A DNA stretch of 64,000 nucleotides from Hyphomicrobiales bacterium. GTDB lineage: Bacteria; Pseudomonadota; Alphaproteobacteria; Rhizobiales; Xanthobacteraceae. The translations under genes and the position numbers were made by a program. How positions within the stretch are numbered: the first letter of the stretch is position 1; each line of letters opens with the position of its first letter. The notes under the pieces were generated by a model. That model did no database searches. It had not been told where the DNA came from and worked only from the letters and a program-made list of their open reading frames with translations. This document shows, in pieces, positions 1-64,000 of this stretch. The stretch is taken from positions 1 through 64,000 of the forward strand of contig JAFKKH010000015.1 in assembly GCA_017305665.1 (NCBI GenBank), in the 5' to 3' direction.

Positions 1-294
1 CCGAAAAATGTCGTAAGTCTCTGTTTTCAGTGATTTATCGAATTGCGTCACGGCGAAGGCCGGATAGGAGCGGGCCGCCAGGCTCCAGCCAGGGCTGCCG
101 GCCGGAGCCGCGCCATTCCATGTCATCGGCAGATTGGCCAGGAGTTGATGGCCAACGATGGCAATGAGGGCGATCGCGCCTACATAGGCAAGCAGCCGCC
201 CGATCACGGCGGTGCATTCGTCGGCGAAGCTGTGCAGCGCCGGATGGATTTCGGCAGGCCGCAGCTTCGGGCGATAGGCCCACATTGGTCGCAT
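1..294 (-). CDS. Partial membrane protein, N-terminal 98 residues
   Basis: This minus-strand frame is open from an ATG at 294 to the left edge of the window, so the C-terminus is missing. It begins MRPMWAYRPKLRPAEIHPAL. One clear hydrophobic stretch (about residues 29-52, VIGRLLAYVGAIALIAIVG) looks like a membrane anchor. The following part, rich in Pro, Gly and Ala, is presumably periplasmic. A second ATG at 285 is an alternative start. The gene is divergent from asd. I do not recognise the family. Coding is supported by the continuous frame and the well-formed anchor. Confidence 0.6.
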   Translation of the reverse strand, partial: MRPMWAYRPKLRPAEIHPALHSFADECTAVIGRLLAYVGAIALIAIVGHQLLANLPMTWNGAAPAGSPGWSLAARSYPAFAVTQFDKSLKTETYDIFR

Positions 295-410
295 CGAGAC
301 TCGGGAACCAGGGTCTGGCGTTGTCTTGACGGCGTTTCTCGCATAGAAGCGGCCCCTCTTCCCTTTCCGCGCGTGGCGAGAGGAAGGCATTTTTCTTCGG
401 AGAGTGAACG

Positions 411-1445
411 ATGGGTTACAAAGTCGCGCTGGTCGGAGCGACCGGCAATGTCGGGCGGGAAATGCTCAACATTCTGGACGAGCGGAAATTCCCCGCTGAC
501 GAAGTGGTGGCGCTGGCCTCGCGCCGCAGCGTCGGCACCGAAGTCTCGTTCGGCGACAAAACCCTGAAAGTCAAAGCGCTCGACAATTACGATTTCTCCG
601 ACGTCGACATCTGCCTGATGTCGGCTGGCGGCGAGACGTCAAAGGAGTGGTCGCCGAAGATCGGCAAGGCCGGCGCTGTGGTGATCGATAACTCGTCGGC
701 GTGGCGCTACGATTCCGACGTGCCGTTGATCGTGCCCGAAGTGAACGCGGATGCCGTGATGGGCTTCACCAAGAAGAACATCATCGCCAATCCGAATTGC
801 TCGACGGCGCAGCTCGTGGTGGCGCTGAAGCCGTTGCATGACAAGGCGGTCATCAAGCGCGTCGTGGTGTCGACCTACCAGTCGGTGTCGGGCGCCGGCA
901 AGGAAGCGATGGATGAACTGTTCTCGCAGACCAAGGCGGTCTACACCGCGAGCGAACTCGTCACCAAAAAATTCCCGAAGCGCATCGCGTTCAACGTGAT
1001 CCCGCACATCGATGTCTTCATGGAAGACGGCTACACCAAGGAAGAGTGGAAGATGGTGGCCGAGACCAAGAAGATTCTCGATCCGAAGATCAAGCTGACG
1101 GCGACTTGCGTGCGGGTGCCGGTGTTCATCGGCCATTCGGAAGCGGTCACGATCGAGTTCGAGAAGCCGATCACTCCCGACGAGGCGCGCGATATCCTGC
1201 GCAACGCGCCGGGCTGCCTCGTGATCGACAAGCATGAGCCGGGCGGCTACGTCACGCCGTATGAATCGGCGGGCGAGGACGCGACCTATATCAGCCGCAT
1301 CCGCGAGGACGCGACGGTGGAGAATGGTTTGCAGCTCTGGTGCGTGTCGGACAATCTGCGCAAGGGTGCGGCACTCAACGCCGTGCAGATCGCGGAGTGT
1401 CTGATCAATCGCAAGCTGATCAACGCCAAGCAGAAGGCGGCCTGA
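411..1445 (+). CDS. asd: Aspartate-semialdehyde dehydrogenase
   Basis: Reduces L-aspartyl-4-phosphate to aspartate semialdehyde with NADPH in the cytoplasm, the branch point to Lys/diaminopimelate, Met and Thr. The 344-residue protein has the usual family length. The NADP-binding GATGNVG motif is at residues 9-15, the nucleophilic Cys is Cys130 in ANPNCSTAQ, and the catalytic His is His242 in FIGHSEAV. The ATG at 411 follows a GGAGAG ribosome site. It stands alone and is closed by a strong intrinsic terminator. It supplies the pathway that dapF (18894) and the MetY-type enzyme (32560) serve further along. Confidence 0.97.
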   Translation: MGYKVALVGATGNVGREMLNILDERKFPADEVVALASRRSVGTEVSFGDKTLKVKALDNYDFSDVDICLMSAGGETSKEWSPKIGKAGAVVIDNSSAWRYDSDVPLIVPEVNADAVMGFTKKNIIANPNCSTAQLVVALKPLHDKAVIKRVVVSTYQSVSGAGKEAMDELFSQTKAVYTASELVTKKFPKRIAFNVIPHIDVFMEDGYTKEEWKMVAETKKILDPKIKLTATCVRVPVFIGHSEAVTIEFEKPITPDEARDILRNAPGCLVIDKHEPGGYVTPYESAGEDATYISRIREDATVENGLQLWCVSDNLRKGAALNAVQIAECLINRKLINAKQKAA

Positions 1446-1455
1446 TCAAAACGAA

Positions 1456-1482
1456 GGAGCCGGATTTCCCGGCTCCTTTTTT
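1456..1482 (+). terminator. Intrinsic terminator of asd
   Basis: An 8-bp perfect stem (GGAGCCGG at 1456-1463, CCGGCTCC at 1469-1476) with a 5-nt loop is followed at once by six T. It lies 10 bp after the asd stop codon. Confidence 0.9.
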
Positions 1483-1521
1483 CTATTCGTTGCGACAATG
1501 ACAGCGTAACGGAAGGATGCG

Positions 1522-2172
1522 TCAGACGAGGCTGTTGTCCCTGACGCTGCGGAATTCCTTGGTGTCCCGGTCGAGCACATACAGCGTTCCCTCGGCGACG
1601 CCGAAATAGGCGCCGTGCAAGCGGAGGTGTCCGCTCTCCACGGCCTTCCGTACGAACGGGAACGTCATCAGGTTTTCGATGCTGCGGAACACCGCCGCCT
1701 TCTCGATCCGCGTGGCGAATTCTTTCATCGTCTCCTGGTCGCGTTGCTCGACGACCTCGCCGGGCTTGATGAACATCGCCATCCATTTGCCGATGAAGTC
1801 GCCGGGCGTCAGCGGCGCGGCCTTGTTGATGAATGCTCCGACGCCGCCGCACTGCGCGTGACCGAGGATCACAATATTTTTTACCTTGAGGACCTGCACC
1901 GCGAATTCCAAGGCGGCGGAGACGCCGTGGGCGTTGGCATCGGGCTGATAGACCGGCACCAGGTTGGCGATATTACGCACCACGAACAGTTCGCCCGGTC
2001 CGGCGTCGAAGATTGTCTCGGGTGCTACGCGCGAGTCGCAGCAGCCGATCACCATGGTCTCGGGGTGCTGACCGCGCTCGGAAAGAGTGTGATAGCGCGA
2101 CTGTTCGGTGGGCAAGCGCTGGCTGGTGAAGGTGCGGTAGCCTTCGATCAACTGTTTCGGGAAAGTTTTCAT
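1522..2172 (-). CDS. Beta-class carbonic anhydrase
   Basis: Interconverts CO2 and bicarbonate in the cytoplasm. The 216-residue protein carries the beta-class zinc site: the C-x-D-x-R motif CCDSR at residues 44-48 (Cys44 a zinc ligand, Asp46/Arg48 the catalytic dyad) and GHAQCGG with His105 and Cys108 as further ligands. The ATG at 2172 follows a GAGGTG ribosome site. It converges on asd and is divergent from the CitE-like gene at 2293. No signal peptide is visible. The subclass is clear, but the physiological role (bicarbonate supply for carboxylases, pH) cannot be read from context. Confidence 0.95.
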   Translation of the reverse strand: MKTFPKQLIEGYRTFTSQRLPTEQSRYHTLSERGQHPETMVIGCCDSRVAPETIFDAGPGELFVVRNIANLVPVYQPDANAHGVSAALEFAVQVLKVKNIVILGHAQCGGVGAFINKAAPLTPGDFIGKWMAMFIKPGEVVEQRDQETMKEFATRIEKAAVFRSIENLMTFPFVRKAVESGHLRLHGAYFGVAEGTLYVLDRDTKEFRSVRDNSLV

Positions 2173-2292
2173 GCTCGCACCTCATCCGTTGCCCACGTTG
2201 TGAAACCACAGCGCGCCGTTCCGAACAAGGCTTTCGGAGGTTCACCGCAAGTGCTATCCGCTAGGGTTCCGTCCACACGAGGATAAGGTTTC

Positions 2293-3171
2293 ATGATCCG
2301 TCCGCGCCGCACCCTCTTATTCATGCCGGGTTCGAACCCGCGGGCGCTGGAGAAGGCGCGGCAGCTTCCCGCCGATGGCATCATTCTCGATCTCGAGGAT
2401 TCTGTTGCTCCGGATGCCAAGGCGTCGGCGCGCGCCCGGATCGCAGAAACCATAGCCGCGGGTGGATTCGGCCGTCGCGAAATCATCATCCGCATCAACG
2501 CGCTGGATACGCCATGGTGGGTCGATGATCTGGCCATGGCGGCGAAAGCCCGTCCCGATGGCGTTCTGGTTCCGAAAATCTATGGTGCCGCCGACATCGC
2601 GACGGTCAACGACAAGCTGCGCGATCTGGGAGCGGATCCAGCGATCAGGGTCTGGGCCATGATCGAGACGGCGCGCGCCGTGCTGCACGCCGAGGAGGTT
2701 GCCGCGACATCGCGCGAATCCGGATCACGGCTGGCTGGCTTTGTATTCGGGCCGAACGACATCGCACGCGAGACCCGCATCCGGATGACCCCGGGCCGCG
2801 CCACGATGCTGCCCATGATCACGCATTGCATCCTTGCCACGCGGCTCTACGACCTGGAAATCCTCGACGGTCCCTACAGCGATTTCAGCAATGTCGACGG
2901 GTTTGCGCAGGAGTGCGCGCAAGCCCGCGATCTCGGTTTCGACGGCAAGACGCTGATTCATCCGAGCCAGATTGCGGCCTGCAATGCGGTGTTCACGCCG
3001 CCTGCCGACGAGGTGGCGCAGGCGCGGAAGATCATTGCGGCGTTCGAACGTCCGGAAAATGCCTTGCGCGGCGCGATCCAGCTCGATGGCGGCATGGTGG
3101 AGCGGCTGCACGCCGAGATGGCCAAGCGCACCATTGCGATCGCCGATGCCATTGCGGCGATGACCGGGTAA
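2293..3171 (+). CDS. HpcH/HpaI (CitE-like) CoA-ester lyase
   Basis: A 292-residue TIM-barrel protein of the citrate lyase beta / malyl-CoA lyase family. It opens with the typical RRTLLFMPGSNPRALEKA. Family residues are visible: the metal/acid segment ILDLEDSV (about residues 34-41), RINALDT, WAMIETARAV, and GKTLIHPSQI near the C-terminus. CitD and CitF are absent nearby, so it is not part of a citrate lyase complex. Stand-alone members cleave or hydrolyse malyl-CoA, citramalyl-CoA or similar esters. The exact substrate is undecided. Start ATG 2293 follows GAGGATAAG. Confidence 0.88.
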   Translation: MIRPRRTLLFMPGSNPRALEKARQLPADGIILDLEDSVAPDAKASARARIAETIAAGGFGRREIIIRINALDTPWWVDDLAMAAKARPDGVLVPKIYGAADIATVNDKLRDLGADPAIRVWAMIETARAVLHAEEVAATSRESGSRLAGFVFGPNDIARETRIRMTPGRATMLPMITHCILATRLYDLEILDGPYSDFSNVDGFAQECAQARDLGFDGKTLIHPSQIAACNAVFTPPADEVAQARKIIAAFERPENALRGAIQLDGGMVERLHAEMAKRTIAIADAIAAMTG

Positions 3172-3220
3172 GGTGTCGTTATCTAGAGGCGCGCGCTGAA
3201 CGGCGGAAGTCACGCGCCGC

Positions 3221-3256
3221 GAAGGATGACAGGCTGCCACGCGCGGCGCATCCTTC
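3221..3256. repeat. Small inverted repeat in the gap before leuD
   Basis: GAAGGATG (3221-3228) and CATCCTTC (3249-3256) are perfect complements across a GC-rich loop. The element sits between the converging CitE-like gene and leuD and has no T-tract, so it resembles the GC-rich dispersed palindromes of this group more than a terminator. Confidence 0.4.
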
Positions 3257-3297
3257 GAGATGCGTAACCGCGCGCGACTCAATCACCGAGAGGAAAA

Positions 3298-3903
3298 TCA
3301 GGCCCAGGCGCGTTCGCGCTTCAGCTTGTCCTCGTAACTGTCGATCGACGATTTCTTTTCCATCGTCAGACCGATGTCATCGAGGCCGTTCAGCAGGCAA
3401 TGCTTGCGGAACGGATCGATCTCGAACTTCACGGTGCCGCCGTCGGGGCCGCGGATTTCCTGACTGGCGAGATCGATGGTCAGCGTCGCATTGGCGCCGC
3501 GCTCGGCGTCATCGAACAGCTTGTCGAGGTTCTCCTGCGACACGCGGATCGGGAGAATGCCGTTCTTGAAGCAGTTGTTGTAGAAGATGTCGCCGAACGA
3601 GGTCGAGATCACGCAGCGGATGCCGAAGTCGAGCAGCGCCCATGGCGCGTGCTCGCGCGAGGAGCCGCAACCGAAGTTGTCGCCGGCGACCAGGACCTTG
3701 GCGTTGCGATAGGCTGGCTTGTTGAGAATGAAATCCGGATTCTCCGAACCGTCGTCCTTGTAGCGCTGTTCCGAGAAAAGCCCCTTGCCAAGGCCCGTGC
3801 GCTTGATGGTCTTCAGATACTGCTTCGGAATGATCATGTCGGTGTCGACGTTGATGATCTTCAGCGGCGCTGCGACGCCTTCCAGCGTGGTGAACTTGTC
3901 CAT
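3298..3903 (-). CDS. leuD: 3-isopropylmalate dehydratase small subunit
   Basis: Small (swivelling) subunit of isopropylmalate isomerase in leucine synthesis. It partners LeuC, encoded at 9625-11031 on the same strand but about 5.7 kb away. At 201 residues it has full family length. The aconitase-swivel signature [17 protein letters not shown] is present, as is the N-terminal [13 protein letters not shown] segment. Start ATG at 3903. leuC and leuD are therefore not in one transcription unit here, which is common in the Rhizobiales. Confidence 0.96.
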
Positions 3904-3976
3904 GGCAGGGTTTTCCTTGTGAGTGGGCGTTTTCTATCGCGATCCCGGCCTTGATCCAAGGGCCAATTCTGCAGGG

Positions 3977-4378
3977 CTAGTCTCCTGCCTGCGCCTCGAT
4001 CGCTTCCATGTCGGCGTCGGACAGCCCGAAATGATGGCCGATCTCGTGGATCAGCACGTGATTGACGATATGGCCCAGCGTCTCGTCATGCTCGGCCCAG
4101 TAGTCGAGGATTGGGCGGCGGTAGAGCCAGATCAGATTGGGCAGCCGGGCGATATCATCACCGCTCTGAAAGGGCAGCCCGACGCCCTGGAACAGGCCGA
4201 GCAGCTCGAATTCGCTCTCGGCTGACATCGTGTCGAGCACCTCGTCGGTCGGAAAGTCCTCGACGCGGATGATCAAGCCCTCGCACAGGCGGCGGAAATG
4301 CTCCGGCAGGCGCGCGAACACCTCGTGCGCCAAAGTCTCCATGTCAGCCAGCGAAGGGGCCTTGGCCGATGTCCACAT
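3977..4378 (-). CDS. Zincin-like metallopeptidase family protein
   Basis: A 133-residue protein of the small zincin-like family often labelled PF06262/DUF1025. The HExxH-type zinc motif is seen as HEIGHHFGLSD near the C-terminus (about residues 114-124), preceded by the typical LPNLIWLYRRPILDYW and HVLIHEIG context. No signal peptide is visible, so it is probably cytoplasmic. Start ATG 4378 has AGAGGAT just upstream. It lies 73 bp downstream of leuD on the same strand, a spacing compatible with co-transcription. Proteolytic activity is a family inference; no substrate can be named. Confidence 0.85.
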   Translation of the reverse strand: MWTSAKAPSLADMETLAHEVFARLPEHFRRLCEGLIIRVEDFPTDEVLDTMSAESEFELLGLFQGVGLPFQSGDDIARLPNLIWLYRRPILDYWAEHDETLGHIVNHVLIHEIGHHFGLSDADMEAIEAQAGD

Positions 4379-4503
4379 ATCCTCTGTTTAGTCCGTATCT
4401 TGCGGCCACGGCAGCATTTTTTGCAGCCGGGACGGTGTACGGTTGACGCGGGCGCGACAATCGGAGACCGTCGCCCGCGAATACGGAAAACCGGGGCACG
4501 GTG

Positions 4504-4827
4504 ATGAGCGTCAGGATCACAGCGATGGGGGTCGCGATGGGGATGGCAGTCTTGCTGCCATCGGGTGCGATGCTGTCTGCAAACAGCGCGCAGGCGCAAA
4601 GTGCCGTGCCGCGTGCGCATCGGGCCGCGCCGTCTGATGCATCTGCGCAGGCCCGCCAGCGCCGGCCCCGTGTGCGCATCTACCGCGAGGACGAGGGTGG
4701 CGTCTATCCCCGCTATAATCCCGGCCCCGACGCAGTTCGCGAATGCACCGCGCACTACGTGCAGGAATTCCGGCCGAGCGGTACGGTTATCGTCCCTCGC
4801 ATGAATTGTTACTGGCGCCACGGCTGA
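4504..4827 (+). CDS. Small exported protein of unknown function
   Basis: A 107-residue protein with an N-terminal signal peptide (MSVRITAMGVAMGMAVLLPS, cleavage near ANSAQA). An Ala/Arg-rich linker follows, then a compact C-terminus with two Cys (RECTAHYVQE and MNCYWRHG) that could form one disulphide in the periplasm. A GTG at 4501 directly before the ATG is an alternative start. I recognise it only as a type of conserved hypothetical seen in this bacterial group. It is the first of three small exported proteins in a row on this strand. Confidence 0.7.
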   Translation: MSVRITAMGVAMGMAVLLPSGAMLSANSAQAQSAVPRAHRAAPSDASAQARQRRPRVRIYREDEGGVYPRYNPGPDAVRECTAHYVQEFRPSGTVIVPRMNCYWRHG

Positions 4828-5006
4828 AGCCGTCCGCATAGCGGATTTGACTATTCGTCTCAAAATTTAGCGTTTATCCGGGCGCGCCGCCGCCGTGGCT
4901 CGTTCAGGATCGCGGCAATCACCTCATGGGCGCATTCCGGTGTTCGGATGGAACCATTTGCCGCCATGCGTTGTTAGGATTTCGTTCCACCCCAGGGAGA
5001 ATCCAC

Positions 5007-5228
5007 ATGCATGTGAAGAAAATTCTCGGATTTGCCGCCGTCGGCGCGCTTTTGGCCGTTGTGGCTCCGGCGCAAGCGGCCACGCCGGTCAATCCGGGTA
5101 TTGCCACCACCACGCAGAGCGACGCGGGAAAGCTGACGACTGAGGTGCGCTATCACCATCGCCGGCATTGGCGGCCGCGGCACTGGCACCGCCGGCACTG
5201 GCATCGCCGTCATCACCGCCGCTGGTGA
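5007..5228 (+). CDS. Small exported His/Arg/Trp-rich peptide
   Basis: A 73-residue precursor: signal peptide MHVKKILGFAAVGALLAVVA ending at AQA, a short linker, then a tail made of repeated RHW/HRR units (HWRPRHWHRRHWHRRHHRRW). Roughly half of the last 25 residues are His or Arg and Trp recurs. Such tails can bind metal ions or polyanions, but this is inference. Start ATG 5007 follows GGGAGA. An intrinsic terminator sits 17 bp after the stop, so this small gene is a unit of its own or the end of one. Confidence 0.75.
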   Translation: MHVKKILGFAAVGALLAVVAPAQAATPVNPGIATTTQSDAGKLTTEVRYHHRRHWRPRHWHRRHWHRRHHRRW

Positions 5229-5244
5229 GCGGATGGAGGAAGAG

Positions 5245-5271
5245 CAGGTCCGCATCGCGGGCCTGTTTTTT
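5245..5271 (+). terminator. Intrinsic terminator after the His-rich peptide gene
   Basis: CAGGTCCGC (5245-5253) pairs with GCGGGCCTG (5257-5265) with one T-G pair and a 3-nt loop. Six T follow. Confidence 0.85.
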
Positions 5272-5352
5272 ATTGTGCCGCACGATAGTATGTTTCAACG
5301 CCGTTCGATCGCGTTACATGCCGGAATGACCTGCCAGTCAAAGGAAATGGCC

Positions 5353-5661
5353 ATGAAGACGTTCGTCGGTATGGGCTTCGCTGCCACGATTGCGATGTTG
5401 TTCGTTGTGACATCCACCGATCGCGCGTCGGCGGCCGCAGGCGCCGAAGTCATGACCACATCCGTGAAGCTCACCGACATCAGCGCAGCGCGGCGCGGTC
5501 GTCACGCTCATCGCCGCCACCATTATCGGCATCACCGCCCGCGCGTCTATGTGCGCGGCCCCTATCGGCCCTACTACGAACGTCCATCCTATTATGTGCC
5601 GCAAGGGCCGGCGCCATTCTTTCCGTTCGGATTCGGTTACGGGCTGGACCCATCCTGGTGA
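5353..5661 (+). CDS. Small exported His/Tyr/Pro-rich protein
   Basis: A 102-residue precursor: signal peptide MKTFVGMGFAATIAMLFVVT with cleavage near RASAAAG, a short Thr/Ser segment, a basic His-rich block (RRGRHAHRRHHYRHHRPR), then an aromatic Tyr/Pro tail (VRGPYRPYYERPSYYVPQ) ending in FPFGFGYGLDPSW. I prefer ATG 5353 to ATG 5347 because the AAGGAA ribosome site then has a proper 6-nt spacing. No enzyme motif is visible. A surface or periplasmic role is suggested by composition only. Confidence 0.72.
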   Translation: MKTFVGMGFAATIAMLFVVTSTDRASAAAGAEVMTTSVKLTDISAARRGRHAHRRHHYRHHRPRVYVRGPYRPYYERPSYYVPQGPAPFFPFGFGYGLDPSW

Positions 5662-5696
5662 CGAGACAAGCGACGCTTACCGCGTAGCGCTCCGGT

Positions 5697-6872
5697 TCAG
5701 TCACCGAGCTGAAATCGTGTGAAGCGATCGAGCTCGTCCTCGATCTGCCGTTTCAACTCCTTGCGCAGGCCCGCGGCTTTCCTGGCTGCGGCATCCCCGA
5801 TCCACGTCCATTTCTGGATCAGCACCTTCCGCGCCTTGCGGTCGGTCTTGAGATCGAGTGCTGCGGCGATGGTATCGCCGACCAAAACCGGCAGGGCGAA
5901 GTAGCCGAGCTTGCGCTTCTCCTTCGGCACATAGGCCTCGAAGCGATGTTCGTAGTCGAAGATCAGATGCGTGCGCTTGCGCTGAATCACCAGGGGATCG
6001 AACGGCGAGAGAATGTGAACGAGATCAAGATCGGGATGACTGTCGCTTTCGAGCGTTTCGGGCGCAATCCAGTGTTCCTGCTTGCCCGCGCCATCGACGG
6101 TGACCGGCACCAGCGCGCCCTTGCGTACGCGTGCGTCGATCACCTTGCGGATGTCGGCCTTGCGCGGTGCATCGAGATGGCAGATCGAATCGAGCGAGAC
6201 GACCCCCTGCGAGCGCAGCGCACGGTCGAGCATGTATGTGCTGATCTCGCGGCGTGACGCGGCCTTCGGCATTTTGTCCCAGCCGAAATGCCGCAGCATG
6301 AGATCGTAGGTCTTGAGCATGCCGTTGCGCTCGCTGATGGTGAGTGCGCCGGTGAAGAACGCCAGTTGCAGCGCGCGCCGCGATGGCTTGCGGCTGGCCC
6401 AGGCATGGTCCTTCTCGCGCAGCACGTCGTCCTCGATGTCGCGGATCGAGAGCGGGCTTTGCCGTGCCAGCCGCATGACCTTGCGGGTGTCGGCTGCTGT
6501 CACGGTTTGAAACCAGCGGTGGCCTTCGCGCCGGTGCAGCTTCATGTCCGCGACGAAGAATCGAAAATCCGCTGATGGCACGTAGGCCAATGCGTGGGTC
6601 CAGTATTCGAAGACGGTCTTGTCGGTGGATTGCGCCTGTCGCAGGTCGGCGCGGCGGTAGTCGGGAATGCGCGTGAACAGGATGTGGTGGTGGCTGCGCT
6701 CGATGACGTTGATGGTATCGATCTGGACGTAGCCGAGATGTGCGACCGCGTCGGCGGTCGCCCGCGGTCCCTTGCCGAAGGGGTTGCGCGTGTCGAGCCG
6801 CTGCGCGTGCAGCCAGATCCGGCGGGCGGAGGCGGTGGACAGCGGGATGGGCTTGGCAGGCGCGCGTGGCAT
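5697..6872 (-). CDS. Winged-helix DNA glycosylase, AlkX/YcaQ family
   Basis: A 391-residue protein of the HTH_42 family (E. coli YcaQ/AlkX, Streptomyces AlkZ), made of repeated winged-helix modules. These enzymes unhook interstrand crosslinks and bulky alkyl adducts. The catalytic motif of the YcaQ branch, Q-(hydrophobic)-D, is visible as QID at residues 50-52 in LGYVQIDTINV, followed by the conserved RSHHHILFTRI. This points to the YcaQ type rather than the QxQ AlkZ type. Start ATG at 6872. No operon partners are evident, although an Ala/Lys-rich gene follows in the same orientation. Confidence 0.85.
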   Translation of the reverse strand: MPRAPAKPIPLSTASARRIWLHAQRLDTRNPFGKGPRATADAVAHLGYVQIDTINVIERSHHHILFTRIPDYRRADLRQAQSTDKTVFEYWTHALAYVPSADFRFFVADMKLHRREGHRWFQTVTAADTRKVMRLARQSPLSIRDIEDDVLREKDHAWASRKPSRRALQLAFFTGALTISERNGMLKTYDLMLRHFGWDKMPKAASRREISTYMLDRALRSQGVVSLDSICHLDAPRKADIRKVIDARVRKGALVPVTVDGAGKQEHWIAPETLESDSHPDLDLVHILSPFDPLVIQRKRTHLIFDYEHRFEAYVPKEKRKLGYFALPVLVGDTIAAALDLKTDRKARKVLIQKWTWIGDAAARKAAGLRKELKRQIEDELDRFTRFQLGD

Positions 6873-6929
6873 GGCGCGAGAGTGTAACGGATTCGCAGGG
6901 CGCGTGTCGCGCGCCGGGGCGGACGTCGC

Positions 6930-7469
6930 TCAGAGCGGCAGTCGCGTCTTCTTCGCAGCGTCGTAGATTTCGATCCGCAGGATCGGGAAGCGTGACTTCA
7001 GATCGGCTGCTGCGGTCTTTGCATCGGTCAGCGTGCCGAACTGGTTCTTGAAATGGCCGTCGACCAGAAGTGCATAGCCTTCGGCCGGCGGTACGTCGGC
7101 GCGGGCCGGCTTACTACTTGCTATGGAGCTTGGAGCTTTGAGAGGCGCACTCGGCGCTTTTGGCGGGACTGTCGATGCCACGGCCGGCTTCGCCGGAGCT
7201 TGCGCGACTTGCGGCGCAGGTGCTGCCGGCAATGTCAGCGGCTGACGCGGCGCAGGACTGGCAGCAGCTGCGGCTGGACGCGCGGCGGGTTTCGCAACCT
7301 TGGCAGATGCCGCGGGTTTTGTGGAAGCGCCTTTCGCGGCTGTAGCTTTCACCACCGGCTTGGACGACTTCTTTGCCGTCGTTGCCTTGGTCGTGGCTTT
7401 GGCCTTCGCGACGGAACGCGGCGCTTTCGCTGCCTTGCGGGCAGGCGCTTTTGCTTTGGCTTTTTTCAT
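6930..7469 (-). CDS. Ala/Lys/Pro-rich protein with short folded C-terminus
   Basis: A 179-residue protein. About 120 N-terminal residues are low-complexity, first Lys/Ala-rich like histone H1 tails (KAKAPARKAAKAPRSVAKAK), then Pro/Ala/Ser-rich. The last 50 residues (GYALLVDGHFKNQFGTLTDA and on to the C-terminus) look like a small alpha/beta domain. No signal peptide is visible. The basic tail suggests binding to nucleic acid, which is inference. It lies 6 bp from the acetoacetyl-CoA ligase gene and is probably co-transcribed with it. Family not recognised. Confidence 0.65.
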   Translation of the reverse strand: MKKAKAKAPARKAAKAPRSVAKAKATTKATTAKKSSKPVVKATAAKGASTKPAASAKVAKPAARPAAAAASPAPRQPLTLPAAPAPQVAQAPAKPAVASTVPPKAPSAPLKAPSSIASSKPARADVPPAEGYALLVDGHFKNQFGTLTDAKTAAADLKSRFPILRIEIYDAAKKTRLPL

Positions 7470-7475
7470 GATGGA

Positions 7476-9491
7476 TTAGGACTGCCGCGATTTGGCGGCA
7501 AATGCAATATACCAGTCGAGGCAGGCGGGATTCGCCATCGCGTCCTTGTTGATCACCTTTTCGATCGGCTGCCCGAGCAGCAGCTTCTTGATCGGAAGTT
7601 CCTGTTTCTTGCCGGACAGCGTGCGTGGAATCTCAGGCACCGCGAAAATTGCGTTGGGAAGGAAGCGGCGGGAGACGCCGCCCTCGATGGCGCGATTGAT
7701 CTTTTGTTCCATGGCCGTGTCGAGCGCGATGCCGTCGCGCAACACCACGAACAGCGGCATGTAGCTCTCGCGGCCGAGATATTCGAGATCGACCACCATC
7801 GAATCCAGAATCTCCGGCAGGGCTTCGATTGCCGAATAGATTTCGCTCGTCCCCATGCGCAGACCGTGACGATTGATGGTGGCGTCGCTGCGGCCATAGA
7901 TGATGCAGGAGCCGTCTTGGTTGATCCTGAGCCAGTCGCCGTGCCGCCACACGCCGGGGTAGGTGTCGAAATAGCTGCCGCGATAGCGCGCGTCTTCGGG
8001 ATCGTTCCAGAAGCGCAGCGGCATCGACGGCAGCGGCTCGGTGCAGACGAGTTCGCCGACCTCGTCGATCACGCTGTTGCCCTGCTCGTCGAAGGCTTCG
8101 ACGGCATTGCCGAGGATGCGGCATTGCATGGTTCCGGGCCGCTGCGGCAATTCCCTGCAAGCGCCGATGAACGCACCCGCAAAGTCGGTGCCGCCGGACA
8201 TGTTGGCCCAGAACATCTCGGCCTGTGCGGTGTTGCCGTTGGCTTTCGACAATGCGGCGAAGCGGGTGTTGAACCAGGTCTGGATATCTTCGCTCAGCGG
8301 CGAACCGGTCGAGCCGAGGATACGCAGGCGGGACAGATCGCCGGCGGAGGCGAGATCGATATCGGCCTTGGTGCAGTTGGCGAAGTAGGCAGCGCCTGCG
8401 CCGAAGAAGGTCACCTTGGCATCGGCGACGAAGCGCCACAGCGTATGCCAGTCGGGCTTGTCCTTCGAGCCGCCGGGGCTGCCGTCGAAGATGCAACAGG
8501 TGGTGCCGTTGAGCAGGCCGGCGACCTGGCAGTTCCACATGATCCAGCCGGTCGACGAATACCAATGATAGCGTTCGCCGAACGAGTTGGGGTGATAGCT
8601 GCAGCCGATATCGTTATGCAACGCGTTGAGCGGCAGGCCGACGATGATGACGCCGCCGTGGCTATGCACGATCGGCTTCGGCAGGCCGGTTGTGCCGCTG
8701 GAATAGACGATCCAGAGCGGATGATCGAACGGCAGCCACTCTGGCTCGAACGCATCGATCTCCGCACTTTCGGCGCGCAGGATATCGGACAGGACCGCGT
8801 CGGCCTTGGTGCCGGACGCCCCGCCGTGCAGGATGACATGCTGAACGCTCGGCAGCGCCTTGCGCAGCGTCGCGATTACGTCGGCGCGGTCGTGCCGGCG
8901 ACCGGCATAGGTCACGGCGTCGGTCGCGATCAGGATCTTCGGTTCGATCTGCTTGAAACGATCGATCACAGCCGGCGCGGCCATATCAGGCGCGCACACG
9001 CTCCAGATCGCGCCGATGCTGGCGGTCGCGAGGAACGCGACGATCGTCTCGGGAATGTTGGGCAGGTAGGCCGCGACGCGGTCGCCCTTCTCGATACCCT
9101 GCGCGCGCAAGTGCAATGCCAGCACTGCCGCCTGTCGCTTCAGATCGCGCCAGCTTGTCTCATGCAGTTGGCCGTCTTCTCCCGCGCTGATGATCGCCGG
9201 CACGCCCGCGGCCTCTGCGGGCGCGACATGCCGCAGCACCTGCCGGGCGTAGTTCACCGACGCGCCGGGAAACCACACGGCACCGGGCATCTTGCGGTCC
9301 GCGAGCACCGCGGTGTGCGGCGTTGGCGATTGCAGATCGAAATAATCCCAGATGCTCTGCCAGAAGGCGTCAAGGTCGCTCACTGACCACGACCGCAATG
9401 CTTCGTAGTTGGCGAAAGAGAGATTGCGGGTCTCGCCGAGCCAGCGGCGATACTGCGACATCAGTGGAACGTAGGGCGGAGATACAGTCAT
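7476..9491 (-). CDS. Acetoacetate--CoA ligase
   Basis: A 671-residue adenylate-forming enzyme that activates acetoacetate to acetoacetyl-CoA with ATP, for ketone-body or polyhydroxybutyrate turnover. The AMP-binding loop YSSGTTGLPKPIVHSHGG is present, as are the A5/A7 segments (RILGSTGSPLSEDIQTWF; WRHGDWLRINQDGSCIIYGR) and the C-terminal lysine region PRTLSGKKQELPIKKLLLG. The long N-terminal extension (NLSFANYEALRSWSVSDLDA) is typical of acetoacetyl-CoA synthetases rather than acetyl-CoA synthetases. Start ATG 9491. A palindromic intergenic element separates it from leuC. Confidence 0.93.
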   Translation of the reverse strand: MTVSPPYVPLMSQYRRWLGETRNLSFANYEALRSWSVSDLDAFWQSIWDYFDLQSPTPHTAVLADRKMPGAVWFPGASVNYARQVLRHVAPAEAAGVPAIISAGEDGQLHETSWRDLKRQAAVLALHLRAQGIEKGDRVAAYLPNIPETIVAFLATASIGAIWSVCAPDMAAPAVIDRFKQIEPKILIATDAVTYAGRRHDRADVIATLRKALPSVQHVILHGGASGTKADAVLSDILRAESAEIDAFEPEWLPFDHPLWIVYSSGTTGLPKPIVHSHGGVIIVGLPLNALHNDIGCSYHPNSFGERYHWYSSTGWIMWNCQVAGLLNGTTCCIFDGSPGGSKDKPDWHTLWRFVADAKVTFFGAGAAYFANCTKADIDLASAGDLSRLRILGSTGSPLSEDIQTWFNTRFAALSKANGNTAQAEMFWANMSGGTDFAGAFIGACRELPQRPGTMQCRILGNAVEAFDEQGNSVIDEVGELVCTEPLPSMPLRFWNDPEDARYRGSYFDTYPGVWRHGDWLRINQDGSCIIYGRSDATINRHGLRMGTSEIYSAIEALPEILDSMVVDLEYLGRESYMPLFVVLRDGIALDTAMEQKINRAIEGGVSRRFLPNAIFAVPEIPRTLSGKKQELPIKKLLLGQPIEKVINKDAMANPACLDWYIAFAAKSRQS

Positions 9492-9501
9492 GGCACGCGC
9501 A

Positions 9502-9540
9502 TTTCGTTATGACCGGGCGAAGTCCCGGTCACTCACGTCT
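9502..9540. repeat. Degenerate copy of a dispersed palindromic element
   Basis: GACCGGG (9511-9517) and CCCGGTC (9524-9530) form a perfect 7-bp hairpin followed by ACTCACGTCTTTT. The same arrangement, TCCCGG then CCATCCACGTTTT, recurs at 56604-56622. The two sites look like copies of one intergenic repeat. Confidence 0.5.
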
Positions 9541-9624
9541 TTTAGCACCGTTGCCCGGCATGAAAACACGGATGTGTGGCAGACCGCGTGAGAACGAGCC
9601 CGCGCGGCCTGTCGAAAGCAAGCT

Positions 9625-11031
9625 TTAGTGCCATTCACGCACGTCGACGAAGTGTCCGGCGATCGCCGCTGCCGCTGCCATCGCAGGCGACACCAGATGC
9701 GTGCGGCCCTTGAAGCCTTGCCGTCCCTCGAAATTGCGGTTCGAGGTCGAGGCGCAGCGCTCCTCCGGCTTCAGCTTGTCGGGGTTCATCGCGAGGCACA
9801 TGGAGCAACCCGGCTCGCGCCATTCGAATCCGGCCTTGATGAAGATCTTGTCGAGGCCTTCGGCTTCTGCCTGCTCCTTCACGAGGCCGGAGCCCGGAAC
9901 GATCATGGCGTTGACATTGGCGTTGACGGTCTTGCCGTCGGCGACCTTCGCGGCGGCGCGCAAATCCTCGATGCGGCCGTTGGTGCAGGAGCCGATGAAC
10001 ACGCGATCGAGCTTGATGTCAGTGACCTTGGTGCCGGCGGCGAGGCCCATGTAATGCAGCGCGCGTTCCTTGGAGAGGCGCTTCGCTTCATCGGCGATGT
10101 CAGCGGGATTCGGCACCTTGCCGGTCACCGAGATGACGTCCTCCGGGCTCGTGCCCCAGGTCACGATCGGCGGCAGCTTCGCAGCGTCGAGACGAATTTC
10201 GTGGTCGAAATGTGCGCCGTCATCGCTGCGCAGTTTCTCCCAGTAGCGCATCGCGGCGTCCCAGGCGTCGCCCTTCGGCGATTTGGCGCGGCCTTTCAGG
10301 AATTCATAGGCCTTCTCGTCGGGCGCGACGAGGCCGGCGCGCGCGCCGCCTTCGATCGACATGTTGCAGACCGTCATGCGGCCTTCCATGGTCAGCGCAC
10401 GAATGGCATCGCCGGCGTATTCCAGCACATAGCCGGTGCCGCCCGCGGTGCCGATCTCGCCGATGATAGCCAGGATGATGTCCTTGGCGGTGACGCCATC
10501 GGGCAGTTTGCCGTCGACGACGGCGCGCATGTTCTTCGCCTTCTTCTGGATCAGCGTCTGGGTCGCGAGCACATGTTCGACCTCGGATGTGCCGATACCG
10601 TGGGCGAGCGCGCCAAATGCGCCGTGGGTCGAGGTGTGGCTGTCACCGCAGACAATCGTGGTGCCCGGCAGCGTAAAACCCTGCTCCGGGCCGATGACGT
10701 GGACGATGCCCTGGCGCTTGTCGAACTCGTTATAGTATTCGATGCCGAATTCCTTGGCGTTGCGCGCCAGGGCTTCGATCTGCTCGATGCTCTCAGGATC
10801 GGGATTGGGCTTGGAGCGATCGGTGGTCGGCACGTTGTGATCGACGACGGCGAGGGTCTTCTCCGGCGCGTGCACCTTGCGCTTCGACGCGCGAAGACCT
10901 TCGAACGCCTGCGGACTCGTGACTTCATGTACGAGGTGGCGGTCGATGTAGAGCAGGCAGGTGCCGTCGTCGGCTTCGTGAACCAGATGATCGTTCCAGA
11001 TCTTGTCGTAGAGCGTGGTCGGTTTGGACAT
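9625..11031 (-). CDS. leuC: 3-isopropylmalate dehydratase large subunit
   Basis: A 468-residue catalytic subunit of isopropylmalate isomerase, which converts 2- to 3-isopropylmalate through a [4Fe-4S] cluster held by three Cys. The cluster segments are visible: [16 protein letters not shown] and [13 protein letters not shown]. The typical N-terminus [20 protein letters not shown] and [17 protein letters not shown] are also present. It works with LeuD (3298-3903). Start ATG 11031. The 5' region of more than 300 bp may hold a structured leader. Confidence 0.97.
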
Positions 11032-11336
11032 GGACGTGAACCTTTGAAATTTTTGAGCTGACTGCGCGACGGTCGCGCGAAGGCGATGGCTGACGAAGTG
11101 ACGCGGCGTCAGGCCGCGCGTCTAAGCTCCGACGTCGCTGAGGTCGCGAACCGTCCGAAGAAGCGGCCAGGCAAGCGGCTGTGATCGTCGATCACGATGC
11201 GCGTGACGAACAAAGCGATGCTCAGGCTGGTCTGATCTGGAACCATTCTATCTTCTAACATGGCGGCATCCGCGGCGACAATCGAACGATCGCGCGACGG
11301 TGGTCTGCACTCGCGATAGATAGTCGCGTGGGCGGC
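11032..11336. other. leuC upstream region with GC-rich inverted repeats
   Basis: This stretch lies between leuC and the rplS terminator and I find no convincing gene in it. Two inverted repeats fall close to the leuC start: GCGCGAC (11064-11070) with GTCGCGC (11072-11078), and an imperfect one at about 11099-11121 (GACGCGGC against GCCGCGCGTC). Read on the minus strand they would be in the leuC leader. I did not find a leucine-rich leader peptide. Confidence 0.4.
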
Positions 11337-11337
11337 A

Positions 11338-11366
11338 ACAAAAAAGCGCGGCTGGCGCCGCGCTTT
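11338..11366 (-). terminator. Intrinsic terminator after rplS
   Basis: A 10-bp perfect stem (AAAGCGCGGC 11343-11352, GCCGCGCTTT 11357-11366) with a TGGC loop. On the minus strand it ends in a run of T, 27 bp after the rplS stop. It closes the rpsP-rimM-trmD-rplS cluster. Confidence 0.88.
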
Positions 11367-11393
11367 CGGAAGCTTTCGAGCAGGCTGACGAGA

Positions 11394-11774
11394 TCAGCTC
11401 GCTTCGGCCTGCTGCTTGTCCTGCTTCTCGACGATGCGGGCCGACTTGCCGCGCAGGTTGCGCAGGTAATAGAGCTTCGCACGGCGCACCTTGCCGCGGC
11501 GCACCACCTTGATCGAATCGATCATCGGGGAGAGCAGCGGAAACACGCGCTCGACGCCCTCGCCGTAGGAGATCTTGCGCACGGTGAAGCTCTCGTTGAG
11601 CCCGCCGCCGGACCGACCGATGCAGACGCCTTCATAGGCCTGCACGCGGGTGCGCTCGCCTTCGACGACCTTGACGTTGACGATCACGGTGTCGCCGGGT
11701 CCGAAGTCCGGGATGGTCTTGGTCGCCGACAGTTTGTCGAACTGCTCTTTTTCGAGCTGCTGAATGATGTTCAT
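11394..11774 (-). CDS. rplS: 50S ribosomal protein bL19
   Basis: A 126-residue ribosomal protein at the 30S-50S interface. It has the family's N-terminal [20 protein letters not shown], the central [25 protein letters not shown] region (quoted in part: [12 protein letters not shown]) and the basic [21 protein letters not shown] end. A short acidic/Gln-rich tail ([11 protein letters not shown]) is normal for alphaproteobacteria. Start ATG 11774, 108 bp downstream of trmD in the classical order. Confidence 0.97.
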
Positions 11775-11882
11775 TGCAAATCTCCATCGGCGGCGCGCCC
11801 GGCCGTTGAGGGGGCTGCGCGGAATTCGTCTATCCAGCGTTGCGCGGATTTGGCGTTCCTATACGGCAAAGCTGGGCCGTTG

Positions 11883-12602
11883 TCACCCGCCTGTCGTGCT
11901 TTTTGGCGGATTTTGGTTGCCCCGTGCCGCCCAGAGATCCGGCCGGCGCGTTTTGGTCAGGGCTTCGGCCTCGGCGCGCCGCCAGGCGGCCACCCTGGCA
12001 TGGTCGCCGGAGACGAGAACCTCTGGAATCGGACGGCCTTCGAACTCCTGAGGGCGGGTATATTGCGGGTATTCCAGTAATCCGTGCGAAAAACTCTCGT
12101 CCTGGCCGGATTCTGCCTTGCCCATCACCCCCGGCAGAAGGCGGACGCAGGCATCGACCAGCGCCATGGCGGCGATTTCGCCGCCTGACAGCACGTAATC
12201 CCCCACCGAAACCTCCTCGAGCCCGCGGGCTTCGATGACCCGCTGATCGATGCCCTCGAACCGCCCGCAGACGATCAGGGGACCCGGACCGGCAGCGAGA
12301 GCGGCAATCTGCCGCTGGCTCAATGGCCGACCTCGTGGGCTCATCAGAAGACGGGGCCGATCGGGCGAACTAGCCGTTGAATCAATGGCTTTTGCTAGAA
12401 TATCTGCCCGCAACACCATACCGGGACCGCCACCCGCGGGGGTGTCGTCCACGCTGCGGTGGCGATCGGTGGCGGAATCGCGGATGTCGCGTGCCTCAAG
12501 CGACCAAATTCCGCTCGCCAGCGCCTTCCCGGCGAGGCTGACGCCCAACGGTCCCGGAAACATCTCCGGAAACAGGGTCAGGATGGTCGCATGCCAGGTC
12601 AT
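11883..12602 (-). CDS. trmD: tRNA (guanine-N1)-methyltransferase
   Basis: A 239-residue SPOUT methyltransferase that makes m1G37 in tRNAs reading CNN and GGN codons, preventing frameshifts. The knot region is clear: [20 protein letters not shown], then [20 protein letters not shown]. The N-terminus ([20 protein letters not shown]) is typical. Its start overlaps the rimM stop by 4 nt (ATGA), implying translational coupling. Confidence 0.97.
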
Positions 12603-13126
12603 GATGGTTGGCGATCCGGTTCATCGCCCTCGATCTCGGTGGGCCGATCGATCGTAATGCGCCCACCGGCGATATCGACCGTCGGCACCACGGCATTGGT
12701 GAACGGCAGCATCAGTGTTGGACCACGGGTCGGTGCGATCTCGACGATGTCGCCGGCGCCGAAATTATGGATCGCGATGACGCGACCGATTGGACCGCCG
12801 TCAACGCCGACGGCGGCCAGTCCGATCAGGTCGGCATGATAGTATTCATCGTCGTCCGTCGCCGGCAGCTTGTCGCGGGCAACGTAGAGCTCGATCCCGT
12901 TGAGCCGTTCGGCCTCGTCGCGTGTGGTGACGCCTTTGAGCGTCGCGACAAGATGATCCTTGGCCTCGCGCGCCCGCGCGATCTCGAGGTGTCGCGCGCC
13001 GTCTTTTGTCGAGAGCGGGCCGTAACGCATGACGGCGAGCGGATCTTCAGTGAAGACCCATAACCGTACTTCGCCGCGCACGCCATGCGCGGCGCCGATC
13101 CGGGCCACGCAGATGCGCGCTGTCAT
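12599..13126 (-). CDS. rimM: Ribosome maturation factor RimM
   Basis: A 175-residue 16S rRNA processing factor that binds uS19 during 30S head assembly. The N-terminal RimM domain ([20 protein letters not shown]) is followed by a PRC-barrel region ([51 protein letters not shown]). It starts 12 bp after rpsP and overlaps trmD by 4 nt. Confidence 0.95.
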
Positions 13127-13138
13127 GCCGGGTCAGCC

Positions 13139-13471
13139 TTACGCTTTCGCGGCGGCTTCGGCCTGCGCCTTGCGCTCCTTGCGCGGCACGGCCTTCTCCG
13201 GGTTGTTGCGTGCGGTGCGCTTCTTGACGCCGGCGGCATCGAGGAAGCGCATCACGCGGTCCGACGGCTGTGCGCCCTTGGCGAGCCAGGCCTTGACCTT
13301 GTCCATGTCGAGCTTGAGCCGGTCGGCGTTGTCCTTCGGCATCAGCGGATTGAAGTGGCCGAGACGTTCGATGAAGCGGCCATCGCGCGGAAAGCGCGAG
13401 TCGGCGACGACGACGTGGTAGACGGGACGCTTCTTGGTGCCTGCGCGAGCGAGGCGGATCACGACGGACAT
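13139..13471 (-). CDS. rpsP: 30S ribosomal protein bS16
   Basis: A 110-residue protein. It begins [20 protein letters not shown] and continues with the conserved [19 protein letters not shown]. The C-terminus carries an Ala/Lys extension ([14 protein letters not shown]) usual in this group. Start ATG 13471 follows AAAGGAGAA. It is the first gene after ffh in the cluster. Confidence 0.97.
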
Positions 13472-13520
13472 TGAGTTCTCCTTTGAAAAGTCTGTCTTGG
13501 TGTTTGCTGGTTGATCGAAG

Positions 13521-15065
13521 TTATTTCTTTTTCCCTGGAAAGCCGCCGAGGCCGGGAAGCGTCGGCTTCCCGCTGAGACCGGTAAGGCCGGGAAGATTGG
13601 GCAGGCCGCCGCGCAGTCCCGCCGGCAGATCCTTCGGCAGTTGCGGCAGGCCGTCGGCGCCCTTCGGCATCTTGTCCGCGAGCGCCTTCAACTGTTCGGG
13701 CGAGGGGGCCGGCATTCCGCCGCCAAAGCCCATGGCCTGTGCGATACCGGCGAGGGGACCGCGCTTGCCCGATCCCATCATCTTCATCATGTCGGCCATG
13801 TTCCGGTGCATCTTGAGGAGCTTGTTGATCTCCTGCACCTCTTGCCCGGCGCCGGCGGCGATGCGCTTCTTGCGGCTGGCCTTCAGGATGTCGGGATGCT
13901 TGCGCTCCTGACGCGTCATCGAATCGATGATCGCCATCTGGCGCTTCAAAACCTTGTCGTCGATCCCCGCGGCCGCGATCTGGTTTTTCATCTTGGCGAT
14001 GCCGGGCATCATGCCCATCAAGCCACTGACGCCGCCCATGTTGGCCATCTGCACAAGCTGCTCGCGCATGTCGTTGAGGTCGAACTGACCCTTGCGCATC
14101 TTCTCGGCGACGCGCGCGGCCTTTTCGGCGTCGATATTCGCTGCAGCCTTTTCGACCAGCGAGACCACGTCGCCCATGCCGAGGATGCGGCCGGCGATAC
14201 GCGACGGATGGAAGTCTTCCAGCGCATCGGTTTTTTCGCCGGTGCCGATCAGCTTGATCGGCTTGCCGGTGACCTGACGCATGGAGAGCGCGGCGCCGCC
14301 GCGGCCGTCGCCGTCGACGCGGGTCAGCACGATGCCGGTCAGGCCGACGCGTTCATTGAAGGAACGGGCGAGATTGACGGCATCCTGGCCGGTCAGCGAA
14401 TCCGCGACCAGCAACACCTCGTGCGGATTGGCGGCGGTTTTGATGTTTGCCGCCTCGCTCATCATCTCTTCGTCGAGCGTGGTACGGCCGGCGGTATCGA
14501 GCAGCACCACGTCATAGCCGCCGAGCTTGCCGGCCTCGATGGCGCGCCGCGCGATCTGCTCGGGCTTCTGTCCCGCGACGATCGGCAGCGTCGGGATATC
14601 GAGGTCGCGGCCGAGCACCGCCAATTGCTCCATGGCCGCGGGGCGGTAGATGTCGAGCGACGCCATCAGCACCTTGCGCTTGTCGCGCTGGGTCATGCGG
14701 CGTGCGAGTTTCGCTGTGGTCGTGGTTTTGCCGGAGCCCTGCAGACCGACCATCATGATGGCGACCGGAGGTACGGCGTTGAGATCGATACCCTGTCCGT
14801 CCGAGCCGAGGGTGGCGACCAGTTCGTCATGGACGATCTTGACCACCATCTGGCCGGGCGTAACCGACTTGACGACGGTAGCGCCGATCGCCTGCTCGCG
14901 GACCTTGTCGATGAAGCTGCGCACGACGTCGAGCGAGACGTCGGCTTCGAGCATCGCGCGGCGCACCTCGCGCATGGCGGCATCGACGTCGGCTTCGGTC
15001 AGCGCGCCGCGCCGCGTCAGCCGATCGAGAATGCCACCCAGCTTTTCCGACAGATTGTCGAACAT
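13521..15065 (-). CDS. ffh: Signal recognition particle protein Ffh
   Basis: A 514-residue SRP GTPase that binds signal sequences and 4.5S RNA and docks on FtsY (21797). The N domain is at residues 1-90. The G domain has the P-loop [15 protein letters not shown] (about 107-121), [12 protein letters not shown] and the closing [20 protein letters not shown]. The M domain is Met-rich ([36 protein letters not shown]). A Pro/Gly/Leu-rich C-terminal tail of about 60 residues follows, longer than in E. coli. Start ATG 15065. Confidence 0.97.
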
Positions 15066-15422
15066 GAGCCCATCAATCCTGTTTCACCTCTCCCCGCATG
15101 AGCGGGGGCGAGGGAGACACAAAACACGTTTACGCCCGAGGGCGCACAGCGCTGTCGGGCGTTGACCTCCGGCCCCTGCGGCCGGTCGGCGGGTCGAAAA
15201 GAAGATCTTTCCGAGAAGCGGTGGGGATTTACGGCGAAGAGGCCGGCGAGTCAAGGAAAGAACGTCGCGCCTGTGCAAGCGACATTGAAATAAAGCATTG
15301 ATATTAAAAAGGTAATATTGATCCCCCATATGGGGCCATTTCGCGGGTTATTGCAAACCAGCTTGTTGGGTCCCATGTCCGGAGTTCCAACTACGATCCC
15401 TTTTTACCCGCGAAAGCCCAAC
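15066..15422. other. Divergent intergenic region between ffh and the MBL-fold gene
   Basis: No convincing gene is seen. It contains a REP-like hairpin at 15087-15113 and an inverted repeat (CGCCCGA 15133-15139, TCGGGCG 15155-15161) that falls in the ffh leader. An AT-rich stretch at about 15285-15320 could hold the promoter of the rightward gene. A TTG at 15318 and an ATG at 15375 are in frame with that gene. Confidence 0.4.
15087..15113. repeat. REP-like GC-rich hairpin
   Basis: CCTCTCCCCGC (15087-15097), a 4-nt loop, and GCGGGGGCGAGG (15102-15113) form an imperfect hairpin without a T-tract. A similar CTCCC/GGGAG palindrome occurs at 54207-54234. Confidence 0.45.
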
Positions 15423-16484
15423 GTGAATCCGACCCGCCGCCGACTGCTGATCGCTTTGGCCGGGGCCGCCACCGCCGGACTTTCTGCCTCCTGGGCGTCC
15501 CGCATGAAAACCTACGCCGGTTCCGTCTCCGACCATTTCGACGGTACGCATTTCTTCGATCCCGACGGGGCGTCACCGAAGAAACTTGCCGAAGTGCTGC
15601 GCTGGCAATTCGGCGGTGGGCGCGAACGCCACAAGTGGCCGGAGTGGGTGCCGTCGCCCTATTCCGACACCCCGCCCGCGCGCGTCGAGGGCAGCAAGGT
15701 GCGTTTCTCCTTCGTGGGACACGCGAGCTGGCTGATCCAGACCGGCGGGCTCAACGTTCTGGTCGATCCCGTCTGGTCGGAACGGGCGTCGCCGTTCTCA
15801 TTTGCCGGACCGAAACGGCACAACGATCCCGGCATCGCCTTCGATGCCTTGCCGAAGATTGATGTCGTGCTGGTCTCGCACGGCCACTACGATCATCTCG
15901 ACGTGGCGACGCTGTCGAATCTCGCGGCAAAGTTCTCGCCGCGCGTAATTACGCCGCTTGGCAACGATACCGTCATGCGTGCCGCCGACAGCGCCATTCG
16001 CGCTGAAGCCTTCGATTGGCAGGATCGCGTCGATCTCGGCAACGGGATTGCGGTGACGCTGGTGCCGACGCGGCATTGGTCGGCGCGCGGCCTGTTCGAT
16101 CGCAACAAGACGTTGTGGGCGAGTTTCGTGTTGGAGACGCCAGCCGGCAAAATCTACATCGTCTGCGATTCCGGCTACGGCACCGGCGTGCATTTCCGTC
16201 GCGTGCGCGAGATGCATGGTCCGCTGCGCGCGGCGATCCTGCCCATCGGCGCCTATGAGCCGCGCTGGTTCATGAAGGATCAGCATATGAATCCAGAAGA
16301 CGCGGTAAAAGCTTTGGCCGATTGCGGCGCGGAGATCGCGCTGGCCCATCACCACGGCACATTCCAGTTGACCGACGAGGCGATCGATGCGCCGGCGACG
16401 GCGCTCGGCATCGCACTCGATCAGGCCGGTGTTCCGCGCGACCGCTTCCTCGCGCTGAAGCCGGGTCAGGTCATGGAAATTTGA
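15423..16484 (+). CDS. Exported MBL-fold (UlaG/NAPE-PLD-like) hydrolase
   Basis: A metallo-beta-lactamase-fold hydrolase of about 353 residues. The H-x-H-x-D-H zinc motif is seen as VSHGHYDHLD (about residue 150), with later ligands in TRHWSARGLF, YIVCDSGYG and IALAHHHGTF. This layout is that of the RomA/NAPE-PLD-like subgroup. From the GTG at 15423 the protein starts with a twin-Arg leader (NPTRRRLLIALAGAATAGLS), suggesting Tat export. Upstream in-frame starts (TTG 15318, ATG 15375) would hide this signal, so I prefer 15423. The substrate is unknown. Confidence 0.8.
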   Translation: MNPTRRRLLIALAGAATAGLSASWASRMKTYAGSVSDHFDGTHFFDPDGASPKKLAEVLRWQFGGGRERHKWPEWVPSPYSDTPPARVEGSKVRFSFVGHASWLIQTGGLNVLVDPVWSERASPFSFAGPKRHNDPGIAFDALPKIDVVLVSHGHYDHLDVATLSNLAAKFSPRVITPLGNDTVMRAADSAIRAEAFDWQDRVDLGNGIAVTLVPTRHWSARGLFDRNKTLWASFVLETPAGKIYIVCDSGYGTGVHFRRVREMHGPLRAAILPIGAYEPRWFMKDQHMNPEDAVKALADCGAEIALAHHHGTFQLTDEAIDAPATALGIALDQAGVPRDRFLALKPGQVMEI

Positions 16485-16538
16485 CCCGCGCGGCGCTCAT
16501 GAGCCAGTAAGGTGCTCGGGCATTGCGGAGACTGTCAC

Positions 16539-17162
16539 GTGAACGAAGCGACGCGGGCCGAACACTGGCAGAAGGTCTACACGACCAAGGGCGAAGGCGA
16601 TGTGAGCTGGTTTCAGGAGGAGCCGGCGATTTCACTCGAATTGATCGACAGCGTTGGCGCGAATCCTGACACGAGGATTGTCGATATCGGTGGGGGTGCC
16701 TCGCGGCTGGTCGATAGTCTTCTCGCTCGAGGATTTCATGATATCGCGGTCCTGGATGTGTCGGACGCCGCGTTGATCGCGGCCAAGGCCCGCGTTGGCG
16801 AAGCAGAGAAACACGTGCGGTGGATCGCTGCTGACGTTACGCGATGGCAGCCAAATCAGATCTACGACATCTGGCACGATCGCGCGGCGTTTCATTTCCT
16901 GACCGAGGCTGAGGACCGCAAGGCCTATGTTGCGCGGTTGCTGACGGCGCTTCGTCCGGGAGGCCACGCAATCATCGGTACGTTTGCGATTGACGGTCCG
17001 GAAAAGTGCAGCGGTCTACCGGTCCGGCGGTACGATGCCGCAGGCCTCAGCTCCGAGCTTGGGCCTGGCTTCGCGTTAGTTGAAGCGCGTCGGCACGACC
17101 ACGTCACGCCGTGGCAGTCTGTCCAGCATTTCCAGTTCTGCGTCTTTCAGCGCCGCGGCTGA
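16539..17162 (+). CDS. Class I SAM-dependent methyltransferase
   Basis: A 207-residue Rossmann-type methyltransferase. The SAM-binding motif I is RIVDIGGGASRLVDSLL, followed by the acidic strand AVLDVSDAALIAAK and the post-motif IYDIWHDRAAFHFL. The N-terminal RAEHWQKVYTTKGEGDVSWF is typical of a family of stand-alone methyltransferases related to thiopurine methyltransferase, sometimes linked to tellurite or chalcogen detoxification. I chose GTG 16539 because GCGGAGA lies 8 nt upstream; GTG 16512 is in frame but less likely. The substrate is not known. Confidence 0.82.
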   Translation: MNEATRAEHWQKVYTTKGEGDVSWFQEEPAISLELIDSVGANPDTRIVDIGGGASRLVDSLLARGFHDIAVLDVSDAALIAAKARVGEAEKHVRWIAADVTRWQPNQIYDIWHDRAAFHFLTEAEDRKAYVARLLTALRPGGHAIIGTFAIDGPEKCSGLPVRRYDAAGLSSELGPGFALVEARRHDHVTPWQSVQHFQFCVFQRRG

Positions 17163-17207
17163 TTCACGGTCGCACCGGTTTAACCTGCGTAGGCTTCGTG
17201 CGCGGAC

Positions 17208-17930
17208 TCAGGGATGTGCCTTGATCTCCCAAGACACGCCAACGGTTACACGCAGCGTTTCCTCGCCCGGCGCAATCGGAGCGCTCGCTGCCATTGGCGC
17301 CGCGACCCGGCGATACATCACCGGCGCGGGAGTGCCTTCCTCGGAGATGCTGACGGGATCGCCAAGTGTCACACCCGCCGCCTTGGCATAGATCTCGGCC
17401 TTGCGCCGCGCATCGGCGATCGCTTGGCCGCGTGCGTCGTCGAGGAGTTTCGACGAATTGGAGACTGTGAATGAAATGCCGCCGAGGTCATTGGCGCCGG
17501 CTCCGACCACAGCGTCGATCACGCTGGCAACCTTGAGGATGTCGCGGACCTTGATGGTGATGCGATTGATCGCGCGATAGCCGGTCAGCACGTTCGGCCC
17601 CGAGCGATTCTGACTGCTGCTGTATTGCGGTTGCAGGGACACTTGCGAAGTCTGATAGTCCTTTTCGGAAATGCCCGCGCCTTTCAGCGCCAGCAGCACC
17701 TTGCCCATGGCGTCGTCGTTGGCGTTGCTCGCATCGTGCGCTGTCTTGGCGTCGGTGGTGACGCCCGCTTCGATCCGCGCGAGGTCGGGGGGCGCCGAGA
17801 TCGTGGCCTCGCCGGTTACCGAGATTGTGGGAGGCGGTACGGCGTCCGCATATGCAGATGTCGCTGCCAGCACGGCAGCGAGGCAGGTGGCGGCGGCGCA
17901 TGGAATCAACCGGTTCATGACGATACTCAC
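17208..17930 (-). CDS. Exported SIMPL-domain (DUF541) protein
   Basis: A 240-residue periplasmic protein with a signal peptide (cleavage near ATSAYA) followed by a SIMPL/DUF541 domain: PTISVTGEATISAPPDLARI at the start, then YRAINRITIKVRDILKVASV and ARRKAEIYAKAAGVTLGDPV. The family includes E. coli YggE, tied to lower oxidative damage, and forms ring oligomers. It overlaps the upstream gene at 17927 by 4 nt (ATGA), so the two exported proteins are translated from one message. Confidence 0.88.
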   Translation of the reverse strand: MSIVMNRLIPCAAATCLAAVLAATSAYADAVPPPTISVTGEATISAPPDLARIEAGVTTDAKTAHDASNANDDAMGKVLLALKGAGISEKDYQTSQVSLQPQYSSSQNRSGPNVLTGYRAINRITIKVRDILKVASVIDAVVGAGANDLGGISFTVSNSSKLLDDARGQAIADARRKAEIYAKAAGVTLGDPVSISEEGTPAPVMYRRVAAPMAASAPIAPGEETLRVTVGVSWEIKAHP

Positions 17931-18652
17931 TTCAGCGGCACATAGACATTGATGACGAGGTTATCTTCTTCAGTCTTCAGCGGATCGGTCACGTATTCCT
18001 CGATGAAGGTGTCCTTGGCCTCGAGTTTCTTGTCGTCGAGGTGATTGGTGATCGCCTCATAGGTGTTGTCCATGTTGTCGTAGGAGCCGCGGTGGACGAA
18101 CTTGAGCGCCTTGCCCTCCGGTGACTTGCCCATGCTCATATTCTTGGGCAGGTCCTTGAGGTCCTGATCGACCGGCACTTCGGCGAGAAACGAGAAGCCG
18201 TTGTCGTCGGTCGAGGTATAGACGATCATCATGTTGCCGGCGGCCTTGACGCCCTGTTTGTCGAGAACGGCCGTCAGTTCCTTGAAAGAATCGATCAATG
18301 TATCGAACGCGGTATCCCAGGTCGCGTTGCCGCGGAAGGTCAACACCGTCTTTGCCGTCAGCGTGATCTCCTCGCCGAATGGATCGGCAGTTTGCACGGG
18401 GGCCGTCGCCGATGGTTTTGGCGCTTCGGCGGCCGGGCTCGCCGGCGTCTGCACCTCGGCGGGGGGCGGAGCCGGCGTCGCCGGCGTTGGCGTGCCGGGC
18501 GGAGTCGGCGCCGCCGGAGGAGCCGGGGTGGCGGGAGCCGTCGCGCCGGGAGGGGTCGCAGGTGGCGTCTGGGCCAGCGTGGCGGAGAACCCCAGGGACA
18601 AGGCCGGGATCATGATGATCGCCAGACGGCGAAAGGAGCTGTGGCGATTCAT
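17927..18652 (-). CDS. Exported GyrI-like domain protein with Pro/Ala-rich linker
   Basis: A 241-residue protein. A signal peptide (FRRLAIIMIPALSLGFSATL, cleavage after LAQ) is followed by about 65 residues of Pro/Ala/Thr-rich linker. A folded domain of about 150 residues then resembles the GyrI/AraC-effector ligand-binding fold (AGNMMIVYTSTDDNGFSFLA; GKALKFVHRGSYDNMDNTYE; C-terminal VINVYVPLK). GyrI-like domains are usually cytoplasmic, so export on a flexible stalk is notable. It is coupled to the SIMPL gene downstream. The fold assignment is from motif memory. Confidence 0.72.
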   Translation of the reverse strand: MNRHSSFRRLAIIMIPALSLGFSATLAQTPPATPPGATAPATPAPPAAPTPPGTPTPATPAPPPAEVQTPASPAAEAPKPSATAPVQTADPFGEEITLTAKTVLTFRGNATWDTAFDTLIDSFKELTAVLDKQGVKAAGNMMIVYTSTDDNGFSFLAEVPVDQDLKDLPKNMSMGKSPEGKALKFVHRGSYDNMDNTYEAITNHLDDKKLEAKDTFIEEYVTDPLKTEEDNLVINVYVPLK

Positions 18653-18893
18653 TCAGGGGTCTCCCAGGTCGGGCCGGTCACTATCGGTTTTGCGGTCTTA
18701 ACGGGCATTGCAGGCATAATTTTGCGATTCTAGCACGCAGTCTCGGTATTCGTCCCATGACAGATGCGTCATGCGGCTCCATTGCGGACGTGGGGGCACG
18801 ACACAGATTTGCCGCATACATCCGGACGACGGCTACTCTGGCCATCGGGCTTATCTTCGCCATATAAGACAGGCGAACTCACAAGGGCAGGCG

Positions 18894-19766
18894 ATGGGCG
18901 CGCTCGCAAACCACGCTTTCAGCAAGATGAACGGGATCGGCAACGAGATCGTCGTGGTCGATCTGCGCGATCGTCCAGCGATGGTGACGGCCGAAGAAGC
19001 GCGTGCGGTCGCTGCGCCCGCCGGCGTGCCCTATGACCAGCTCATGGTGTTGCAGCCGCCGCGGCTCGCGGGTACCGAGGCCTTCGTCCGCATCTACAAT
19101 AATGACGGTTCGGAGGCGAATGCCTGCGGCAACGGCATGCGCTGCGTCGCACAGCAAGTGTTCGAAGCCACCGGGAAGACCGCGCTGACCTTCGAGACGC
19201 GTGCCGGCCTGCTGAATTGCTGGCAGGGTCCGACGCCGGATCTCTACACCGTCGATATGGGACCGCCCAAGTTCGGCTGGCAGGACATTCCGCTTGCTGA
19301 AGAATTTCGCGACACGCGCTACATCGAGTTGCAGGTGGGACCGATCGACGCGCCGGTGCTGCATTCGCCGTCGGTGGTCAGCATGGGCAATCCCCATGCG
19401 ATCTTCTGGGTCGATGACATCAACGCCTACGATCTCGAACGTTTCGGGCCGCTTCTGGAAAACCATCCGATCTTTCCGGAGCGCGCCAACATCACGCTCG
19501 CCCATATCGTCGATCGCGACCACATCGTGATGCGGACCTGGGAGCGTGGCGCGGGTCTTACCAGGGCCTGCGGCTCGGCGGCCTGTGCGACCGCTGTTGC
19601 GGCGGCGCGGCTGAAGCGCACCAACCGCACGGTGAACATGACGCTGCCCGGCGGCCAACTCACCATCGAATGGCGCGAGCGTGACGATCATGTGCTCATG
19701 ACCGGCCCCGCGGCATTCGAGTATGCCGGCACGTTCGACCCGGCACTGTTCGCCAGCGTCGCGTGA
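18894..19766 (+). CDS. dapF: Diaminopimelate epimerase
   Basis: Converts LL- to meso-diaminopimelate for lysine and peptidoglycan. The 290-residue enzyme is cofactor-independent and uses two Cys: Cys78 in NACGNGMRC and the second in [11 protein letters not shown]. The N-terminal [17 protein letters not shown] is typical. I start at ATG 18894 (AGGG ribosome site), where family members begin; an upstream in-frame extension is spurious. The stop overlaps the mtaB start (TGATG). Confidence 0.96.
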
Positions 19767-21037
19767 TGTCCGTCGACGTCGTCACCTTCGGCTGCCGCCT
19801 CAATGCGTTCGAATCCGAAGTGATCCGTCGCGAGGCCGAGCGCGCCGGCATGGCCGATACCATTGTCATCAATAGTTGCGCCGTCACCAACGAGGCGGTG
19901 GCGCAGGCGCGGCAATCGATCCGCAAGCTGAAGCGCGGACGTCCATCGGCGCGTATCGTCGTCACCGGCTGCGCGGCGCAAACCCAGCCCGCCATGTTCG
20001 CCGAGATGGCGGAAGTCGATCGCGTAATCGGCAACGACGAGAAGATGCGCGGCGACGCCTGGCGCGCGACGCGGGACGCGCTGGCGGGTGCGGCCGACTT
20101 CGGCATCGCGAACGACGAAAAGGTCGCCGTGGCCGACATCATGGCCGTTACCGACATGGCGCCGCATCTCGTCGAGGGATTTCAAGACGGGCTGCCGCGC
20201 GCGTTTGTGCAGGTGCAGAATGGCTGCGACCATCGCTGTACCTTCTGCATCATTCCGTTCGGGCGCGGCAATTCGCGTTCGGTACCGATGGGCGCGGTGG
20301 TCGATCAGGTGCGTGCGCTGACGGAAGCCGGTCACGCCGAGATCGTGCTGACCGGCGTCGATCTGACGAGCTACGGCGCCGATCTGCCGGGCGCGCCCAA
20401 GCTAGGCTTTCTGGTGAAGCAGATTCTGCGTCATGTGCCCGGTGTGAAGCGGTTGCGCATCTCCTCGATCGATTCGATTGAAGTCGATCGCGATCTGCTC
20501 GATATGATTGCCAACGACGAACGGCTGATGCCGCATCTGCATTTGTCGCTGCAATCGGGCGACGACATGATCCTGAAGCGCATGAAGCGGCGCCACCTGC
20601 GTCAAGATGCCATCGATTTCTGCGCGCAGGTGCGGCGGTTGCGCCCAGACATCGCCTTCGGTGCCGACATTATCGCGGGTTTCCCGACCGAGACCGAGGC
20701 GATGTTTTCACGCTCGCTCGATCTGGTTACCAAATGCGATCTGACGTTCCTGCACGTATTCCCTTATTCGCCGCGGCCGGGCACGCCGGCGGCGCGAATG
20801 CCGCAGGTCCGCGGGGACGTCATCAAGGATCGTGCGAAACGACTGCGTGCGGCGGGAGACGCCGCGTTGCGAAGGCGGCTGCAATCCGACGTCGGCACTC
20901 CGCGTCAGGTTTTGATCGAAAGCGCCACACAAGGGCGTACCGAACATTTTATGCCCGTCGCGATCACGGGCGAAACGCCCGGCACGGTGCGGCCGCTGAT
21001 TATGACAGGGCATGACGGCACGCGCTTGACGGTCTGA
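19766..21037 (+). CDS. mtaB: tRNA t6A37 methylthiotransferase MtaB
   Basis: A 423-residue radical-SAM enzyme that converts t6A to ms2t6A at position 37 of ANN-decoding tRNAs. The N-terminal MTTase domain carries three Cys (TFGCRLN, NSCAVT, TGCAAQ) for one [4Fe-4S] cluster. The radical-SAM motif C-x3-C-x2-C is in NGCDHRCTFCIIPFGRGNSR, followed by HLHLSLQSGDDMILKRMKRR. A short TRAM-like end follows. Start ATG 19766 overlaps the dapF stop. Confidence 0.95.
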   Translation: MSVDVVTFGCRLNAFESEVIRREAERAGMADTIVINSCAVTNEAVAQARQSIRKLKRGRPSARIVVTGCAAQTQPAMFAEMAEVDRVIGNDEKMRGDAWRATRDALAGAADFGIANDEKVAVADIMAVTDMAPHLVEGFQDGLPRAFVQVQNGCDHRCTFCIIPFGRGNSRSVPMGAVVDQVRALTEAGHAEIVLTGVDLTSYGADLPGAPKLGFLVKQILRHVPGVKRLRISSIDSIEVDRDLLDMIANDERLMPHLHLSLQSGDDMILKRMKRRHLRQDAIDFCAQVRRLRPDIAFGADIIAGFPTETEAMFSRSLDLVTKCDLTFLHVFPYSPRPGTPAARMPQVRGDVIKDRAKRLRAAGDAALRRRLQSDVGTPRQVLIESATQGRTEHFMPVAITGETPGTVRPLIMTGHDGTRLTV

Positions 21038-21045
21038 GGGCGGCG

Positions 21046-21744
21046 TCAGCCCTCGTCCCACCCGCACGCCGCAAGTCGCTCGTGCAGATGCCTTGGCGCC
21101 GGTGCGGTGACCACCACAGGTGGCTTATTCTTGGAGAGTGGAATTGCGATTTCGCGCGCATGCAGATGCAGGCTCGGTTCGCCGAAGCGTGGGCCGTTGC
21201 CGTAAATGTTATCGCCGACGATCGGCCAGCCCATCGCCGCGCAATGCACGCGCAGTTGATGGGTGCGCCCGGTCACCGGTTCCAGTGCGACCCAGGTCAA
21301 GTCTTGGCCACGTCCCAGAACTTTCCACCGCGTCGTCGATGGCAGCCCGTTGGGATCCGGCTTCTGCCACCAGCCGCGCTCCGCATTAAGTCTGCCGAGC
21401 GGAATGTCGATCGTGCCTTCGTCTTCGGCGGGGCCGCCTTCCACGATGGCCCAATATGTCTTGGAAATCTTGTTGTGCTTGAACAGAAGTCCGAGTGAAG
21501 CCGTCGCCTTCCGATGGCGTCCGAGCACCAGACAGCCCGAGGTGTCGCGATCGAGCCTGTGGGCGAGGACCGGCGGGCGCGGCAGGCCGAACCGCAGAGC
21601 GTCGAACGAGGCCTCCAGATTGGCGCCGCCCTTGGGACCGCGATGCACGGGAATGCCGGCCGGCTTGTCGATCACCAGCATCAGGCCGTCGCGATGGAGT
21701 ACGCGGGCCTGGATCTCTTCCGCTGTCGGTTGGGGAGTGTCCAT
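21046..21744 (-). CDS. RluA-family RNA pseudouridine synthase
   Basis: A 232-residue pseudouridine synthase without an S4 domain. The catalytic Asp lies in the family signature AHRLDRDTSGCLVLGR. Other family segments are IDKPAGIPVHRGPKG, PVTGRTHQLRVHCAAMGWPI and VGDNIYG. Whether it modifies rRNA or tRNA cannot be told. It converges on mtaB with 8 bp between stops and is divergent from ftsY. Confidence 0.9.
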   Translation of the reverse strand: MDTPQPTAEEIQARVLHRDGLMLVIDKPAGIPVHRGPKGGANLEASFDALRFGLPRPPVLAHRLDRDTSGCLVLGRHRKATASLGLLFKHNKISKTYWAIVEGGPAEDEGTIDIPLGRLNAERGWWQKPDPNGLPSTTRWKVLGRGQDLTWVALEPVTGRTHQLRVHCAAMGWPIVGDNIYGNGPRFGEPSLHLHAREIAIPLSKNKPPVVVTAPAPRHLHERLAACGWDEG

Positions 21745-21796
21745 AAACAGTTCAAGGCTTTCGCTTGGAGTTTGAAACGGCTAACACACCTCCCCA

Positions 21797-22744
21797 ATGA
21801 GCGACAGCACCGACGACAAACCGAAACTGAGCTGGTGGCGCAGGCTGTCCAGCGGCCTCAAGCGGACCTCCAGTTCGCTCAGTACGGCCGTCGCCGATCT
21901 TGTGACCAAGCGCAAGCTCGACCGTGCCATGCTCGACGATATCGAGGACGTGCTGCTGCGCGCCGATCTTGGAACCACGGTGGCGGTGCGGATCGCGTCC
22001 GCCGTAGGCGAAGGGCGCTATGACAAGGCGATCTCGGCGGACGACGTGAAGAATGTCGTCGCAACCGAAGTCGAGAAGGTGCTGGCGCCGGTGGCACAGC
22101 CCCTCGTCATTGACGGGGCGAAGAAGCCCTTCGTCATCCTGGTGGTCGGGGTCAATGGTTCCGGCAAGACCACAACCATCGGCAAGCTTGCGGCAAAATT
22201 GTCCGCTGAAGGCCGCACGGTGATGATGGCGGCGGGCGATACGTTTCGTGCCGCCGCGATCGAGCAGTTGAAGGTCTGGGGCGAGCGGACAAAGTCGCCG
22301 GTGATCGCCGGCGCGCAGGGTTCGGATTCCGCGAGCCTTGCCTTCAACGCGCTGACCGCTGCGCGTGACGACAAACGCGATGTGTTGCTGATCGATACCG
22401 CTGGCCGCCTGCAGAACAAGGCGGAACTGATGAACGAACTCGAGAAGGTCGTTCGCGTCATCCGCAAGGTCGATACCTCGGCGCCGCATGCGGTGTTGCT
22501 AGTGCTGGATGCCACGGTTGGGCAGAATGCGCTGTCGCAGGTCGAGGCGTTTCATCGCACAGCGGGCGTGACCGGCCTCATCATGACAAAACTCGACGGC
22601 ACGGCGCGCGGCGGCATTCTGGTCGCGCTGGCCGAGAAGCACAAGCTGCCGGTGCATTTCATTGGCGTCGGCGAAGGCATCGACGATCTGGCGCCGTTTA
22701 CTGCGCGGGATTTTGCAAACGCGATCGCAGGGATCGAAGGCTGA
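21797..22744 (+). CDS. ftsY: Signal recognition particle receptor FtsY
   Basis: A 315-residue SRP-receptor GTPase that docks Ffh-ribosome complexes at the membrane. The N domain ([20 protein letters not shown]) is followed by the G domain: P-loop [63 protein letters not shown] and [14 protein letters not shown]. The N-terminal acidic region is very short, as in many alphaproteobacteria. yciB follows after 2 bp. Confidence 0.96.
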
Positions 22745-22746
22745 CG

Positions 22747-23349
22747 ATGGACAAGAAACAACCGCATCCGCTGTTCAAGCTGGCGACTGAACTCGGGCCG
22801 CTTTTGGTGTTCTTCGTCGCGAACGCCAAGTTTCACCTGTTCGTCGCTACCGGTGCCTTCATGGTTGCGATCGTCGCGGCGATGATCGCCTCCTATGTGG
22901 TGACGCGACACGTGCCGCTGATGGCGTTGGTGACGGGCATCATCGTCATCGTGTTCGGCACATTGACGCTGGTGCTGCATGACGAGACCTTCATCAAGGT
23001 GAAGCCGACCATTATCTACGCCTTGTTCGCAGCCGTGCTTGGCGGTGGGCTTTTGTTCGGCCGCTCCTTCATCGCCATTTTGTTCGATCAGGTTTTCAAT
23101 CTGACCCCGCAGGGCTGGCGCCTGTTGACGCTGCGCTGGGCGCTGTTCTTCGCCGGTATGGCCGTGCTCAATGAGATCATCTGGCGCACCCAAAGCACCG
23201 ACTTCTGGGTCGCTTTCAAGGCGTTTGGCGTGATCCCGCTGACGATGCTGTTTGCGATCGCGCAGATGCCGCTGACGAAGCGCTATCATCTCGAGCCGGC
23301 ATCGCTCGAAGCCAGCGAGGCTAGTGAGGGCGATATCGGCCGCGGCTGA
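22747..23349 (+). CDS. yciB: Septation protein A (YciB/IspZ family)
   Basis: A 200-residue inner-membrane protein with about six hydrophobic segments. It begins with the typical [20 protein letters not shown]. The family links cell-envelope synthesis and division in E. coli. Conserved segments include [20 protein letters not shown] and the ending on TKRYHLE. It is 2 bp from ftsY and almost certainly co-transcribed with it. Confidence 0.92.
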
Positions 23350-23367
23350 GTTCGAGGGATCGAAGGT

Positions 23368-23970
23368 TCAGTTGCCCGCTTTCAGCGCCTTGTCGATCTC
23401 GGGCTTCAACACCGCATCGATGTTATCGGGCGTGATGGGGCCGACCAGCTTGTAGGCGATGCGGCCGTCGCGGCCGACGACGAACGTCTCAGGCACGCCG
23501 TAGACTCCCCATTCGATCGATGCGCGGCCGTTGGCGTCAGCGCCCACCATGTCGAACGGGTTGCCGTAGCGGCCGAGGAAACGGCGGGCGTTGTCCGGCG
23601 CATCCTTGTAGTTGATGCCGACCAGTTGCAGCCGGCGATCCTTGGCGAGGACATCGAGCAGCGGCGCCTCTTCGTGGCATGGCACGCACCAGGAAGCCCA
23701 GACGTTGACCACGCTGACCTTGCCGTGAAACATCGCGGGATCGAGTCCGGGGACCGGCATGCCGTTGCTGACAAGGCCGGGCAGTGGCGGCAATGCGGTC
23801 CTGGGTGCGACATGGCCGATCAGCGCTGATGGAAGTTTCGACGGATCGCCGTCACCGAGCCGGAACCAAAAGATTGCTGCGAGCCCTGCGAATACGACGA
23901 GCGGCAAGGCCATCAGCCAGCGGTGGCGCCGCGGCAACTCGGTTGAAGTTACGGGTTGGCTTTCATTCAT
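23368..23970 (-). CDS. ccmG: Cytochrome c maturation thioredoxin CcmG/DsbE
   Basis: A 200-residue membrane-anchored thioredoxin that reduces apocytochrome c cysteines in the periplasm before haem attachment. A single N-terminal anchor ([19 protein letters not shown]) precedes the thioredoxin domain, with the redox site [15 protein letters not shown] and the conserved cis-Pro region [19 protein letters not shown]. Start ATG 23970 overlaps the end of ccmD by 4 nt. An apparent longer frame upstream is the ccmD region read out of frame. Confidence 0.95.
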
Positions 23971-24149
23971 GATCGTTCGGTGGCGCTGCGCCCGGACCGG
24001 CGGGTCACGCCGGAGGCTTCGAGATCGTGCAGCCGCGCGGTCTGGCGGCGATAGTCGGCGATCACCCAGATGATGAGGGCGCCGACCACGGCCGCGACCA
24101 GCACGTAGGATGTAACGATAAACGTGGCATAGGGGCCGAGCGGGGTCAT
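23967..24149 (-). CDS. ccmD: Haem exporter protein CcmD
   Basis: A 60-residue protein with one membrane span ([20 protein letters not shown]) and a basic cytoplasmic tail ([17 protein letters not shown]). CcmD helps release holo-CcmE from the CcmABC complex. It overlaps ccmC at its start and ccmG at its end, each by 4 nt, so translation is coupled through the three genes. Confidence 0.92.
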
Positions 24150-24883
24150 GCGGCGGTCCGTGGCTTGCCGGCCTGCAGCATCTGCAAACTGCGGATACGA
24201 CGGCGCAGGATCTCATTGCGCATCGCTGCGATATGCAGCGTCACGAACAGCAGTGTGAAGCCGACCGCCATCACCATCAGCGGAATCAGGAACGCGCGAT
24301 CCAGCGTCGGTCCGCCCATGCGAAACACCGATTCTCCTTGATGAAGCGTATTCCACCAGTCCACCGAGAACTTGATGATCGGAATGTTGATCGCGCCGAC
24401 CAGCGTGAGAACGGCGGCCGCGCGCGCTGCACGCGATGGGTCATCCACCGCGCGCCACAGCGCCATCAGGCCGAGATACATCAGGAACAGGATCAGCACC
24501 GATGTGAGCCGCGCATCCCATTCCCAGTAGGTGCCCCACATCGGCCGGCCCCACAACGACCCCGTCACCAGCGCGAGGAAGGTGAACGCCGCGCCGATCG
24601 GCGCTGCTGCCTTCTGCGCGACGTCGGCCAGCGGATGCCGCCACACCAGCGTGCCCAGCGCGCTGACGCTCATCACGGCCCATACGAACATCGACAGCCA
24701 CGCGTTCGGCACGTGGATGAACATGATCTTCACCGTGGCACCTTGCTGGTAATCGTCGGGCGCTGTTGCGGATTGATAGAGGCCGATCGCGAGCACGATC
24801 ACCGTCGCCGCCACGAGCCATGGCAGGACACGGCTCGCGAGCGCGAGAAAGCGTGAGGGATTGGCGAGTTCGATCAGCGTCAT
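24146..24883 (-). CDS. ccmC: Haem-handling membrane protein CcmC
   Basis: A 245-residue membrane protein with six predicted spans that loads haem on CcmE. The periplasmic tryptophan-rich motif [13 protein letters not shown] is intact, and His residues flank it ([19 protein letters not shown]). I start at ATG 24883, with AGGAG directly upstream. It overlaps ccmD by 4 nt and is separated from ccmB by 91 bp, a gap in which I see no gene. Confidence 0.95.
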
Positions 24884-24974
24884 GACACTCCTGATAGTCG
24901 CCGCCGCCGCGGCAGGCAATGCAGGTCCGGACGCGGCTTTTCGCCTCCGCAAGAGTTGATCGGCGCGAGGTTCA

Positions 24975-25643
24975 TCAATCCAGTCCCTGCCGGAGGCTTG
25001 CCGCTGCCGCGAATGGGCCGATGACGAGACTCGCGAGCGACAGCGCACAGAGAATCGAGAACGGGGTGCCGAACGACAGCGGCCCGGTGGCGGCAGCCTG
25101 CGATGCGGCAACACCGAAAATCAGAACCGGGATCGAGAGTGGCAGCACCAGCACGGCGAGCAGGAGGCCGCCGCGCCTCAAGGTGACGGCAAGTGCTGCG
25201 CCGATCATGCCGGTGAAGGTCAGTGCGGGCGTGCCGGCAAGCAGCGTCAGTGCCACTGCGCCGGTCGCCGCACCGTCGAGGTTGAGCAACAGGCCGAGCG
25301 CCGGCGTCGCAACGATCAGCGGCAGTCCGGCCACCAGCCAGTGTGCCAGCGCCTTGGCCACGCAGGCGAGTTCCAGCGGTGTGCGGCTCATCAGGATCAG
25401 ATCGAGGGAACCGTCCTCGAGGTCGGCCATGAACAGACGGTCGAGCGTCAGCAAACTCGCTAGCAGCGCTCCGAGCCAGAGGATCGCGGGGCCGAGCTTT
25501 TTCAGGAGCGCGAGATCGGGGCCGACCGCGAACGGCATCAGCACCACGACCGTCAGGAAGAACAGCACGCCGATCAGCGCGCCGCCACCCACGCGCAGCG
25601 CGACCCGGACATCCCGGCGAATCAACGCGGCGAGGGCAGTCAT
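24975..25643 (-). CDS. ccmB: Haem exporter permease CcmB
   Basis: A 222-residue integral membrane subunit of the CcmAB ABC transporter with about six spans. Typical segments are [40 protein letters not shown] and [23 protein letters not shown] hydrolysis by the complex drives release of haem-loaded CcmE. Its start overlaps ccmA by 4 nt. Confidence 0.95.
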
Positions 25644-26242
25644 GCGATGGTCCCGATCCGCAATTCCTGCGCTGGAATGCCGATTGGCGAATGGGTCGCG
25701 GCCAGAAGGATGCCGCCATCTGCGAGATGACCGGCCATCAGGCTCGCGAAGGCGTCCTGGCCGGCGGTGTCGAGCGCCGATGTCGGCTCGTCCAGCAGCC
25801 AGATTGGTCGCTTCACCGCCAGAAGGCGCGCCATCGAAAGCCGCCGCCGCTGGCCTGCGGAGAGGAACGCCGCCGGCAAATGCGCGATATGGTCGAGACC
25901 CACCGTCGTGAGCGCGGCTTCCATATCGCTTGCTTCGCCCCCCAGGAAATCCCGCCAGAACGCCAGGTTGTCGCCGACGCTGAGTGCGGGCTTCATCGCG
26001 TCGCGGTGGCCGAGATAATGAGCCTGTTCGGGCAGGGTCAGCTCGTCATTGCCGCCTTCAAGCGCGATCGAGCCGCCTCCAGATGCCAAAAGTCCGGCAA
26101 TCAGCCGGAGCAGCGAGGTTTTTCCAGCGCCATTGGGGCCGATAACGGCTACCGCCTCGCCGGCAGTGGCGGTAAAATCCAGGCCGGAAAAGACTTCCCG
26201 GCCGCCCCGCACGCACCGCAAGTCACGCGCCGAAAGTTTCAT
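25640..26242 (-). CDS. ccmA: Haem exporter ATPase CcmA
   Basis: A 200-residue ABC ATPase of the CcmABCD complex. Walker A is [13 protein letters not shown], the signature is [17 protein letters not shown], and Walker B is [13 protein letters not shown] start at ATG 26242 ([10 protein letters not shown]), as homologues do; an extension of 14 codons upstream is possible but has a weaker start. It is the first gene of ccmABCDG, read away from acnA. Confidence 0.94.
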
Positions 26243-26474
26243 GATGATCCCGTCTGCAGGCCTTGCCCCGCCGTTTTTGTGCATAGCTGAAAGGCGCGGT
26301 CCAAGCCCCGTCGGCGTGGTGGACAGTCTGGAAAGATTCTATAAAACCGGAACTTGATGCAGCACAAAATGCGCCGCAACGAAACCCGCGAGCTTCGCTC
26401 GCAAGCGGTGTTTTGGTACCTTTAGGGCCGCCCCCGAACAGGTGCCTCCAACTCTTTGGATCGGGATTCCTCAC
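26243..26474. promoter_or_regulatory. Divergent ccmA / acnA regulatory region
   Basis: This 232-bp region must carry both promoters. A small hairpin (GCGAGC 26388-26393, GCTCGC 26397-26402) lies in the acnA 5' side, and an AT-rich patch (about 26335-26346) could be a promoter element. No clear regulator site is seen. Confidence 0.4.
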
Positions 26475-29192
<2,718 letters not shown>

Positions 29193-29243
29193 TGATCGCC
29201 CTGCGGCAGATGGCCTCACTGCGAATTGAGTGGCAGGTGAACG

Positions 29244-29271
29244 GAAGGCGGCCTATGAAAAGGCCGCCTTC
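29244..29271 (+). terminator. Hairpin after acnA, terminator-like
   Basis: A 10-bp perfect stem (GAAGGCGGCC 29244-29253, GGCCGCCTTC 29262-29271) with an 8-nt loop. No T-tract follows, so it may protect the 3' end or be only a weak terminator. Confidence 0.55.
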
Positions 29272-29343
29272 GCATGTTCGGGGGACTGTCCTTCTCAACG
29301 GCGCCGGTACACGGCGTGTCATGGTTTCGGTGTGGCCCTGACG

Positions 29344-30096
29344 ATGTCTCATGGTGGTTTGTCGCGACTGTCTGGCGCGCTTGGAGTCTGCGCGTTCGTC
29401 TCGATCGCTGGACCTGCTTCGGCGGACCCGCGCTCCATCGTTGAACTATTCACGTCGCAGGGCTGTTCGTCATGCCCGGCCGCAGACAAAATCCTCGGCG
29501 AGCTCTCCAAGGATCCATCGATTGTCGCGCTGAGTCTGCCGATCGACTACTGGGACTATCTCGGCTGGAAGGATACGCTGGCCGACAATCGCTTTACGGC
29601 GCGCCAGAAGGCTTATTCGCAAATGCGCGGCGATCGCGACGTCTACACGCCACAAGTGATCGTCAACGGATCGGCCCATGTCATCGGCAGCGACCGCGCG
29701 GCGATCGAGGGCGCCATGCACGAAACGCGCAAGAATGACGATGTGATGTCGGTACCGGTCACGATGTCGGTGTCAGGCAGGCAACTGAATGTGTCCGTTG
29801 CTTCCGCCAGCCCGAAACATCCCGCGGACCACGGTGAGGTCTGGATTTATGCGATCTCCAAGGCGGTACCAATTTCGATCGGGCGCGGCGAGAATCGCGG
29901 CCGAGAGGTGACCTACCACAATGTCGTGCGTAACTGGCTGAAGGTCGGTGACTGGACCGGCAAGGCCGGCACCTGGACTGTGCCGATGGAAAATATCGCG
30001 CGCGAGGGCGTCGATGCCGCCGTGGTTTATGTGCAGGACGGCAATCGCGACAAGCCCGGCCTGATGCTCGGTGCAGCCTACACCTCGCTGCACTAA
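29344..30096 (+). CDS. DUF1223 thioredoxin-like exported protein
   Basis: A 250-residue protein. A signal peptide (LSGALGVCAFVSIAGPASA) is followed by VELFTSQGCSSCPAADKILG, a CxxC thioredoxin-like motif, and YTPQVIVNGSAHVIGSDRAA, which resembles the cis-Pro side of the fold. A C-terminal beta-rich half follows. DUF1223 is a family of unknown function. The CxxC and export suggest a periplasmic redox or metal-binding role, which is inference. Start ATG 29344. Confidence 0.85.
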   Translation: MSHGGLSRLSGALGVCAFVSIAGPASADPRSIVELFTSQGCSSCPAADKILGELSKDPSIVALSLPIDYWDYLGWKDTLADNRFTARQKAYSQMRGDRDVYTPQVIVNGSAHVIGSDRAAIEGAMHETRKNDDVMSVPVTMSVSGRQLNVSVASASPKHPADHGEVWIYAISKAVPISIGRGENRGREVTYHNVVRNWLKVGDWTGKAGTWTVPMENIAREGVDAAVVYVQDGNRDKPGLMLGAAYTSLH

Positions 30097-30161
30097 CTCC
30101 CTTATTCATCGATCTGGATCGAAACGCGGCGTCCTTGTCGCGATCATGGTCTATGTCTCGC

Positions 30162-30193
30162 AAAAAGAAAAAGGACCGGCTTTCGCCAGTCCT
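30162..30193 (-). terminator. Intrinsic terminator, minus strand
   Basis: On the minus strand AGGAC-T-GGC and GCC-G-GTCCT form a stem with one mismatch and a GAAA loop, followed by TTTTTCTTTTT. No minus-strand protein gene ends near here, so it most likely ends the candidate RNA. Confidence 0.7.
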
Positions 30194-30298
30194 GACAGTA
30201 TGGGGATTAATTTCACTGCGAACAGGCCCGATCCTGAGGACCCCGGGGGGCTGGGGGCTGAGGAATCCGGAATCAAAAGGACCGGGCCAACGCAGTGA
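30162..30298 (-). ncRNA. Candidate small RNA with nested stems and its own terminator
   Basis: An 8-bp perfect stem (TCACTGCG 30213-30220, CGCAGTGA 30291-30298) encloses a 10-bp stem with one mismatch (GGCCCGATCC 30225-30234, GGACCGGGCC 30279-30288). On the minus strand the inner loop is C-rich (CCTCAGCCCCCAGCCCCCC), which could pair with G-rich ribosome sites. After about 20 nt of AT-rich linker comes a terminator hairpin with a T-rich tail in the same orientation. Together this has the build of a trans-acting small RNA of roughly 140 nt. I cannot assign it to a known family, and the promoter is not clear. Confidence 0.5.
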
Positions 30299-30501
30299 GT
30301 GCTTTCTCGCAGTCCAGCGGGGCGGCCGCTTGGCGGAAATTAGGCCGCATTATGATTTTGACTAACGTTCTCGTGACGGTTTGCGTTCAGTCGCGGCGTT
30401 CTGACGCGGAGATCGCCGCAAGTGCTACGCACAGCCGTCGCAAAGGCCTTGCGGCGGGGCGTAACCGGCGCGATCATGCCGTGACGAACATGGAGGCGCC
30501 G

Positions 30502-30873
30502 ATGAGTTCGCTATCGGGCGACGTTGATCCAAGCGAGAGCCGCGCGGCGGAACGCAGTCCCGCCGCGCTTTCCGTTCAGGGCCGGGTGACGTTCAATCGT
30601 CTAGAACTCAACCGCATCCTCAATCTCTACGGGCGCATGGTCGCAGATGGCGAGTGGCGCGACTATGCCATCGACTTCCTCAAGGACAAGGCGGTGTTCT
30701 CGATCTTCCGCCGCGCCTCCGAAGTGCCGATCTACCGCATTGAGAAGGACCCACGGCTTGCGCGCAAGCAGGGCGCTTACAGTGTGATCTCGGCAACCGG
30801 TCTTATTCTCCGGCGCGGTCATGAACTGGATCGCGTTCTGCTCGCCATCGACCGCAAGCTGGCGCTGGTCTGA
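30502..30873 (+). CDS. DUF2794 protein
   Basis: A 123-residue protein of DUF2794, a small alphaproteobacterial family. The conserved core is RVTFNRLELNRILNLYGRMV, then EWRDYAIDFLKDKAVFSIFR and a C-terminal RRGHELDRVLLAIDRKLALV. No signal peptide or enzyme motif is visible. I start at ATG 30502 because GGAGG at 30492-30496 gives the right spacing; ATG 30490 is in frame but has no such site. Confidence 0.82.
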   Translation: MSSLSGDVDPSESRAAERSPAALSVQGRVTFNRLELNRILNLYGRMVADGEWRDYAIDFLKDKAVFSIFRRASEVPIYRIEKDPRLARKQGAYSVISATGLILRRGHELDRVLLAIDRKLALV

Positions 30874-30934
30874 CGCACCGCGCGCCCGGCGTCCCGCCGA
30901 GAGGTGACCGCCGCTTGCGCTCGCGGCGATCCGG

Positions 30935-31699
30935 CTACATGGCGCCCAGCAGGGCCTCCCGCACAGCCTTCAGGTGGGACACCAGCGCTTCGCGCGCTGT
31001 GACCGCATCGCGTGCTTTCAGGGCACCGACGATATCGCGATGCTGCTTCTCGTAGAGAATGCGTCCCTCGGGCGTCAGCGTCCGTTCCTTCAACTTGCCC
31101 CACTGTGCCTGCCGCCGGACGCCATTCAAGGCGTCATAGATGTCGATCAGCAGTTGATTGCGCGCCGCTCTGAGAATTTCGAGATGCAGCAGGCCGTCCC
31201 AGAGCTCAAACTCGGGTGTGGTTTTTGCGGCCTCGCTGCGCTCGAGACATTCGGTCAGAGTATTGAAATTGGCTGTGGTGGACCGGGCCACCGCCAGGTC
31301 GATCACCTGCGGTTCGATCATCAGGCGCAGCTCCATCACTTCGGACGGGCTCGCCCCATGAATCCGTGTCAGCAGGGCAAGACCCGGATTGGGAACTTCG
31401 GCGATCGGGCGGGGCGGCTGGGCGACGAAGGAGCCGCTGCCGACGCGCCGGACGATGAGTCCCTCGCTCTCGAGGACCTTCAACCGTTTGCGCAGCGTAT
31501 TGCGCGCCAGCCCGAAGCGGGCACCGAGTTCACGCTCAGTTGGAAGCTGATCCCCCGGCTTCCAGATACCGCCGGCGATGCTGCCTTCGATAAAGCGTAG
31601 TAGCGCAGCCGCACCCCGATCACTGTTATGCGGCGGATGAAAGCTGCTTGTGTCGTAAGGACGTGCTTCCTGATCCAATTTAACCCACCCATCTTGCAA
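30935..31699 (-). CDS. GntR-family (FadR/FCD) transcriptional regulator
   Basis: A 254-residue repressor-type protein. The winged helix (GDQLPTERELGARFGLARNT, LRKRLKVLESEGLIV) is followed by an all-helical FCD effector domain (VMELRLMIEPQVIDLAVARS; HLEILRAARNQLLIDIYDAL; HRDIVGALKARDAVTARE). FCD regulators usually sense organic acids. The start is a TTG at 31699; a second TTG at 31678 is possible, and no ATG is available. A palindrome just upstream may be its own operator. Its targets are unknown. Confidence 0.87.
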   Translation of the reverse strand: MQDGWVKLDQEARPYDTSSFHPPHNSDRGAAALLRFIEGSIAGGIWKPGDQLPTERELGARFGLARNTLRKRLKVLESEGLIVRRVGSGSFVAQPPRPIAEVPNPGLALLTRIHGASPSEVMELRLMIEPQVIDLAVARSTTANFNTLTECLERSEAAKTTPEFELWDGLLHLEILRAARNQLLIDIYDALNGVRRQAQWGKLKERTLTPEGRILYEKQHRDIVGALKARDAVTAREALVSHLKAVREALLGAM

Positions 31700-31700
31700 G

Positions 31701-31719
31701 ATTCGAGGCTACCTCGAAT
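31701..31719. promoter_or_regulatory. Palindromic operator candidate next to the GntR gene
   Basis: ATTCGAGG (31701-31708), CTA, CCTCGAAT (31712-31719) is a perfect 8-bp inverted repeat. It abuts the GntR start codon, where binding would block translation or transcription start. The 19-bp size suits a GntR dimer. Confidence 0.5.
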
Positions 31720-31923
31720 GACTTCCGCCCAGCGCCCAACTGGTTTCAGGAGCCTAGTCAGCCGCAGCTTTTGGGTCAACAAAGTTGGTATATTGGGCTA
31801 TATTGGGGCAATTAGGGTTGCCGAAAAGTGGGACAAGCCGCCGATCGGGGATGACAAGACCTCGGTATTTGCCGAAAATCGCCCCGATCCGGGGAGCGGT
31901 GATTTCGGGCGAGATCGTTGGCG

Positions 31924-32529
31924 GTGGCTGCGAAGAAAAGAGTTCTGTCCGGCTTTATGGTCGTCTGTGGCGTTATGCTGGTCTCCGCGCAAGCGGGAGC
32001 CGGATGGTGGTCGCGTGCGCCCGTTGATTACGAGGATTGCGCCGCTGCCGTGGAGAAGAGCGCGGCGTCCGCAAGCGACAAGGACAAGCGGCTCACGGTA
32101 TGCGAGGCCAAATTCGCCGGCCGCCGCAAACCAGGCGGCGGCTACGTCTATTACGATTTCATGCAGAACCGGCATTTCGATATTGCGGGTCCGAATCCGA
32201 CGCCGGAAGAGCAGAAGCGGATCGACAAGCAATACGCTGCCTATCTCAGTGACCAGCGACAGAGCATCATCGTGGCGGCGTTCCGTCAAAAGCAGTTGCA
32301 GGTCGAACAGACCAGGGCTGTTGCCGGTCATGTTAAACTGACGCCGGGATCGAGGCCGGCCGAGAGACCGCGTGTTACCGTGCTGCCGCGCCCGCGTCCG
32401 AAGGTGATCGCCCGCCGTTGCACGGATGAATTTTTCTCGTCCTGCCATTGGCCGCGGATCTCATCGGGGATGCGCGATCTCAGGAAGACGCTGTTCGGTT
32501 CGTTCACCCGCAAGGACGCGCGGAGTTGA
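31924..32529 (+). CDS. Exported protein of unknown function
   Basis: About 201 residues. A signal peptide (KRVLSGFMVVCGVMLVSAQA) is followed by a Cys-containing segment (YEDCAAAVEKSA ... LTVCEAKFAGRRKPGGGYVY), a helical region (PTPEEQKRIDKQYAAYLSDQ) and a basic Pro/Arg-rich C-terminus with two more Cys (ARRCTDEFFSSCHWPR). Four Cys could give two disulphides. The start is uncertain (GTG 31924 or TTG 31918). Family not recognised. Confidence 0.65.
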   Translation: MAAKKRVLSGFMVVCGVMLVSAQAGAGWWSRAPVDYEDCAAAVEKSAASASDKDKRLTVCEAKFAGRRKPGGGYVYYDFMQNRHFDIAGPNPTPEEQKRIDKQYAAYLSDQRQSIIVAAFRQKQLQVEQTRAVAGHVKLTPGSRPAERPRVTVLPRPRPKVIARRCTDEFFSSCHWPRISSGMRDLRKTLFGSFTRKDARS

Positions 32530-32559
32530 TCCGCGCTCGCTGATTGCATTCGAGTTCAT

Positions 32560-33855
32560 ATGCCCGCACCCAAGCCACCTGCCTTCGAGACGTTGAGCCT
32601 TCACGCCGGACAATTGCCTGATCCGGTCACCGGTGCGCGCGCCGTGCCGATCTATCAAACGACGTCCTATGTCTTTCAGGATTCCGATCACGCCGCGGCG
32701 CTGTTCAATCTCGAGCGTCATGGCCACATCTACACGCGCATTTCCAATCCAACCACGGCGGTGCTGGAAGAGCGGCTGGCGGCGCTTGAGAATGGCGTCG
32801 GCGCGGTCTGCACTGCAAGCGGCATGGCCGCGTTGCATCTGATCATCGCGACGCTGCTCAACGCGGGAGATCACATCGTCGCCTCGTCGTCGCTCTATGG
32901 CGGCAGCATCAATCTGCTGGCGCATACCCTGCCGCGCTTCGGCATCACGACGACATTCGTGAAGCCTCGCGCCCATGACGATTTTCGTGCCGCGATCCGG
33001 CCCAATACGCGCATGGTGCTCGGCGAAACCATCGGCAACCCCGGCCTTGAAGTCCTGGACCTTCCGAAGGTCGCGGCGATCGCCCATGAGGCGAAGATTC
33101 CGCTCGTGATCGATAACACGTTCGCAACGCCGTATCTCAGCCGCCCGATCGATCTTGGCGCCGATGTCGTGATGAATTCGGCGACTAAATGGATCGGCGG
33201 CCATGGCATCGCCATTGGCGGCGTGGTGGTGGACGGCGGCCGATTCGACTGGCGCGAGTCGGGGAAATTTCCGGGCCTGACCGAGCCCTATGCCGGTTAT
33301 CACGGCATTGTCTTCGACGAGCAGTTCGGCTCCCAAGCCTTCATCATGCGCGCACGCACCGAGGGTCTGCGCGATTTCGGCGCCTGCCTGTCGCCAACCA
33401 ACGCGTTCCAGCTGTTACAGGGCGTCGAGACGCTCGGCCTGCGCATGGACCGCCACATGGCGAACACGCAAGCCGTGCTGGAATTCCTGTCGGCCAACAA
33501 GGCGGTCGATTGGGTCTTGCATCCCTCGCTGCCGAGTCATCCGGACTATGAGTTGGCGAAGCAGTTGCTGCCGCGTGGGGCCGGATCGATCATCTCGTTC
33601 GGCATCAAGGGCGGCCGCGCTGCCGGCCGCAAGTTTATCGAAACGCTTCGGCTGACCAGTCATCTCGCCAATGTCGGCGATGCCAAGACACTGGTGATCC
33701 ATCCCGCATCGACAACGCATCAGCAGATGGATGCAGAGCAGCTGAAAGCTGCCGGGATCGGGGAGGAGCTGGTGCGACTTTCCGTCGGCATCGAGGCCGC
33801 GCAGGACATCATCGATGATCTCGGGCAGGCGCTGCGCGCCTCACAAAAGGTGTGA
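32560..33855 (+). CDS. metY: O-acetylhomoserine sulfhydrylase (MetY-type)
   Basis: A 431-residue PLP enzyme of the Cys/Met-metabolism family. It makes homocysteine from O-acetylhomoserine and sulfide. The length, with the ETLSLHAGQLPDPVTGARAV start and the inserted segment after WIGGHGIAIGGVVVDGG, fits MetY rather than cystathionine synthases of about 390 residues. PLP Lys210 lies in MNSATKWIGGHG. Tyr-x-Arg (HIYTRISNPT) and TASGMAALHL are also present. It is 3 bp from a hydrolase gene. Confidence 0.92.
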   Translation: MPAPKPPAFETLSLHAGQLPDPVTGARAVPIYQTTSYVFQDSDHAAALFNLERHGHIYTRISNPTTAVLEERLAALENGVGAVCTASGMAALHLIIATLLNAGDHIVASSSLYGGSINLLAHTLPRFGITTTFVKPRAHDDFRAAIRPNTRMVLGETIGNPGLEVLDLPKVAAIAHEAKIPLVIDNTFATPYLSRPIDLGADVVMNSATKWIGGHGIAIGGVVVDGGRFDWRESGKFPGLTEPYAGYHGIVFDEQFGSQAFIMRARTEGLRDFGACLSPTNAFQLLQGVETLGLRMDRHMANTQAVLEFLSANKAVDWVLHPSLPSHPDYELAKQLLPRGAGSIISFGIKGGRAAGRKFIETLRLTSHLANVGDAKTLVIHPASTTHQQMDAEQLKAAGIGEELVRLSVGIEAAQDIIDDLGQALRASQKV

Positions 33856-33858
33856 GCG

Positions 33859-34647
33859 ATGAAACTGTCCGTCAACGGAGCCGAGACCTTTATTGGTACG
33901 GGAGGTCGCGATTTCGACCCTTCGCTTCCGGTCGTTGTCTTCCTGCACGGCGCAGGGATGGATCGTTCAGCCTGGGCACTGCACAGCCGATGGTTCGCCC
34001 ATCATGGCTTTGCGGTGCTGGCGCCGGACTTTCCCGGGCATGGTCTGTCACAGGGCGCACCGCTCACAAGCATTGCTGATATGGCGGATTGGATCGCGGC
34101 GCTGATCACGGCGGCTGGCGTCTCGCAGGCGCGGCTGATCGGCCATTCGATGGGATCGCTGGTCGCACTCGAGACTGCCGCGCGGCATCCCGGCAAGGTC
34201 TCGGGGCTCGCGCTGATCGGCACGTCGTCGGCCATGGCGGTCGGGCCGGATCTGCTGAAGGCGGCGGAAGCCAACGACCATGCCGCGATCGATATGGTGT
34301 CGATCTGGGGGCTCGGCTATCAGGCCGAACTCGGCGGTAGTCTCGCGCCGGGACTTTGGATGCATGGCGGCGCGCAGCGCGTCCTCGAGGCCACCAAGCC
34401 GGGCGTGTTGTTCGCCGATCTTTCAGCCTGCAATTCTTACCAGAATGCGCTTTCCGCGGCAGCACAGATCAAGGTGCCGACGACGCTGATTCTCGGTGAA
34501 CGTGACATGATGACACCCGCGAAAGCCGGCAAAGCGCTGGCTGCGGCAATTCCAAATGCGCGCACCATCGTCATGGCAGGAGCCGGTCACATGATGATGG
34601 CTGAGCGGCCGGATCAGTTATTGATCGCACTGCAGGAATTTGCCTAG
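33859..34647 (+). CDS. Alpha/beta-hydrolase
   Basis: A 262-residue alpha/beta-hydrolase. The nucleophile elbow is IGHSMGSLVAL (Ser97). The oxyanion side is VVFLHGAGMDRSAWALHSRW, the acid is probably in LILGERDMMTP and the His in MAGAGHMMMAERP. No signal peptide is seen. It sits 3 bp after the MetY-type gene, so it is co-transcribed. A link to methionine synthesis (for instance acyl-homoserine turnover) is only guesswork. Confidence 0.88.
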   Translation: MKLSVNGAETFIGTGGRDFDPSLPVVVFLHGAGMDRSAWALHSRWFAHHGFAVLAPDFPGHGLSQGAPLTSIADMADWIAALITAAGVSQARLIGHSMGSLVALETAARHPGKVSGLALIGTSSAMAVGPDLLKAAEANDHAAIDMVSIWGLGYQAELGGSLAPGLWMHGGAQRVLEATKPGVLFADLSACNSYQNALSAAAQIKVPTTLILGERDMMTPAKAGKALAAAIPNARTIVMAGAGHMMMAERPDQLLIALQEFA

Positions 34648-34815
34648 CGAACGCCGATGCGACGTCGTTCCGGGGTTCCGCCTCGAAATGTTGCAGGACC
34701 GGGGTGTGGTGCCGGTTCGTTAAATTCCATCGATTCAAAATGCGTTGATGTCGGAGTGGGGCCGTCGGGCCCCGATCGCAAGGGGATCATCGATCGCGAC
34801 TAGACCTTGACGACA

Positions 34816-34846
34816 AAAAATGGCCTCCGCTCGGGAGGCCATTTTT
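34816..34846. terminator. Bidirectional intrinsic terminator
   Basis: A 13-bp perfect stem (AAAAATGGCCTCC 34816-34828, GGAGGCCATTTTT 34834-34846) with a 5-nt loop has A and T runs on both sides. It serves the converging hydrolase and DUF3551 genes. Confidence 0.92.
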
Positions 34847-34896
34847 CGAGTTCATGAACGCGAAGACAAGCGTGACTCTATCGCATCACGTCGGGA

Positions 34897-35133
34897 TTAC
34901 CGATAACGCCCGCGCTCCCGAGACGCGTAGCCCGGATTGATGCCGCAATAATCTTCTGTTCCCGAGGCGCTGACCATGCATTGCCGGTAGCTCGAGAACT
35001 GACAGTTGCCGGGATAACCCCACCGTTTGCCTTGCAGGCAATATCTATCTTGATGAGCTGAGGCCGGCGAAGCCGAGGCGGCGATCGCCAGCAGGGAAGC
35101 GGCCGATAAAGCCGCATAAACTAGATTGCGCAT
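34897..35133 (-). CDS. DUF3551 exported small protein
   Basis: A 78-residue precursor: signal peptide (MRNLVYAALSAASLLAIAAS, cleavage near ASA), then the family core YCLQGKRWGYPGNCQFSSYR, QCMVSASGTEDYCGINPGYA with four conserved Cys. DUF3551 is an expanded family of small exported proteins in Bradyrhizobium and relatives, with no known function. ATG 35133 has AAAGGAGA upstream, a strong site. Confidence 0.88.
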   Translation of the reverse strand: MRNLVYAALSAASLLAIAASASPASAHQDRYCLQGKRWGYPGNCQFSSYRQCMVSASGTEDYCGINPGYASRERGRYR

Positions 35134-35301
35134 TTCACGTCTCCTTTAGCGAACAATGACCTGGACAACCAAGGGTTCCACGAGTCGTCTCGCTCGGGGG
35201 CAGCTTGAACCGCTAACCAATAGATAACAGTGACGAGAATCGCACTGGGAACCGGTTTAGGCAAGTCACTCCGCTGCGAGGGGTAAGCCGCCGGAATCAA
35301 C

Positions 35302-36954
35302 TCAACCGCGCGCATCCTCGAGGATCATGTCGGAGGCCTTTTCGGCGATCATGATGGTCGGCGCGTTGGTATTGCCGGACATCAGGTCCGGCATGACCGA
35401 GGCATCGACCACGCGCAGGCCCTCCATCCCATGGACACGCAAGCGCTGATCGACCACCGCGAGCGGATCGTTGCCCATCCGGCAGGTCGATGTCGGATGA
35501 TAAACGGTGGAGCCGCGTTGCCGGCAGAACTCCAGGATCTGCTCGTCGGTCACGACCGATGGGCCGGGCTCGGCCTCGTCGATCACATAAGGAGCCATCG
35601 CCGGGGCCTTCAGGATATTGCGCAGGATCTTCATGCCCTCGATGAAGGCGGTGCGGTCGGTTTCGCTGGCGAGATAGTTGATGCGGATTTCCGGCGCTAC
35701 GGAAGCATCCGCGCTCTTGATGCGCAGGGTCCCACGGCTTTCCGGCCGCAACTGGCACACCGACGCGCTGAACGCCGAGTAGGGATGCAGCTTTTCACCC
35801 ATCTTGTCGGTCGAGAACGGCAGGAAATGGATTTGAATATCCGGCGAGGCGAGGCGTGGATCAGTCTTGAAGAAGGCGCCCGACGTTCCCGCCGCGATCG
35901 TCAGCGGTCCTTTGCGGAGTGCAGCGTATTGCGCGCCGGCCATGATCTGGCGCAACGGGTTGTTCATGACATCGTTGAGCGTGACCTTCTGCTTGCAGCG
36001 CATCACGATGCGCGCCTGCATGTGATCCTGCAGATCGTTGCCGACGCCGGGCGCATCGAGCACCACAGCGATACCGCGCTGCTTCAGCAGGTCTGCGGGA
36101 CCGACACCCGAGAGCTGCAATAATTGCGGCGAACCATAGGCGCCGCTCGCAACGATCATTTCCTTGCGGGCGCGCGCCGTCCGCTCGATGCCATTTTGCT
36201 TGTAGACGACGCCCACAGCACGGCGGCCCTCGAACAACAGGCGTTGCGCCTGCGCTTCCGTTTCCACATGCAGATTGCTGCGCTGCATGGCCGGGCGCAG
36301 GTAGGAGCGGGCGGTGGAGGCGCGCCGGCCACGCCGGGTCGTAGTCTGGAAGAAGCCTGCGCCTTCCTGGGTCGCGCCGTTGAAGTCCGGATTGGTAGGA
36401 ATGCCGACTTCGGCGGCGGCCTTCACGAAGGCTTCAGACAGCGGATCGTGATGCCGCCAGTCCGACACCGGCAGCGGGCCGCCGGCGCCGTGATAGTCGT
36501 TCGAGCCGCGGCACTGGTCCTCGGCCTTCTTGAAGTAAGGCAGCACGTCGTCATAGCCCCAGCCGATATTGCCGCGCTGGCGCCAGCGGTCGTAATCCTC
36601 ATGCTGGCCCCGAACATACAGAAGTCCATTGATCGAGCTCGATCCGCCCAGCACCTTGCCGCGCGGTTGAAAGACGCTGCGCCCGTTCAGCCCAGGCTCC
36701 GGCTCGGTCTGGAACATCCAGTTGACGCTGGCTTCCTTGAACAGCTTGCCGTAGCCCAGCGGCACGTGAATCCAGATGTTTGAGTCCTTCGGGCCAGCTT
36801 CGAGCAGCAGCACCAAATGCTGGCCCGACGCGGTGAGACGGTTGGCCAGCACGCAGCCCGCCGAGCCGGCGCCGACGATGATATAATCGAATTCGCGCGC
36901 CTCGGACGCCGACGATCTCCCCACGGACGAGGTGCTGGCAGCATTGGTGGTCAT
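35302..36954 (-). CDS. GMC-family FAD oxidoreductase
   Basis: A 550-residue glucose-methanol-choline oxidoreductase. The FAD-binding motif YIIVGAGSAGCVLANRLT is near the N-terminus. GMC signature 1 is GKVLGGSSSINGLLYVRG and signature 2 is GAYGSPQLLQLSGVG. The C-terminal catalytic region has VYHPTSTCRMG and GNTNAPTIMIAEKASDMI. It resembles choline or alcohol dehydrogenases; the substrate is open. I start at ATG 36954 (GGGGAAA site). It is divergent from a thiolase gene. Confidence 0.92.
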   Translation of the reverse strand: MTTNAASTSSVGRSSASEAREFDYIIVGAGSAGCVLANRLTASGQHLVLLLEAGPKDSNIWIHVPLGYGKLFKEASVNWMFQTEPEPGLNGRSVFQPRGKVLGGSSSINGLLYVRGQHEDYDRWRQRGNIGWGYDDVLPYFKKAEDQCRGSNDYHGAGGPLPVSDWRHHDPLSEAFVKAAAEVGIPTNPDFNGATQEGAGFFQTTTRRGRRASTARSYLRPAMQRSNLHVETEAQAQRLLFEGRRAVGVVYKQNGIERTARARKEMIVASGAYGSPQLLQLSGVGPADLLKQRGIAVVLDAPGVGNDLQDHMQARIVMRCKQKVTLNDVMNNPLRQIMAGAQYAALRKGPLTIAAGTSGAFFKTDPRLASPDIQIHFLPFSTDKMGEKLHPYSAFSASVCQLRPESRGTLRIKSADASVAPEIRINYLASETDRTAFIEGMKILRNILKAPAMAPYVIDEAEPGPSVVTDEQILEFCRQRGSTVYHPTSTCRMGNDPLAVVDQRLRVHGMEGLRVVDASVMPDLMSGNTNAPTIMIAEKASDMILEDARG

Positions 36955-37115
36955 TGGTTTCCCCGAAAGCATTTCTGTTGGGCGTAGCGCCGTCCGAACC
37001 GTAAGCAAGCCGTGGCCCGTTCACAACCAAACTCTTGCCGCAAAGCGCTCCGGGCATAGCCCCATGGGGATTGCGAATGACGCCATCGGTCCCGCGGTTT
37101 CCAGCGCGCTCCGAA

Positions 37116-37146
37116 TTGACACCGCTGGTGTGGTCGGTCCAACTAT
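37116..37146 (+). promoter_or_regulatory. Possible promoter of the thiolase gene
   Basis: TTGACA at 37116-37121 is followed after 19 nt by AACTAT. The -35 match is perfect but the spacing and -10 are weak. A 10-bp palindrome (CCCCATGGGG) lies upstream at 37060-37069. Confidence 0.35.
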
Positions 37147-37197
37147 CCCTAACATCCGGAGGCAATCCGGGCCGAATGACCGAGAAAAGGATACATC

Positions 37198-38430
37198 ATG
37201 GGTGAGGCACTGATCATCGACGCATGCCGGACGCCGCGCGGCGTGGGCAAGGCCGGCAAGGGCGCACTGTCGGGCATTCATCCGCAACAGCTCGGCGCGA
37301 CGGTGTTGCGCGCGCTTGCCGATCGCACCGGCATCGATACCGCCGATGTCGACGACATCGTTTGGGGCTGCAGCGCACAGGTTGCGACCCAGGGCGGCGA
37401 TCTTGGTCGGATGTCGGCGCTTGACGCCGGCTATGACGTCCGCGCCAGCGCGGTGACGCTCGATCGCTTCTGCGGCTCGGGCATCACCAGCGTCAATATG
37501 GCGGCAGCTTCGATCATGGCGGGCGCGGAAGATCTCGTCATCGCCGGCGGCTGCGAGATGATGTCGATGGATGGCCGGCGCGGGCAGGGTCCGATGATGA
37601 TGGATTCCGGGAACCTGCGCCTGCGCGCGCGGCATCCACAATCGCATCAGGGGGTCTGCGCCGATGCCATCGCGACGCTGGAAGGCATCACGCGTGCCGA
37701 TGTCGATGCGCTTGGTCTCGAAAGTCAGAAGCGGGCAGCCAGCGCGATGGCGAACGGGCATTTCAAGAAAAGTCTTGTCTCAGTCTATCGTGAAGACGGC
37801 AGCCTTGCGCTCGATCACGAAGAATATCCGCGCCCGCAAACGACCATGGAGGGGTTGGCGGCGCTCAAGCCTGCATTTCCGGCGATCGCGGATTATGTGC
37901 TGGACGACAAGGGGACGACCTATCGCGGCCTCATTCAGCAGAAATATCCCGATATCGAGATCGATTTCATGCATCACGCCGGTAATTCGTCCGGCGTTGT
38001 CGACGGCTCGGCGGCAATTTTGCTCGCGTCGCCGGCTTACGCGAAGAAGCATGGTCTGAAGCCCCGCGCGCGCGTGGTCGCCATGGCCAACATGGGCGAC
38101 TCGCCGACGCTGATGCTGAACGCGCCGGTGCCTGCCACGAAAAAGGTGCTGGCCAAGGCGGGGCTGACCATCGACGACATCGATCTGTTCGAGATCAATG
38201 AGGCTTTTGCGGTGGTCGCGGAAAAATACATCCGCGATCTCAAGCTCGACCGCGCCAAGGTCAACGTCAATGGGGGCTCGATCGCGCTCGGACATCCGAT
38301 CGGTGCGACCGGATCGATCCTGATCGGCACCATCCTCGATGAACTGGAGCGGCGCGATCTCAAGCGCGGGCTGGTGACGATGTGCGCGGCGGGCGGCATG
38401 GCGCCGGCGATCATCATCGAGCGCGTCTAA
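37198..38430 (+). CDS. Acetyl-CoA acyltransferase (thiolase)
   Basis: A 410-residue thiolase. The acyl-enzyme Cys92 is in LDRFCGSGITSVNMAA, the catalytic His in NVNGGSIALGHPIGATGS, and the second Cys in MCAAGGMAPAIIIERV. The sequence is of the degradative/FadA-like type with a longer loop domain. An AAAGGAT site precedes ATG 37198. A strong hairpin follows the gene. Fatty-acid or aromatic-acid degradation is plausible; no other beta-oxidation genes are adjacent. Confidence 0.92.
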   Translation: MGEALIIDACRTPRGVGKAGKGALSGIHPQQLGATVLRALADRTGIDTADVDDIVWGCSAQVATQGGDLGRMSALDAGYDVRASAVTLDRFCGSGITSVNMAAASIMAGAEDLVIAGGCEMMSMDGRRGQGPMMMDSGNLRLRARHPQSHQGVCADAIATLEGITRADVDALGLESQKRAASAMANGHFKKSLVSVYREDGSLALDHEEYPRPQTTMEGLAALKPAFPAIADYVLDDKGTTYRGLIQQKYPDIEIDFMHHAGNSSGVVDGSAAILLASPAYAKKHGLKPRARVVAMANMGDSPTLMLNAPVPATKKVLAKAGLTIDDIDLFEINEAFAVVAEKYIRDLKLDRAKVNVNGGSIALGHPIGATGSILIGTILDELERRDLKRGLVTMCAAGGMAPAIIIERV

Positions 38431-38442
38431 GCGCTTTCATCG

Positions 38443-38473
38443 AGACGGTCGCGCAACATCGCCGCGACCGTCT
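38443..38473 (+). terminator. Strong hairpin after the thiolase gene
   Basis: An 11-bp perfect stem (AGACGGTCGCG 38443-38453, CGCGACCGTCT 38463-38473) with a 9-nt loop begins 13 bp after the stop. It lacks a T-tract, so terminator function is uncertain. Confidence 0.5.
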
Positions 38474-38631
38474 GCTCCCAGTAGGGAGTCGAATAATTCG
38501 CGCCCCGGAATTTTTGCAGGGGCGATGCCGCGCCGCGGCACGTCTTCCCACGCTTTCCATCGTGCATTCTTCGTATAGGCTCATGCACGACGGTGCGGCC
38601 AAGTACCGCGACCGCATTTGTGGAGGAAAGC

Positions 38632-39855
38632 ATGACTTTGCTCAGGTCGACGGCTGCTCTCGCTTTCATTGTCGGCGTCATATCCGCGACGCCAACTCTT
38701 GCACAGAAAAAATACGACACTGGCGTCACCGACACAGAGATCAAGGTCGGTCAGACGATTCCTCTCAGCGGGCCCGCCTCCGCGTACGGCAGTATCGGCA
38801 AGGTGCAGGCCGCCTATATCCGGATGATCAATGAGCAGGGCGGCGTCAATGGCCGCAAGATCAATCTCATTCAGTATGACGATGCCTACAGTCCGCCGAA
38901 AACGGTCGAGCAGGTTCGCAAGCTGGTCGAAAGCGATCAGGTGTTCACCACATTCCAGATCATCGGTACGCCGCCGAACGCCGCGGTCCAGAAATATCTC
39001 AACGACAAGAAAGTGCCGCAGCTTCTGGCGTCAACTGGCGCAACCCGCTTCACCGATCCGAAGCATTTCCCCTGGACGATCGCGTTCAATCCCAACTACC
39101 AGTCGGAAGGGCACATCTACGCCAAATATATTCTGCAAAATCATCCCAACGTAAAAATCGCCATCCTTTATCAGAACGACGATCTCGGTAAGGACTACGT
39201 CAAGGGGCTGAAGGACGCGCTCGGCGCGAAAGCCGCAAGCATGATCGTCGCCGAAAAGTCCTACGAACTGTCCGATCCGACTGTCGACTCGCAGATGGTG
39301 ACGCTCAAAGCATCCGGCGCTGATCTCTTCTACAACATCACGACGCCGAAGTTCGGCGCGCAGGCGATCAAGAAGGCCGCGGAGCTTGGCTGGAAGCCGA
39401 TCCAGATTCTCGACATCAACGCGACGCCGGTCAGCCAGACGCTGGTCCCGGCCGGCCTCGACAATGCGAAGGGCATCATCTCCGTCAACTACGGCAAGGA
39501 TCCGCTCGATCCGCAATGGGCGAACGACGAAGGGATGAAGCGCTACAAGGTCTTCATGGCCAAATATGCCCCGGCCGAGGACGCCAACAGCGGTATCGCG
39601 ACTTACGGCTATTCGACCGCGGCGCTGCTTGTCCAGATCATCAAGCAATGCGGTGACAACCTCACCCGCGCCAATCTCATGAAGCAGGCCACCAACATCA
39701 AGGATTATGTGGCTGACCTCGCGCTGCCGGGCATGACGACATCGACGACGCCGGATGACTGGCGCATCAACAAGCAATTCCAGATGATGAAGTTCGACGG
39801 CAAGCGTTGGGAGCTGTTCGGGCCGATCCTGACGGATGACTTCAAGGCGAAGTGA
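38632..39855 (+). CDS. Branched-chain-type ABC substrate-binding protein
   Basis: A 407-residue periplasmic binding protein of the Peripla_BP_6 (LivK-like) family. A signal peptide (LLRSTAALAFIVGVISATPT, cleavage at LAQ) is followed by VTDTEIKVGQTIPLSGPASA, typical of the family. Family members in these bacteria bind branched-chain amino acids, aromatic acids or amides. No permease or ATPase genes are adjacent, so it must share a transporter encoded elsewhere. ATG 38632 follows TGGAGGAA. It ends 29 bp before the converging repressor gene. Confidence 0.9.
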   Translation: MTLLRSTAALAFIVGVISATPTLAQKKYDTGVTDTEIKVGQTIPLSGPASAYGSIGKVQAAYIRMINEQGGVNGRKINLIQYDDAYSPPKTVEQVRKLVESDQVFTTFQIIGTPPNAAVQKYLNDKKVPQLLASTGATRFTDPKHFPWTIAFNPNYQSEGHIYAKYILQNHPNVKIAILYQNDDLGKDYVKGLKDALGAKAASMIVAEKSYELSDPTVDSQMVTLKASGADLFYNITTPKFGAQAIKKAAELGWKPIQILDINATPVSQTLVPAGLDNAKGIISVNYGKDPLDPQWANDEGMKRYKVFMAKYAPAEDANSGIATYGYSTAALLVQIIKQCGDNLTRANLMKQATNIKDYVADLALPGMTTSTTPDDWRINKQFQMMKFDGKRWELFGPILTDDFKAK

Positions 39856-39884
39856 CAGTTCAGGGTTCGGCGCGCGTAGCGGTG

Positions 39885-40673
39885 CTACGCGGCATTGACG
39901 CGGTCGTCGCCCGCGACGTGGATACGGCCTGCGTACTGTTTCGCGACTGGACCAAGACTTGGCGGTAGCGGTTTATCGGTGAAAAAGTGGTGGCAATCGT
40001 CGAGATGTCCGCCGCGCACCGTCGCGTTGCGGCCGAACTTGCTGGCGTCGGCGACAAGCAGCGCGGTGCGGCAGTTGGCGAGAATGGCCTGGCGTGCCTG
40101 CACTTCGCCAGAATGGAAGTCGAGCAGCGTTCCGTCCTCGTCGATGCCGCCAACGCCAAAAATTCCGAAGTCGGCCTTGAAGCCGGAAAAGAACCGTTCT
40201 GCGGTATCGCCGATGATATCGCGGTCGAAAGCGCGTAGCGTACCGCCGGCCATTGTGATCTCAACGTTGGGATTGCGTGCGAACGCTCCTGCCACGTTCA
40301 GATTGTTGGTGATGACCCTCAGGTCCTGACGGTGGGAGAGTGCCTGCGCGACATATTCGGGCGTCGTGCCAAGCCCGATCATCAAGGACACGCCGTCGGG
40401 TATGAAGTTTGAGACCGCCTGGGCGATGTGCCGCTTGGCGCCAGGGTTCAATCCCTGCCGGCTTCCGTAAGCGAGGTTCTGGTTCTGAACGGGGAGACTG
40501 ACCCCGCCGTGAATTCGCCGCAGCAAGCCCTGGTCGCAGAGCTGATTCACGATCCGGCGGATCGTCTGCTGCGTGACGTCGAAGTGGGCGGCGAGATGCT
40601 CGATCGAGGCGAAACCCTTGTCGCGCACGATTTCCAGAATACGCGACTGTCGTTCGGTGGCGACCTTGAGCAT
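39885..40673 (-). CDS. DeoR/GlpR-family repressor of the adjacent Ugp-like operon
   Basis: A 262-residue DeoR-family regulator. The N-terminal helix-turn-helix (RILEIVRDKGFASIEHLAAH, FDVTQQTIRRIVNQLCDQGL) is followed by the family's RRIHGGVSLP link and a DeoRC sugar-phosphate sensor domain (VSLMIGLGTTPEYVAQAL; NPNVEITMAGGTLRAFDRDI; FGIFGVGGIDEDGTLLDFHS). It is divergent from the transporter operon at 40783 and most likely represses it, with a phosphorylated polyol (glycerol-3-phosphate type) as inducer. The promoter region between them is rich in palindromes. Confidence 0.9.
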   Translation of the reverse strand: MLKVATERQSRILEIVRDKGFASIEHLAAHFDVTQQTIRRIVNQLCDQGLLRRIHGGVSLPVQNQNLAYGSRQGLNPGAKRHIAQAVSNFIPDGVSLMIGLGTTPEYVAQALSHRQDLRVITNNLNVAGAFARNPNVEITMAGGTLRAFDRDIIGDTAERFFSGFKADFGIFGVGGIDEDGTLLDFHSGEVQARQAILANCRTALLVADASKFGRNATVRGGHLDDCHHFFTDKPLPPSLGPVAKQYAGRIHVAGDDRVNAA

Positions 40674-40696
40674 AGAACCCCGCTGTCACAAAAACC

Positions 40697-40761
40697 TATC
40701 ATTCGAAAGATATAAGCGCAATTTCTATTTCATACGCTTATATTTTATGTTCATATGAACA
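40697..40761. promoter_or_regulatory. Operator cluster between the DeoR gene and the Ugp-like operon
   Basis: Three symmetric elements fall within 65 AT-rich bp. TATC-A-TTCGAA-A-GATA (40697-40712) is a palindrome with one mismatch. ATATAAGCG (40710-40718) and CGCTTATAT (40735-40743) are perfect complements 16 nt apart. TGTTCAT-ATGAACA (40748-40761) is a perfect 14-bp palindrome. The TGTTC/GAACA halves resemble GlpR half-sites. This is where the divergent repressor should act. Confidence 0.6.
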
Positions 40762-40782
40762 GGCTTCAGATCGGAACGGGCC

Positions 40783-41799
40783 ATGTCGGCGATCAAGTTG
40801 GATCACGTCTCCAAGCATTGGGGGACCATGCGGGCCGTCGATGACGTGAGTCTGACGGCTGACGAAGGTGCGTTGCTCGTGCTGCTCGGTCCGTCAGGCT
40901 GCGGCAAATCCACGACCCTTCGTCTGATCGCGGGCCTCGAGCAGCCTGATGGCGGCACGATCACCATCGGCGGAGCCGACGTCACCGGTCTCACGCCGGC
41001 GCAGCGCAAGATTTCCATGGTGTTTCAGTCCTATGCGCTGTTTCCGCACTTGAGCGTGGCCGAAAACATCGTCTTCGGCCTGCGCGTCCGCCGGATGCCG
41101 CGCGCCGAGCGTGAGACACGTCTCAAGCGCGTTGCTGATATCGTCGGCCTCGGCCAGTTGCTCGACCGCAAGCCGTCGCAATTGTCCGGGGGGCAGCGCC
41201 AGCGCGTGGCACTCGGCCGCGCGATCATTGCGGAAGCGCGCGTCTGTCTGATGGACGAACCGCTGTCCAACCTCGATGCCAAGCTGCGCCACGAGATGCG
41301 AACCGAAATTCGAGCGCTGCAACAGCGGCTCGGGATGACGATGGTGTACGTCACGCACGATCAGACCGAAGCGATGACGATGGCCGATCGAATCGTGCTG
41401 ATGCGCGACGGCCGCATCGAGCAGAACGGCACGCCGGAAGAACTGTACAATCGGCCGGCGACGGCATTCACCGCCAGGTTCATCGGCACGCCGCCGATGA
41501 ACCTGATCGCGCAAGGCGAACGGCTGGTCGGCGTCCGCCCGGAGCACATCCGGATCGTGTCACAGGACGGTCACGCCGCACGCGTAAGGACCGTCGAGCA
41601 TCTCGGCGCCGATAGCATTGTTCTTTGCGACATCAGCGATCAGCCGGTTTCGGTGCGTCAGGATGGCTTCATCAAGGCGTCTCCGGGCGACGACATCAGG
41701 CTCGCCTGGGACGCAAGTCACGAACATCTGTTCGACAAGGAATCGGGGCGGCGGCTGGAGACAGCCGCCGGCGAGGCAAGGCTGGTTGCGTCCGGTTGA
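40783..41799 (+). CDS. ugpC: ABC transporter ATPase, UgpC/MalK type
   Basis: A 338-residue importer ATPase. Walker A is GPSGCGKST (residues 36-44), the signature is QLSGGQRQRVALGRAII, Walker B is CLMDEPLSNLDAKLR and the switch His is in YVTHDQTEAM. The C-terminal 100 residues form the regulatory OB/TOBE domain of the MalK group. It energises the permeases encoded at 43173 and 44093. It is the first gene of the operon. Confidence 0.9.
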   Translation: MSAIKLDHVSKHWGTMRAVDDVSLTADEGALLVLLGPSGCGKSTTLRLIAGLEQPDGGTITIGGADVTGLTPAQRKISMVFQSYALFPHLSVAENIVFGLRVRRMPRAERETRLKRVADIVGLGQLLDRKPSQLSGGQRQRVALGRAIIAEARVCLMDEPLSNLDAKLRHEMRTEIRALQQRLGMTMVYVTHDQTEAMTMADRIVLMRDGRIEQNGTPEELYNRPATAFTARFIGTPPMNLIAQGERLVGVRPEHIRIVSQDGHAARVRTVEHLGADSIVLCDISDQPVSVRQDGFIKASPGDDIRLAWDASHEHLFDKESGRRLETAAGEARLVASG

Positions 41800-41846
41800 C
41801 GCCGAAGGGCGGAAACGGAAGCGCAGAACATGAGAGGGAGGACGAT

Positions 41847-43124
41847 ATGAAATTTTTTGGACGGACGATGGTCGCGGCGGCGGCGCTTGCAGTTCTGTCG
41901 CTGGGCGCGGGGCCCGCGGCCGCGGTGGACCTCACCATGTATTATCCGGTCGCGGTCGGTGGTCCCGTGACCAAGATCGTCGATGACATGGTGGCGCGGT
42001 TCGAAAAGGAAAACCCGGACATCAAGGTGACGGCGGTTTACGCCGGCAACTACACCGACACCATGACCAAGGCGATGACCGCCATGAAGGGCGGCCAACC
42101 GCCGCAACTGTCCGTGCTGCTCTCCACCGACGTGTTCACGCTGATGGACGAGAATGCCATCGTGCCGATGGACGATCTCGTCACCGACAAGTCGTGGTTC
42201 AAGGAATTCTATCCGGCGTTCATGGCGAACGGGCAGATCGGCGGCAAGACCTGGAGCATTCCATTCCAGCGTTCCACCATCGTGATGTACTGGAACAAGG
42301 ACGCCTTCAAGGAAGCGGGCCTCGACCCGGAAAAGGCGCCTGCGACCTGGGATGAGATGGCCGCCATGGCCAAGAAACTCGTGAAGAAGGACGCTTCCGG
42401 CAACACGGTGCGCTGGGGTGTCGAGATTCCGACGACGGGTTACGCCTACTGGATGCTGCAGGCGCTGGCGATCGAGAACGGCCAGAAGATGATGAACGAA
42501 CCGGGCACCGAGGTTTATCTCACCGCGCCGAAGACGGTAGCAGCACTCGATTACTGGGTCGGCCTGTCGCGCAAAGACGATGTCATGCCCAAGGGCAGCA
42601 TCGACTGGGCGACGCTGCGGACCGACTTCCTCGAAGGCAAGACCGCGATCATGTGGCACACCACGGGCAATCTGACGGCGGTGAAGAACGGCGCCAAGTT
42701 CAACTTCGGCGTGGCCATGTTGCCCGCCAAGGAACGGCGTGGCTCGCCGACCGGTGGCGGAAATTTCTACATCTTCAAGAGCGCGACGCCTGAACAGCAA
42801 AAAGCCGCCGTCAAGTTCATCCACTGGATGACGACGCCCGAGCGTGCGGCCGAATGGAGTATCAAGACGGGCTACGCCGCCGTATCGCCTGCCGCTTACA
42901 AGACCAAGGCAATGGACGACTATGCCAAGGGCTTCCCGGCCGCGACGGTCGCCCGCGACCAGCTTGAATATGCGGTGCCTGAACTGTCGGTTCATGAGAA
43001 CGGCCGCATCTACAAGTTCGTCGGCGATGCCGTGCAGGCGGCGGTCACCGGCTCGCAAAGCCCGAAGGATGCATTGGCGAGCGCGCAACAACAGTCAGAC
43101 CGCGTATTGCGCGCCTACAAATAA
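41847..43124 (+). CDS. ugpB: ABC substrate-binding protein, UgpB-like
   Basis: A 425-residue periplasmic binding protein. A signal peptide (VAAAALAVLSLGAGPAAA) precedes a family-1 extracellular binding domain. Several segments follow E. coli UgpB closely: ENPDIKVTAVYAGNYTDTMT, YWNKDAFKEAGLDPEKAPAT, and AKFNFGVAMLP. The likely ligands are sn-glycerol-3-phosphate or glycerophosphodiesters. ATG 41847 follows GAGGGAGG; a longer frame upstream overlaps ugpC and is spurious. Confidence 0.85.
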   Translation: MKFFGRTMVAAAALAVLSLGAGPAAAVDLTMYYPVAVGGPVTKIVDDMVARFEKENPDIKVTAVYAGNYTDTMTKAMTAMKGGQPPQLSVLLSTDVFTLMDENAIVPMDDLVTDKSWFKEFYPAFMANGQIGGKTWSIPFQRSTIVMYWNKDAFKEAGLDPEKAPATWDEMAAMAKKLVKKDASGNTVRWGVEIPTTGYAYWMLQALAIENGQKMMNEPGTEVYLTAPKTVAALDYWVGLSRKDDVMPKGSIDWATLRTDFLEGKTAIMWHTTGNLTAVKNGAKFNFGVAMLPAKERRGSPTGGGNFYIFKSATPEQQKAAVKFIHWMTTPERAAEWSIKTGYAAVSPAAYKTKAMDDYAKGFPAATVARDQLEYAVPELSVHENGRIYKFVGDAVQAAVTGSQSPKDALASAQQQSDRVLRAYK

Positions 43125-43172
43125 TGGAGACAAGCCGGGCGGCGAGTTGCCGCCGTCCGGCTTTGGCTTTCG

Positions 43173-44096
43173 ATGACAGATCAAGCCGCCACAGCAGGAT
43201 CGATCGTCGCGCGCCGAGCGCGCGCGCACGCGTGGTGGAATGCGGTGAACGCGTGGCTGCTACTGTTGCCCGCCGCCGTGCTTCTGGTGGCATTCACGCA
43301 CTATCCGATCCTGGCGACGATCCGGCATTCCCTGTTCATCTCCCGTCGTAACGGCACTGAGGTTTTCGTCGGTCTCGACAATTATCGTTCGATGGCGGCC
43401 GATCCGATTTTCTGGAAAGCCCTGATCAACAATTTCTGGTTCGCGCTCGGTACGATCCCGACCTCGATCGCGCTGGCGCTGCTGATGGCGGTCTGGGTCA
43501 ACCGCAATATGCGCGGTCGCGGCTTTCTCCGCCTGGCGTACTTCACGCCCACAGTGCTGCCCATGATCGCGGTGGCGAACATCTGGCTGTTCTTCTACAC
43601 GCCAGACTACGGCCTGCTCGATCAACTGCGCGGACTGTTCGATCTCGCCGGCTGGAATTGGCTCGGCAGTCCTTCCACGGTGATGCCTTGTCTGATCGTC
43701 ATGGTGATCTGGAAGGAAGCCGGCTTCTTCATGATCTTCTATCTCGCCGCGCTTCAGCAGTTGTCGCCGGACCTCGAAGAGGCGGCGGCGGTCGAGGGCG
43801 CGAGCCGCTGGTATACGTTCCGCCGCATCACGTTTCCGCTGTTGATGCCGACCACGCTGTTCGTGGCGATCAACGCCGTCATCAATTCGTTCAAGCTGGT
43901 GGACCACCTCGTCATCATGACCAAGGGCGGCCCGAATAACGCCAGCACGCTGCTGCTGTACTATATTTATGAAGTCGCGTTTACGTTCCAGGATTCCGCC
44001 TATGCGGCGACGCTGACCGTCGTGCTCCTCGTTCTGCTCAGCACGCTCGCACTGCTCAAGTTCGGCTATCTCGACCGCAGGATCCACTATCAATGA
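43173..44096 (+). CDS. ugpA: ABC transporter permease, UgpA-like
   Basis: A 307-residue membrane protein with about six spans and an N-terminal cytoplasmic extension. The permease EAA loop that contacts the ATPase is EEAAAVEGASRWYTFRRITF. It begins 48 bp after ugpB and overlaps ugpE by 4 nt (ATGA). Confidence 0.88.
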   Translation: MTDQAATAGSIVARRARAHAWWNAVNAWLLLLPAAVLLVAFTHYPILATIRHSLFISRRNGTEVFVGLDNYRSMAADPIFWKALINNFWFALGTIPTSIALALLMAVWVNRNMRGRGFLRLAYFTPTVLPMIAVANIWLFFYTPDYGLLDQLRGLFDLAGWNWLGSPSTVMPCLIVMVIWKEAGFFMIFYLAALQQLSPDLEEAAAVEGASRWYTFRRITFPLLMPTTLFVAINAVINSFKLVDHLVIMTKGGPNNASTLLLYYIYEVAFTFQDSAYAATLTVVLLVLLSTLALLKFGYLDRRIHYQ

Positions 44097-44902
44097 ACGG
44101 GCGGACCCATCCTCTTGAAGTCAGCGCCGCGTGGTTTCTGGCCCTGCTGTGGATCGCGCCGCTGGCCTATGCTTTCTGGAGCGCGCTGCATCCGCCGGAA
44201 TATGCGACGTCATTCAGCCTGACCGCGCCCCTGACGCTTCAGAATTTCGTCCGGGCCTGGAATCAGGCGCCGTTCGGTCGCTATTACATCAACACCGTCG
44301 TGCTGGTCGTTCTGATCCTGATCGGACAGCTCATCCTGTCGACGCTGGCTGCCTATGCGTTTGCCCGCTTCAAGTTCAAGGGTAGCGGTATCGCGTTCGC
44401 GCTGGTCCTGCTGCAGTTGATGATCATGCCCGATGTGCTGATCGTCGAGAATTATCGTATGATCGGAAAACTCGGCTTGCTGGATACCATTCCGGCTATC
44501 GCAATACCGTATCTCGCGAGCGCCTTTGCGATCTTCCTGCTGCGGCAAACCTTCAAGAGCGTTCCGCAGGAACTGGTCGATGCTGCGCGCGTGGAAGGCG
44601 CGGGACCGTTGCAGATCCTCTGGAAGGTCTACGTGCCGCTGGCGCGGCCCACCTACATTGCATTCGGTCTCGTCTCGGTCAGCTATCACTGGAATAATTT
44701 CTTGTGGCCGTTGATTGTGACCAACTCGGTCGAAAGCCGTCCGCTCACGGTTGGCCTTGCGGTGTTCGGCGCGCCGGAGACCGGCGTCGACTGGTCGATC
44801 ATCACCGCGGCGACCGTCATGACCATGGCGCCGCTCCTGATCGCGTTCCTGTTGTTCCAGCGGCTGTTTGTGCAGTCGTTCATGCGCGCGGGCATCCGCT
44901 GA
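44093..44902 (+). CDS. ugpE: ABC transporter permease, UgpE-like
   Basis: A 269-residue membrane protein with six spans, the second permease of the importer. The EAA loop is VPQELVDAARVEGAGPLQIL. Family segments include the early SLTAPLTLQNFVRAWNQAPF and the late YHWNNFLWPLIVTNS. Its start overlaps ugpA and its stop overlaps the next gene (TGATG), so the three genes are translationally coupled. Confidence 0.88.
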   Translation: MNGRTHPLEVSAAWFLALLWIAPLAYAFWSALHPPEYATSFSLTAPLTLQNFVRAWNQAPFGRYYINTVVLVVLILIGQLILSTLAAYAFARFKFKGSGIAFALVLLQLMIMPDVLIVENYRMIGKLGLLDTIPAIAIPYLASAFAIFLLRQTFKSVPQELVDAARVEGAGPLQILWKVYVPLARPTYIAFGLVSVSYHWNNFLWPLIVTNSVESRPLTVGLAVFGAPETGVDWSIITAATVMTMAPLLIAFLLFQRLFVQSFMRAGIR

Positions 44903-45741
44903 TGCGGCTGATCACGTGGAACATCCAGTGCGGCAAGGGCTGCGATGGCGTGATCGATCTCGCCCGGATCGTGACTATTGCGAAAGAGATGGCGGACGCA
45001 GACGTCTATTGCTTTCAGGAAGTGTCCGATAACTTTGCGAACTTCGATGGCGGCGCGGACCAGCCCGCGCAACTCGCCGCGCTATTGCCCGATCATCGTC
45101 CGGTCTTCCGTCCGGCAATTGAAAGCGTCGATGATGCCGGTCACGTTCACTGTTTCGGCAATATGACGCTGTCGCGTCTGCCCATCATGCAAGTCGCCAA
45201 TCACTTGCTGCCTTGGCCGGGTGCGAATACGAAGCGGAGCATGCGTCGTCATGCGCTGGAGGTCACGGTGCAGGTCGGCTTCGGGCCGCTCCGCGTGGTC
45301 AATACGCATCTCGAATATCACGTGGCGTCCCAGCGCAACGCACAGATCGTGCGGCTTCTCGATCTTCAGGAAGAGGCTTCGACGGGATCGATGACGGCGA
45401 ATTCGCACCAGATCGAACCCTACACGAGCCAGACGCTGGCGGCTCCGAGTGTGCTGTGCGGCGACTTCAATTTCGACGTGTCAGATCCGCAGCATGCGAT
45501 GATCCAAGGGTCAAGCCGGGCCGGCTTCAACTATCGCGATGCCTGGACCACCTGTCATGGCGACGAACCGCATGCGCTGACATGCGGTTTGTATGATCGT
45601 CTCCAATGGTCCGACGGGCCGGACTGCCGCGACTTTATCTTTGTAACAGAAGATATCGGTAGTCGGATCCGCCGCATTGAGGTCAACGGCGAGACCGACG
45701 CGTCTGATCATCAACCCATTCTGATCGAACTTGCTGACTGA
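44902..45741 (+). CDS. Endonuclease/exonuclease/phosphatase-family phosphodiesterase
   Basis: A 279-residue EEP-fold hydrolase. The hallmarks are all visible: ITWNIQCGKG with the metal-site Asn, FQEVSDN with the metal Glu, VNTHLEYH with the catalytic His, LCGDFNFD with Asp/Asn, and the closing DASDHQPILIEL. It has no signal peptide and so acts on cytoplasmic substrate. It is the last gene of the Ugp-like operon, coupled by a TGATG overlap, in the position UgpQ (a GDPD-type phosphodiesterase) holds elsewhere. I infer that it hydrolyses the imported phosphodiester. Nuclease activity cannot be excluded from sequence. Confidence 0.88.
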   Translation: MRLITWNIQCGKGCDGVIDLARIVTIAKEMADADVYCFQEVSDNFANFDGGADQPAQLAALLPDHRPVFRPAIESVDDAGHVHCFGNMTLSRLPIMQVANHLLPWPGANTKRSMRRHALEVTVQVGFGPLRVVNTHLEYHVASQRNAQIVRLLDLQEEASTGSMTANSHQIEPYTSQTLAAPSVLCGDFNFDVSDPQHAMIQGSSRAGFNYRDAWTTCHGDEPHALTCGLYDRLQWSDGPDCRDFIFVTEDIGSRIRRIEVNGETDASDHQPILIELAD

Positions 45742-45756
45742 ATAGCTTTGGCTCGT

Positions 45757-46689
45757 CTAGCCGGGCAGCGGTTCGGTGTCCTGCGCCGCGCTGCCGTGGG
45801 CATGGATGTCCAGCGCATCCAAAAAGCAGCGCACCTTGGCGGGGACGAATTGGCGTGCCGGCAACAGCGCATGCACGGACAGCGGCTCGCAGACGTGGTC
45901 GGGCAGCAAGCGTTTGAGCGCGCCTGTCTCGACGGCCGCGCGGGTGAAGCTCGCGGTGACCCGCAACACGCCGTGGCCGGCCAGGGCGGCCTGCAGCCGG
46001 ATATGCGCGTTCGAACTGACAAGCCGGGCCTTGTCCACGGTGAGATGTTCGGCCTTGCCGCCCGGCGGTGTGATGGCCCACGCCGTGTCATTGGGACCGG
46101 CGAGCAGCGGCAACTGCGCAAGTTCGTCGAGGGTGCGCGGTTCGCCGTAGCGTTCCAGCAAAGCAGGCGCGGCGAATAGTCCGCGCTCGAGCGAGAACAC
46201 CCTGCGGATGACAATCCCGGCCGAAGGCAGCGGGGCTTCCAGCATGGCGAACACGATGTCGTAATTTTCTGCGATCGGATTGACGATCTCGTGCTCCACA
46301 TCGATCCGGATGGTGAGATCGGGGTGGCGCGCCATCAAGTCGCAGGCGACGGGTCCCGCATGGTGTGCGCCGAACTCATAGGGCGACTTGATACGCAGCG
46401 TACCGGCGACGGCGCTGCTCATCGCCAGCGCCTCGGTCTTCGTCTCATGCAGTGCGATGAACAACGGCTGGACCCGCCGGTAGATGGTGTCGCCGGCATC
46501 GGTCAGCCGGAGGTGGCGCGTGGTCCGCTCGATCAGCCGCAGGCCGAGCTGGTTTTCCAGCCGCTGCACTGCAGCACTCAGGCTTGATTTGGGATGACCG
46601 AGCACACGCGCGGCTGCCGTGAAGCCGCCGTGCTGGACCACTTCGCAAAACAACTCCCAATCGCGCCATTCCATTCGGCGATTGTCCAT
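45757..46689 (-). CDS. LysR-family transcriptional regulator
   Basis: A 310-residue LysR-type regulator. The helix-turn-helix lies in FTAAARVLGHPKSSLSAAVQ, RLENQLGLRLIERTTRHLRL. The effector domain follows (TLRIKSPYEFGAHHAGPVAC and on). I choose ATG 46689; ATG 46674 is also possible. It is divergent from the Rieske oxygenase at 46780, with a T-N11-A palindrome in the 90-bp gap, so it most likely controls that gene with an aromatic effector. Confidence 0.9.
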   Translation of the reverse strand: MDNRRMEWRDWELFCEVVQHGGFTAAARVLGHPKSSLSAAVQRLENQLGLRLIERTTRHLRLTDAGDTIYRRVQPLFIALHETKTEALAMSSAVAGTLRIKSPYEFGAHHAGPVACDLMARHPDLTIRIDVEHEIVNPIAENYDIVFAMLEAPLPSAGIVIRRVFSLERGLFAAPALLERYGEPRTLDELAQLPLLAGPNDTAWAITPPGGKAEHLTVDKARLVSSNAHIRLQAALAGHGVLRVTASFTRAAVETGALKRLLPDHVCEPLSVHALLPARQFVPAKVRCFLDALDIHAHGSAAQDTEPLPG

Positions 46690-46749
46690 CCCGTTGAACA
46701 GTGTGTCCAGCCCGATTGCGTTCACCGAATGATGCCAATGACCTAGAAA

Positions 46750-46764
46750 TTGGACCAAGTCCAA
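46750..46764. promoter_or_regulatory. LysR-box (T-N11-A) between regulator and oxygenase
   Basis: TTGGAC (46750-46755), CAA, GTCCAA (46759-46764) is a perfect inverted repeat. It contains TGGACCAAGTCCA, an exact symmetric T-N11-A LysR motif, in the divergent promoter region of the LysR and Rieske genes and 16 bp before the oxygenase start. Confidence 0.65.
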
Positions 46765-46779
46765 AATCGGGAGGGTGAC

Positions 46780-47844
46780 ATGAACGACGACGGAATCTTC
46801 CTCTACAATTCCTGGTACGTGGCGGCCTGGAATCACGAACTGATCGACGGCAAGAAGCTGGCACGCACCATTCTTGAGAAACCGATCGTGCTGTATCGCG
46901 GTTCAAGCGGAAAGATCGTGGCGCTGGACGATCGCTGCTGTCATCGCGCCGCGCCGCTCTCGATGGGCCGCGTCGAGGGCGACGACATCCGCTGCATGTA
47001 TCACGGGATGAAGTTCGCCTCCGACGGCAAATGCATCCAGATCCCCGGCCAGGACATCATCCCGGCCAAGCTCGGCGTGCGCAGTTATCCCGTGGTCGAG
47101 CGCTACAATCTGGTCTTCATCTGGACCGGCGACCCCGAGAAGGCCGATCCGAATCTCATCCTCGACTATCCCCCGCTCTCCGATCCGAAGTGGCGCGGTC
47201 TGCCCGGCTATATGCACTACAAGGCGAACTGGCTTCTCATCGTCGATAACCTGTCCGATTTCGCGCATCTCGCTTTCGTGCACACCAACACGCTCGGCGG
47301 CTCCGAGGAATACGCCTACAAGACCAAGCCGGTCGCGATCGAGAAGCTGGATGACGGCTTCCGTGTCGAGCGCTGGCACATGGGCGCGGAGCCGCCGCCC
47401 TACCACAAGAAGGTCATCGCGAACAAAACCGACAAGATCGATCGCCGCAATATCGGCCGTATGCTGATTCCCGGCACCTTCACGCTCGACACCACGTTCG
47501 CGCCCGCGGGACAGGGTGTGGAGAAGGGTGTCGACGTTCCCGGCACGCGGTCTTATCGCAACGCGCAGTTCATGACGCCGGAAACGCGCTCGTCCACCCA
47601 CTTCTTCTGGAATTACCTGCACGATTTCGACATCGACGATCCGAACATCGCGCTGTCGCTGCGCCACTCGCTGGAAGAAGGCTTCAACGAGGACAAGGAC
47701 ATCATCGAAGCCCAGCAGAAGGTGTTCGATGCCGACCCGAACTACCAGTTGCTTGCGATCGGCGCCGACGCGCCGCTGACCTACTTCCGCTGGTTGTTCT
47801 CGCGCAAGCTCGAAGCCGAGAGAAGCGCGGCTCGCGCGGCCTGA
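46780..47844 (+). CDS. Rieske aromatic-ring oxygenase (VanA-like)
   Basis: A 354-residue oxygenase component. The Rieske [2Fe-2S] ligands are Cys53 and His55 (RCCHRAAP) and Cys72 and His75 (RCMYHGMKF). The mononuclear iron site is D-x2-H-x4-H: Asp160, His163 and His168 in NLSDFAHLAFVHTNTLG. The single-subunit size and layout match vanillate O-demethylase and related oxygenases. No reductase gene is adjacent, so its electron donor is encoded elsewhere. ATG 46780 follows GGGAGGGTG. Confidence 0.92.
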   Translation: MNDDGIFLYNSWYVAAWNHELIDGKKLARTILEKPIVLYRGSSGKIVALDDRCCHRAAPLSMGRVEGDDIRCMYHGMKFASDGKCIQIPGQDIIPAKLGVRSYPVVERYNLVFIWTGDPEKADPNLILDYPPLSDPKWRGLPGYMHYKANWLLIVDNLSDFAHLAFVHTNTLGGSEEYAYKTKPVAIEKLDDGFRVERWHMGAEPPPYHKKVIANKTDKIDRRNIGRMLIPGTFTLDTTFAPAGQGVEKGVDVPGTRSYRNAQFMTPETRSSTHFFWNYLHDFDIDDPNIALSLRHSLEEGFNEDKDIIEAQQKVFDADPNYQLLAIGADAPLTYFRWLFSRKLEAERSAARAA

Positions 47845-47996
47845 ACCGGCGACTCGCGGGACGACGGGCTTGATCGCCGGCTGAGGCGATTATCGCGGCT
47901 GCGGCAAAGGCCGCGGCCGGCGTAAGCTACAAGCGACACACGCAATGATGCTGGGCAGCGTTGCCAATGCCGCCCTTGCGGCCGAGCTGGCTCCGT

Positions 47997-48013
47997 TGAT
48001 ATGATACATATCA
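47997..48013. promoter_or_regulatory. Palindromic operator candidate upstream of the tautomerase gene
   Basis: TGATATG (47997-48003), ATA, CATATCA (48007-48013) is a perfect 17-bp inverted repeat. A second nested register, ATGATA-CA-TATCAT, spans 48001-48014. It lies 65 bp before the tautomerase start. No regulator gene is adjacent except the LysR gene 1.3 kb away. Confidence 0.5.
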
Positions 48014-48078
48014 TCTAATTTTGACGTTTCAACGCGACGACGAGAACGGGCGGCTCGAAATCGCAAAAGGACCAAGCG

Positions 48079-48471
48079 ATGCCTTATCTTCATGTCGACC
48101 TGCCTGCAAAATATCGAGCGTCGCAAAAGCGCGAACTCGCCGATCGTTTGTGCCGCTTGTATGCGTCCGTGATGAAGACGCAGCTTTGGCGGCCGAATGT
48201 CGGGATCGCCGAGTTGGGCGAGGACAATCTTTTCCATCTTGGCGCAGATGGGCTTGAGCCGATCGTCATGGTGCTGGTGGAATTTCGGGCGGGCCGTCCG
48301 AACGATTACAGGCTCGAGCTTGCGAAGGGCATCGTCGACGCCTGCGTCGACATCCTCGGCGTGCCCCGGCGGTGGGTGCTGGTCGAATTCACCCCTCATG
48401 TCGGCGAGGAAATTTACCGCGATGGAAGATGGGTCGCGGATTGGACGCCGGAGGAGAGTGTGCCCGGCTAG
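48079..48471 (+). CDS. Tautomerase-superfamily protein
   Basis: A 130-residue protein beginning MPYLHVDLPAKY, so removal of Met would expose the catalytic N-terminal Pro of the 4-oxalocrotonate tautomerase superfamily. Its length, about double the 62-residue type, matches the fused or MSAD/CHMI-like members. Paired beta-alpha units are suggested by MVLVEFRAGRPNDYRLELAK and RRWVLVEFTPHVGEEIYRDG. With the nearby Rieske enzyme, a role in aromatic catabolism is plausible but not shown. Confidence 0.8.
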   Translation: MPYLHVDLPAKYRASQKRELADRLCRLYASVMKTQLWRPNVGIAELGEDNLFHLGADGLEPIVMVLVEFRAGRPNDYRLELAKGIVDACVDILGVPRRWVLVEFTPHVGEEIYRDGRWVADWTPEESVPG

Positions 48472-48529
48472 ACGCCGCCGTTGGCGATGGTTGCCGTCGA
48501 TCGTTCGCGACTGGCTTTCGGCGGCTGAT

Positions 48530-48619
48530 TGGCGGAGAGGGAGGGATTCGAACCCCCGATAGGCTTGCACCTATGCCGCATTTCGAGTGCGGTGCATTCA
48601 ACCACTCTGCCACCTCTCC
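48530..48619 (-). tRNA. tRNA-Ser (anticodon CGA)
   Basis: The minus strand folds as a class II tRNA: acceptor GGAGAGG/CCTCTCC, anticodon stem CCGCA/TGCGG with loop CTCGAAA (anticodon CGA at 48583-48585), a long variable arm (ATAGG/CCTAT) and a GGTTCGAATCC T-loop. The discriminator is G and the 3' CCA is encoded (48532-48530). It reads UCG codons. Confidence 0.97.
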
Positions 48620-48620
48620 G

Positions 48621-49063
48621 CGGTGTCAGACGGGCGGTTCGCGCCCGAGTCGGGCCGTGTTCTAGGCGAGGATGCCGAGCCAGACAAGGCGCGTGGGTCA
48701 GGAAAATCGGTCATCAGGCATAGGAACGGGCGATCCTGGCTGCTTTACCTGATCAGCCTGCTTCCAGCGGTAGGTGCCGCCGCCCTGCTTCATGTTGGGG
48801 CGTGGGTGGGGCCGCCAGACGCGGTAAAAACCGGCGGCCCCGTGCCGCGTTATTGAAATGTGACCGGGAAGTGCGGCTTCGCCGGCCACCAGCGCGACGC
48901 GCTTACGGTAGCGGTTGCGATGACGGCGGCAACGCAATCCCGATTTTAACCTCACTGATCAAGGTTACTACGCGATACAGGACGGGATCGCGGGAGAATC
49001 CGCTCTCCGAGCTGCCGAATCGACCTCGAATGATGCCGTGGGTTGGGTTGCGGCCCCGGCCGG
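48621..49063. other. 443-bp gap between tRNA-Ser and the chemotaxis gene
   Basis: I see no gene that I can support here. A minus-strand frame of 85 codons (48698-48955) and a plus-strand frame of 89 codons (48587-48856) are open, but both lack a recognisable family or a ribosome site, and the plus frame runs through the tRNA. No strong repeat or terminator was found. Confidence 0.45.
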
Positions 49064-50758
49064 CTATGCGACCCGGACGGAATTCAGGAACTTGTTCACT
49101 TCCAGCTTCAGCCGGCCGCTATCGCGCGATAGCGTTTGAGCCGCGGACAGCACCTGGGACGATGCTGCTCCTGTTTCGGCCGCTCCGCGCTGGAGATTGT
49201 CCACGTTCGAGGACACTTCCTGCGCTCCCTGGGCGGCATGCTGGACGTTCCGGGAAACTTCCTGAGTTGTCGTTCCCTGTTCTTCGATCGCGGATGCAAT
49301 CGTTGAGGATATGCCCGACAGCCGCTCGATCGATCCCCTGATTTCATTGATCGACGCGACGGATTCCTGTGTTGCGGACTGGATGCCGTTGATCTGCTGA
49401 CCGATCTCGCCGGTTGCCTTGGCGGTCTGTTCCGCGAGCGCTTTCACTTCCGAGGCGACGACGGAGAATCCGCGGCCGGCTTCTCCCGCTCTTGCTGCCT
49501 CGATTGTGGCGTTCAGAGCCAAAAGGTTGGTCTGGCCTGCAATATTGTTGATGATTTCGACGATATCTCCAATGCGAGCCGCCGCATTCGAGAGCGCTCC
49601 GACGCGTTCTGCCGCCGAATGGACCTGATCGACGGCGTCCCCCGCCATTTTTGCGGATTCCTGCACCTGCTGGCCGATTTCGCGGACCGAGGCCGTCATT
49701 TCTTCCGTTGCCGATGCAACCGAATTGACATTCGAGGACGCATCGGCCGATCCGTTGGCAACGCGCGCTGCGAATTCCTTGGCATGATCCGCGTTCGACG
49801 CCAGCGTCGTCGCGGACGCCTCGAGTTCCGTGGCGGCCGACGCGACGGCCTGGACGATTTCGCCGATCGCGGTTTCAAAGGAATCCGCGATTTTCGTCAT
49901 ATCTTCCTTGCGCTGGACGTCGGCCCGGCGCTGCGTGGAATTAACCTCCTCCCGGCCGAAACGAATCAGTGTCTGCACGGTCTGGAGGTGGCGCAACGCT
50001 TCCCCGATCTCGTCGTCGCGCTTGATTTCGATTCGATTGTCGAACTTGTCATGCACGAGATTCAGCATCGTCTCGTTCAGATGATGCATGGGACCCTGAA
50101 ATGCCAGAACGGTCTGGCGCCCCACGAATCCACCGACAATGATTCCGGCACTGGCGAGAAGGCCAACGAGAAGGCCTGAGGTTCCACCCATGACGGCTGC
50201 GCCGACGACCCCGCACGCGAGTAAAAAGATGGTCTGGATGACGATCAGCGTCGTCAGTCTCGCCTGTATCGTGCGCGTGAAAATGCCGAAGTGATCGAAG
50301 ATCGATCGCTTGCGGATGATGCCGGCGTCGATCCGGTATGGATGCGGCCGCTTCTCGCGGATCGCCGCATAGACTTCCTCCGCCAGCGCGCGCTGGTCCG
50401 CCGCCAGCTTGGTCCGGATCGAGGTATAGCCCGAGACTTGTCCGTTCTCCCGGATTGGCGAGGCCGTTGCCAGCACCCAGTAGAAGCCGCCGTGCTTCCG
50501 GCGATTTTTGATCGCGCCAACCCACGGTTTCTCGGCCTTCAGGGTATCCCAGAGATTTTCAAATGCTTCCGGCGGCATCTCCGGATGGCGGACGATATTG
50601 TGGGGCTTGCCGATCAGTTCTTCCGACGAGAATTCGGCCGCATCGATGAAATCGTCATTGACGTAGGTGAGCTTCCCCTTGAGGTCGGTCCTGGAAACGA
50701 TCAGCGTTTCATCGGAGACGGGATATTCGGCGTCGGTAACCGGAAAATTCTTGCGCAT
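49064..50758 (-). CDS. Methyl-accepting chemotaxis protein with N-terminal PAS domain
   Basis: A 564-residue receptor of the Aer type. A PAS domain comes first ([20 protein letters not shown], then [20 protein letters not shown] and [17 protein letters not shown]). A hydrophobic hairpin of two spans follows ([40 protein letters not shown]) with no large periplasmic loop, then a HAMP-like segment. The signalling domain has the hairpin tip [40 protein letters not shown]. With PAS in the cytoplasm it probably senses redox or energy state. An upstream in-frame ATG at 50842 is less likely. Confidence 0.92.
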
Positions 50759-51146
50759 AGGGAAGCTCGTCGATCTCTTGCGGTTGGAACAAGCATCACG
50801 ACCGCTGCGCCGCCCTGACGTGAATCGCAGGGAATTGCGCACGCAGAACCGGCAGCGATGCCTTCAAAAGCTCACTGGGGAAGAACGCGTGTCGATGCGG
50901 GTGACAACGGCGGGAATAAGCGAAACATCACGGGGCACCTTCTGTGTCTTGCCGGGATTCAGCTCTGATGCATGTCACATCGAAAACAGGATGAAGTAAC
51001 TCGGTTAAAAAAGAGACACTGGCGCGGGACATCGACTGAAGTACGGATCGTCGGGCGCGGCATGATACCGTGGTCCGCAGCGGCGGTGCCGAATCCAGCC
51101 CAAAGTCTCGCAAAAGATGGAAAACGAGCCTGTGGGGCATCGCGAA

Positions 51147-52259
51147 TCAGTCTTTGCCCTTTTTGTCCTTATCCTTCCCGTTTTTCTCGTCCGACTTTCT
51201 TTCCTTCTTGCGGTTGGTGAAGCGCGCATTGCCGAGGCCGGTGCCGATAGTCAGCACGCCCCAGCGGCTGACCTCCTGCATGGACGGCATTTCGCTCAGG
51301 CCCTGCGCCACGCCGTCATTGTGCATCAGCACGGTGGTGTCGTGGCCGCCGATCTCGGGGATCGATTCGATCAGCGACGCGGGCAGGTTGAATTTGCTGC
51401 TCTCCCAGTTCCCCGGAAGATTTTGCGCGCCTTTCTCGATCGATCCGTCCTCGTCGATCACGCCGGGACAGGAAATGCCAATGAATGGCGCGAGTCTCAT
51501 ATTTGCCTTTTCCGCTTCGGAAATAAGGCCCTTCAGCATCTTCACGAGCTTCTTCACCGCGCCTTCACGGGTCGGCTCGTCGTTCGCGTGCCGCCAGAGC
51601 TCGGACTTCCAGACCGTCGCCTTGGAGAGGTCAGAAGCTTTCTTCCATCGCGTCTCGACCACGCCGCAGCGGATGTTGGTGCCGCCGATATCGACCGCCA
51701 GGATGCTGTCGAACGCTTCGAAGATCCACGACGGTGCGAGATGCAGGCAGCCGATCAGCCCGGCCTCGTCGGGATCGAAGCGGATCGGAATGAGATGAAT
51801 TTTGTGGCCGTCGCTTTTCAGGATCAGATCGGCGCGTGCGATGGCGATCTCGCCGACCCGGCTCTTGCGAAAGCCGCCGCCGACCACGATGCATTCGGTG
51901 TCGGCCCAGGCCTTGGTCTTGAGGAAGCGGCCGGTCACATAGGCGAGCTCCTGCGCGAATTCCTCGATCGCGCCATGCACAAGCGCTGCCGCCTCGATGT
52001 CGTCGCCGACCAGCGCCTCGTCGAGGGAGCCCTTGGCGATTTTGTCCGATGGGGTCTCGCCGAGCGGATCGTCGCCGTTCTTTTTCAGCGGTTTGCGCAG
52101 GCCATCGAGAATCTTGCGGAATGCGCCCTTGCTGGCTCGGTCGCCAAGGAATCCGTCGTCGTCCTTCAGTTCGACATTGTAGCTGTCGATATCCACCGAC
52201 GGCAGCCGCGGAACGCCGTGCTTGCCGATGCCTGACGTCGTCAGGGTGTCTTCCGCCAT
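51147..52259 (-). CDS. ROK-type sugar kinase with circularly permuted motif order
   Basis: A 370-residue protein with ROK/glucokinase motifs. ATP-binding AVDIGGTN is at residues 188-195, GISCPGVID at 261-269, the catalytic-base segment HNDGVAQG at 313-320 (Asp315), and the second phosphate loop TIGTGLG at 337-343. In ordinary ROK proteins DIGGTN is near the N-terminus and the adenosine segment VVGGG is near the C-terminus. Here VVGGG (125-129) and AGLIGCLHLA (166-175) come before DIGGTN, so the halves are swapped. The usual CxCGxxGC zinc motif is not found. A Lys-rich tail ends the protein. Start ATG 52259 has a weak AGGGC site. The sugar is unknown. Confidence 0.82.
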   Translation of the reverse strand: MAEDTLTTSGIGKHGVPRLPSVDIDSYNVELKDDDGFLGDRASKGAFRKILDGLRKPLKKNGDDPLGETPSDKIAKGSLDEALVGDDIEAAALVHGAIEEFAQELAYVTGRFLKTKAWADTECIVVGGGFRKSRVGEIAIARADLILKSDGHKIHLIPIRFDPDEAGLIGCLHLAPSWIFEAFDSILAVDIGGTNIRCGVVETRWKKASDLSKATVWKSELWRHANDEPTREGAVKKLVKMLKGLISEAEKANMRLAPFIGISCPGVIDEDGSIEKGAQNLPGNWESSKFNLPASLIESIPEIGGHDTTVLMHNDGVAQGLSEMPSMQEVSRWGVLTIGTGLGNARFTNRKKERKSDEKNGKDKDKKGKD

Positions 52260-52407
52260 GATGTAAGGTGCCCTTGCCCTGTGGTCCTGTCGCGAACCAA
52301 CGGCTTCGGAACCGGTTGGTTTCAGGGGGCGGGAGATCTGAACCGCCCGAATCGGCCGAGAAAAGGCCGAAATAGCTGATATTGGGCTGTTTTTGGGCTG
52401 CCTTGCC

Positions 52408-52435
52408 TTGACTCTCGGTCTCGGGCAGCTATAAG
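52408..52435 (+). promoter_or_regulatory. Sigma-70 type promoter of rplU-rpmA
   Basis: TTGACT (52408-52413) and TATAAG (52430-52435; CTATAA one base earlier) are separated by 16 nt. This is the best housekeeping promoter match in the region and points at rplU. Confidence 0.6.
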
Positions 52436-52541
52436 TCGCGCAACCGGCGCGGGGACTCCCAGCGCCGCTTGTTTTTGCGCGTGCGGCGGGCGATTTCCCT
52501 CGATAGCGCGAAACTTGAACCCATAACGACTGACCAAAAAG

Positions 52542-52566
52542 CCGGCCCGGACATGTCCGAGGCCGG
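52542..52566 (+). promoter_or_regulatory. Leader hairpin before rplU
   Basis: CCGGCC (52542-52547) pairs with GGCCGG (52561-52566) around the self-complementary CGGACATGTCCG (52548-52559), with one bulged A. It ends about 11 nt before the GAAGGAA ribosome site. Ribosomal protein leaders with such hairpins are often bound by the encoded protein, but that is inference here. Confidence 0.5.
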
Positions 52567-52590
52567 GATCGAACACGAAGGAATAAAACG

Positions 52591-53106
52591 ATGTTCGCAG
52601 TCATCAAAACCGGCGGCCGGCAGTACCGCGTCGTTCCGGATGATGTGCTCGAGATTGGCAAGATCGCCGGCGACGTCGGCACGATCGTGCAGCTTGGTGA
52701 AGTTCTGGTGCTCGGCGGCGATACGCCGGTGCTGGGTGCGCCGACGGTGGCCGGTGCATCGGTCGCGGCGGAAGTGCTGCAGCACAAGCGGGGCCCCAAG
52801 GTAATTTCGTTCAAGAAGCGCCGCCGCAAGAATTCGAAGCGCAAGCGCGGATATCGCGACGAGATCACGGTGCTGCGCATCACCGAGATCCTTGCGGACG
52901 GCAGCAAGCCGACAATCGGCCCGCGCCCGAAGAAGGAAAAGGTTGCGAAGCCGGAAGGCGACGACGCCGACGCGCCGAAGGCGGCGAAGAAGAAGGCGCC
53001 GGCCAAGAAGGCCGCCGCAGCCAAGGCTCCCGCCAAGAAGGCTCCGGCGAAAAAGGCCGCTGCCAAGAAGGCGCCGGCGAAGAAAGCCGCGAAGAGCGAA
53101 AAGTAA
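52591..53106 (+). CDS. rplU: 50S ribosomal protein bL21 with long Lys/Ala-rich tail
   Basis: A 171-residue protein. Residues 1-103 are a normal bL21 ([40 protein letters not shown]; the final TVLRITEIL). About 65 extra residues follow: a short acidic piece ([16 protein letters not shown]) and then repeated KKAPAKKAA units like histone H1. The tail is encoded by imperfect DNA repeats. It should stick out of the ribosome as a disordered basic extension. ATG 52591 follows GAAGGAA. rpmA lies 91 bp downstream. Confidence 0.96.
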
Positions 53107-53197
53107 AAGTAAGAGCGATTAAAAACTCTCCGTGATTAAAAGTGAATGATTTCGTCACGGAATTGATCTAGAAGATAAGCGAAGTTGGAGACGGGCC

Positions 53198-53470
53198 ATG
53201 GCTCACAAAAAAGCAGGCGGTTCATCGCGTAACGGTCGAGATTCGGCCGGCAAGCGCCTTGGGATCAAGGCGTTCGGTGGCGAGCGCGTGATTCCCGGTA
53301 ACATTATCGCCCGTCAACGCGGCACCACCTGGCATCCCGGCCTTAATGTCGGCATGGGCACGGACCACACTCTGTTCGCCAAGGTCGAAGGTCGCGTCGA
53401 GTTTCGTGCGAAAGCCAACGGCCGCACTTTCGTGTCGGTACTCCCGATGACGGAAGCCGCGGCCGAATAA
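53198..53470 (+). CDS. rpmA: 50S ribosomal protein bL27
   Basis: A 90-residue protein whose N-terminus reaches the peptidyl-transferase centre. It begins [20 protein letters not shown] and continues [20 protein letters not shown], all typical. There is no N-terminal extension needing cleavage, unlike Firmicutes. Start ATG 53198 follows TTGGAGA. It is co-transcribed with rplU in the usual order. Confidence 0.97.
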
Positions 53471-53532
53471 ACGGTGGATGACATCGCGTCCGCCGGTCCC
53501 TGTTGATCCGGCGGAGCACCAAGGGCTCCAAA

Positions 53533-53566
53533 GGGGAGGCGGGAAACCGGCCTCCTCTTTTTCTTT
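53533..53566 (+). terminator. Intrinsic terminator after rpmA
   Basis: GGAGGC (53535-53540) pairs with GCCTCC (53550-53555), with an inner GG/CC pair and one bulge. TCTTTTTCTTT follows directly. It sits 65 bp after rpmA. Confidence 0.8.
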
Positions 53567-53601
53567 GTGCGTTTCTTGCAATCGCATCACGGAGCCCGAC
53601 C

Positions 53602-54201
53602 ATGCTGCAGGATATCCCAACCCCGACGCCCCTGCTGCGCGAGACGCGGCCGTTCGTCCTTGAGACCGAGCGTCTGACGCTGCGCAAGCCGACGCTTGCG
53701 GATGTCAAAGCCATCGCCGATCTCGCCAACGACCGCCGTATCGCGCTGATGACGCGCCGCCTGCCGCATCCCTATACGCAGGACGACGCAGTTCATTTCG
53801 TCAAAGCCATCGCCGGCACCGGCGAGACCGTATTTCTGATCGAGAACAATCACACACCAGTCGGCGTCACTGGCGTTGACTGGAGTGAACCGGATGCGCC
53901 GGAACTCGGCTACTGGTTCGGCGTCGAGCACTGGGGCCGCGGCTTCGCGACCGAGGCGGCGCGCGCGGTGATCGACTACACATTCGAGGAGTTTGCGGTC
54001 GACCAGATGGTGTCCGGCGCGCGCGTCGTCAATCCGAAGTCGCGCAATGTGCTGGAGAAGTGCGGATTCCAGTGGAGCGGCGTCGAGTTGCATCGCTTCA
54101 CGGCGCTGGGATCGTCGACGCCTGTCGATCGCTTTCGTTTGTCGCGCGGCGTGTGGTCGTCGCTGAAGCACTGGAGCAATGCTGCGCGGCGCGAGCGATG
54201 A
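53602..54201 (+). CDS. GNAT-family N-acetyltransferase
   Basis: A 199-residue acetyltransferase of the RimJ/RimL-like group. The N-terminal FVLETERLTLRKPTLADVKA and the acetyl-CoA loop YWFGVEHWGRGFATEAARAV are typical, followed by VVNPKSRNVLEKCGF. The presence of a GNAT gene just after rpmA is common in related genomes. Its substrate is not known; ribosomal protein N-termini are one option. ATG 53602 follows GGAG. Confidence 0.9.
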   Translation: MLQDIPTPTPLLRETRPFVLETERLTLRKPTLADVKAIADLANDRRIALMTRRLPHPYTQDDAVHFVKAIAGTGETVFLIENNHTPVGVTGVDWSEPDAPELGYWFGVEHWGRGFATEAARAVIDYTFEEFAVDQMVSGARVVNPKSRNVLEKCGFQWSGVELHRFTALGSSTPVDRFRLSRGVWSSLKHWSNAARRER

Positions 54202-54206
54202 CGCTG

Positions 54207-54234
54207 CTCACCCTCCCTTGAAGGGGAGGGTGAG
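54207..54234. repeat. REP-like palindrome between converging genes
   Basis: CTCACCCTCCC (54207-54217) and GGGAGGGTGAG (54224-54234) form an 11-bp perfect stem with a 6-nt loop and no T-tract. It lies between converging GNAT and MFS genes and resembles the element at 15087-15113. Confidence 0.6.
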
Positions 54235-54243
54235 AGACGTTCC

Positions 54244-55440
54244 TTACGCTGTCTTCAATCGCCCCACCGCGGGCAGCAGCAGGGCCGCGCCTACGGTCGC
54301 AATCGCGCCGATCAGGAACGCGACGTCGTAGCCAAATGCGCCGGTGAGCAAGCCGACGATCGGTCCTGTCAATCCAATCGCGATATCGAAGAAGGCGACG
54401 AAGTTGCCGACCGCGCGGCCGCGTTGCGAAGCCGATACTTGCCGGGTTGCGATCACGCCCATCGCCGGAAATACCAGCGAGAAGCCGGCTCCGGTCAGCG
54501 CCGCACCTGCGATCGCAATCCATGGCTGCGGTGCGAGCCACAACAGCACTTGTCCGACGGTTTCGATCGCAAGTGAGATGCCAACGATCAGTACGGCGCC
54601 ATGCGTGTCGGGCCAGTGCGAGCCGACCAGCCGTACGACAATGTAGACGATGCCGAACGCGGTCATGGCGAGTCCTGCCTGGGCCCAGCCATGCGCTGCA
54701 TAGTCGAGCGGCAAGAACGCCGCCATTGCCGCGAAGGGGACGGTCGCCAGCATCAGGATCGTGCCCGGCCGCCAGATCAGGCTGATGACCTTGTAGAAGG
54801 GAGCGCGGTCGCCGCCCGGCGCAGGCACAGCCGGCAGCAGCCACACGATAACCAGCGCCAGCAGCGGTAGAGCCACCGTCAGCACGCCGACCCCGGCAAA
54901 GCCCAGCATACGATAGATCACGAGTCCGATCGGCGCGCCGAGACCGAATGCGGCGTAGATTGCGATGCCCTGCCACGCCATGACCCGGCCGGTGCGTGCC
55001 GCTCCGATACGGCCGATTCCCCAGGTCATGGTGCCCGTAAGAAACAGGCTTTCGCCGAAGCCGAGCACGATGCGGCCGAGCAGCAGAACCGCAAGGCGAT
55101 GCAGCGGTGCGCCCGGTAGCCAGGCCGAAGCGAGATAGAAGATTCCGGCTGCCGCGGTCAGCGGCACGCCAGCCAGCGCGGCGGCTTTCGGGCCGTGGTG
55201 ATCGGCGATCGTGCCGGCCCAGTGTCGCGTTAGAACCGTGACGACCGACTGCAGCCCGATCACGAGGCCTACGGTGAAGGCGTCGAATCCGAGTTCGTTG
55301 TGGACGTAGAGCGAGATCACCGGCAGCGGTGCGCCGATCGACGAGAAGCTCAGAAGGATGATGGCAACCAACGGCGCAAGGCCGGACAGGGCGGAGCGGG
55401 TTGCCGCATCGTCGATGGAAGGAGAAGTAATTGCGGTCAC
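54244..55440 (-). CDS. MFS transporter
   Basis: A 398-residue major-facilitator permease with 12 predicted spans. The family loop between helices 2 and 3 is seen as HWAGTIADHHGPKAAALAGV, and helix 5 as GTMTWGIGRIGAARTGRVMA. It resembles the YhhS/arabinose-efflux-like subgroup. I start at GTG 55440 (AAAGG six bases upstream) because the region before it does not look like membrane protein. The substrate is unknown. It converges on the GNAT gene. Confidence 0.85.
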   Translation of the reverse strand: MTAITSPSIDDAATRSALSGLAPLVAIILLSFSSIGAPLPVISLYVHNELGFDAFTVGLVIGLQSVVTVLTRHWAGTIADHHGPKAAALAGVPLTAAAGIFYLASAWLPGAPLHRLAVLLLGRIVLGFGESLFLTGTMTWGIGRIGAARTGRVMAWQGIAIYAAFGLGAPIGLVIYRMLGFAGVGVLTVALPLLALVIVWLLPAVPAPGGDRAPFYKVISLIWRPGTILMLATVPFAAMAAFLPLDYAAHGWAQAGLAMTAFGIVYIVVRLVGSHWPDTHGAVLIVGISLAIETVGQVLLWLAPQPWIAIAGAALTGAGFSLVFPAMGVIATRQVSASQRGRAVGNFVAFFDIAIGLTGPIVGLLTGAFGYDVAFLIGAIATVGAALLLPAVGRLKTA

Positions 55441-55643
55441 ATGCGCGCCTTTCGTATCCAGCCCGGGCAGCAGCCCGCAGCGTGGAGTGGCGCGTTGAGT
55501 GACGTTAACGCTTACGGAAATGCAGAAGCTGCTTTCGATGCGCGCCCTGTAACGTATCGGATTTTGTGCGTCAAGGCGCGGACAGGCGCGGCTACCTGCA
55601 CGACTGCCATGCATGAATCAAGCCCGGCAATGACGACCGCCAT

Positions 55644-56561
55644 CTACGCCGGCGGGTTCACCGCCGCATCATCGTGCCCGAGGCGCTGCTCACGAACGAA
55701 GATGTAGAGCCCGGCGGCGATGATGATCGCAGCACCCGCGATCGTCGCCCATGAGGGCACGTCGCCGAACACGACGTAGCCGAACGCAACCGCCCACACG
55801 ATCATCGAATACTGATAGGGTACGACGACCGAGGCGGGCGCGAGTTTCAGCGAGCGATTGACGCAGAGCAGCGCGCAGACCGAGACGAGGCCTGCGGCGG
55901 CGAACAGGCCGAGACTCGCCGGTGTCGGTGTCACCCAGCCGATCGGCGCCAGCACCGCGCCGAACGCGAATGTGCCGAGGAATTGCGACGATGCCAGCAC
56001 GATGTCGGGTGTCGCACGCAACGAACGCGTGATCAGCATCAGGATTGCGAACGAGGTGCTGCCGCCGAGCGCGATCAGCGCCGGCCAACTCACCGTCTGG
56101 GCCGAAGGTTGCAATGCGATCAATACGCCGCAGAAACCGACGAGAATGGCGCTCCAGCGCCGCCAGCCTACCTGCTCGCGCAGCACGATCGCCGATAGCG
56201 CGGTGACGAAGATCGGGCAGGCGAGATAGTAGGTGATGACGTCGGCGAGCGGCAGGTAGCCCGCCGCGAGGAAGAACGAGGCAACTTCGAGTGTCGAGAG
56301 AATGACGCGCAGGAACTGCAGCCACGGCCGTTCCAGCCGCAGGAAGTCATGGCGATGCTGCCAGATCAGCGGCGCCAGCAGCACGAACGAGGCGCAGGCG
56401 CGTAGCCACAACAGTTGTCCAAGCGAATAGGTGCCGACGATATATTTGCCGAGCGCATCACCGAACGAGAACATCCACACGCCGAGCAGCATCAGCGCGA
56501 CGCCGGGCAGCCGCGCGGAGCGCGTATCGGAGGACGGGGAGAGTTTGGCGAGGAGCGTCAT
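55644..56561 (-). CDS. DMT-superfamily (EamA) transporter
   Basis: A 305-residue membrane protein with ten spans in two EamA repeats. The first runs from ALMLLGVWMFSFGDALGKYI through IFVTALSAIVLREQVGWRRW, and the second ends MIVWAVAFGYVVFGDVPSWA, TIAGAAIIIAAGLYIF. The family exports metabolites, amino acids or drugs. Nothing in the context names the substrate. Start ATG 56561. Confidence 0.88.
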   Translation of the reverse strand: MTLLAKLSPSSDTRSARLPGVALMLLGVWMFSFGDALGKYIVGTYSLGQLLWLRACASFVLLAPLIWQHRHDFLRLERPWLQFLRVILSTLEVASFFLAAGYLPLADVITYYLACPIFVTALSAIVLREQVGWRRWSAILVGFCGVLIALQPSAQTVSWPALIALGGSTSFAILMLITRSLRATPDIVLASSQFLGTFAFGAVLAPIGWVTPTPASLGLFAAAGLVSVCALLCVNRSLKLAPASVVVPYQYSMIVWAVAFGYVVFGDVPSWATIAGAAIIIAAGLYIFVREQRLGHDDAAVNPPA

Positions 56562-56585
56562 GGGCGCAGCGCTGTTTTCGTGCCG

Positions 56586-56736
56586 TCAAGGCGCGGGGTT
56601 TGTTCCCGGCCATCCACGTTTTCTTACCCGTCCCGTTTTAACGACGTTCATGCCCGGGACAAGCCCGCGCATGGCGGCATTGTTGTCGCATCGCTTTCCG
56701 GATCGCCGCTTGCGCGGCGTCTGGAATGACGGGATA
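56586..56736. repeat. Two degenerate dispersed palindromic elements
   Basis: The gap before the MaoC gene holds TCCCGGCCATCCACGTTTT at about 56604 and CATGCCCGGGACAAGCCCGC at about 56649, then a second unit with GCCGC/GCGGC arms at 56705-56718 ending TGGAATGACGGGA. Both resemble the GC-rich intergenic repeats at 9502 and 60216. Confidence 0.5.
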
Positions 56737-56744
56737 TATCCCTC

Positions 56745-57239
56745 ATGACAGACTTTGACCCGACGCAGCACCGCATGGTGCCGGAGCAGCGCTGGTTTGA
56801 GGATTTTATCCTCGGCGAGCGCTTTGTGATCCCCAGCCGCACCATGACCGAAGCGGTGTTCGCGGCGTTTCAGACCGCGAGCGGCGATACCCATCCGATC
56901 CACTATGATGTCGAATACTGCCGCGCCCGCGGCATGCCGCATCTGCTGGCGCATGGTTTCCAGACGCTGGTGCACACCGCGCCCGGCGCAGGGCTGTTTC
57001 CTTATGTGGTCGAGGAGTCGCTGGTCGGCTTTCTCGAGCAGTCCAGCAAGTTCCTCAAGCCCGTCTACGCCGGGGATACCATCTATCCCGCGCTGGAGGT
57101 GACTGAACTCGTTCCCGGCCGTTCGACCGGCGTGGTGGCGCTGCGCTCCACCGTACACAATCAGCGCAGGGAGCTGGTGCTCGAAGGCCTCCAGAAATTC
57201 CTGATCCGGCGGCGCAATGCCGTTGCTGCGAAGACGTGA
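56745..57239 (+). CDS. MaoC-like hydratase (hotdog fold)
   Basis: A 164-residue single-hotdog protein. The (R)-hydratase site is visible as TASGDTHPIHYDVEYCRARG, with the Asp and His that activate water, and GDTIYPALEVTELVPGRSTG follows. Relatives hydrate enoyl-CoA or, as mesaconyl-CoA hydratases, act in acyl-CoA pathways. It pairs loosely with the CitE-like lyase at 2293 in known pathways, but they are far apart here, so this is only a remark. Start ATG 56745. Confidence 0.88.
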   Translation: MTDFDPTQHRMVPEQRWFEDFILGERFVIPSRTMTEAVFAAFQTASGDTHPIHYDVEYCRARGMPHLLAHGFQTLVHTAPGAGLFPYVVEESLVGFLEQSSKFLKPVYAGDTIYPALEVTELVPGRSTGVVALRSTVHNQRRELVLEGLQKFLIRRRNAVAAKT

Positions 57240-57352
57240 TCGGGATCGTGTTCGACTGACCGCCTTCCGGAGAATTGACAAGGTGCTGGCCATCGGGTGC
57301 CTTGGTACGTTCCGGTGATCGCATAGACGATCGCCGCCCCGGATTTGCCGCG

Positions 57353-59053
57353 ATGACATTGATTCTGGTTATAGCTCTTGCCGCCGCCGTGATCTGGTGG
57401 GCGGAACGCAGCACGCAGCACCTGGCGTTCGCAACGGCCGGACTATGCTTCGTTACGGCGGTCCTGCTGCTTATTGTTGACGACGCGACGAGAGCCATCC
57501 TGCTGGCATCGATGCTGACCGCCGCGGTCGTCGGCGCGTCGTTGGTCAAATATGCTCACAGCGGCCTGAAACTGATCGCGACCGATCTGCCGCTGCTCTT
57601 CGCGGGTACCGCTCCCTTCTTCATCGTGCAGTATCCGCTGGCGGTGCTGGCGGTCTTCGCGGGCGGCGTCGCGCTGGCAGGTGGTGCCGTCATTGCGCTG
57701 CTCTATGTGCAGGGCGCGCCGATTCATGTCGAATGGCAGGCCGCTATCTTCATTGTCGCTGCTGTGGGTCTGTTCGGAGCTTATCGTGTGAACGGCGGTG
57801 CGGCCGCGTTCCGGCCGATCGCTGCGGAGCGTCGCTGTTTTTTCTCGGCGTTCATTGCCTCGCTGCTCGATCTGCGATCCTGGCGGCATCTCGGTGGTCT
57901 CGCGCTCAGCGATATCGCAAATGAGCGACTACCATTGATGCCGGCGGTCGCGGCGCGCGCGCAGCACTATCCCGACATCATCGTCATCCAGCACGAGTCG
58001 GTGTTTGACCCGCGCCTATACGGACTTTCCATCGGGTCTGGCGTCGAAGCCTTTCTGTCACCGGAATATGGCTCTTATGGATCGCTCAACGTCGATATCT
58101 TCGGCGGCGGATCGTGGCAGTCGGAATTCAGTCTGCTGACCGGTTTGTCGAGCGCAAGTTTTGGCTCCAACGCGTATTATCTGTTCAAGCGCGGCGTCGG
58201 CCGCTTTCATCACAGCCTGCCCAACTGGCTCACGACGCTCGGCTACAAAACGTCGCTGGCGTCGAGCTGCCGCCGCAGCTTTCTCAATTACGATGCGTTT
58301 TACCGAGGGATCGGGATCGGCGACCGCATCTTTACCGATGATTTTCCCGCGCCGTTCGATGTCGACACGTTCGAGACGACGCATTCCGATGCGGTGTTTC
58401 TGCCGGCCGCTATCGGCGCTCATGCAAGGCGGATCGCTGAAGATCCTGCGCCGCGCTTTCTCTCCGTGCTGACCAATTTCAATCATGGTCCGCATACCCG
58501 GCGGCTGGTCGCGCCCGGACAATACGAGCCCGAACGCGCATTCGCATTGGCCAATCTTTCCGATCCCAGTTACGCCGAATATTACGCACGGCTGTCGGAG
58601 ACCGCGGCGACCTGGGCCCGACTCAAGGCCGAGCTTGCCGCGCGTTTCCCAGGCCGCCCCATGCTGATCGTTCACTACGGCGATCATCAGCCGGTGATGA
58701 CACGGCGGATCGAGGCGAAGCTCGCACGCCCGCCCGACGCGCGGCGCCAGTTCCGCACCTTCTATGCCATCGAGGCTCTGAACGGTGCCGCCGATCGACT
58801 GGCGGCGGGGCCTAGCCGTGCGCTCGACATCGCGTTTCTCGGAACCGTCGCCCTGCAAGCGGCGGGGCTGCCGCTGGATGAGGTCTTTGCGACCCGCGCC
58901 AGCCTGCTTGACCAGTGCGGCGAAGCGTATTTTGCCGCGCCGTCGGAGCGGAAGCGCCGCTTCCATCGCACCCTCGTCGCGCAGGGGCTGATCGATGTGG
59001 CAGGTGCCCAGGATCTCGGCGTCAATCCGGGGCTTAGTCTCTCGAAGCCCTGA
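57353..59053 (+). CDS. LtaS-like sulfatase-fold membrane transferase
   Basis: A 566-residue protein. Five or so membrane spans (residues 1 to about 160) are followed by a large periplasmic alkaline-phosphatase-fold domain of the lipoteichoic-acid-synthase family. The metal-site Glu is in IVIQHESVFDPRLYG, the nucleophile region is likely FGGGSWQSEFSLLTGLS, and the second metal motif is VHYGDHQPVM. In Gram-negative bacteria such enzymes add phosphoglycerol to periplasmic glucans or phosphoethanolamine to lipids. Which one applies is not decided. Start ATG 57353 has no strong ribosome site. Confidence 0.85.
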   Translation: MTLILVIALAAAVIWWAERSTQHLAFATAGLCFVTAVLLLIVDDATRAILLASMLTAAVVGASLVKYAHSGLKLIATDLPLLFAGTAPFFIVQYPLAVLAVFAGGVALAGGAVIALLYVQGAPIHVEWQAAIFIVAAVGLFGAYRVNGGAAAFRPIAAERRCFFSAFIASLLDLRSWRHLGGLALSDIANERLPLMPAVAARAQHYPDIIVIQHESVFDPRLYGLSIGSGVEAFLSPEYGSYGSLNVDIFGGGSWQSEFSLLTGLSSASFGSNAYYLFKRGVGRFHHSLPNWLTTLGYKTSLASSCRRSFLNYDAFYRGIGIGDRIFTDDFPAPFDVDTFETTHSDAVFLPAAIGAHARRIAEDPAPRFLSVLTNFNHGPHTRRLVAPGQYEPERAFALANLSDPSYAEYYARLSETAATWARLKAELAARFPGRPMLIVHYGDHQPVMTRRIEAKLARPPDARRQFRTFYAIEALNGAADRLAAGPSRALDIAFLGTVALQAAGLPLDEVFATRASLLDQCGEAYFAAPSERKRRFHRTLVAQGLIDVAGAQDLGVNPGLSLSKP

Positions 59054-59100
59054 AAACGGCCGCTTTGCGCGGCAGATTCGGGTTGACGGTTGCCGCCTGA

Positions 59101-60195
<1,095 letters not shown>

Positions 60196-60215
60196 TGGTT
60201 ACGTTCATATATCTT

Positions 60216-60312
60216 GTCATTCCGGAAGCCGCGTAGCGGCTTTCCGGAATCCATACTCACTGTGGTGGTTATGGATTCCGGGCTCGCTCGTTTCACTCGC
60301 CCCCGGAATGAC
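60216..60312. repeat. Composite palindromic intergenic element
   Basis: Outer arms GTCATTCCGG (60216-60225) and CCGGAATGAC (60303-60312) are perfect complements. Inside lie TTCCGGAA-GCCGC against GCGGC-TTTCCGGAA (60220-60249) and CCGGAATCCAT (60244-60254) against ATGGATTCCGG (60271-60281). The nested arms could fold as a branched structure. It sits between converging obgE and the monooxygenase gene. Confidence 0.75.
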
Positions 60313-60332
60313 GGTTTACTGAATTCGGACGC

Positions 60333-61829
60333 TCACGCCGCGCTGGATTGCGTCGCGTTGCTCGCGATCACCGACTTCGCGCCCTTGCGCGAAAACTCCA
60401 TCGCGTCGTCCTTTACCCGGCCGAACCGGAGCGTCAGGATGTCGAGCGCGTAGTTCTGGTACAGCCGCCACGGCCGCTTCGAACCTTGACGCGGAAACTT
60501 GTCGACCGAACGCTGCACGTAGCCCGACGAGAAATCGAGCCACGGCATTTCGGTAACGCCGGGATCGCGGCGCGGCACGCACTGGTCGTAGCCCTTGGCT
60601 TTCATTGTGTTGAGCAGACGGCAGACATACTCGCAGGTCAGGTCGCACTTCAGCGTCCACGACGCATTGGTGTAGCCGGTGGCGGACGCAAGATTCGGCA
60701 CGCCGGAATACATCAAGCCCTTGTAGCTCATGGTTTTTGCGAAATCGACGCGCGCGCCATCGACGAACACTTCAAGCCCGCCGAGCACCTGCAGATCGAG
60801 GCCAGTCGCGGTGACGATGATATCCGCCTTGAGCGTTTCGCCCGACGCGAGTTCGATCCCATCAGGCGTGAACGTCGTGATCGTGTCGGTGACGACGGAA
60901 GATTGTCCGCTCTTGATCGAGCGGAACAGATCACCGTTCGGCACAAGGCACAACCGCTGGTCCCATGGCTTGTAGCGCGGTGTGAAATGCGTGGCCAGAT
61001 CGTAGTCGGGCCCAAGCGCATGGCGCACGCCACCGAGGATCAGGTTCTTCACGCGCTCGGGCTGACGCTTGCAGAGACGATAGAAATACATGCCGCGCAG
61101 CACGTTCTTCCAGCGCGTGATGCCGTAGGCGAGCTTCGCCGGGAGTCTGGCGCGCAGCCAGTTGGCGATCGCATCTTCATCGGGCCGCGCTACCACATAG
61201 GTCGGCGAGCGCTGCAGCATGGTGACATGCGCGGCGGTCTTGGCCATTTCCGGCACCAGCGTCACGGCGGTCGCGCCGCTGCCGATCACGACGACTTTTT
61301 TTCTGGCATAATCGAGATCTTCGGGCCACTTCTGCGGATGCACGACGCGGCCTGCGAAGTTCGCGATGCCGGGAAAGTCGGGCGTGTGGCCCTTTTCGTA
61401 TTTGTAGTAGCCGCTACACATGAACAGGAAATTGCAGGTGTAGTGGACAGTCTCGCCGTTGTGATTGGCCTCCACGGTCCATAGAGCATCGCTCGACGAC
61501 CAACTCGCGCTGACGACGCGGTGATTGAAACGAATCTTCTTGTCGATGCCGTTGCTGCGCGCGGTGTCGCGCACGTAGTCAAGGATCGAAGTGCCGTCTG
61601 CGATCGCCTTCGGCGAGGTCCATGGCCGGAACGAATAGCCGAGCGTGTACATGTCGGAATCGGAACGGATGCCGGGATAGCGGAACAGGTCCCAGGTGCC
61701 GCCGATGGCGTCGCGTCCTTCGAGGATCGCGAAGGTGCGATCCGGGCATTTGGTCTGCAGGTGATAGCCAGCGCCGATGCCGGACAGGCCGGCGCCGACG
61801 ATGAGCACGTCGAAATGAGGGACCGGCAT
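60333..61829 (-). CDS. Flavin-containing / Baeyer-Villiger monooxygenase
   Basis: A 498-residue FAD/NADPH monooxygenase. The FAD motif VLIVGAGLSGIGAGYHLQ is at the N-terminus. The family fingerprint F-x-G-x3-H-x3-W-P is visible as FAGRVVHPQKWP, and the NADPH motif as VVVIGSGATAVTLVPEMA. It inserts one oxygen into ketones or heteroatoms of small substrates. I start at ATG 61829 (GGGAGATT site). It is divergent from a TetR gene with a strong operator candidate between them. Confidence 0.92.
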   Translation of the reverse strand: MPVPHFDVLIVGAGLSGIGAGYHLQTKCPDRTFAILEGRDAIGGTWDLFRYPGIRSDSDMYTLGYSFRPWTSPKAIADGTSILDYVRDTARSNGIDKKIRFNHRVVSASWSSSDALWTVEANHNGETVHYTCNFLFMCSGYYKYEKGHTPDFPGIANFAGRVVHPQKWPEDLDYARKKVVVIGSGATAVTLVPEMAKTAAHVTMLQRSPTYVVARPDEDAIANWLRARLPAKLAYGITRWKNVLRGMYFYRLCKRQPERVKNLILGGVRHALGPDYDLATHFTPRYKPWDQRLCLVPNGDLFRSIKSGQSSVVTDTITTFTPDGIELASGETLKADIIVTATGLDLQVLGGLEVFVDGARVDFAKTMSYKGLMYSGVPNLASATGYTNASWTLKCDLTCEYVCRLLNTMKAKGYDQCVPRRDPGVTEMPWLDFSSGYVQRSVDKFPRQGSKRPWRLYQNYALDILTLRFGRVKDDAMEFSRKGAKSVIASNATQSSAA

Positions 61830-61904
61830 TCGTAATCTCCCGAGCCACAATCGGTTAACGCTCCTCGCAATGACGAGCGTTTCCGCTTCAAGCGCTTGCC
61901 TGAT

Positions 61905-61954
61905 CTGACAATATCTATTGTCAGACATCTTGCATCTGACAATTTGCCGTGTCA
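61905..61954. promoter_or_regulatory. TetR-type operator pair
   Basis: CTGACAATA (61905-61913), TC, TATTGTCAG (61916-61924) is a perfect 9-bp inverted repeat. A weaker copy with the same core, TGACA (61937-61941) and TGTCA (61950-61954), follows. Both lie between the divergent monooxygenase and TetR genes, close to the TetR start. Confidence 0.7.
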
Positions 61955-61965
61955 ATATTTCGCCT

Positions 61966-62616
61966 ATGGCCGTTGCCGTCAAAAAATCGCGCCTTTACGG
62001 TGGACTGAGCGCCGAGGAACGTCGCACCGAGCGTCGCGCTCGTCTGATCGAGGCCGCGATAAAGGTCTATGGCGAGGTCGGCTACCGCAACGCGACGGTC
62101 AAGACCGTGTGTGCCGCCGCCGAACTGACCGAGCGCTATTTCTACGAATCCTTCGCTAACAGCGAGGTGCTGCTGATCGCGGCATACATTGACGTCACCG
62201 AACGGCTGCATGCCGAGATGATGGCGGCAGGTGACGCGGCGCGCGGCGCGGCGCGGACGGCCAGCGTTCTCACACTCTATTTCACACGGCTGCAGGAGAA
62301 CCCGCAGCCGGCGCGTGTGTTCCTGCTGGAGATGCACGGCATCGGAGCGGCCGTCGATGCGGTGCAGATGGATGCGATGAACCGTATGAGCAGTGTGCTG
62401 CTGCCGCGCGCGGCGGACGGCGCCGATGCCAAATTTGCCGCCAAAGCGCCGATGTCGCTGGCTGAAATCGGCGCCATGGGTGCGGTGATCAGCATTGCGC
62501 AGCGTTGGGTTGCCCAGGACTATCAGCAGCCGATCGGCGAGGTCATCGCCACCGCCGCGCAATTCTGCCGCGTGGCATTATCAGAGAGCGAGTCGAGCAG
62601 GAAAATTCGGGCCTGA
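61966..62616 (+). CDS. TetR-family transcriptional regulator
   Basis: A 216-residue repressor. The helix-turn-helix is LIEAAIKVYGEVGYRNATVK, TVCAAAELTERYFYESFANS. The C-terminal ligand domain is variable, as usual. It is divergent from the flavin monooxygenase and 15 bp upstream of the MDR dehydrogenase gene, so it probably controls both. Start ATG 61966; the operator pair ends 11 bp before it. Confidence 0.92.
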   Translation: MAVAVKKSRLYGGLSAEERRTERRARLIEAAIKVYGEVGYRNATVKTVCAAAELTERYFYESFANSEVLLIAAYIDVTERLHAEMMAAGDAARGAARTASVLTLYFTRLQENPQPARVFLLEMHGIGAAVDAVQMDAMNRMSSVLLPRAADGADAKFAAKAPMSLAEIGAMGAVISIAQRWVAQDYQQPIGEVIATAAQFCRVALSESESSRKIRA

Positions 62617-62631
62617 TCAGGGAGAGTCTCC

Positions 62632-63714
62632 ATGCGTGCCGCCATCTTCCGCAACGGCAATATCGTCGCCGATACGATTCCCGACCCGGTCCCCGCAGCC
62701 GGGCAGGTGCTGGTGAAGACGCTGGCCTGCGGTATCTGCGGCTCGGATTTGCACATTCGCAAACATGCCGGACGAATGGCCGACATCGTGAAGCATTTTC
62801 CAAGCCGCAAGCCGATGGATATCACGCGCGACGTGGTGCTCGGCCACGAATTCTGCTGCGAGGTGATCGACTACGGCCCTTCGACGCAGAAGCGCTTCAA
62901 GCCGGGTACACGGGTGTGCTCGATCCCGGTGCTGCTCGGCGCGAACGGCCCGCAAGGCATCGGCATCTCCAACGACGCCACCGGTGGTTATGCCGAGCGC
63001 ATGGTCTTGAGCGAGCCGCTCATGATCGAGGTGCCGAACGGGCTTGCATCCGACCACGCGGCGCTTACCGAACCGTTGGCGGTCGGCATCCATGCCGTCG
63101 CCAAGGCGAACATTCGCGGCGACGAGGTGCCGCTGGTGATCGGGTGCGGCCCGGTCGGTCTCGCTGTGATCGCGGCGCTGAAGATGAAAGGCCTGCATCC
63201 GATCGTGGCGTCGGACTATTCGCCGGCGCGCCGTGATCTCGCGGCGAAGATGGGCGCGGACATCGTGGTGGATCCTGCCAAGACGCAGCCGTTCACGGCA
63301 TGGGCGCAGCACGCCGAGATGACGCCGGAACAGAAGGCGGCGCGGCCGCCGTTCCAGGCGTTCCTGCCGCCGCTGAAGCCCGCGCTGATCTTCGAATGCG
63401 TCGGCGTTCCCGGCCTGCTGCAGCAGGTGTTCGAGGGCGCGCCACGCGATGCCCGCGTCGTGGTGGTCGGCGTCTGCATGGAGAACGACCGCTCCGAGCC
63501 GCTGCTCGGCATCCTGAAAGAGCTCTCGGTGCAATTCGTCTACGCCTACACGCCGGACGAATATGCCTATGCCCTGCGCCTGATCGCGGAAGGCGAGGTC
63601 GATGCGGCAGCCATGGTGACCGCGACCGTCGGCCTCGACGGCGTGGCGCAGGCCTTCACCGATTTGGCCAATCCCGAGCGTCATACCAAGATCATCATCG
63701 ATCCGTCGCGATAG
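62632..63714 (+). CDS. MDR-family alcohol dehydrogenase without structural zinc site
   Basis: A 360-residue medium-chain dehydrogenase. The catalytic-zinc side is intact (CGICGSDLH; LGHEFCCEVIDYG) and the NAD(P) site is VIGCGPVGLAVIAALKMKG. The four-Cys structural zinc loop that normally follows the catalytic domain is missing; this segment instead reads RVCSIPVLLGANGPQGIGIS. Such members exist among polyol- and xenobiotic-type dehydrogenases. It is likely co-transcribed with the TetR gene. An alcohol to ketone to ester route with the monooxygenase is a reasonable inference. Confidence 0.88.
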   Translation: MRAAIFRNGNIVADTIPDPVPAAGQVLVKTLACGICGSDLHIRKHAGRMADIVKHFPSRKPMDITRDVVLGHEFCCEVIDYGPSTQKRFKPGTRVCSIPVLLGANGPQGIGISNDATGGYAERMVLSEPLMIEVPNGLASDHAALTEPLAVGIHAVAKANIRGDEVPLVIGCGPVGLAVIAALKMKGLHPIVASDYSPARRDLAAKMGADIVVDPAKTQPFTAWAQHAEMTPEQKAARPPFQAFLPPLKPALIFECVGVPGLLQQVFEGAPRDARVVVVGVCMENDRSEPLLGILKELSVQFVYAYTPDEYAYALRLIAEGEVDAAAMVTATVGLDGVAQAFTDLANPERHTKIIIDPSR

Positions 63715-63837
63715 GGAGCGCGAGCCCTTCCAAGCTCGGCTATGCCGGTCGCCGGTGGAAGAGGGCGTTAAGGCCAACAGACACTATACATCACGCCATC
63801 TTGCACCCGCGAACGTCCTGCTGCACAACAGGCGCAA

Positions 63838-64000
63838 ATGGCCGTCACCCGCCCGCAACTCAAGAAATTCCGCCGCATCGTCGTCAAGGTCGGCTCGTCG
63901 CTGCTGATCGATTCGGCGGCCGGGGAGGTGCGCGCGGCGTGGCTGTCGGCGCTGGTCGACGATATCGCCAAGCTGCACCGCGATGGCCGTGACGTGCTGA
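63838..64000 (+). CDS. proB: Glutamate 5-kinase, N-terminal part
   Basis: The first 54 codons run off the window edge. The sequence [40 protein letters not shown] is the N-terminus of the amino-acid-kinase domain, with VVKVGSSLL as its nucleotide loop. ProB makes glutamyl-5-phosphate for proline. The position after obgE is conserved in relatives. The ribosome site (AGGCG) is weak. Confidence 0.92.

What the first reader, a model, noticed from the sequence alone, without database searches (positions are those of the whole stretch)
51147..52259. ROK-type kinase whose two halves are in swapped (circularly permuted) order
In ordinary ROK/glucokinase proteins the order is DIGGTN, PGxxD, NDxxA, GTGxG, zinc motif, GGG adenosine loop, Gly/Ala-rich end. 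In this 370-residue protein the segments that match the end (VVGGG at 125-129, AGLIGCLHLA at 166-175, preceded by a GDDIEAAALVHGAIEEFAQE helix like the canonical C-terminal domain) come first. AVDIGGTN (188-195), GISCPGVID, HNDGVAQG and TIGTGLG (337-343) then follow, and the protein stops soon after in a Lys-rich tail. The zinc motif is not visible. A permuted actin-fold kinase is unusual and I do not know of a described case in this family.
Basis: partly seen in the sequence, partly recalled or inferred. Interest (0 to 1): 0.75.

Follow-up and report, generated by a model that had tools for sequence, protein, structure and literature searches.

The report
Sugar kinase with swapped halves
This gene encodes a sugar-kinase-like protein whose two halves are joined in the opposite order from ordinary members of its family; the arrangement is conserved in many related bacteria, which makes it a natural test of how the actin-like kinase fold tolerates rewiring.

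Summary
The gene lies on the minus strand (52259-51147, 370 aa). Residues 187-350 match the first half of the ROK sugar-kinase profile; the N-terminal half matches its last third. Against 32 ordinary ROK proteins the N-terminal half alone aligns (residues 72-177) to their C-terminal lobe (P=1.3e-6; score 48.8, best of 100 column shuffles 27.1); restoring the ordinary order gives one end-to-end alignment (P=8e-14, score 101.7; native order 71.5). The proof rests on the family: the window's own N-half alone hits nothing. The order recurs in 14 numbered families of the phylum and 204 plasmid records. Catalytic motifs are invariant in 68 members; all segments are under purifying selection. The zinc motif is absent; residues 9-80 lack a demonstrable counterpart. 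Half of 77 relatives carry an EcfG-like (general stress) promoter motif upstream. Best reading: a naturally circularly permuted, zinc-less, catalytically competent ROK-type sugar kinase, probably stress-induced; substrate unproven. I found no published description.

The parts
51147..52259 (-). Whole gene, 370 aa plus stop: permuted ROK-type kinase
   Evidence: PF00480 30.8 bits against cut-off 22.9
52020..52259 (-). Residues 1-80: conserved N-terminal segment (H14, L19, F37, G39, D40, R55 invariant); stands where the ExGH/zinc module would be expected, no demonstrable counterpart, although Pfam alignments of two relatives begin near the equivalent of residue 42
   Evidence: 68-member conservation; not alignable above shuffles; Pfam ranges
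51711..52019 (-). Residues 81-183: counterpart of the C-terminal lobe of ordinary ROK kinases, incl. adenosine-loop GGG and C-terminal helix
   Evidence: N-halves of relatives L104 and L109 match PF00480 179-292 and 179-291; hhalign to canonical 208-308, P=1.3e-6
51873..51881 (-). GGG 127-129, adenosine loop
   Evidence: invariant in 68 of 68
51735..51764 (-). AGLIGCLHLA 166-175, the ordinary C-terminal end, here followed after ten residues by the ordinary N-terminus
   Evidence: L168 and G170 in 68 of 68
51210..51710 (-). Residues 184-350: counterpart of the N-terminal lobe and phosphate-2 hairpin of ordinary ROK kinases
   Evidence: PF00480 positions 2-142; hhalign to canonical 11-147, P=1.5e-10
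51675..51692 (-). DIGGTN 190-195, phosphate-1 / metal site
   Evidence: D190, G192, G193, N195 in 68 of 68; T194 is Thr in 49, Ser in 19
51453..51470 (-). CPGVID 264-269 (PGxxD-type motif)
   Evidence: C264, P265, G266 in 68 of 68
51315..51323 (-). HND 313-315; D315 is the predicted catalytic base
   Evidence: 68 of 68; taken as the equivalent of D105 of P. shigelloides NagK from the motif (passages of PMC10031466)
51225..51245 (-). GTGLGNA 339-345, phosphate-2 loop
   Evidence: 68 of 68
51147..51209 (-). Lys-rich variable C-terminal tail (351-370) and stop; new C-terminus
   Evidence: nearly absent in distant members
52299..52323 (-). EcfG-type promoter-like element GAAAC-N16-CGTT, 64 bases upstream of the ATG
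   Evidence: similar place in relatives; 0.87 such matches are expected in the window by chance

Best explanation
The protein is a naturally circularly permuted ROK-type (actin-fold) sugar kinase. Shown by sequence: the ordinary C-terminal lobe segment (adenosine GGG loop to final helix) comes first and is joined by about ten residues to the ordinary N-terminus (DIGGTN); the recognisable part of the chain ends just after the GTG phosphate-2 hairpin, so the new ends lie where the ROK zinc/ExGH module should be. Inferred: the chain folds into the usual two-lobed cleft, binds MgATP through D190, T194, T340 and GGG, and D315 deprotonates a sugar hydroxyl that attacks the gamma-phosphate, as in ROK kinases. 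The zinc site is lost; the conserved residues 14-47 (H14, D33, F37, G39, D40) may now supply the sugar-binding wall (speculative). The gene stands alone and in many relatives carries an EcfG-like (general stress response) promoter motif, so I infer a stress-induced hexose kinase, perhaps feeding glucose-6-phosphate to trehalose (otsB neighbour in some Rhizobiaceae plasmids). My odds: permutation 0.93, active kinase 0.75, EcfG control of the family 0.7, glucose-type substrate 0.35.
For: Pfam ROK matches profile 2-142 at residues 187-350. N-halves alone match only the profile's end (L104 179-292, E=2.6e-4, 21.1 bits, just under the 22.9 cut-off; L109 179-291, E=0.048); PF00480 is the leading family, 13 of 45 N-halves at E<=1, next family 3 of 45; NCBIfam BglK 4 of 45, best 1.9e-5, and NanK 10 of 45, best 1.8e-3. 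Top PDB match of the N-half profile is residues 218-286 of NanK 2aa4, weak at E=0.49; the C-half profile matches residues 4-142 of a glucokinase/NanK chain, whole-sequence E=2.8e-4. hhalign against 32 ordinary ROKs: two crossing alignments in native order, one alignment 11-308 with P=8e-14 after reordering, controls at noise. D190, N195, N314, D315, T340 and GGG invariant in 68 of 68. dN/dS 0.04-0.27 in three segments against five relatives. The 15 permuted rows tested form one clade, support 100/98. N- and C-termini of ordinary ROK kinases lie in the same small lobe (passages of PMC10031466, and PMC2742894), so a short linker can join them. EcfG-like motif at -90..-40: strict 17 of 77, relaxed 38 of 77; block shuffles mean 0.065 and 0.145, maximum 1 and 2; reverse strand 1 and 1. 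PhyR and NepR present in this genome.
Against: No structure model. The window's own N-half has no Pfam or NCBIfam hit and reordering it did not lengthen its Pfam match. Residues 9-80 do not align to the canonical 140-215 region above shuffles (score 11.0; 60 shuffles 90th percentile 10.9, max 15.4). The ExGH glutamate/histidine and zinc ligands, which bind sugar in ROK kinases, are not identifiable. In this genome the promoter motif is not enriched (110 matches, 114 for the reversed pattern) and about one match is expected in the window by chance; EcfG itself was not searched for. No conserved neighbourhood supports a substrate.
Confidence: 0.82

Rival explanations
1. Permuted ROK fold that no longer phosphorylates: a sugar- or nucleotide-binding regulator of the stress response (ROK also contains repressors).
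For: Zinc and ExGH sugar-binding elements not identifiable; stress-type promoter motif; the ROK family includes repressors (passages of PMC12696579).
Against: D190, N314, D315, GTG and GGG invariant in 68 of 68, which a dead sensor would not need; no DNA-binding domain matched.
Confidence: 0.15
2. Truncated ROK N-lobe fused behind an unrelated N-terminal domain that merely resembles a ROK end.
For: The window's own N-half gives no family hit; residues 9-80 have no demonstrable counterpart.
Against: N-halves of relatives match the C-terminal third of PF00480 and BglK/NanK models; hhalign P=1.3e-6 with clean controls; some of the other weak hits are also actin-fold C-domains (MreB-like_C 2 of 45, FGGY_C 1 of 45).
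Confidence: 0.04
3. Permuted kinase that uses another phosphate donor (polyphosphate) or a non-glucose acceptor (mannose, an amino sugar, a polyol or a disaccharide). This is a sub-case of the best explanation, so its odds overlap with it.
For: Best single-sequence PDB hit is polyphosphate/ATP glucomannokinase 1woq, E=0.011; the NCBIfam polyP-glucose model scores level with glucokinase and NanK models (22.3, 22.7 and 22.2 bits).
Against: GGG adenosine loop invariant; no subfamily cut-off is approached; neighbours do not point to one sugar.
Confidence: 0.3
4. Assembly or annotation artefact.
For: None found.
Against: Same order in relatives from many independent assemblies and plasmid records; purifying selection.
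Confidence: 0.005

Closest known systems
ROK sugar kinases (PF00480): NanK, BglK, GlcK-type glucokinase, NagK
   Same: DxGGT, PG, ND catalytic pair, GTG, GGG and AGxxG-end motifs; both lobes aligned
   Different: Halves in swapped order; no GHx9-11CxCGx2G(C/H)xE zinc motif; no identifiable ExGH; extra N-terminal segment and Lys-rich tail
Polyphosphate/ATP glucomannokinase (1woq) and PPGK
   Same: N-lobe similarity; the other ROK-type frame of this genome, PPGK-like by eye, also lacks the zinc cysteines
   Different: Canonical order; NCBIfam PPGK model 22.3 bits against cut-off 250
Group A (non-ROK) glucokinase Glk, PF02685
   Same: GTGLG loop, no zinc motif (recalled)
   Different: Only E=0.079, 12.4 bits against 22.1; canonical order; not found in this genome
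Segment swap between ADP-dependent glucokinase and 2-dehydro-3-deoxygluconokinase (PMC2213659, passages)
   Same: Sugar kinases related by a non-sequential structural alignment, with binding-site parts in different order
   Different: Those are ribokinase-fold enzymes (recalled), and the swap concerns internal elements, not two whole halves

Membership tests
ROK (PF00480) | Pfam gathering score | tested here: met
   30.8 bits against 22.9, over profile 2-142 only
ROK (PF00480) | DxGGT phosphate-1, ND catalytic pair, GTG phosphate-2, GGG adenosine loop | tested here: met
   invariant in 68 of 68 non-redundant members, except T194, which is Thr in 49 and Ser in 19
ROK (PF00480) | C-terminal lobe present | tested here: met
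   family N-half profile aligned to canonical 208-308, P=1.3e-6; N-halves of two relatives match profile 179-292 and 179-291, below the cut-off; window's own N-half no hit
ROK (PF00480) | Canonical order, N-lobe before C-lobe | tested here: not met
   two crossing alignments in native order, one after reordering
ROK (PF00480) | Zinc motif GHx9-11CxCGx2G(C/H)xE, called characteristic of all ROK members in PMC2742894 | tested here: not met
   no such Cys columns in 68 members; definition from a passage. Not a strict criterion here: 6 of 32 ordinary-order ROKs also lack the literal pattern CxCGxxG(C/H)
ROK (PF00480) | ExGH sugar-binding motif | tested here: inconclusive
   H14 invariant, but segment 9-80 not alignable above shuffles; 30 of 32 ordinary ROKs have ExGH
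Glucokinase (PF02685) | Pfam cut-off | tested here: not met
   12.4 against 22.1 bits
Polyphosphate-glucose phosphotransferase (NF045942) | NCBIfam cut-off | tested here: not met
   22.3 against 250 bits
Sugar kinase activity | ATP-dependent phosphorylation of a sugar | not testable with these tools
   needs an enzyme assay
Circular permutation | Whole domain aligns end to end only after moving one terminal half | tested here: met
   score 101.7 reordered, 71.5 native; N-half 48.8 against shuffle maximum 27.1. With the window's single sequence and Pfam the effect is not seen
Circular permutation | Same fold with altered connectivity | not testable with these tools
   structure prediction switched off
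EcfG (general stress) regulon | GGAAC-N16/17-CGTT promoter at a fixed distance upstream | tested here: inconclusive
   family: 17 of 77 strict, 38 of 77 relaxed, shuffles mean 0.065 and 0.145; the window's copy is the relaxed form and alone not significant

The most novel reading that the evidence does not exclude
The first naturally circularly permuted member of the actin-fold (ASKHA) kinases: an active, zinc-free hexose kinase that arose once, spread through Alphaproteobacteria and beyond, became a component of the general stress response, and replaced the family's zinc/ExGH sugar-binding module by a new conserved N-terminal segment placed there by the permutation.
Probability: 0.45. Interest if true: 0.78.

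Novelty: new variant of a known kind. Interest (0 to 1): 0.66.

Why it matters
Circular permutation is common in some folds, but I found no described case in the actin/hexokinase/Hsp70 kinases, whose motif order is normally used to recognise members. A conserved permuted kinase would show that this hinge-closing fold tolerates rewiring in nature and would give a clean system for asking how lobe order affects folding and domain closure. It also means that order-dependent annotation sees only about half of this protein, so similar cases may be hidden elsewhere. If the stress promoter is real, it adds an uncharacterised enzyme to the alphaproteobacterial general stress response.

Tried and rejected
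Rejected: unrelated N-terminal domain; truncated fusion; artefact; Glk or PPGK membership. Idea that H14 is the ExGH histidine and GFLGD..S..AF the GCxE..SG..F segment: suggested by the alignment, not supported when tested alone. Hexokinase-like NxEWGxFGD reading of residues 28-40: from memory and by eye, no profile support (one weak PF00349 hit, E=0.0057, lay in the other half of one relative). Operon-based function: no conserved neighbourhood in 31 loci, the window included, and the ten neighbours scanned gave no common theme. Rhizobial general-stress papers searched for this gene by words: 'ROK', 'glucokinase' and 'sugar kinase' do not occur in the main texts of PMC3892343, PMC3188799, PMC3616915 and PMC6180224, nor 'ROK' and 'glucokinase' in PMC6599016; supplementary tables could not be read, so the gene may be listed there. 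PMC11387232 (passages) names one ROK-family transcription factor of S. meliloti, not linked to EcfG; I did not check whether it is this gene.

The tree puts the 15 permuted rows in one clade but cannot name the parental ROK subfamily: long branches meet, and the join with the genome's PPGK-like protein may be false.

Full report
1. The gene. The frame lies on the minus strand, 52259-51147, ATG to stop, 370 aa. A mechanical extension to a TTG at 53066 overlaps the L21 gene and is not supported: relatives start at or near the same Met. The best relatives by identity are Nitrobacter.

2. Conservation. In genome contigs, 290 of 366 candidate stretches encoded a relative; the best 80 were listed, each matching from residue 1 or 2 to at least 348. 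In whole genomes, 27 of 61 relatives had a match, 17 of 385 genomes of the class and 44 of 398 of the phylum. In one search one of the 17 (G110) was a weak partial match. In one search, 22 of the 44 had only weak partial matches (E 7.6e-6 to 1e-3), all in family f209; 7 of those 22 places reappear as full-length ordinary-order ROKs. The full-length colinear matches come from 14 numbered families (f1, f5, f20, f24, f26, f30, f40, f82, f92, f118, f147, f170, f214, f217); f214 and f217 are outside the class; the f147 match contains two stop codons. In plasmids, 206 of 72,556 records match, 204 with at least 80% of the query covered, mostly Rhizobium (111) and Sinorhizobium (79); where the listed rows carry an annotation it is usually 'ROK family protein'. 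No ordinary-order close relative appeared among the listed matches.

3. Permutation tests. (a) Pfam ROK matches residues 187-350 at profile 2-142 only. (b) N-halves searched alone match the profile only at its end: L104 179-292 (E=2.6e-4, below the curated cut-off), L109 179-291 (E=0.048), from near the equivalent of window residue 42; the window's own N-half gives none, and its reordered sequence scores as the native one (30.6 and 30.8 bits; the control with the N-half reversed 24.4). Across 45 of the 68 non-redundant members PF00480 is the leading family of the N-half (13 of 45, best 2.6e-4; the next 3 of 45); NCBIfam gives BglK (4 of 45, best 1.9e-5) and NanK (10 of 45, best 1.8e-3), beside unrelated weak families such as NF041545 (7 of 45, best 0.045). 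(c) PDB profiles: the C-half matches residues 4-142 of a glucokinase/N-acetylmannosamine kinase chain, whole-sequence E=2.8e-4, best single stretch 0.073; the N-half's best match is residues 218-286 of NanK 2aa4, weak, E=0.49. (d) hhalign, 68 permuted members against 18 ordinary ROKs and, after adding sequences and cleaning, 32: N-half (residues 72-177) to 208-308 of 324 (P=1.3e-6, score 48.8), C-half to 11-147 (P=1.5e-10, 71.8); in native order two separate, crossing alignments (71.5 and 49.3); reordered, one alignment 11-308 (P=8e-14, 101.7). Controls: reversed N-half 17.4; 100 column shuffles of the N-half maximum 27.1, mean 14.4. A less clean 35-row set that included three wrong-frame rows gave the same picture with weaker values.

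4. What is missing. PF00480 positions ~143-178, the ExGH and zinc-binding stretch, have no match. GHx9-11CxCGx2G(C/H)xE is called characteristic of all ROK members (passage of PMC2742894). No corresponding cysteines exist in 68 members. This is not unique: 6 of the 32 ordinary-order ROKs lack the literal CxCGxxG(C/H) pattern and 2 lack ExGH, and the genome's own PPGK-like protein lacks the cysteines. Residues 9-80, strongly conserved, were tested alone against canonical 140-215 and did not exceed shuffles. Whether they are a diverged remnant of that module or something new is open.

5. Structural plausibility. In NagK the small domain is residues 1-104 plus 291-303, i.e. the C-terminal helix returns to the N-terminal domain (passage of PMC10031466); the same is said of the GNE kinase (passage of PMC2742894). 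The old ends are therefore in one lobe, as a ten-residue linker requires. The new ends fall in the large domain.

6. Catalysis. In P. shigelloides NagK, D6 binds metal, D105 is the base, and T10, K11 and T132 touch phosphate; D6 and D105 mutants lose activity (passages of PMC10031466). By motif I equate these with D190, D315, T194, N195 and T340. D190, N195, N314, D315, T340 and GGG 127-129 are invariant in 68 of 68; T194 is Thr in 49 and Ser in 19. dN/dS (NG86) against five relatives is 0.04-0.27 in each of residues 1-80, 81-183 and 184-350. I infer an active kinase. All 15 permuted rows of the tree form one clade (100/98); the parental ROK subfamily is unresolved because of long branches.

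7. Regulation and context. Upstream of the start, at -90..-40, GGAAC-N15..18-CGTT occurs in 17 of 77 non-redundant upstream regions (9 of them from plasmid records) and GRAAC-N15..18-CGTT in 38 of 77; block shuffles give means of 0.065 and 0.145 (maxima 1 and 2), the reverse strand 1 and 1, and an equal window further upstream 0 and 0. Without removing redundancy, 20 of 148 had the strict form, against 3 on the reverse strand and 0.6 in shuffles. The R. etli EcfG1 motif is GGAAC-N16-CGTT (passage of PMC3892343). Many of the 38 are close Bradyrhizobium/Nitrobacter relatives and not independent, but strict forms recur in other families and on Rhizobiaceae plasmids. The window's copy (GAAAC-N16-CGTT, 52299-52323) would mean nothing alone: 0.87 matches are expected in the window, and in the whole genome pattern and control counts are equal (110 and 114). 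PhyR and NepR are encoded close together elsewhere in this genome; EcfG itself was not searched for. The gene is not in a conserved operon. Of nine annotated plasmid records examined, five (Rhizobium, Shinella) have a divergent trehalose phosphatase next to it (otsB; 'haloacid dehalogenase' at the same place); in S. meliloti the neighbour is an osmoprotectant-associated peptidase; three had other neighbours; a tenth record had no annotation. This genome has no Glk match; its other ROK match is a PPGK-like 234-aa frame in ordinary order (named by eye, its family scan failed).

8. Literature. Searches with 'circular permutation', 'circularly permuted' or 'permuted' together with ROK family, ROK, hexokinase, glucokinase, ASKHA, actin fold, actin-like ATPase or sugar kinase (in one search the best 25 of 67 were listed) showed no description of a permuted ROK or other actin-fold kinase in titles and abstracts. 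The library is open-access only, so absence is not proof.

9. Verdict. It is a conserved, naturally permuted, zinc-less relative of ROK kinases: it resembles a ROK kinase in its catalytic motifs but fails the canonical order and the zinc motif, so I file it as a new variant and not as an ordinary member.

Noticed in passing
window 52591-53106 (+): Ribosomal protein L21 (rplU, by eye) frame with a long Lys/Ala/Pro-rich C-terminal extension, divergent from the permuted gene, which itself ends in a Lys-rich tail.
   Followed up: no
window 49064-50842 (-): PAS-domain methyl-accepting chemotaxis-type protein (read by eye), same strand, about 300 bases downstream of the permuted gene.
   Followed up: no
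L215:2112-2816 (-), G000:C36: The genome's other ROK hit is a 234-aa PPGK-like frame (by eye) in ordinary order, with ELGH but no zinc cysteines; PF02685 glucokinase was not found.
   Followed up: partly
window 52308-52323: The promoter-like element in Nitrobacter and many Bradyrhizobium relatives contains an imperfect inverted repeat (GAAACC..GGTTCC) not seen in the Rhizobiaceae copies; possibly a second or opposite-strand element.
   Followed up: no
G632 and G616: Two full-length copies of the permuted gene in one genome.
   Followed up: no
Rhizobium and Shinella plasmids, L216, L219, L221, L223, L225: Divergent trehalose-6-phosphate phosphatase (otsB, or 'haloacid dehalogenase' in L219) next to the permuted gene.
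   Followed up: partly
NZ_CP121645.1 362176-362472: Fragment similar to the permuted gene on a Bradyrhizobium barranii plasmid (29% of the query, 45% identity).
   Followed up: no
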